A stretch of DNA of 21,778 nucleotides from IMG/VR virus record IMGVR_UViG_3300006929_000153, positions 1-21,778 of that record, one strand, 5' to 3'. Every line of letters begins with the position of its first letter. Position 1 is the first letter of the stretch. The notes under the pieces are model-generated. The model saw only the letters and a program-made list of their open reading frames with translations, did not search any database and was not told the DNA's origin. The translations under genes and the position numbers were made by a program. This stretch comes from a virus. Below, piece by piece: positions 1-21,778 of this stretch.

Positions 1-468
1 AATGTTACTTGGCAGCTAACCGCAGCTGGCAAAGCAGCAATAGCTAACGCACCAAGCGCAGGGCATAAGGTACTGCCCTACGGTTACCGTGGTAAGCCAA
101 ACGGGGTACGGGTTACACAAATAAACTGGTTGTTATATGGCATACACCGGCAATACGGTAATGCAGTAAAAAGTATTGCTGGCCATGGCTACGCACCACC
201 AAAACAACAGCAAATGGTGTTGGCTAGTAGCTACGCGCGGCATGGCGGGGCATACAAGCACACGCCAGCAACTAAGCCGCTGTTTTGCCTACAAGCCTAC
301 TTTAGCCTAATACAGCTATGCACTGGTAGCCAACCCAACCCATGCGTGTTAATAGGTATGCTAAATGGTGGTGGTAGCCCATGCAACAGTAACTTTAGCA
401 TTACGCCTAGTGCTATGCCTAAACCTGTAATTAAACTTGCTGTTAAGGGCAGCGCAACAGCTAGTTAA
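1..468 (+). CDS. 3' end of an unrecognised protein (partial, open at left edge)
   Basis: Frame +1 is open from base 1 to a TAA at 466-468, giving at least 155 residues, and the other two forward frames are stopped repeatedly. A TTG at 130 could start a shorter protein, but the frame continues upstream without a stop, so I read it as the C-terminal part of a gene beginning outside the window. The first visible residues (VTWQLTAAGKAAI) look like the end of a winged-helix-like segment, followed by a basic, Tyr/Gly-rich stretch and a tail rich in Ser, Pro and Asn with four cysteines. I do not recognise the family. A strong terminator starts 18 bases after the stop, which supports a real transcript end here. 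Being next to terL, a small-terminase or replication/DNA-binding role is possible but unsupported. Confidence 0.55.
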   Translation, partial: NVTWQLTAAGKAAIANAPSAGHKVLPYGYRGKPNGVRVTQINWLLYGIHRQYGNAVKSIAGHGYAPPKQQQMVLASSYARHGGAYKHTPATKPLFCLQAYFSLIQLCTGSQPNPCVLIGMLNGGGSPCNSNFSITPSAMPKPVIKLAVKGSATAS

Positions 469-485
469 AAACTAGCGCAAACCGG

Positions 486-521
486 CCCGCGCTAGGTACC
501 TAGCCTAGCGCGGGTTTTTTT
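486..521 (+). terminator. Rho-independent terminator after the left partial gene
   Basis: A perfect 11-bp GC-rich stem (CCCGCGCTAGG at 486-496 pairing with CCTAGCGCGGG at 504-514) with a 7-base loop is followed directly by seven T residues (515-521). It lies 18 bases after the stop at 468 and separates the upstream gene from the late operon. Confidence 0.9.
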
Positions 522-560
522 ATGTGTGCGCATTTAAGCCCGCGCCCCCCGCTTGCGGAG

Positions 561-597
561 ACGGTGTTTATATGCTCAGCATGTAAACACTGTTTTT
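561..597 (+). terminator. large palindrome with T-tail, possible second terminator or operator
   Basis: Bases 561-593 form a palindrome centred on 577: sixteen pairs, of which two are G-T wobbles, with essentially no loop. T593-T597 follow. As RNA this makes a long hairpin ending in a U run, so a second terminator is the plain reading. Its arms contain TGTAAACAC, a word found again at 732-740, so a protein-binding operator is also possible. Confidence 0.5.
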
Positions 598-731
598 GCT
601 AAAAATCCTAGGGCTTTTTTTATAAAGCTCCTTACAGGAGTCCTTGATTATTGTTCCTTGCCCCACGACTTATTATTTGTGTACACTGTTGCTTGGTGCT
701 TGCTCCGTTGTTTCTTTTATTTAACTTTAAT

Positions 732-740
732 TGTAAACAC
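732..740 (+). repeat. TGTAAACAC word, also at 582-590 (variant TGTGTACAC at 678-686)
   Basis: TGTAAACAC occurs exactly at 582-590 and 732-740, and a two-base variant that is itself palindromic, TGTGTACAC, lies at 678-686. The 587-594 and 683-690 copies share the extension ACACTGTT. Three related words within 160 non-coding bases upstream of terL may be binding sites for a regulator or for the packaging enzyme. The words are short, so chance is not excluded. Confidence 0.3.
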
Positions 741-822
741 ATAAAATGCTTGTTAATACATTGTGCGGAGCGAGTACCTTTTTTGCGGTGGTGGAAAAAT
801 TTATAAAATTGCTGTTTATTAA

Positions 823-2286
823 ATGTCCTTAGAGTCTACCCCAGAAGAAACCCTTAAGAGCTACGCTAGGTTATTGAGCCGTGCGCAGGCTTTGGAACAT
901 GCCGATACTTGCCGCGAGAATTTTACCCATTTTGTACGTGCTATGTGGCCTGAGTTTATTGCGGGCAGGCACCATGGCATTATGGCCCAGAAGTTCGAAG
1001 CCGTTGCTAACGGCGACATTAAGCGCCTTATAGTTAATATGGCCCCGCGCCATACTAAGAGTGAATTTGCCAGTTACCTGTTGCCTGCGTGGTTAATGGG
1101 CCGCCGCCCTACGCTTAAGATTATGCAGACCACCCACACCGCTGAATTAGCTTACCGTTTTGGCCGCAAGGTGCGTAATTTAATGAACTCGCAGGAGTAT
1201 ATGCAGGTGTTTCAGGGGGTGCAGCTCCGCGCCGACAGCCAAGCCGCAGGCCGTTGGGAAACCACCAAGGGCGGTGAATACTTTGCTGCTGGCACGGGTG
1301 GTGCGGTAACGGGCCGTGGCGCAGACTTACTCATTATCGATGACCCCCACAGCGAGCAAGACGCCCTAAGCACTACTGCCCTTGAACACGCCTACGAATG
1401 GTACACCAGTGGCCCGCGCCAACGCCTGCAACCCGGAGGAGCCATAGTAGTAGTGATGACCCGCTGGGCCGAAAACGACTTAACCGGTAAGGTAATACGC
1501 CAGATGGCCCGTGACCCCTTGGCCGATAAATGGGAGGTAGTGGAATTCCCTGCCCTTATGCCCGAGACCGAAAACCCCCTATGGCCTGAGTACTGGTCAA
1601 AGGAAGACCTAATAGCCGTACGTGCCAGTTTGAGCGTAGGCAAATGGGAGGCCCAGTGGCAGCAGTCCCCCACCAGCGAAACCAGCGCAATACTCAAGCG
1701 CGACTGGTGGCAAAAGTGGCCCGATAAGGAGCTCCCCCACCTGCACTACGTAATGCAAAGCTACGACACCGCCTTTAGCAAAAAGGAACAAGCCGACTAC
1801 AGCGCAATAACCACATGGGGTGTTTTTTACCCCGAAAAAGGCAAGCCTGCTGCCCTTATACTGTGTGACGCCCGCCGTGGCCGCTGGGACTTTCCCGAAC
1901 TGCGCCGCATTACCATGGAGGAATACAACTACTGGGAACCCGAAACCGTTCTCATAGAAGCCAAAGCCAGTGGTATGCCCCTTACGCAGGAGTTACGCCG
2001 CATGGGTATACCGGTTACTAACTACACGCCCAGCCGCGGTAATGACAAAATAAGCCGCGTAAACAGTGTTGCCCCTATGTTTGAGAGCGGTATGGTGTAC
2101 GCCCCCGACACCCTATGGGCCGAAGAGGTCATAGAGGAGTGTGCGGCGTTTCCGGCTGGAGAACACGACGATTACCTCGACACCGTTGCCCAAGCCCTGC
2201 GCCGTTTTAGAGAAGGCGGCTTTATTGGCCACCCCGAAGACTACGAACCCCACGATACCCCACCCCGACAACGCGTGTATTATTAG
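823..2286 (+). CDS. terL: phage terminase large subunit
   Basis: The two-domain DNA packaging motor: an ATPase that pumps DNA into the prohead and a nuclease that cuts the concatemer. The 487 residues are a usual length. In order I see a Walker A-like APRHTKSE (74-81), Walker B LLIIDDP (169-175), a coupling motif VVVMTRW (209-215), then RNase H-type nuclease residues: Asp315 in SYDTAF, Glu379 in LIEAKASG, and the EHDDYLD cluster (447-453). The Walker A lacks the classical GxxGxGKS, as is usual in this phage terminase family. The ATG at 823 is the first possible start because an in-frame TAA lies immediately upstream; no good ribosome-binding site is visible. It opens the late gene run, 46 bases before the portal gene. 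Confidence 0.95.
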   Translation: MSLESTPEETLKSYARLLSRAQALEHADTCRENFTHFVRAMWPEFIAGRHHGIMAQKFEAVANGDIKRLIVNMAPRHTKSEFASYLLPAWLMGRRPTLKIMQTTHTAELAYRFGRKVRNLMNSQEYMQVFQGVQLRADSQAAGRWETTKGGEYFAAGTGGAVTGRGADLLIIDDPHSEQDALSTTALEHAYEWYTSGPRQRLQPGGAIVVVMTRWAENDLTGKVIRQMARDPLADKWEVVEFPALMPETENPLWPEYWSKEDLIAVRASLSVGKWEAQWQQSPTSETSAILKRDWWQKWPDKELPHLHYVMQSYDTAFSKKEQADYSAITTWGVFYPEKGKPAALILCDARRGRWDFPELRRITMEEYNYWEPETVLIEAKASGMPLTQELRRMGIPVTNYTPSRGNDKISRVNSVAPMFESGMVYAPDTLWAEEVIEECAAFPAGEHDDYLDTVAQALRRFREGGFIGHPEDYEPHDTPPRQRVYY

Positions 2287-2331
2287 TAAATTTATGTTAG
2301 TTTTGACGCCAACTTTGGGAGTACTTGTTGC

Positions 2332-4800
2332 ATGGCCCGTGATCCCCTGAGCACAAACAATATAGACAAAGCCTTGCTCCGCGCCCCTGCGGCTGCTAAC
2401 AGCCTAGAGGAGGCCGACATTCTGGAGCAAGAAAACGCCTTGTTTACCGACACCCCCGTGGATGTAGAAGTCACCCTAGACGATGACCCCACTGGTGGCG
2501 CAACCGTTGACTTTGGTGGTGCCCCCGCTATGGACCCCACCACGGCCCCGTTTGACAGCAACCTTGCCGACCTTTTAGACCCCGCCGAACTCAGTGCCAT
2601 TAGTATAAAGATTACCAGTGCTTACGAAGACGACAAAAACAGCCGCGAAGACTGGGAAGACACCTACAGCAAGGGCCTAGAACTCCTTGGCCTGCGTTAC
2701 GACGTGCGCACCGAACCCTTTACCGGCGCAACGGGCGTGGTACACCCCCTGCTTAACGAAGCCGTTACGCAGTTTCAGGCAGGAGCATATAAGGAGCTTA
2801 TTCCGGCCAACGGGCCGGTAAAAACCAAGGTAATGGGCGTAAGCACCCCTGATATGGAAGCCCGCGCCGACCGCGTAAAAGACTACATGAACTACCAACT
2901 CATGTACGAAATGGACGAATACGAACCCGAATTCGACCAAATGCTCTACTACTTGGGCTGTGCCGGTAGTGCGTTTAAAAAAGTCTACCAAGAGGAACAA
3001 CTTGGCCGTCCTGTGAGTAAGTTTGTACCCGCCGAGGACTTAGTGGTTCCTTACAGCGCCACGGATATTAAAACTTCCGAACGCGTTACCCATTTTATTA
3101 AAATGTCCAGCAACGAAGTACGTAAACTACAGGTTAGTGGATTTTACCGCGACGTAAACATTATGCCTATGGCCGCGGATGAACGGTCCGAGATTACCGA
3201 GGCTTATGACAAAATCGAAGGCACCAGTCCTACTTATGCCGAAAACGACCAAGAAATCACCTTACTAGAATGCCACTGCTACTTGGACCTAGAAACATTC
3301 CCCGACACTGACCCCACCGGCGACCCCACCGGCATAAAGCTACCTTACATAGTTACGGTGTGTAAAGACAATGGCGAAGTTCTCTCTTTGCGCCGCAACT
3401 ACATGGAACAAGACCCTAAGAAGGCAAAAATAGAATACTTTGTTCACTACAAGTTTAGTCCCGGAATGGGTTTTTACGGTTTTGGGCTAATACACCTGCT
3501 GGGGAACTTGTCGCGCACGGCCACCAGTACTTTACGCCAGTTGGTAGACGCCGGTACCCTGAGCAACTTACCCGCTGGTTTTAAAACACGCGGAATGCGC
3601 ATTGCCGATGATGACAGTGCCATTCAACCCGGAGAGTGGCGCGATGTAGACGTGCCCAGTAACAATTTACGAGAGTCACTACTACCCCTGCCTTATAAGG
3701 AACCCAGTACTACGCTGTTTAACTTAATGGGTTTTGTGGTTAGTGCGGCAGAAAAATTCGTAGGCACACAAGAAATAGGCGTTGCCGAAGGCCGTGGCGA
3801 CCTCCCCGTAGGCACTACCGTAGCTTTACTAGAAAGGGGCAGTAAGGTAATGTCGGCTGTGCATAAACGGTTACATGCCAGCCTGAAAAACGAGCTCAAA
3901 CTACTGGGCACTTTGTTTGGTGAACTAGCCACCCAGCAAATGCAGTACCCTTACACGGCACAGTCCTCGCAACCACAGGGGCCTAATCCCCAGTTACTTG
4001 CCGAGGACTTTGGCCCCGAAATAGACATACTCCCCGTAAGCGACCCAAACATCTTTAGCATGGCGCAACGGGTAATGCTGGCCCAAGAACAACTAACCAT
4101 GGCTACCAGTAACCCTGCCATACACAATATGTACGAAGCCTACCGCCGCGTATACTCCGCGCTGGGCATAGACAACATTGACGAAATTCTTAAACCCCAA
4201 CAAGACCCCAAGCCCGAGAACCCTGCCGTAGAAAACGGCCGAGCTCCCCTTGTGCTAACTGGTTCGGGTAATCCTTTAAAGGTTTTTGCCGAACAGGACC
4301 ATGACGCCCACATTGCTGCGCATACCGCTTTTATGGAAAGTAAAATCGTGCGTAGCCAAATGCCTGTTTACGCTTTGATGGTAGGCCATATATATGAGCA
4401 CTTTTCCTTCAAGGCCGAAGCCCAAGCCGCACAAGAGCTACAACAGCAGGGCATACAACCCAGCGAAGAAACGCGCCCCCAATACGAAGGCCGCGTTGCA
4501 CAGCTTATTGCTCAGTTTACCAAGCAGTTTAACGACGTTGAAGAACAGTTACAGGGTGGCACCGACGATGATGATCCGTTGGTATCGCTTAAAAACCGTG
4601 AGCTTGACATACGCGAAGGCGAACTCGCCCGAAAGGCCCAAGAGGACCGCAACCGCTTAAACTTTGATAAACAAAAGCAACAACAGGACCTTATGCTGGG
4701 TAGAGAGCGCATAGACTCTACCGAGGATATTGCCCAGTTACGAGCTAACATAGCCCTAGACCGCACACATAATGCTCCAAAACGTGGAGGAGGTGAATAA
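2332..4800 (+). CDS. phage portal protein
   Basis: Dodecameric portal at the capsid vertex through which DNA enters and leaves. The 822 residues are long, in the size range of P22-like and other short-tailed phage portals. The N-terminus (about 1-95) is acidic and Pro/Ala-rich. The conserved core begins near residue 100 (DWEDTYSKGLELLG, then TGATGVVHPLLNEAV and an ELIPANGPVKTKVMG stretch near 155-170). The C-terminus (about 750-815) is a charged Gln/Arg/Glu-rich coiled coil, fitting a barrel extension. The ATG at 2332 has GGAG at 2318-2321, ten bases upstream. Adjacent terL supports the call. The stop overlaps the next start (TAATG). Confidence 0.88.
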   Translation: MARDPLSTNNIDKALLRAPAAANSLEEADILEQENALFTDTPVDVEVTLDDDPTGGATVDFGGAPAMDPTTAPFDSNLADLLDPAELSAISIKITSAYEDDKNSREDWEDTYSKGLELLGLRYDVRTEPFTGATGVVHPLLNEAVTQFQAGAYKELIPANGPVKTKVMGVSTPDMEARADRVKDYMNYQLMYEMDEYEPEFDQMLYYLGCAGSAFKKVYQEEQLGRPVSKFVPAEDLVVPYSATDIKTSERVTHFIKMSSNEVRKLQVSGFYRDVNIMPMAADERSEITEAYDKIEGTSPTYAENDQEITLLECHCYLDLETFPDTDPTGDPTGIKLPYIVTVCKDNGEVLSLRRNYMEQDPKKAKIEYFVHYKFSPGMGFYGFGLIHLLGNLSRTATSTLRQLVDAGTLSNLPAGFKTRGMRIADDDSAIQPGEWRDVDVPSNNLRESLLPLPYKEPSTTLFNLMGFVVSAAEKFVGTQEIGVAEGRGDLPVGTTVALLERGSKVMSAVHKRLHASLKNELKLLGTLFGELATQQMQYPYTAQSSQPQGPNPQLLAEDFGPEIDILPVSDPNIFSMAQRVMLAQEQLTMATSNPAIHNMYEAYRRVYSALGIDNIDEILKPQQDPKPENPAVENGRAPLVLTGSGNPLKVFAEQDHDAHIAAHTAFMESKIVRSQMPVYALMVGHIYEHFSFKAEAQAAQELQQQGIQPSEETRPQYEGRVAQLIAQFTKQFNDVEEQLQGGTDDDDPLVSLKNRELDIREGELARKAQEDRNRLNFDKQKQQQDLMLGRERIDSTEDIAQLRANIALDRTHNAPKRGGGE

Positions 4801-5579
4801 TGGCTCTTCCCCCGCGTCCCGCCGACCCCGATATTAGAATAGGCAACTTTACTACCCAATACGATCTGTTGCCTGAGGACTATTCCAGCTGGGACCCCAT
4901 TAGTTTTGCTACTGCTAAACCCCCTAACCCCTACACCGAAGCCGCCACCACCGGAGGCCCCAGCGGTATGACCAGTGCTGCGGGCAATGCAGCCACCACG
5001 CCTACTGTGGCGTATGGTGCTCCAACCTTAGGAGTTACGGGCGGTATACCCATGGGGTTTGAAATACCCAAGGGCTTGATGGAACAGAACACTTTAAGAG
5101 TTAACACTGGCACTGTGGGAGGTGCCCCCGCCGGAGGCACTGTTACTTGGCGGGCTAGTGGTTATGGCGGTGCAGGCAGTGGCGATGAAGACCGCAAAGC
5201 GGCTTATCAGCGGGTATATAGTGCAAACCCAAACCCCACTCACGCTCAGACCGAAACCATTGCCGCTAATATAGAAAGAATTCAATCGGGCGCGGCTGAC
5301 CCTTTTTGGGGTAATGACCCCTTTATACAGTCTGCAATGATGGGAGATGTACCTCTTACTGCACAGGGGTTTACTACCTATGGAGAAACGCAACAACCAC
5401 AAGCGCAGCCACAGTCGGCTATTCCACAGTCGGTTTATCAAGAACCTATGGCTCCCGCTGCTCCTACTCCTGACCCTGTTCCCCCTGTTATGAAACCGAA
5501 TATGCCACGTCGTTCTGATTTCGATAGTCCTTATGAGTGGCGAATGGCACTTAACGACTGGTTCGCTATGTATGGTTAA
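4800..5579 (+). CDS. Pro/Ala/Gln/Thr-rich protein of unknown function, portal-adjacent
   Basis: 259 residues starting in a TAATG overlap with the portal stop, preceded by a strong GGAGGAGG (4788-4795). It has no signal peptide or membrane segment. The middle and C-terminal parts are low complexity (Gly/Thr-rich near 40-125, then a Gln/Pro/Ala-rich segment near 198-235), ending in a short more ordered motif (YEWRMALNDWF). I do not recognise the family. The tight coupling to the portal gene suggests a virion or head-assembly role, but that is inference only. Confidence 0.75.
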   Translation: MALPPRPADPDIRIGNFTTQYDLLPEDYSSWDPISFATAKPPNPYTEAATTGGPSGMTSAAGNAATTPTVAYGAPTLGVTGGIPMGFEIPKGLMEQNTLRVNTGTVGGAPAGGTVTWRASGYGGAGSGDEDRKAAYQRVYSANPNPTHAQTETIAANIERIQSGAADPFWGNDPFIQSAMMGDVPLTAQGFTTYGETQQPQAQPQSAIPQSVYQEPMAPAAPTPDPVPPVMKPNMPRRSDFDSPYEWRMALNDWFAMYG

Positions 5580-5599
5580 CACTTAAGAGGTAAATAGCT

Positions 5600-5782
5600 A
5601 TGGCTAAAAAAGCAGATAAAGTAGAGTCTGGAATGACTGTTTTTGCCGCTGCGGGGGAATACACGGTTCCTTACGCAGAGCAACAAGAGTCTAATGTAAA
5701 AGTAACTCCTGCGCCTAAAGGCGTTCAACAGGCAAAAGGCAAAGGTGCCGCTTTTGCAGGGGTAGGCTTTAAAGTACGTTAG
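5600..5782 (+). CDS. small basic hypothetical protein
   Basis: 60 residues, Lys- and Ala-rich (begins MAKKADKVESG and ends in a Gly/Phe-rich GVGFKVR). The start has AAGAGG at 5584-5589 about ten bases upstream. No domain is recognised. It sits in the tightly spaced run between the portal-linked protein and the membrane proteins, so it is likely co-expressed with them. Confidence 0.65.
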   Translation: MAKKADKVESGMTVFAAAGEYTVPYAEQQESNVKVTPAPKGVQQAKGKGAAFAGVGFKVR

Positions 5783-5790
5783 GCAAAACA

Positions 5791-6072
5791 ATGAGCGAGA
5801 TGCTTGCCTTAATTGCAGATGTAGGATTCCCTATTGCAATAGCGTTGATTGCAGGCTTTTTTATTTTCTTGACCATAAAGTACATTCTAGAAAGCGTGGT
5901 TAGTCAAGTAGATGGGCTTCACGGTATTGTGCAAGCCCTAGACAACCGCATAAAAACCATGAATCATGATATGATCCGTGTAGACGCTACCTTGTGTAGC
6001 GTAGTAGGCATACGCCCTGATCTAGAAAGACTTGCCCGTGCTAATGGTAAAGAAGATGCTCGGCGAGACTAA
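5791..6072 (+). CDS. small single-pass membrane protein with helical tail (holin-like?)
   Basis: 93 residues: a short N-terminus, one hydrophobic segment at about 11-32 (FPIAIALIAGFFIFLTI), then an amphipathic helical region and a charged C-terminus (GKEDARRD). This architecture resembles small BhlA/UviB-type holin-like proteins, and I recall similar proteins in uncultured marine phages. The family match is from memory. It is paralogous to the next gene (shared GFPI before the membrane segment and a D-x-IR pattern in the helix). The stop overlaps the next start (TAATG). A holin, antiholin or spanin-like role is plausible, given a clear holin at 12241. Confidence 0.75.
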   Translation: MSEMLALIADVGFPIAIALIAGFFIFLTIKYILESVVSQVDGLHGIVQALDNRIKTMNHDMIRVDATLCSVVGIRPDLERLARANGKEDARRD

Positions 6073-6314
6073 TGGGCATAGCCGAAGCAGTTGGCGAGTA
6101 CGGATTCCCTATAGTGGCAACCACCGGCTTGCTGTACATGATTCACTTTATTTGGAATTACATAACCAATAACATAAAGCGAAAACTAGCCGAAGCAAAC
6201 ACCACGCTTATTGCGCTAATAGACAGAGTTAGGATGTTAGATAACGATATAATAAGACTTCAACAAAAGTTAGACACCGTAATCGAGCTACGGGAGAGTG
6301 ACTATGAAGAGTAA
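6072..6314 (+). CDS. small single-pass membrane protein, paralogue of the preceding gene
   Basis: 80 residues with one N-terminal hydrophobic segment at about 12-31 (FPIVATTGLLYMIHFIW), then a heptad-like helical tail ending in acidic residues. It shares GFPI, an LxxRVRMLDNDIIRL-like helix and overall plan with the gene at 5791, so the two look like a tandem duplication. It begins in a TAATG overlap and its 3' end overlaps the start of csgF by 11 bases, which ties the curli-like genes to the phage operon by translational coupling. Function unknown; holin-like or a membrane accessory. Confidence 0.72.
   Translation: MGIAEAVGEYGFPIVATTGLLYMIHFIWNYITNNIKRKLAEANTTLIALIDRVRMLDNDIIRLQQKLDTVIELRESDYEE
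6292..6296 (+). promoter_or_regulatory. ribosome-binding site that sets the csgF start at 6304
   Basis: GGGAG at 6292-6296 lies seven bases before the ATG at 6304. A GTG at 6298 in the same frame would be only one base away, too close. The ATG at 6304 also gives a clean signal peptide. Confidence 0.7.
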
Positions 6315-6774
6315 TGTAGGTGCAGTAATTTTGGGTCTTTTTTGTTCTCAGGCAATGGCTACTGGGCTAACTTTTCAGTTCAAAAACCCCTCGTTTAACG
6401 GAGTGGGACAGTCGGCGCATTATCTCACTATAGATGAACAAGAACGTAGCCGAAAACAAGACATAAGAGAAGCCGCCGAGTCCCGTGCAAGCGAACTCTT
6501 ACGTGAACAAGAAAACACCACCCTTGCTAAGTTTGTGCGTAACCTTGAGAGCCGTATCTTTAGCCAGTTGTCTCGTGATTTAGCGGAATCGTTGTTTAAC
6601 TCTGAAACCGGAGGGTCAGGCGGGGTATTTGACCTCGAAGGCAATCAAATTAGCTTTATAAACACCGGAACAGAGATTGTTCTCCTAGTTACCGATATTG
6701 ATGGAGGAATAACTGAAATACGTATTCCTGTAGGTAGTTTCGGTATTTGCTCCACAGACGAGTGCGGTATCTAA
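6304..6774 (+). CDS. csgF: CsgF-like curli assembly factor
   Basis: 156 residues. A signal peptide (MKSNVGAVILGLFCSQAMA) is followed by mature TGLTFQFKNPSFNG, matching the signature N-terminus of E. coli CsgF (TMTFQFRNPNFGG). In the known E. coli complex this segment plugs the CsgG channel and forms its second constriction. The middle is a charged helix (about 44-100, with FVRNLESRIFSQL matching the CsgF helix). The end is a beta-rich part (GTEIVLLVTDIDGGITEIRI) like CsgF's VTD-T-x-I region. It is slightly longer than E. coli CsgF (138). Two extra cysteines (149, 154) lie near the C-terminus. The gene overlaps the membrane protein upstream and csgG downstream. Expected role: outer-membrane factor that couples secretion to curlin nucleation. 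Confidence 0.9.
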   Translation: MKSNVGAVILGLFCSQAMATGLTFQFKNPSFNGVGQSAHYLTIDEQERSRKQDIREAAESRASELLREQENTTLAKFVRNLESRIFSQLSRDLAESLFNSETGGSGGVFDLEGNQISFINTGTEIVLLVTDIDGGITEIRIPVGSFGICSTDECGI

Positions 6775-7607
6775 TTGTATGTTTTCTGGCTTTTGCCACT
6801 TGTGGCTGTGTGGCAGTTGGCCCTATTGAAGCGTGTCGTAATAGTACTTCGCGTATTGCAGACCCCGCTGATGTAGCCAATACCCGTTGCCCAGAAGGCC
6901 CCCGTATTGACCGTCCCACTTTACAAGACTTAGTGGAACTTTCCGCTCCTGCCCGCAAGGCAGTGGTGGCTGTTTATAGCTTTTTAGACTTAACCGGTCA
7001 GCGTAAGTCGGCTGATAACATGGCCCTGTTCAGCACAGCGGTAACTCAGGGAGCAGATAGCTTTTTAATCGAAGCTCTACAAAACGCGGGTGGTGGAACG
7101 TGGTTTACCGTGGCAGAACGAGGCATGTTAGACCATTTAACCAGAGAACGTCAACTAATTATATCTACCCGTAGTACTTACGATGGCGAAGGCGATAACC
7201 AGTTAAAACCTCTTTTATTTGCTGGTTTGCTAATGGAAGGAGGAATTATTTCCTACTCAACAAATACATTTACCGGCGGCGTTGGAGCACGTTACTTAGG
7301 TATTGGTACCTCTAGGCAACACCGACGAGACCAAGTCACGGTTTCGCTTAGGGCGGTGTTGGTACAAACCGGAGAGGTTTTGTTAAATGTATTAGCTAGT
7401 AAAACTATTTTTAGTGCTTCTACGGGAATAGACACTTTTAGATTTACCGAAAACGGTGTAGAACTCGTAGAACTAGAAACAGGGGTGGCAGTTAACGAGA
7501 CAGCGGGGTATGCTGTAAGGTCCGCTATAGAAGCTGCTGTTTATGAGCTTATAATGCAGGGGATAGAAAGAGATTTGTGGGACTATCAGTCTCCGGAGGA
7601 GGGGTAA
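6747..7607 (+). CDS. csgG: CsgG-like curli secretion pore lipoprotein
   Basis: 286 residues from the TTG at 6747; the GTG at 6762 is an equally plausible start, and neither has a clear ribosome-binding site. Known CsgG forms a nonameric outer-membrane channel that exports unfolded curlins. A lipoprotein signal ends at Gly20-Cys21. The sequence then follows CsgG throughout: AVYSFLDLTGQ (75-85; E. coli SVYNIQDETGQ), LFSTAVTQGAD (94-104), VAERGMLDHLTRERQLI (122-138), MEGGIISY (163-170), GGVGARYLGIG (177-187), TGEVLLNV (208-215), SKTIFS and RDLWD (275-279). These cover the periplasmic domain and both transmembrane hairpin regions, so it looks complete. The constriction-loop region differs from E. 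coli: Phe is kept in LFSTAV, but the Tyr and Asn partners are replaced and the loop is one residue longer. The 3' end of csgF overlaps its start. Confidence 0.95.
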   Translation: MLHRRVRYLIVCFLAFATCGCVAVGPIEACRNSTSRIADPADVANTRCPEGPRIDRPTLQDLVELSAPARKAVVAVYSFLDLTGQRKSADNMALFSTAVTQGADSFLIEALQNAGGGTWFTVAERGMLDHLTRERQLIISTRSTYDGEGDNQLKPLLFAGLLMEGGIISYSTNTFTGGVGARYLGIGTSRQHRRDQVTVSLRAVLVQTGEVLLNVLASKTIFSASTGIDTFRFTENGVELVELETGVAVNETAGYAVRSAIEAAVYELIMQGIERDLWDYQSPEEG

Positions 7608-7608
7608 A

Positions 7609-8328
7609 ATGCGATCTCTAATGATAAAATCTTGTTTAGTTTATGTGTTTTTATTATATTCATTGGCCTATTGTGTGTCTGTTCTTGCGGCCAACAACGA
7701 TATTTACTTAACTCAAGCTGGCGGCGGTAGCACCGCCCTCACGCTTAGTATAGACCAGATTGGGTCGAGCAACGTTGTTGGTACCAGTAGTGCTAGGGTG
7801 AGCTTATCGGGTACATCCATTACGGCTGATGTAGATCAGATAGGTGACAGCAACACTATTGCGATGACGGCGGCACAAGCTAATTCAGCTAATTTTACTT
7901 TAAAGTCTACTGGTGACAGCAATACTCAAACTCTGGCTTTAGGTGCTACAGGTGATGTACAAAACACAGATTTTGATTTGGAAGCTACCGGTGATAGTAA
8001 CGTGCTTGTTTACACACAAGGTAATACTGCAACAGCGACCGCTGCGAACGCAGACTTTAGTGTTACAGGGACTTCAAACAACATCAACGTAACTTGTAAC
8101 GTTGTGGGTTGTGTAAACGACTGGACCGTGGACGGGGATTCAAACGATATCGACACCACTCAAGTAAACAATGCCGACCATTCCATTAAAGCAAATATAA
8201 CGGGTAATGGTAATAACATCGACGTAGACCAAAGCAGTACTGGGGGTTCGGTTAAAAACATTTTAGACATAGTAGCTATTACGACCAATGGTGTTATTGA
8301 TGTAGATCAATGTACTTCTGGTTGCTAG
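7609..8328 (+). CDS. curlin-repeat amyloid protein 1 (CsgA/CsgB-like)
   Basis: 239 residues. The ATG at 7609 follows a very strong GGAGGAGGGG (7595-7604) just at the csgG stop. A signal peptide (about 1-27) is followed by seven degenerate curlin-type repeats of pattern hydrophobic-x-hydrophobic...G-[DST]-[SGN]-N-x-hydrophobic, for example SIDQIGSSNVV (47-57), DVDQIGDSNTI (74-84), KSTGDSNTQ, EATGDSNVL, VTGTSNNI, VDGDSNDI and ITGNGNNI (197-204), about 25 residues apart. This is the strand-loop-strand plan of the CsgA/CsgB beta-helix, rich in Asn, Asp, Thr and Ser. Four cysteines sit in two close pairs (163/168 and 235/239), unlike mature E. coli CsgA. Predicted to be exported through CsgG to form amyloid; whether it is the major fibre subunit or the nucleator is not decidable here. 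Confidence 0.87.
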   Translation: MRSLMIKSCLVYVFLLYSLAYCVSVLAANNDIYLTQAGGGSTALTLSIDQIGSSNVVGTSSARVSLSGTSITADVDQIGDSNTIAMTAAQANSANFTLKSTGDSNTQTLALGATGDVQNTDFDLEATGDSNVLVYTQGNTATATAANADFSVTGTSNNINVTCNVVGCVNDWTVDGDSNDIDTTQVNNADHSIKANITGNGNNIDVDQSSTGGSVKNILDIVAITTNGVIDVDQCTSGC

Positions 8329-9395
8329 TTTTTTTGCCCTTTGTGGCAAGTGCCCAAGTTGGGTCTATTTCTGAATTGAGAGGAATTGGCGAGGTCTTAC
8401 GCCAGAACACGGATGATTCCCTAGCAGCTGAGTTACAACTGGGTATTGCCAGTATGGATAACGTACGTACTGGGAACGGGCGTTTAGCTATTCAGTTTCT
8501 TGACGATAGCGTAGTACGACTAACCGAGCGTTCCAGTGTTGTAATAGACGAATACATTTTTGACCCCGATCCGTCTCAAAGCCGTTTAGCTCTTAACATG
8601 GCTAGTGGTACAGCCCGCTTTTTGACAGGCGCATTGGGACGTATTAACCGTGAGAACATTAGTATCCGTACTCCTACCGCTACTATTGCCATTCGTGGGA
8701 CAGACTTCACCACTACGGTGGATGAAATTGGTCGCAGTTTGGTGATTCTTCTCCCAGACGCCACGGGGGCTTCTAGTGGGGAAATAACCGTAACAACGCA
8801 AGCAGGTGTAGTGGTGATGAATGAACCGTTTCAAGCTACTATGGTTAGTGTGTCGGAGACACCACCTACCCCACCTGTTTTATTACAGGGCATGACACTG
8901 GGTTTTATAGATAATTTGCTTATTGTTAACCCTCCAGACGAAATTCAACAAGCCGTAGAGGAACAAGCCAGTAGTCCCAATAACATACTAGACGTAGATC
9001 TATTGGAAGAAACCGAACTAGATGAAAACGAATTGGATAAAGATGAGTTAGAAGATGAAATAGGTAGATTAGATGTGGACTTTTTAGATGTGGACTTCCT
9101 AACTGATCTGTTAGACGTAATAGAGGTAAGTGCTGCGGCTAAAGAAGAAAAAGGTGCGGAGTTAGACGGAGTAGAGTTAGTAGGAATTACTCCGGGATTT
9201 GACCCCCAGCTACAGATTTATTCTTTTGTAGAGGGCGAAAGACTTACGTTGTTTCGCCAAGTGGAAAACACTGTAGACTTAGAGCTAGAAAAAAGTGGGG
9301 CCTACAACGTAGACATTCTGACCGCGGGTGTAAAAATAGGTGTGGTAGTAAACGGTGGAGGTGAAAGTGCGATTACTATTGTTCAGTCTCCTTAG
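8310..9395 (+). CDS. secreted FecR-domain protein with acidic linker and curlin-like C-terminus
   Basis: 361 residues. The ATG at 8310 overlaps the curlin-1 3' end by 19 bases and gives a clean signal peptide (MYFWLLVFLPFVASA, then QVG). Residues about 45-170 match the FecR beta domain: NVRTGNGRLAIQFLDDS, LNMASGTARFLTGALG (95-110) and the hallmark IRTPTATIAIRGTDF (119-133). A very acidic linker (about 226-270) carries repeated LDVD/DELE-type words. The C-terminal ~45 residues contain two segments resembling curlin rungs (LELEKSGAYNVDIL at 324-337 and VVVNGGGESAITIV at 346-358). There is no cytoplasmic or transmembrane anti-sigma part, so this is not a classical FecR regulator. It is more likely an extracytoplasmic structural or sensory partner. 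The 3' end overlaps curlin 2. Confidence 0.83.
   Translation: MYFWLLVFLPFVASAQVGSISELRGIGEVLRQNTDDSLAAELQLGIASMDNVRTGNGRLAIQFLDDSVVRLTERSSVVIDEYIFDPDPSQSRLALNMASGTARFLTGALGRINRENISIRTPTATIAIRGTDFTTTVDEIGRSLVILLPDATGASSGEITVTTQAGVVVMNEPFQATMVSVSETPPTPPVLLQGMTLGFIDNLLIVNPPDEIQQAVEEQASSPNNILDVDLLEETELDENELDKDELEDEIGRLDVDFLDVDFLTDLLDVIEVSAAAKEEKGAELDGVELVGITPGFDPQLQIYSFVEGERLTLFRQVENTVDLELEKSGAYNVDILTAGVKIGVVVNGGGESAITIVQSP
9357..9361 (+). promoter_or_regulatory. ribosome-binding site that sets the curlin-2 start at 9367
   Basis: GGAGG at 9357-9361 is five bases before GTG 9367, which opens a textbook signal peptide. The earlier in-frame GTG codons at 9355 and 9361 overlap or precede this site and are less likely starts. 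Confidence 0.65.
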
Positions 9396-10152
9396 TTTGC
9401 CTGTTTTTGCAGCGGATAATTCCGTAGAGATAGATACTAAAGGGACAAACACCAACATTTATATTGAACAAATAGGAACCGGCAATACGGCGCGTGTCTG
9501 GTGTGGGCTATCAAATGGAACATACACAACGCATACCTGTAGTAGTGCTACCATCGATATTGACCAGAATGGTGACGATAATTTAGCTAAAACCTATAGC
9601 CAGTACACAAACCATACAGGGAATGAATATAAGATTACACAGACTGGAAACGACAACACAGGGTATATTGACGCGGATCAGGACTCAAATGAGATGACCG
9701 TTACCCAAACCGGTGACGATATGTATGGCGAAATTTATATGTCTGGCGATGACAACATCTATAAGGTATCCCAAACAGGTACCGGAGACCATTATGCAAA
9801 GATGTACGCCTTTGGAGATGACAGTACGTGGACAATTACTCAATCTGGTTCTGGAAGCCACAACGCCTATATTAAATCTTGCAACAACTGCAATAATAAT
9901 GATGCTACGATTACGCAATCAGGTAGCGGCGCAAAGGATGGCGACATTGAGTTCAAAAACAACCCTGCCGATAACTCAACGGTTAACCTGACGCAGTCAG
10001 GCAACGGCGCACACGTTGGGAACATACGAGTAGAACAGGGAAACTACACCGTAAATGCAACTCAAAACGGAGTAAGTGCCAAATCTTACACAGCGGTATT
10101 TAACTGCACTTCAAGCTGTAACAAAACCGTAACAATTAACCAATTTGATTAG
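9367..10152 (+). CDS. curlin-repeat amyloid protein 2 (CsgA/CsgB-like)
   Basis: 261 residues from GTG 9367. A signal peptide (MRLLLFSLLSLPVFA) is followed by ADNSVEID. About ten repeats carry the canonical curlin core [IVT]-x-Q-x-G-x-[GDN]: IEQIGTGN (33-40), IDQNGDDN (65-72), ITQTGNDN (90-97), VTQTGDD (112-118), VSQTGTG (134-140), ITQSGSGS (157-164), ITQSGSGA (182-189), LTQSGNGA (208-215), ATQNGVS and INQFD at the end. These are closer to classical CsgA/CsgB repeats than curlin 1. Cysteine pairs (46/58, 172/175, 247/251) sit in the loops between rungs. There is a 29-base overlap with the FecR gene. Expected: secreted amyloid subunit, forming a heteromeric fibre with curlin 1 or nucleating it. 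Confidence 0.9.
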   Translation: MRLLLFSLLSLPVFAADNSVEIDTKGTNTNIYIEQIGTGNTARVWCGLSNGTYTTHTCSSATIDIDQNGDDNLAKTYSQYTNHTGNEYKITQTGNDNTGYIDADQDSNEMTVTQTGDDMYGEIYMSGDDNIYKVSQTGTGDHYAKMYAFGDDSTWTITQSGSGSHNAYIKSCNNCNNNDATITQSGSGAKDGDIEFKNNPADNSTVNLTQSGNGAHVGNIRVEQGNYTVNATQNGVSAKSYTAVFNCTSSCNKTVTINQFD

Positions 10153-10156
10153 AAAA

Positions 10157-10453
10157 ATGGCTAAGAAAAAAGAAAAATCTATAAGACGCACCACTAAAGG
10201 GAAAGCTGCTAACTATCGTCCTACTAAGAAAGGGGCGGGAATGACTAAAAAAGGTGTTAAGGCTTATAGAAAGAAAAACCCCGGAAGTAAGTTAAAAACA
10301 GCGGTTACAGGTAAGGTTAAAAAGGGCAGTAAAGCCGCTAAAAGACGTAAGTCTTATTGCGCAAGGTCAGCAGGACAAATGAAAAAATTTCCTAAAGCTG
10401 CAAAAAACCCTAATTCAAGGCTACGGCAAGCAAGAAAAAGATGGAAGTGCTAA
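10157..10453 (+). CDS. small very basic protein, conserved phage family (DUF6321-like)
   Basis: 98 residues from ATG 10157. Extremely Lys/Arg-rich with a block KGAGMTKKGVKAYRKKNPGS, then KLKTAVTGKVKKGSKAAKRR and SYCARSAGQMKKFP, ending RQARKRWKC. I recognise this pattern as a small conserved phage family, which I recall as DUF6321; that name is from memory and unchecked. The block with two conserved cysteines and a Trp near the end is typical. It has no signal peptide, so it acts in the cytoplasm. Nucleic-acid binding or DNA condensation is a fair guess from composition only. It lies five bases after curlin 2 and before the cyclase, a phage-type gene sandwiched in the accessory cassette. A TTG at 10145 would add four residues and is less likely. 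Confidence 0.75.
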   Translation: MAKKKEKSIRRTTKGKAANYRPTKKGAGMTKKGVKAYRKKNPGSKLKTAVTGKVKKGSKAAKRRKSYCARSAGQMKKFPKAAKNPNSRLRQARKRWKC

Positions 10454-10457
10454 AACC

Positions 10458-12218
10458 TTGAAACTAGGTACAAAAGTCGGACTACTCACCGTTGTAGCTT
10501 TAGCTTTGCCTTTGTTGTTAAACTGGTCTGCATTAGAGGTGCTGCGACTTAAAACATTTGATGCGTTTATTACTCAACCCACTCCATCTGGGCATTTTGT
10601 AGTTCTTGATATAACTGAAGAAGATATAGCAAGAGAAGGAGGTTGGCCTTTCCCCCGTCAAACCTTAGCTACTTTACAAAATGAGCTTATGGCTCGAGGT
10701 GCTCTGGGGGTGGGTTGGGTGGTTTTATTTCCTCAACCGGATCGTTTTGGTGGAGATGAAGATTTTGCCACAAGCCTAACTCAGGGGATAAATGTATTAG
10801 CTATGCCTGAGTTTGCTAATGCGGAATATCCTCCACCACATGGAACTGTTATTCTTGGCGAAGATCCTGTTAACTATAGCCCTGCAAAGGGGTTTATTTT
10901 AAACATAGAGCAACTAACTGAGGTTGCTTTACAGGGGGCTGTTTCTGCTCCTACTGATGTAGATAACCTTATAAGGCAAATTCCCCTTATTTCTCGAGCT
11001 CCTGATGGTTGGGTTGCTTCTTTTGCCACACAAGTATTAAAAGCTCTTACGGGGGAGGGAACGTACCAAATACGAACTAATGAAGGAGGTATTGAAAGCC
11101 TTAGAATACCGGCACTTGGGGTAATTCCTACAGATAGGTTTGGCCGAAAGTGGGTCTCTTGGGTGGATACCCCTACGGTTTCGTACCAAGACCCACAGGT
11201 AGAAGGTAAGTTTGTTTTTGTGGGAACAAGTGCTGCAGGAATAATGCCACAGTTGGCTACCCCTGCGGGTTTGTTAAATCCCCACTACATACAAGCTGCT
11301 TTGGCAGAGAGCTTATTGCTACCAAACAGTCCTAGTATTCCTGCAAACCGGTTATTGTATGAATTAGGGCTTCTTTTATTGGTATGTACAATTACAATAA
11401 CTCTTCTACAAAGATGTAATGTAACTTGGTCTGCTGTAAGTGTAGGAGGAATGTTAGCGGGAGTATATGGTCTAGGAGTCTATCTTATTCAACAAAATCA
11501 ATTAGTTGATGTTACTTGGCCCGCTATTTGTTTATTGTTACTATCTGGGGAACAGTTCTGGTTTAACTTTAGGGAACAGTATTTACTACGCCAGCAGATT
11601 AAAAAACAGTTTGAACACTACTTAGACCCAAGACAAATAAAACGCTTGCAAGATAACCCCGACCTGTTGACCCTAGGTGGTGAAACCCGCTACGCAACCT
11701 TTTTGTTCACTGATCTGAGGGGGTTTACTTCTATGTCGGAAAAGCTGTCTCCGGAGGAAGTTACCGAAATAATGAACAAAACTTTGTCTGTACAGGTAGA
11801 AACCATACAAAAACACGGGGGCATGGTAGATAAGTTCATTGGTGACGCCTGTATGGCAATTTTTTCGGCCCCACTAGACCTACCTGATCACGAAGACGCT
11901 GCTATAAAGGCCGCAATTGAAATACAGGAAAAGATAAAAGTCCTTAACGAAGTCTTACCTGTACCTGTTGCTATCGGGGTGGGGGTTAATTCAGGAAAAG
12001 CAGTGATAGGGAACATGGGTTCCGCTTCTAGGTTCGACTATTCTGCGATCGGAGACCCCGTAAATACCGCAGCCAGACTGGAATCATCGACCAAACAGGT
12101 AGGAAAGGAGATATTAGTTGGGTCTTCTACTGCAAAAAAATGTTCTTTTGTGTTAAAGTCGTTGGAACCCATAGAAGTGAAAGGAAAAAAGGACCCGTTA
12201 GAGGTTTTTACCGTTTGA
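10458..12218 (+). CDS. CHASE2-domain membrane adenylate cyclase (class III)
   Basis: 586 residues from TTG 10458 with GGAAG ten bases upstream. The order is an N-terminal TM (about 7-24), a periplasmic CHASE2 sensor domain (about 30-290; its typical VGTSAAGIMPQLATPAG at 255-271), three closely spaced TM helices (about 300-317, 325-343, 352-366), a short linker, and a class III cyclase domain (about 405-586). Catalytic residues are complete: metal Asp419 (FTDLRGFT) and Asp463 (FIGD), Lys459 and Asp527 (FDYSAIGD) for adenine selection, and Asn536 and Arg540 (NTAARLES) for the transition state. Lys plus Asp predicts ATP, giving cAMP, and an active homodimer. The N-terminal half looks lower in GC than the head genes, by eye. 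Bacterial CHASE2 cyclases sense unknown envelope signals. It is unusual to find one between curli genes and a holin in a phage. Confidence 0.92.
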   Translation: MKLGTKVGLLTVVALALPLLLNWSALEVLRLKTFDAFITQPTPSGHFVVLDITEEDIAREGGWPFPRQTLATLQNELMARGALGVGWVVLFPQPDRFGGDEDFATSLTQGINVLAMPEFANAEYPPPHGTVILGEDPVNYSPAKGFILNIEQLTEVALQGAVSAPTDVDNLIRQIPLISRAPDGWVASFATQVLKALTGEGTYQIRTNEGGIESLRIPALGVIPTDRFGRKWVSWVDTPTVSYQDPQVEGKFVFVGTSAAGIMPQLATPAGLLNPHYIQAALAESLLLPNSPSIPANRLLYELGLLLLVCTITITLLQRCNVTWSAVSVGGMLAGVYGLGVYLIQQNQLVDVTWPAICLLLLSGEQFWFNFREQYLLRQQIKKQFEHYLDPRQIKRLQDNPDLLTLGGETRYATFLFTDLRGFTSMSEKLSPEEVTEIMNKTLSVQVETIQKHGGMVDKFIGDACMAIFSAPLDLPDHEDAAIKAAIEIQEKIKVLNEVLPVPVAIGVGVNSGKAVIGNMGSASRFDYSAIGDPVNTAARLESSTKQVGKEILVGSSTAKKCSFVLKSLEPIEVKGKKDPLEVFTV

Positions 12219-12240
12219 AACCACCACAAGGAGTATCTCT

Positions 12241-12627
12241 GTGTTAGATAAACTCATTGGACCTATTACTGGAATCGTTGATAAGATGGTTCCTGACAAA
12301 GACTTAAGAGAAAAGCTAAACCACGAGCTTAGTATGTCTTTGCATAATGCTAATTTAGCTCAGTTAGAGGTTAACAAGGCCGAAGCATCGCATAAAAGCA
12401 TTTTTGTTGCGGGATGGCGACCTTTTGTTGGCTGGGTATGTGGTGTAGCCTTGGCTTACCACTTTATTTTGGCTCCTCTCATACAGTTTGGTTTTGCCCT
12501 AGCAGGCTTTGAACAAAGCCTACCCGAATTTGACTTTAGTCAGTTGTCTACTGTGCTTATGGGTATGTTAGGTCTTGGAGGCCTTAGAACTTTTGAGAAA
12601 ATGAAAAATGTTTCTAGAGAAAAGTAA
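12241..12627 (+). CDS. holin of the 3TM (GTA_holin_3TM) family
   Basis: 128 residues from GTG 12241 with AAGGAG at 12229-12234. The N-terminus is amphipathic helical with acidic residues. The motif GWRPFVGWVCGVALAY begins the first hydrophobic segment (about 58-88), and a second hydrophobic segment runs about 100-115, ending GLGGLRTFEKMK. The WRPF/W...GGLRTFEK combination is typical of the small holin family first noted in gene transfer agents and common in alphaproteobacterial phages. Expected role: inner-membrane holes for host lysis. No endolysin is recognisable in this window. Confidence 0.85.
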   Translation: MLDKLIGPITGIVDKMVPDKDLREKLNHELSMSLHNANLAQLEVNKAEASHKSIFVAGWRPFVGWVCGVALAYHFILAPLIQFGFALAGFEQSLPEFDFSQLSTVLMGMLGLGGLRTFEKMKNVSREK

Positions 12628-12629
12628 CC

Positions 12630-12821
12630 GTGACTGAGCTTTACATTTACGAAAAAATACGAAAGAATATACGCGAACGGAGAGAAATGATACGGCAAAC
12701 CCTTTGCGAAGGGCCTGTACCTGATTTCACCACATTCAAGGAACTTCGAGCTAGGCTCGTAGAACTTGCAGCAATAGAACAGGAAATAGCATCCCTGCTG
12801 GAGAAAGTAACAGATGACTGA
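12630..12821 (+). CDS. small helical protein of unknown function
   Basis: 63 residues from GTG 12630, two bases after the holin stop, overlapping the next gene by eight bases. Predominantly helical and charged (YEKIRKNIRERREMIRQTL, then ELRARLVELAAIEQEI), with no signal or membrane segment. I recall similar short proteins following the holin in marine phages. Function unknown. The tight packing argues that it is real. Confidence 0.65.
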   Translation: MTELYIYEKIRKNIRERREMIRQTLCEGPVPDFTTFKELRARLVELAAIEQEIASLLEKVTDD

Positions 12822-13287
12822 ACCAACACTACTGGTACCTGATTACTATAAAGAACCTACCCCTAAAAAACCTCCTGAAAAAGATTCACTAGATTCGGCT
12901 TACGTAGAAAAAGAGGATCTGTACTTAGATCCCAGTAAGCTATCTTCTAAATCAATTGACCGTTTACCTCAACCTACTGGCTGGCGAATTTTGCTTTTGC
13001 CCTATCAGGGCAGAAAAGTCAGTGATGGTGGAATTCTTATGCCCGATGCTGTGATCCAAACCGAAGCCCTAGCCACTGTATGTGGTTATGTGCTGAGATT
13101 AGGACCAGATGCGTATGAGGATCGTGAAAAATATCCCCATGGCCCTTGGTGTGCTGAAAAAGAGTGGGTTATTTTTGGAAGATACGCGGGAAGCCGATTT
13201 AAGATAGAAGGCGGCGAAGTTCGTTTGCTCAATGATGACGAAATACTTGCTCGCATTAACGATCCTAGCGACATTTTGCATATTTAA
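12814..13287 (+). CDS. GroES-like co-chaperonin (Cpn10 fold)
   Basis: 157 residues starting inside the previous gene's end. After a Pro/Lys-rich N-terminal arm of about 50 residues, the core resembles GroES: PTGWRILLLPYQG (strand opening the fold), a mobile-loop-like KVSDGGILMPD (about 69-79), TVCGYVLRLGPDAY (matching the GroES VVAVGPG turn), WVIFGRYAGSRFKI (matching VLF..Y.G..), and ending LLNDDEILARI (matching the GroES end LI..DDILAVI). Phage GroES substitutes such as T4 gp31 help GroEL fold the major capsid protein. Its place just upstream of scaffold and MCP fits that role. The long N-terminal extension is unlike cellular GroES (about 97 residues). Confidence 0.8.
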   Translation: MTEPTLLVPDYYKEPTPKKPPEKDSLDSAYVEKEDLYLDPSKLSSKSIDRLPQPTGWRILLLPYQGRKVSDGGILMPDAVIQTEALATVCGYVLRLGPDAYEDREKYPHGPWCAEKEWVIFGRYAGSRFKIEGGEVRLLNDDEILARINDPSDILHI

Positions 13288-13300
13288 GGGAGAATAACCG

Positions 13301-14371
13301 ATGGCTACGAGGTCAACTGATGCAGAAATTACTAAAAACGATGACGAAACTGTGGACGTCACTTTACCAAAGGCTCCCGTGGAGGAAGAAATCTTCTCCT
13401 CCAACCCCTCAACCGCAGCGGAAATCATTGAAGACCCTGCTGAAAGAAAACAAGGAAAGTCCTCCTCTTCAGTCGAAAAAACCGCCGAAGAACAAGGCTC
13501 CCAAGTACAATCCGAAGAAGACTCAGAAGACGAAGAGCTCTCGAGGCAAAGCGAATCGGTCCAGAAAAGGATAAATAAGCTAACTAAGCGAATGCGCGAG
13601 GCCGAAAGGCGAGAAAAAGCTGCTCTTGATTATGCAAAGGGTCTGAAAAAGCAAAACGATGAAATTTCCGCAAATGCACAGGTTACTGGAAACAGTCATT
13701 TAGCAGAGTACGAAAACAGATTGACTCTGGAAGAAGAGGCCTTAAAGTCTGCATTACAAAAAGCTGTTAACAGTGGTGACGTAGACGCTCAGATGGAAGT
13801 GCAAAAACGCATAGCGCAACACGCCTTAGACTCTGAAAAACTGGTTCAGGCTAAACGCTACGCTGAACAGCAAGCGGCGCAGCAAGCAGAAACTCCAAAC
13901 CAACAAGCAGGCCCTAACTCAGCACAGCAACCAGAAACCCAACCACCGTCTGAGGGATGGAACCAACAGCAGACACAGCCTGACCCTAAAGCAGAGGAAT
14001 GGGCTGAACGCAATGTGTGGTTTGGTAATGATGAACCAATGACTCTTACCGCTTTTTCTATACATAAAGAACTACTTTTGGAAGGATATACTCCTTCTTC
14101 AGATGCCTACTACGAAAAACTAGAGTCTCAGTTAAAGGAAAACTTTCCTCATAAAGCGGAACAAGTACAGAGTATAGGAGGAAACACTTCCTCTCCTACC
14201 CGCAGACCAAGCGGCGTAGCTCCTGCAGGAGGGGCTCGTAGGGACACTAAAAGCAATAATTCGGTACGATTAAGCCAAAGTGAGGTTGCAATAGCGAGAA
14301 AACTTGGTGTATCGTTAGAAGATTACGCAAGAAACGTTAAGATTTTACAAAACAGACAAGCTACTTCGTGA
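13301..14371 (+). CDS. scaffold-like protein
   Basis: 356 residues, with AAGGGAG at 13286-13292 eight bases before ATG 13301. It is highly charged: an acidic, Ser/Glu-rich N-terminus (1-80), a long coiled coil (about 85-195, starting VQKRINKLTKRMREAERR), a Gln/Pro-rich segment (about 190-228), a WAERNVWFG motif (234-242), a basic Ser/Gly linker and a terminal helix (SQSEVAIARKLGVSLEDYAR) that often binds the capsid protein in phage scaffolds. Length, composition and position two genes before the capsid genes fit a scaffolding protein that directs prohead assembly. Confidence 0.8.
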   Translation: MATRSTDAEITKNDDETVDVTLPKAPVEEEIFSSNPSTAAEIIEDPAERKQGKSSSSVEKTAEEQGSQVQSEEDSEDEELSRQSESVQKRINKLTKRMREAERREKAALDYAKGLKKQNDEISANAQVTGNSHLAEYENRLTLEEEALKSALQKAVNSGDVDAQMEVQKRIAQHALDSEKLVQAKRYAEQQAAQQAETPNQQAGPNSAQQPETQPPSEGWNQQQTQPDPKAEEWAERNVWFGNDEPMTLTAFSIHKELLLEGYTPSSDAYYEKLESQLKENFPHKAEQVQSIGGNTSSPTRRPSGVAPAGGARRDTKSNNSVRLSQSEVAIARKLGVSLEDYARNVKILQNRQATS

Positions 14372-14378
14372 GGTACTT

Positions 14379-14834
14379 ATGACAGATAAAACCACACGCG
14401 CCGAAAAAACACGAGAAAAGCAGTCTCGTCGTCGGCCTTGGGCTCCTCCGTCCAGTTTGGACGCTCCACCACCACCGGAAGGTTACTCACATCGTTGGAT
14501 TCGTGAATCTGTTATGGGTTTAGATGATGCAAAAGGCCTCCATGCTCGCCTTCGCGAAGGGTTTGAATTAGTTCGCGCGGATGAATATCCAAATAAAAAA
14601 TACTCCTCTATATCAACCGGTGAATATGCCGGTATTATCGGTGTAGGAGGGTTATTGCTGGCAAGAATTCCAAACGAAACCCGCGCGGAGAGGAACGCCT
14701 ACTATCGTTCTCGAACCGAAGACCAAGAAACGGCTGTGGAGCAGGATTACTTGCGCGTAGAACATCCTAGTATGCCCGTTCATAACGAACGGCAATCCCG
14801 TGTTACTTTTGGTGGAAAAAGAGGCAATGATTAG
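14379..14834 (+). CDS. conserved phage protein of unknown function, head region
   Basis: 151 residues. The ATG at 14379 follows GAGG (14370-14373), overlapping the scaffold stop region. The basic N-terminus (KTTRAEKTREKQSRRR) and Pro-rich segment (PPSSLDAPPPPEGY) lead into HRWIRESVMGLDDAKGLHAR and EGFELVRADEYP, a pattern I recall in marine phage genomes next to scaffold and MCP. A Gly/Ile/Leu segment (about 82-94) is too short to be a clear TM helix. Probably virion or head associated, by position. Confidence 0.7.
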   Translation: MTDKTTRAEKTREKQSRRRPWAPPSSLDAPPPPEGYSHRWIRESVMGLDDAKGLHARLREGFELVRADEYPNKKYSSISTGEYAGIIGVGGLLLARIPNETRAERNAYYRSRTEDQETAVEQDYLRVEHPSMPVHNERQSRVTFGGKRGND

Positions 14835-14845
14835 CTCTTTTAAAG

Positions 14846-14870
14846 CAAAAAGTAACTTTCATTCTTTTTG
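14846..14870 (+). other. weak hairpin in the gap before the capsid-associated gene
   Basis: CAAAAAG (14846-14852) can pair with CTTTTTG (14864-14870) across an 11-base loop, directly before the TTAGGAG ribosome-binding site of the gene at 14888. It is AT-only in the core and lacks a T-tail of its own, so it may be an mRNA-stability or weak attenuation element, or chance. Confidence 0.25.
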
Positions 14871-14887
14871 TTAGGAGATAAACCAAC

Positions 14888-15505
14888 ATGGCAAACATTG
14901 ATGCTGCCTTTGGTCTAAGACCGTACAAATCAGTGGGGGATGGCGCTAATACTAATGGGATAACCACATTTAAAATCCAGACTACAGGTACGGCAGGAAC
15001 TTCCAGTACTCTATACCAAGGAACCCCTGTTATACCTCTTGCTAACGGTCTGATTGATATTGTGGGTGCTGCCGCTGGTGGCACAGTTCCTATTTTAGGA
15101 GCCTTTCTCGGCTGTGAGTACACAGACCTAAACGGAAAACCAACGTTCACTAATACGTGGCCCGGAACGAGTTCCGTTAAATCAAGCACCGAAGCTGTAG
15201 CACACGTTGCGGCTGATCCGGATCAACTGTTCCTGATCAACTGCGATGCTTCCGTTACACAGGCTTCGGTTCATGCGAATGCTAACTTTGCTACGGGTAC
15301 TTCCGGAGATTCCACGACAGGAATTTCCACAGCAGAACTTGCTGTGAGTACTGTAGCTACTACCAACTCGCTTAATTTGCGTATTATGGGTTTTGAGGAT
15401 TCTCCCTCAAACGCTGATACCTCTGCGGCGGGTATGTTAGCGATCGTTCGGCTCAACAACCACTTCTACCGTTATAGTACTAACGGTACAGTGGCTGGAA
15501 TATAA
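14888..15505 (+). CDS. capsid-associated (decoration-like) structural protein
   Basis: 205 residues. Strong TTAGGAG at 14871-14877 before ATG 14888. Begins MANIDAAFGLRPYKSVGDG, a recurrent opening in phage proteins located immediately upstream of the MCP. Composition is Thr/Ser/Ala/Gly-rich with few charged residues, consistent with a beta-rich virion protein. It precedes MCP by 12 bases. A decoration or head-fibre role is likely, by position and composition; the family name is not certain. Confidence 0.75.
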   Translation: MANIDAAFGLRPYKSVGDGANTNGITTFKIQTTGTAGTSSTLYQGTPVIPLANGLIDIVGAAAGGTVPILGAFLGCEYTDLNGKPTFTNTWPGTSSVKSSTEAVAHVAADPDQLFLINCDASVTQASVHANANFATGTSGDSTTGISTAELAVSTVATTNSLNLRIMGFEDSPSNADTSAAGMLAIVRLNNHFYRYSTNGTVAGI

Positions 15506-15517
15506 GGAGAGTAATCT

Positions 15518-16426
15518 ATGGCTATTTCAAGATCACAACTCCTTAAAGAGTTGGAACCCGGACTAAATGCTTTGTTCGGAATGGAGTATGACCGATACGA
15601 CAGTCAACATGCTGAAATCTTTGAAAGCGAGAACTCTGATCGTGCTTTTGAAGAAGAGGTAATGCTTTCTGGGTTTGGTCAAGCTCCTGTTAAGGAAGAA
15701 GGAGCAGCGGTCACGTATGACACTGCTAATGAAGCCTACACAGCAAGGTACACCCATGAGACGATTGCGCTGGCGTTTTCTATCACCGAGGAAGCTGTAG
15801 AGGATAACCTCTATGACCGCCTTAGTACTAGATACACGCGAGCACTGGCTCGTTCCATGGCTAACACTAAGCAAGTGAAGGCTGCTTCTATTCTTAATAA
15901 TGCGTTTTCAAGTGGTACTACTTATGGCGATGGTAAGGAGCTTTGTGCTACTGATCATCCAACCGTGGGTGGTGGCGACCTGAGAAACGAACTGTCTACC
16001 GCTGCTGACCTCAATGAAACTTCGCTAGAACAATCTCTGATTGATATTGCGGCGTTTATTGACGAAAGAGGCTTGAAGATTGCTCTTCAAGGTCGCAAAC
16101 TGATAATTCCACCGGCATTACAGTTTGTAGCAGAACGGTTAACAGCTTCGGCTCAGAGACCTGCAACTGCTGATAACGACATAAATGCTTCTAGAAGTAT
16201 GGGAATGATTCCTGACGGCTATGTAGTTAACAACTATTTAACCGATACGGATGCGTTCTTCATTAAGACAGATGCCCCTAACGGCTTTAAGCACTTTGTA
16301 CGTGCCCCGATTCGCAATTCTATGGAAGGCGATTTCGAGACAGGCAATGTGCGATATAAGTCTCGAGAGAGGTATTCTTTCGGAGTTTCAGACCCACGCT
16401 GTGTGTTTGGTTCTCCTGGAGCATAA
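15518..16426 (+). CDS. major capsid protein (HK97-fold type)
   Basis: 302 residues. GGAGAG (15506-15511) precedes ATG 15518. Sequence pattern of a phage MCP: helical N-terminus (SQLLKELEPGLNALFGMEYD), an FEEEVMLSGFGQAPVKEEG stretch, the SITEEAVEDNLYDR and ARSMANTKQVKAASILNNAF spine-helix region (about 90-128), LCATDHPTVGGG, then ALQGRKLIIPPALQFVAERL and an ending FGVSDPRCVFGSPGA. Position after scaffold and before a strong terminator, as usual for the most expressed late gene. No prohead protease domain was recognised nearby. Confidence 0.9.
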   Translation: MAISRSQLLKELEPGLNALFGMEYDRYDSQHAEIFESENSDRAFEEEVMLSGFGQAPVKEEGAAVTYDTANEAYTARYTHETIALAFSITEEAVEDNLYDRLSTRYTRALARSMANTKQVKAASILNNAFSSGTTYGDGKELCATDHPTVGGGDLRNELSTAADLNETSLEQSLIDIAAFIDERGLKIALQGRKLIIPPALQFVAERLTASAQRPATADNDINASRSMGMIPDGYVVNNYLTDTDAFFIKTDAPNGFKHFVRAPIRNSMEGDFETGNVRYKSRERYSFGVSDPRCVFGSPGA

Positions 16427-16448
16427 TTTTTACCCTTTTGGGTAAAAA
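16427..16448 (+). other. AT-rich hairpin right after MCP
   Basis: TTTTTACCC (16427-16435) pairs perfectly with GGGTAAAAA (16440-16448) across a TTTT loop, starting at the MCP stop codon. It lacks a T run after the stem on the + strand. It may protect the MCP mRNA 3' end or act with the GC-rich terminator that follows. Confidence 0.55.
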
Positions 16449-16456
16449 GAATCGGA

Positions 16457-16482
16457 GGGCGGCTTGTGCCGCCCTTCTTTTT
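16457..16482 (+). terminator. Rho-independent terminator after MCP
   Basis: GGGCGGC (16457-16463) and GCCGCCC (16468-16474) form a perfect 7-bp GC stem with a TTGT loop, followed by TTCTTTTT (16475-16482). It ends the head-gene transcript. Confidence 0.9.
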
Positions 16483-16505
16483 GGTTTAGAGTTTTATCTT
16501 CCTGA

Positions 16506-16524
16506 CTGTCGCATGGTGCGACAG
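16506..16524 (+). promoter_or_regulatory. leader hairpin before the 16550 gene
   Basis: CTGTCGCA (16506-16513) pairs perfectly with TGCGACAG (16517-16524) with a three-base TGG loop. There is no T-tail, so it is not a terminator. It sits in the 5' leader of the next transcript, 16 bases upstream of the ACAGGAG ribosome-binding site. It may be an RNA stabiliser, a processing site or a protein-binding dyad. A promoter must lie around 16483-16545, but I could not identify convincing -35/-10 boxes. Confidence 0.45.
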
Positions 16525-16549
16525 ACACTAGCCAAGACAGGAGAAATAT

Positions 16550-17107
16550 ATGGCTAATACAACCTTTAGCGGACCAGTTAGGTCAGAGGGTGGTTTTGAA
16601 CAGATAACTAAAACCGCTGCCACTGGCGCAATTACAACTAATTTAGACATCGATACCAGTGGTAATATCACCACAACGGGTTATGTTTCCTCTTATGCCA
16701 ATGTCAGCAGCATTACGTCTGCGACCAAGAGCGTTGAGTCCACCGATTCTGGGACGGTTTACACTTTAAACCGAGCCGCAGGTATCGTGGTTACGTTGCC
16801 TACGGCAGCAGCAGGGCTGCAATACACCTTTATTGTGGGAACAACCTTTACAGGTGCAGGGCAGATCAATACGGACAATGCCAGTGACTTGTTCTCTGGT
16901 TTTGCAACGATTTTTGATCCGGCTACCGCTGAAGATAACAACACCTTCATTCCTGATGCCAGTAATGATGACACCATTGATTTGGGGTCGGCAGCACAGG
17001 GCTGGCTTGTAGGTGGCGTAATTCGCTTAGTAGCAACCAGCGCAGCGGTTTGGCATTGTGAGGCCTTCCTTCATGGTGACGGTACACTAGCTACTCCGTT
17101 TGAGTAA
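16550..17107 (+). CDS. virion-like beta-rich protein of unknown function
   Basis: 185 residues, ATG 16550 with AGGAG at 16538-16542. Begins MANTTFSGPVRSEGGF, which I recall from uncultured marine phages. Thr/Ala/Gly-rich throughout, with few charges and a central ITLP-type beta segment (VVTLPTAAAGLQYTFIVG). No signal peptide. First gene after the MCP terminator, so probably a head-surface or tail-associated structural protein; exact function unknown. Confidence 0.7.
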   Translation: MANTTFSGPVRSEGGFEQITKTAATGAITTNLDIDTSGNITTTGYVSSYANVSSITSATKSVESTDSGTVYTLNRAAGIVVTLPTAAAGLQYTFIVGTTFTGAGQINTDNASDLFSGFATIFDPATAEDNNTFIPDASNDDTIDLGSAAQGWLVGGVIRLVATSAAVWHCEAFLHGDGTLATPFE

Positions 17108-17119
17108 TTGTTGTTAACT

Positions 17120-17139
17120 GGTGGGGCTAAAGCCCCACC
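17120..17139 (+). terminator. GC-rich hairpin, possible weak terminator
   Basis: GGTGGGGCT (17120-17128) and AGCCCCACC (17131-17139) are perfectly complementary around AA. The following TTACTTT is a poor U tract, so read-through is likely. Sits between the genes at 16550 and 17157 and may set their relative expression. Confidence 0.6.
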
Positions 17140-17156
17140 TTACTTTGGAGTAACTT

Positions 17157-17582
17157 ATGGCTAACTCAGTTACAGGACCCACTAACCAGTTAGATGGAGA
17201 AAAAAAGCTAATTGTTTATTGCTCTGTCTATTCGGACGGTAATGCAAGCAGTACTACCTTAGTGGATGTTTCTGCACTAAACACCTCCACGTTAAATGGG
17301 GGTTCTTGTGCGCATGTGTCGTTGAACAGGATATGGTATACCTGTAGTGGCGCGCCCGATGCGCCTGCTTCCCTAGACTGGGACGCAGACACCAACGTTA
17401 CGTTTTTAACCCTTGCGTACGATAATTCTTTTGACTTTAGTGACATAGGTGGCTTAAAAAATACCGCAGCTACGGGGTATTCAGGAGATGTGTTGTTTGT
17501 GGTTCCTTCCACAGCAGACGCAGGGAATGAATACACTGTTTGGTGTGAATTTCTTAAGTACTATGAAGCTCCGGGATCTTAA
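17157..17582 (+). CDS. virion-like protein of unknown function
   Basis: 141 residues, ATG 17157 with TTGGAG at 17144-17149. Opens MANSVTGPTNQLDGEKKLIV, then an alternating beta-rich sequence with Trp/Tyr (RIWYTCSGAPDAPASLDWDA) and a closing segment YTVWCEFLKYYEAPGS. Neutral to acidic, no signal or TM. Likely a small structural protein by context. I recall similar proteins in marine phages but cannot name a family. Confidence 0.68.
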   Translation: MANSVTGPTNQLDGEKKLIVYCSVYSDGNASSTTLVDVSALNTSTLNGGSCAHVSLNRIWYTCSGAPDAPASLDWDADTNVTFLTLAYDNSFDFSDIGGLKNTAATGYSGDVLFVVPSTADAGNEYTVWCEFLKYYEAPGS

Positions 17583-17594
17583 AGGAGAACACAG

Positions 17595-17756
17595 ATGCCA
17601 GTAGTAGATGGTAAACACTACCCCTACACAGAAAAGGGTAAAAAACAGGCCGCTGCCGCCAGACAAAATAAAATGGGTGGAGGCATGGTACGTAAACGCT
17701 ATTCTAGGGGAGGCACAGTAAGCAGTAGTAAGACTGTTAGAGGCCCTAATAGCTAA
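17595..17756 (+). CDS. small Gly/Lys-rich protein ending RGPNS
   Basis: 53 residues: MPVVDGKHYPYTEKGKKQ, then a Gln/Ala/Lys part, GGGMVRKRYSRGGTV and a C-terminal SSSKTVRGPNS. AAAGGAG at 17581-17587 lies seven bases upstream of ATG 17595. The next gene shares its C-terminal pentapeptide and a GGG-[ML]-V motif. Basic, no membrane segment. Function unknown. The good ribosome-binding site, the fit between neighbours and the shared tail make it a convincing gene. Confidence 0.7.
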   Translation: MPVVDGKHYPYTEKGKKQAAAARQNKMGGGMVRKRYSRGGTVSSSKTVRGPNS

Positions 17757-17767
17757 GGAGAACATTG

Positions 17768-18001
17768 ATGGCTAAGAAACAGAACAAAGCCGACCGAGAG
17801 GAAGGAAGACGTATACGTGCGGCAAGTAGAAGAAGAGCAAGGATAAGAGAGTCTATAAGACGTGAGAAAGAGCAATTGGAAGATCTTTCCCCTACACCTC
17901 CTCCTATGTCTCCTCCTCCTCGTTCTAGAGTGAAGATGTCCGGAGGTGGTCTTGTACAGGCTAAGAACCTTAACAGGTCGATAAGAGGCCCGAATAGCTA
18001 A
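17768..18001 (+). CDS. small Arg-rich protein ending RGPNS
   Basis: 77 residues from ATG 17768 with TAAGGAG at 17754-17760, seven bases upstream; an in-frame TTG one codon earlier is not needed. The N-terminal half is a highly charged Arg/Lys/Glu helix (REEGRRIRAASRRRARIRES), then a Pro/Ser-rich bend (PTPPPMSPPPRSR) and a tail SGGGLVQAKNLNRSIRGPNS that matches the end of the preceding small protein. Overlaps the next start by one base (TAATG). Function unknown; RNA/DNA binding or virion internal protein are possible from composition. Confidence 0.68.
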   Translation: MAKKQNKADREEGRRIRAASRRRARIRESIRREKEQLEDLSPTPPPMSPPPRSRVKMSGGGLVQAKNLNRSIRGPNS

Positions 18002-18906
18002 TGGCTGTTTCGGGTTCAAAAGACTTTGCCCTTGATGTTGCTGAGTATATAGAAGAGGCGTTTGAACGTTGTGGTAGTGAGGTTCGCACGGGGTATGACC
18101 TGAAAACGGCCAAGCGGTCGTTAAACCTATTACTAGCGGACTGGTCTAACAGAGGCTTAAACCGCTGGACTATAGAACAAAAAACCCTTACCCTTGCCGA
18201 CAGCATTGCCGACTACCCCTTGGGTACCCTTACTATGACAGTAGGAGCCAGTGGTAGTTTTACCGTGGGGGAAACCCTCACAGGTGGTACCAGTGCAGCC
18301 ACGGCGAGTATTACCAGTAAGCCTTCTAGTACTACAATGGCTATTACGGTGCCTTCGGGCACCTTTACCAATGGCGAAACCCTTACCGGCGGTACCAGTG
18401 CAGCCACTACTACTCTTAGCAGCGCAGTAGACCTAACCGATGTGCAGGCCAGTATTGATGTGCTTTCTATGGTGGTTAGGGAAGATAATGACACTAGCAG
18501 CCAGTCCGACATACGGATGTCGCGTGTAAGCAGAGATGATTTTATAAGCATACCGTCTAAGCGTACTACAGGTAAGCCTACGCAGTTCTACATAGACCGC
18601 TCGCTTACCCCAGTAATAAAGCTGTGGCCCATGCCTGACTCTAGTACCAAATATGTGCTGGTCTATGACAGACTTACCCGCATGGACGATGCCGACACCT
18701 TTACTAACTCTGCAGAAGTACCTTTTAGGTTTTATCCTTGTTTAGTGGCGGGGTTATCGTATTATCTTTCTATAAAACGTGCTCCCGACCGTGTGCCTTT
18801 GTTAAAGGCAGCGTACGAGGAGGAGTTTCAAAGGGCGGCTTCTGAAGACCGCGACAGAGCTTCTTTAAGCCTAACTCCGGGGAGAGACTACTACTCTGTA
18901 ATCTAA
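18001..18906 (+). CDS. head-tail adaptor-like protein (P22 gp4-like) with inserted repeat domain
   Basis: 301 residues. The N-terminal helices (DVAEYIEEAFERCG, then YDLKTAKRSLNLLLADWSNR) and the C-terminal half (DRLTRMDDADTF, PFRFYPCLVAGLSYYLSIK, and PLLKAAYEEEFQRAASEDRD) fit the connector proteins that sit under the portal in short-tailed phages (P22 gp4-like; from memory, not checked). Between DYPLG (71-75) and DLTDVQASIDVLSMVVR (144-160) lies an extra segment of about 65 residues made of two copies of [ST]FTxGETLTGGTSAAT. This looks like an inserted surface domain. Overlaps neighbours at both ends by TAATG, so it is part of one translation unit. Confidence 0.72.
   Translation: MAVSGSKDFALDVAEYIEEAFERCGSEVRTGYDLKTAKRSLNLLLADWSNRGLNRWTIEQKTLTLADSIADYPLGTLTMTVGASGSFTVGETLTGGTSAATASITSKPSSTTMAITVPSGTFTNGETLTGGTSAATTTLSSAVDLTDVQASIDVLSMVVREDNDTSSQSDIRMSRVSRDDFISIPSKRTTGKPTQFYIDRSLTPVIKLWPMPDSSTKYVLVYDRLTRMDDADTFTNSAEVPFRFYPCLVAGLSYYLSIKRAPDRVPLLKAAYEEEFQRAASEDRDRASLSLTPGRDYYSVI
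18253..18417 (+). repeat. two-copy direct repeat inside the adaptor gene
   Basis: Residues 85-104 and 120-139 repeat the pattern G-[ST]-F-T-x-G-ETLTGGTSAAT. At DNA level, 17 bases (GGTACCAGTGCAGCCAC) are identical between copies, with most other differences at third codon positions. The period is 35 residues (105 bases). Confidence 0.8.
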
Positions 18907-19208
18907 TGAGCTACGCAATAGGTAAATATTCCCAAGCCATCTGTGACCGCTGTGGACAGCAGTTTGACTACGTCAAGTTGCTTAAAGAATGGACAGGCTT
19001 CAAGGTGTGTCACCAGTGCTATGAGCCAAAAGCCCCGCAGTCTATGACCTTGCGTGTGCCCAATGAACCGCAAGCTCTGTGGGAACCTCGCCCTGCTAGA
19101 AAAGAGCCCATGAATGTGTTTGTGGGACAAACAATTTTTCCTCAACCGGATAATACCTCCCTACAGGGGATTATGCAGTTAGGTGAGGTTACGGTAACGA
19201 CGACATGA
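18906..19208 (+). CDS. zinc-ribbon protein
   Basis: 100 residues beginning in a TAATG overlap. An N-terminal four-cysteine zinc-binding pattern, Cys13-x2-Cys16 and Cys35-x2-Cys38 (CDRCGQQFDY, then FKVCHQCYEPK), is followed by a Pro-rich tail (VPNEPQALWEPRPARKEP) and a short beta-like end. Such small zinc-ribbon proteins occur beside adaptor genes in marine phages, as I recall. Structural role in the neck or protein binding is possible; DNA binding is not required. Overlaps the next gene by four bases. Confidence 0.75.
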   Translation: MSYAIGKYSQAICDRCGQQFDYVKLLKEWTGFKVCHQCYEPKAPQSMTLRVPNEPQALWEPRPARKEPMNVFVGQTIFPQPDNTSLQGIMQLGEVTVTTT

Positions 19209-19852
19209 GCTTTACTTACGCCACATTAAAAACCGCAATACAAAATTACACGGAAAACGACGAAACCACGTTTACCAATAATTTAGATATTTTCATAAAA
19301 AACGCGGAAGAGCGTATTTTAAAAAATGCTCATTTGAGCCTGTTCCGTAAAAACGTATCTGGTGGTATGAGCAGTTCTAACCAGTATTTAGCTTGTCCCA
19401 GTGATTTTTTAGCTCCTTTTTCGCTTTCGTACACTTCTAGTAGCGAGAAGTTCTTTTTGGACTTTAAGGATGTTAATTTTATACAAACTTTTAACCCCAA
19501 CAGTAGTACTACGGGGAGTCCTCGCTATTATGCGCAGTTTGATGTAGATAACTTTATTGTTGCACCTACACCGGACAGTTCTTACACCTCGGAGCTGCAT
19601 TATTTTTATAGGCCCGCCAGTTTAACTGCGGGGGCTAGTGATGGGACTACGTGGCTAAGTATAAATGCTACACAAGGACTACTGTACGGATGTCTTATAG
19701 AAGCATACACTTTTATGAAAGGTGAACCCGACCTCATGCAACAGTACGAAAAGCGGTTCGCCGAAGCCATGGTATCTATTAAGCTGCTTGGGGAGTCTAG
19801 AGAGTCTACAGATGAATACAGAACAGGTATGGTAATAAGGCAGAAACAGTAA
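19205..19852 (+). CDS. head-tail connector/adaptor-like protein
   Basis: 215 residues, ATG 19205 overlapping the zinc-ribbon stop. N-terminal helices (YATLKTAIQNYTEND, then DIFIKNAEERILKNA), a beta-rich centre with aromatic residues (SPRYYAQFDVDNFIVAPTP), and a C-terminal helix pair (LLYGCLIEAYTFMKGEPDL, then YEKRFAEAMVSIKLLGES) ending RTGMVIRQKQ. This helix-beta-helix plan matches phage adaptor or tail-tubular-A-like proteins (possibly the SU10-type adaptor family). The family assignment is inferred from pattern and position. Confidence 0.68.
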   Translation: MSFTYATLKTAIQNYTENDETTFTNNLDIFIKNAEERILKNAHLSLFRKNVSGGMSSSNQYLACPSDFLAPFSLSYTSSSEKFFLDFKDVNFIQTFNPNSSTTGSPRYYAQFDVDNFIVAPTPDSSYTSELHYFYRPASLTAGASDGTTWLSINATQGLLYGCLIEAYTFMKGEPDLMQQYEKRFAEAMVSIKLLGESRESTDEYRTGMVIRQKQ

Positions 19853-19853
19853 T

Positions 19854-20144
19854 ATGTTCTCAGTAGAAGTTAAAGCAAACACCAGTGGCGTACAGGTAGA
19901 AACCACTAAATACAGAGGATTTACACCTGAAGAAATAGCTCAAAGGGCTGTGGATAAGATAGTTTCCGTGGCCGAAGGAGCAGACCCCATGGTCAAAGCT
20001 CAGGCCGAAGCATTTAAGACTAGAGTTTTCTATGTTATTGTGGCTGCGTGTAAAGACGCTATTAGTAGCGACAGAACAACGCTGTACAATCTTCTTTCTA
20101 AGCAGGGCCATAAAGATATGGCCGAAATTTTACGGAGGCTGTAA
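19854..20144 (+). CDS. small helical phage protein of unknown function
   Basis: 96 residues, start one base after the previous stop. A short beta start (VEVKANTSGVQVETTKYRG) leads to FTPEEIAQRAVDKIVSVAEG, then a helix-rich body ending TLYNLLSKQGHKDMAEILRR. I recall this TPEEIA...SDRTT.YN.L...GH...A..IRRL pattern as a frequent small gene in marine phages. No TM or signal. Its place between neck and tail-fibre-region genes suggests a virion or assembly role. Confidence 0.7.
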   Translation: MFSVEVKANTSGVQVETTKYRGFTPEEIAQRAVDKIVSVAEGADPMVKAQAEAFKTRVFYVIVAACKDAISSDRTTLYNLLSKQGHKDMAEILRRL

Positions 20145-20614
20145 TGGCTATAACTCAGGCAATGTGTACTTCTTTTAAGAGCGAACTCTTACAGGGGATA
20201 CACAATTTTCACAATGGATCGGGCGGCGGTACAACTACCACAACGGGTACGGGCAATACCTTCAAAATCGCGCTCTATACTTCATCGGCTACGATGTCGG
20301 CTTCGACTACTGCCTACGCAACCACAAATGAGGTTTCGGGAACGAACTATAGTGCTGGAGGAAACACGCTGACGAATGTTGATCCCAGCACAAGCGGAAC
20401 AACGGCCCTGACCGATTTTTCTGATACTACATGGAGTTCATCAACGATCACTGCAAACGGAGCATTGATTTATAACTCAAGCACTACAGCGGGTAGCGCA
20501 AATCGGGCTGTTGCCGTACTGGCATTTGGTGGGGATAAAACTTCCACAGCAGGTGATTTTACAATTACTTTTCCCGCAGCGGATGCTTCAAACGCGATTA
20601 TTAGAATCGCGTAA
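20144..20614 (+). CDS. virion-like protein common in marine phages
   Basis: 156 residues in a TAATG overlap. Opens MAITQAMCTSFKSELLQGIH, then a low-complexity Gly/Thr linker (about 25-38), then FKIALYTSSATMSASTTAY, SGTNYSAGGNTLTNV, TDFSDTTWSSSTITANGALI and VAVLAFGGDKTSTAGDFTI, ending in a short hydrophobic IIRIA. I recognise this beta-rich pattern from uncultured marine phages, where it is unnamed. Probably a tail or fibre-linked structural protein. Confidence 0.75.
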   Translation: MAITQAMCTSFKSELLQGIHNFHNGSGGGTTTTTGTGNTFKIALYTSSATMSASTTAYATTNEVSGTNYSAGGNTLTNVDPSTSGTTALTDFSDTTWSSSTITANGALIYNSSTTAGSANRAVAVLAFGGDKTSTAGDFTITFPAADASNAIIRIA

Positions 20615-20624
20615 TGGATAAACT

Positions 20625-21191
20625 ATGGCAGGTACTTGGGGTTTCAGCACTTACGGATCGTCTACGTGGGGCGGCGTCGTTGATGTTACTGTTTCTGCCA
20701 CAGGTAATGCGGGCACGTCCGCTCTTGGTACGGTTTCGGTTGCGGCGGCGGCTGGAGTCACTGCCACGGGTAATGCAGGAACTACGGGGCTGGGTTCAGT
20801 TACCGTTTCGGCAGCGGCAGGTGTTTCAGCAAGTGGAAATGCAGGTACTACTGCTCTTGGGTCTGTCACTGTTAGTGGGGTTGCTAGTGTTACTGCTACT
20901 GGTACGGCTGGTACTAGTGCTTTGGGCAGCATTTCGCTTTCTACTAACAACAATATCCGCGTTACTTCTGACGAACTTACGGGAGGCGTTGGAAACGCCG
21001 TTACAGGGGGCGACTCTAACTATACCGTTACAGGGGTTTCCGCTACGGCCGAACTCGGTACAATCACTGTTTGGGGCAACCTTATTCCGGACCAAGATGC
21101 TTCTTGGTCGGCTGTTTCCCCTTCACAATCGCCCTCTTGGTCAGAGGTTACTCCTTCCCAGTCCGCGGACTGGACAGACATAGCAGCGTAG
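20625..21191 (+). CDS. tandem-repeat structural protein (Gly/Ala/Thr/Ser-rich)
   Basis: 188 residues from ATG 20625. Opens MAGTWGFSTYGSSTWGG, then four tandem repeats of about 22 residues with core TGNAGTSALGSVTV (21-110), a fifth degenerate copy near 135-150, and a tail of three W-[ST]-x-[VI]-x-PSQS units (161-185). A longer overlapping reading frame (20614-21183) is Leu/Arg-rich with no domain pattern and is a by-product of the repeats. Repeats of this kind are typical of phage fibre shafts or virion surface proteins. Function not assigned. Confidence 0.78.
   Translation: MAGTWGFSTYGSSTWGGVVDVTVSATGNAGTSALGTVSVAAAAGVTATGNAGTTGLGSVTVSAAAGVSASGNAGTTALGSVTVSGVASVTATGTAGTSALGSISLSTNNNIRVTSDELTGGVGNAVTGGDSNYTVTGVSATAELGTITVWGNLIPDQDASWSAVSPSQSPSWSEVTPSQSADWTDIAA
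20685..20954 (+). repeat. four tandem ~66-base coding repeats
   Basis: Residues 21-44, 45-66, 67-88 and 89-110 of the preceding protein are four copies of a 22-24 residue unit. The repeat-driven composition also leaves the opposite strand open in this interval. Confidence 0.8.
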
Positions 21192-21200
21192 GTAAAAATT

Positions 21201-21778
21201 ATGGCTAGTACATACGTAAATGATTTAAGACTAGAAGAAATAGGCACCGGAGAACAATCCGGCACGTGGGGAGCGACCACCAATACTAACCTTGAGTTGA
21301 TAGGCGAAGCACTGGGTTACGGCACTGAGGCCATAACCACAAATGCGGATACGCATACCAGCACAATTGCAGATGGTGCAACTGATCCCGTTAGAGCGAT
21401 GTTTGTGAAATACACAGGCACACTGGATTCGGCGTGTACTATTACGATTGCTCCAAATACAGTTAACCGATTGCAACTTATTGAGAACGCAACCAGCGGT
21501 TCTCAAAATATAATCATTTCACAAGGCTCTGGAGCCAATATAACGATACCTGCGGGTGATGTGAAGGCCGTTTATTTAGATGGCGCAGGAAGCGGAGCAG
21601 CAGTCGTTGATGCTTTTGCAAGTCTTAATGTTGTAGACCTTAAAGTGCAAGACGACTTAACAGTGACTGATGATTTAACTGTAGATGGCGATATAGACCT
21701 TGCGGGTTCTATAGATGTGGACGGGACAGCCAATCTCGATGCCGTAGACGTTGATGGCGCTGTAAACTTTGCAGCAGA
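21201..21778 (+). CDS. tail-fibre-like protein (partial, runs off right edge)
   Basis: At least 192 residues from ATG 21201 with no stop before the window end. The N-terminus (ASTYVNDLRLEEIGTGEQSG and TWGATTNTNLELIGEALGYG) is a virion-attachment pattern I recall from marine phage tail fibres. A beta-rich middle follows, and from about residue 150 a chain of short hexapeptide-like repeats (DDLTVTDDLTVDGDIDLAGS, then IDVDGTANLDAVDVDGAV) typical of trimeric fibre shafts. The receptor-binding C-terminus is outside the window. Confidence 0.85.
   Translation, partial: MASTYVNDLRLEEIGTGEQSGTWGATTNTNLELIGEALGYGTEAITTNADTHTSTIADGATDPVRAMFVKYTGTLDSACTITIAPNTVNRLQLIENATSGSQNIIISQGSGANITIPAGDVKAVYLDGAGSGAAVVDAFASLNVVDLKVQDDLTVTDDLTVDGDIDLAGSIDVDGTANLDAVDVDGAVNFAA

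Follow-up and report, generated by a model that had tools for sequence, protein, structure and literature searches.

A gene for a CHASE2 receptor cyclase, predicted to make cAMP, closes the curli cassette of an HTVC023P-type podovirus

Curli (type VIII secretion, T8SS) genes in phages have been described before. In 2022, a curli module with FecR and 'AC' genes was reported in HTVC023P-type and myovirus Pelagiphages; its curli proteins and FecR are expressed and occurred at each of the 65 GOV2.0 stations (PMC9599517). The same study termed FecR an iron-dependent regulator, called the one or two genes before CsgF histidine kinase, and stated that AC and FecR are absent from bacterial curli operons. 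CsgG and CsgF in phages are also discussed in PMC7029224 and PMC9004378, the latter reporting that the cultured phage Melnitz showed no clumping and suggesting that CsgG acts as a pinholin-like pore. CHASE2 goes unmentioned in all three papers, and no other paper on phage CHASE2 or phage adenylate cyclases was found in the open-licence literature. The cyclase gene is annotated in the cultured phages HTVC008M (KC465899) and Melnitz (MZ577097), which are myophages carrying the cassette. The cassette and its AC gene are already known, and the window analysed here (the whole 21,778-nucleotide stretch of virus record IMGVR_UViG_3300006929_000153) adds one more carrier. Points that we did not find in the literature searched are the CHASE2 receptor, its linkage to FecR, the near-invariant catalytic positions, the holin-like character of the 'histidine kinases', and a corresponding operon in Caulobacteraceae.

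The phage is a marine podovirus of the HTVC023P type, with 58-61% identity in the terminase and 69-73% in the capsid protein to its relatives HTVC023P, HTVC027P and DSL-LC04. On either side of the cassette are terminase, portal, scaffold and capsid genes, and three cassette sites are seen in related phages: the portal/capsid interval, ahead of the terminase, and behind the capsid gene. The preliminary description of this DNA had raised the possibility that the segment is host DNA misassembled into the contig. This is excluded by a 62-kb contig that is 99.1% identical to the window and has the same layout, by a 7.9-kb contig that is 100% identical across positions 2255-10157, and by the recurrence of the layout at many syntenic loci of related phages. 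Ahead of the scaffold and capsid genes lies a gene for a GroES-like co-chaperonin (12814-13287), which is conserved in related phages.

The cassette begins at position 5791, has all of its genes on the plus strand, and ends with the cyclase. Its first two genes encode small membrane proteins that are paralogues by alignment, one of 93 aa with one transmembrane (TM) helix and a coiled coil (5791-6072; phrog_18771, E 1.5e-29) and one of 80 aa (6072-6314; phrog_18771, E 1.9e-25). The curli assembly factor CsgF (6298-6774; Pfam PF10614, E 5.3e-17) is followed by the outer-membrane curli secretion pore CsgG (6747-7607; PF03783, E 1.4e-47), which carries the lipoprotein signal ATCGC and matches the NCBIfam CsgG model at E 1.4e-44, under the equivalog cut-off. 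Curlin-like repeat protein 1 (7609-8328) has a signal peptide and repeated GDSN...Q units that are visible directly; by itself it has no Pfam match, and it is homologous to the curlins of related loci and of two Caulobacteraceae metagenome-assembled genomes (MAGs; L084 and L087, discussed below). A periplasmic FecR-domain protein (8310-9395; PF04773 in residues 50-144, E 4e-12), curlin repeat protein 2 (9355-10152; PF07012, E 9.3e-14; NCBIfam CsgA, E 4.1e-10) and a small basic protein (10145-10453; DUF6321, PF19846, E 1.1e-11) precede the cyclase. Most of the DUF6321 gene has been lost from the 99.1%-identical contig (L002), where the cyclase is intact, and in a related phage (L003) the gene is placed before the cassette; at its site between curlin 2 and the cyclase, it is an insert that can be dispensed with. 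The composition is that of a phage T8SS/curli module, with CsgF, CsgG and a curlin, then FecR, a second curlin and AC, and from this gene content the cassette is predicted to secrete a surface amyloid. Scans of the cassette for sigma-70-like promoters and terminators gave no more than expected by chance.

The two genes before CsgF do not encode a histidine kinase, a candidate that we rejected for 5791-6314 because the products are only 80-93 aa long and have no kinase features. Across relatives these proteins measure 80-116 aa, with one TM helix and a coiled coil; a kinase domain is found in none of the 25 scanned, and 18 of the 25 match holin phrog_4898, weakly. Compared by position and gene number alone, the two genes match the published module, so that the 'histidine kinase' label, rather than their membership, appears to be wrong. 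In some myophage loci (L444, L474, L469), the small proteins are encoded elsewhere, either downstream of the cyclase or in the CsgF/CsgG interval.

The cyclase ORF (10458-12218, plus strand; exact placement by ORF check) has a TTG start and encodes 586 aa. The preliminary description had read it as a four-helix membrane protein joining CHASE2 to a class III cyclase domain, and profile searches and structure prediction bear this out. Pfam places CHASE2 at residues 14-310 (E 1.9e-31) and Guanylate_cyc at residues 413-580 (E 1.6e-20), and both domains are present in 38/38 relatives scanned. In the AlphaFold model (mean pLDDT 89.6) the cyclase fold is present, and long helices at residues 2-20, 298-319, 322-345 and 353-385 flank the CHASE2 region, giving the CHASE2 receptor layout of one N-terminal TM helix before the domain and three further TM helices after it. 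The cyclase part of the model matches the structures of CyaC, CyaB, OaPAC and bPAC, and the CHASE2 part has no sequence match among solved structures. As the whole protein matches the phage family phrog_35576 (E 2e-113), phages bearing such a protein are already within the PHROG library. Comparison with L003 indicates purifying selection (dN 0.133, dS 0.798, dN/dS about 0.17). In alignments of relatives, the catalytic domain and its preceding linker are more strictly conserved than the TM regions, and the CHASE2 part retains many invariant residues. We describe the protein as a phage-encoded CHASE2 receptor cyclase that is predicted to make cAMP.

An alignment of 142 distinct proteins allowed us to examine the proposed active site residue by residue. 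The metal-binding Asp419 and Asp463, as well as Lys459, are each present in 142/142, as is Arg540 of the transition-state pair, while Asn536 of that pair is found in 141. All five had been named in the preliminary description, which also paired Lys459 with Asp527 for adenine selection; here the alignment corrects it. Asp527 (Asn536 minus 9) is conserved, yet it lies outside the adenine pair, and the second adenine position is Ser529 (Asn536 minus 7), occupied by Ser in 102 proteins, Thr in 39 and Asp in 1. The register of the pair was set by CyaB 3r5g RMDYTIIGREVN and OaPAC KRDYTILGDAVN. With the two metal Asp, the Asn/Arg residues, and Lys459 together with Ser or Thr at 529 in 141/142, the enzyme has the pattern of a class III adenylate cyclase of the Lys459/Ser529 type, and production of cAMP from ATP is predicted. 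The Melnitz cyclase (L083, 11917-13968) has altered catalytic positions (Ser at 527, Asp at 529 and Ser at 536), which makes activity doubtful in that cultured phage.

The FecR protein of the window consists of a signal peptide, a FecR domain, an acidic linker and a C-terminal beta domain, with no anti-sigma domain, and FecR is the sole Pfam family common to 36 relatives. A role as an iron-citrate regulator was rejected, as the N-terminal cytoplasmic anti-sigma domain and the TM segment are both missing; the signal peptide in place of an anti-sigma domain leaves the published iron-regulator reading unsupported. In the PupR/PupB pair, the FecR-type domain of PupR binds to the signalling domain of PupB, an outer-membrane transporter. 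In structure comparison, the FecR fold matches the periplasmic signalling domain of PupR (6ovk and 4m0h); the model of FecR is of low overall confidence (pLDDT 66.5). The C-terminus (window 9347-9395) forms a conserved curlin-like strand, NGGxxSxIxIxQ, that almost every phage copy shares and that the two bacterial copies (L084, L087) have in a slightly shortened form; it is missing from the curli-free bacterial FecRs examined. It is present in 56/61 distinct FecRs versus 3/691 other ORF ends, a descriptive count given that the motif was picked after viewing the tails and that the FecRs are related. This strand hints at contact with curlin. Docking as a free strand is disfavored, since the tail is the last strand of the folded C-terminal beta domain in the model and Pfam finds no Curlin_rpt in it.

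Second-messenger receptor enzymes had been called very unusual in phage genomes. This holds only for isolates, where a survey gave full-length cyclase matches in 6 of 50,697 phage records, representing two phage types, but not for marine viral contigs: one scan gave 491 relatives of the window cyclase, and the HTVC008M version has at least 585; the AC gene itself was published in 2022. FecR lies beside the cyclase (within 3.5 kb) in 82 of the 84 viral loci with at least 3.5 kb upstream. For loci with 6.5 kb upstream, the cyclase is accompanied by CsgG, CsgF and curlin in 47/49 and by the small membrane proteins in 46/49. Anchoring on CsgG instead, by alignment scans (a single-sequence CsgG scan gave too few loci), we found FecR at 54/54 loci and the cyclase at 50/54, never without FecR. 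Four loci (L403, L405, L416, L420) have the curli cassette and FecR with no cyclase after FecR and nothing similar in its place, which suggests that FecR probably has a role independent of the cyclase. At two loci (L012, L013) the cyclase gene is encoded on the other strand and converges with FecR; in L012, CsgG and CsgF share the cyclase's strand.

The closest bacterial cyclases, far ahead of others, belong to the two Caulobacteraceae MAGs (36% identical, E 2e-108). In both, genes for CsgF-CsgG-curlin-curlin-FecR-CHASE2-AC run in a single direction (L084, CANGEH010000001, 5950-12007; L087, CANGCO010000005, 5987-12007), and the flanks are ordinary bacterial chromosome that differs between the two. 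These operons contradict the statement placing FecR and AC outside bacterial curli operons (PMC9599517). Bacterial curli operons with FecR and AC are nevertheless rare, and neither gene occurs at any of 18 further CsgF loci from Alphaproteobacteria, of which four are truncated. Quick trees of CsgG and AC agree in grouping podophages, myophages and MAGs apart from other sampled bacteria (99 and 100), and leave the order among the podophage, myophage and Caulobacteraceae branches without resolution. We read the module as a bacterial-type operon that phages carry rather than one that they invented. Among bacterial CHASE2-ACs without curli genes, 13/20 have a FecR gene within 7 kb, versus 0/18 of the other CsgF loci, and Burkholderia contaminans has a LysM-FecR and CHASE2-kinase operon tied to biofilm (PMC5192318). 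Together these suggest that FecR and CHASE2 are likely a general sensory pair.

The curli/FecR operon context moves the likely role of the cyclase from a free-standing envelope sensor to a part of an amyloid-secretion module. On balance we favor the hypothesis that the cyclase is the signalling output of a phage-carried curli operon, with FecR acting through CHASE2 to raise cAMP during export. Curlin subunits would exit through the CsgG/CsgF pore, and the periplasmic FecR could monitor the pore, the curlins or the envelope, by analogy with PupR/PupB-type FecR domains. FecR would then act upon the CHASE2 domain, the dimeric cyclase would produce cAMP, and cAMP, keeping pace with fibre export, may shift host transcription, for example via a CRP-type receptor. 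The hypothesis draws on the near-constant association of the cyclase with FecR and the curli genes, the invariant active site under purifying selection, the shared gene set of the Caulobacteraceae MAGs with its agreeing CsgG and AC trees, the FecR and CHASE2 pairs of other bacteria, and the PupR-like fold of FecR. Against it stand the four CsgG and FecR loci without a cyclase, the altered catalytic residues of Melnitz and its lack of clumping (PMC9004378), and the low confidence of the FecR model. No cyclic-nucleotide-binding protein is encoded in the 62-kb sister contig, which is possibly incomplete, and a host receptor must therefore be assumed. The complete circuit, where FecR tracks amyloid as it is exported through CsgG, possibly via its curlin-like strand (..NGGGESAITIVQ), and cAMP from the CHASE2 cyclase retunes the infected host, is a more tentative proposal. 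If true, the phage would carry a transmembrane second-messenger system that is coupled to the secretion of amyloid.

Other explanations for the cyclase have to be weighed against this hypothesis. In late infection, constitutive cAMP could serve only to reprogram the host's metabolism or transcription, with the curli neighbourhood simply inherited and CHASE2 sensing unused. Such a role would agree with the stricter conservation of the catalytic domain and linker over the TM regions, with the missing phage-encoded receptor in the 62-kb relative, and with inheritance of the operon as a unit, but we regard it as unlikely given the many invariant CHASE2 residues and the retention of FecR with the cyclase at nearly all loci. 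Still less probable is a cassette that serves lysis timing or pore formation, with CsgG as the pinholin-like pore proposed for Melnitz (PMC9004378) acting together with the holin-like proteins and the cyclase reporting envelope damage. Here the weak holin matches of the two small proteins, the GTA-type holin (Pfam) directly downstream of the cassette in the window, and the lack of clumping in Melnitz (PMC9004378) are set against a neighbouring holin detected at only 3 of the loci scanned, other cassette sites in related phages, and curlin genes, superfluous for a bare pore, in 47/49 full-length loci. Interference with nucleotide-signalling defence such as Pycsar, a speculative alternative in the preliminary description, is very improbable, and identity with a Pycsar anti-phage cyclase, which would be a pyrimidine cyclase encoded beside a cyclic-nucleotide effector, was rejected: the similarity to Pycsar cyclases (best E 4.5e-30) is a generic one of the catalytic domain, confined to the common cyclase core, Lys459 with Ser/Thr529 is the adenylate cyclase pattern, and the neighbours are constant curli genes with no cyclic-nucleotide effector among them.

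For curli operons in phages that are very abundant in the ocean, FecR-to-CHASE2 signalling, suggested by the pairing of the two and by the matching gene set in bacterial chromosomes, gives a concrete and testable hypothesis, that curli export changes cAMP in infected cells. Two published statements are called into question, namely the 'histidine kinase' label and the placement of FecR and AC outside bacterial curli operons.

Compared with known systems, the window is closest to the published Pelagiphage T8SS/curli module, sharing its genes, their order and the HTVC023P-type lineage, with two cultured myophages as further carriers; it differs in the basic-protein insert before the cyclase. The Caulobacteraceae operon has the same gene set in a single direction, whereas it is without the small holin-like proteins, places both curlins before FecR, and has bacterial flanks. 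The bacterial FecR and CHASE2 units (Acidovorax, other genomes and Burkholderia contaminans) are without curli genes, their FecRs are different and often very long, and the Burkholderia output is a kinase, yet as in the phage an extracytoplasmic FecR is encoded beside a CHASE2 receptor. Lastly, CyaB (3r5g), OaPAC (4yus) and CyaC (1wc1), class III enzymes of the Lys/Thr type, carry other sensor domains, and the phage cyclase has Ser rather than Thr at the second adenine position, while the catalytic fold and residues are alike.
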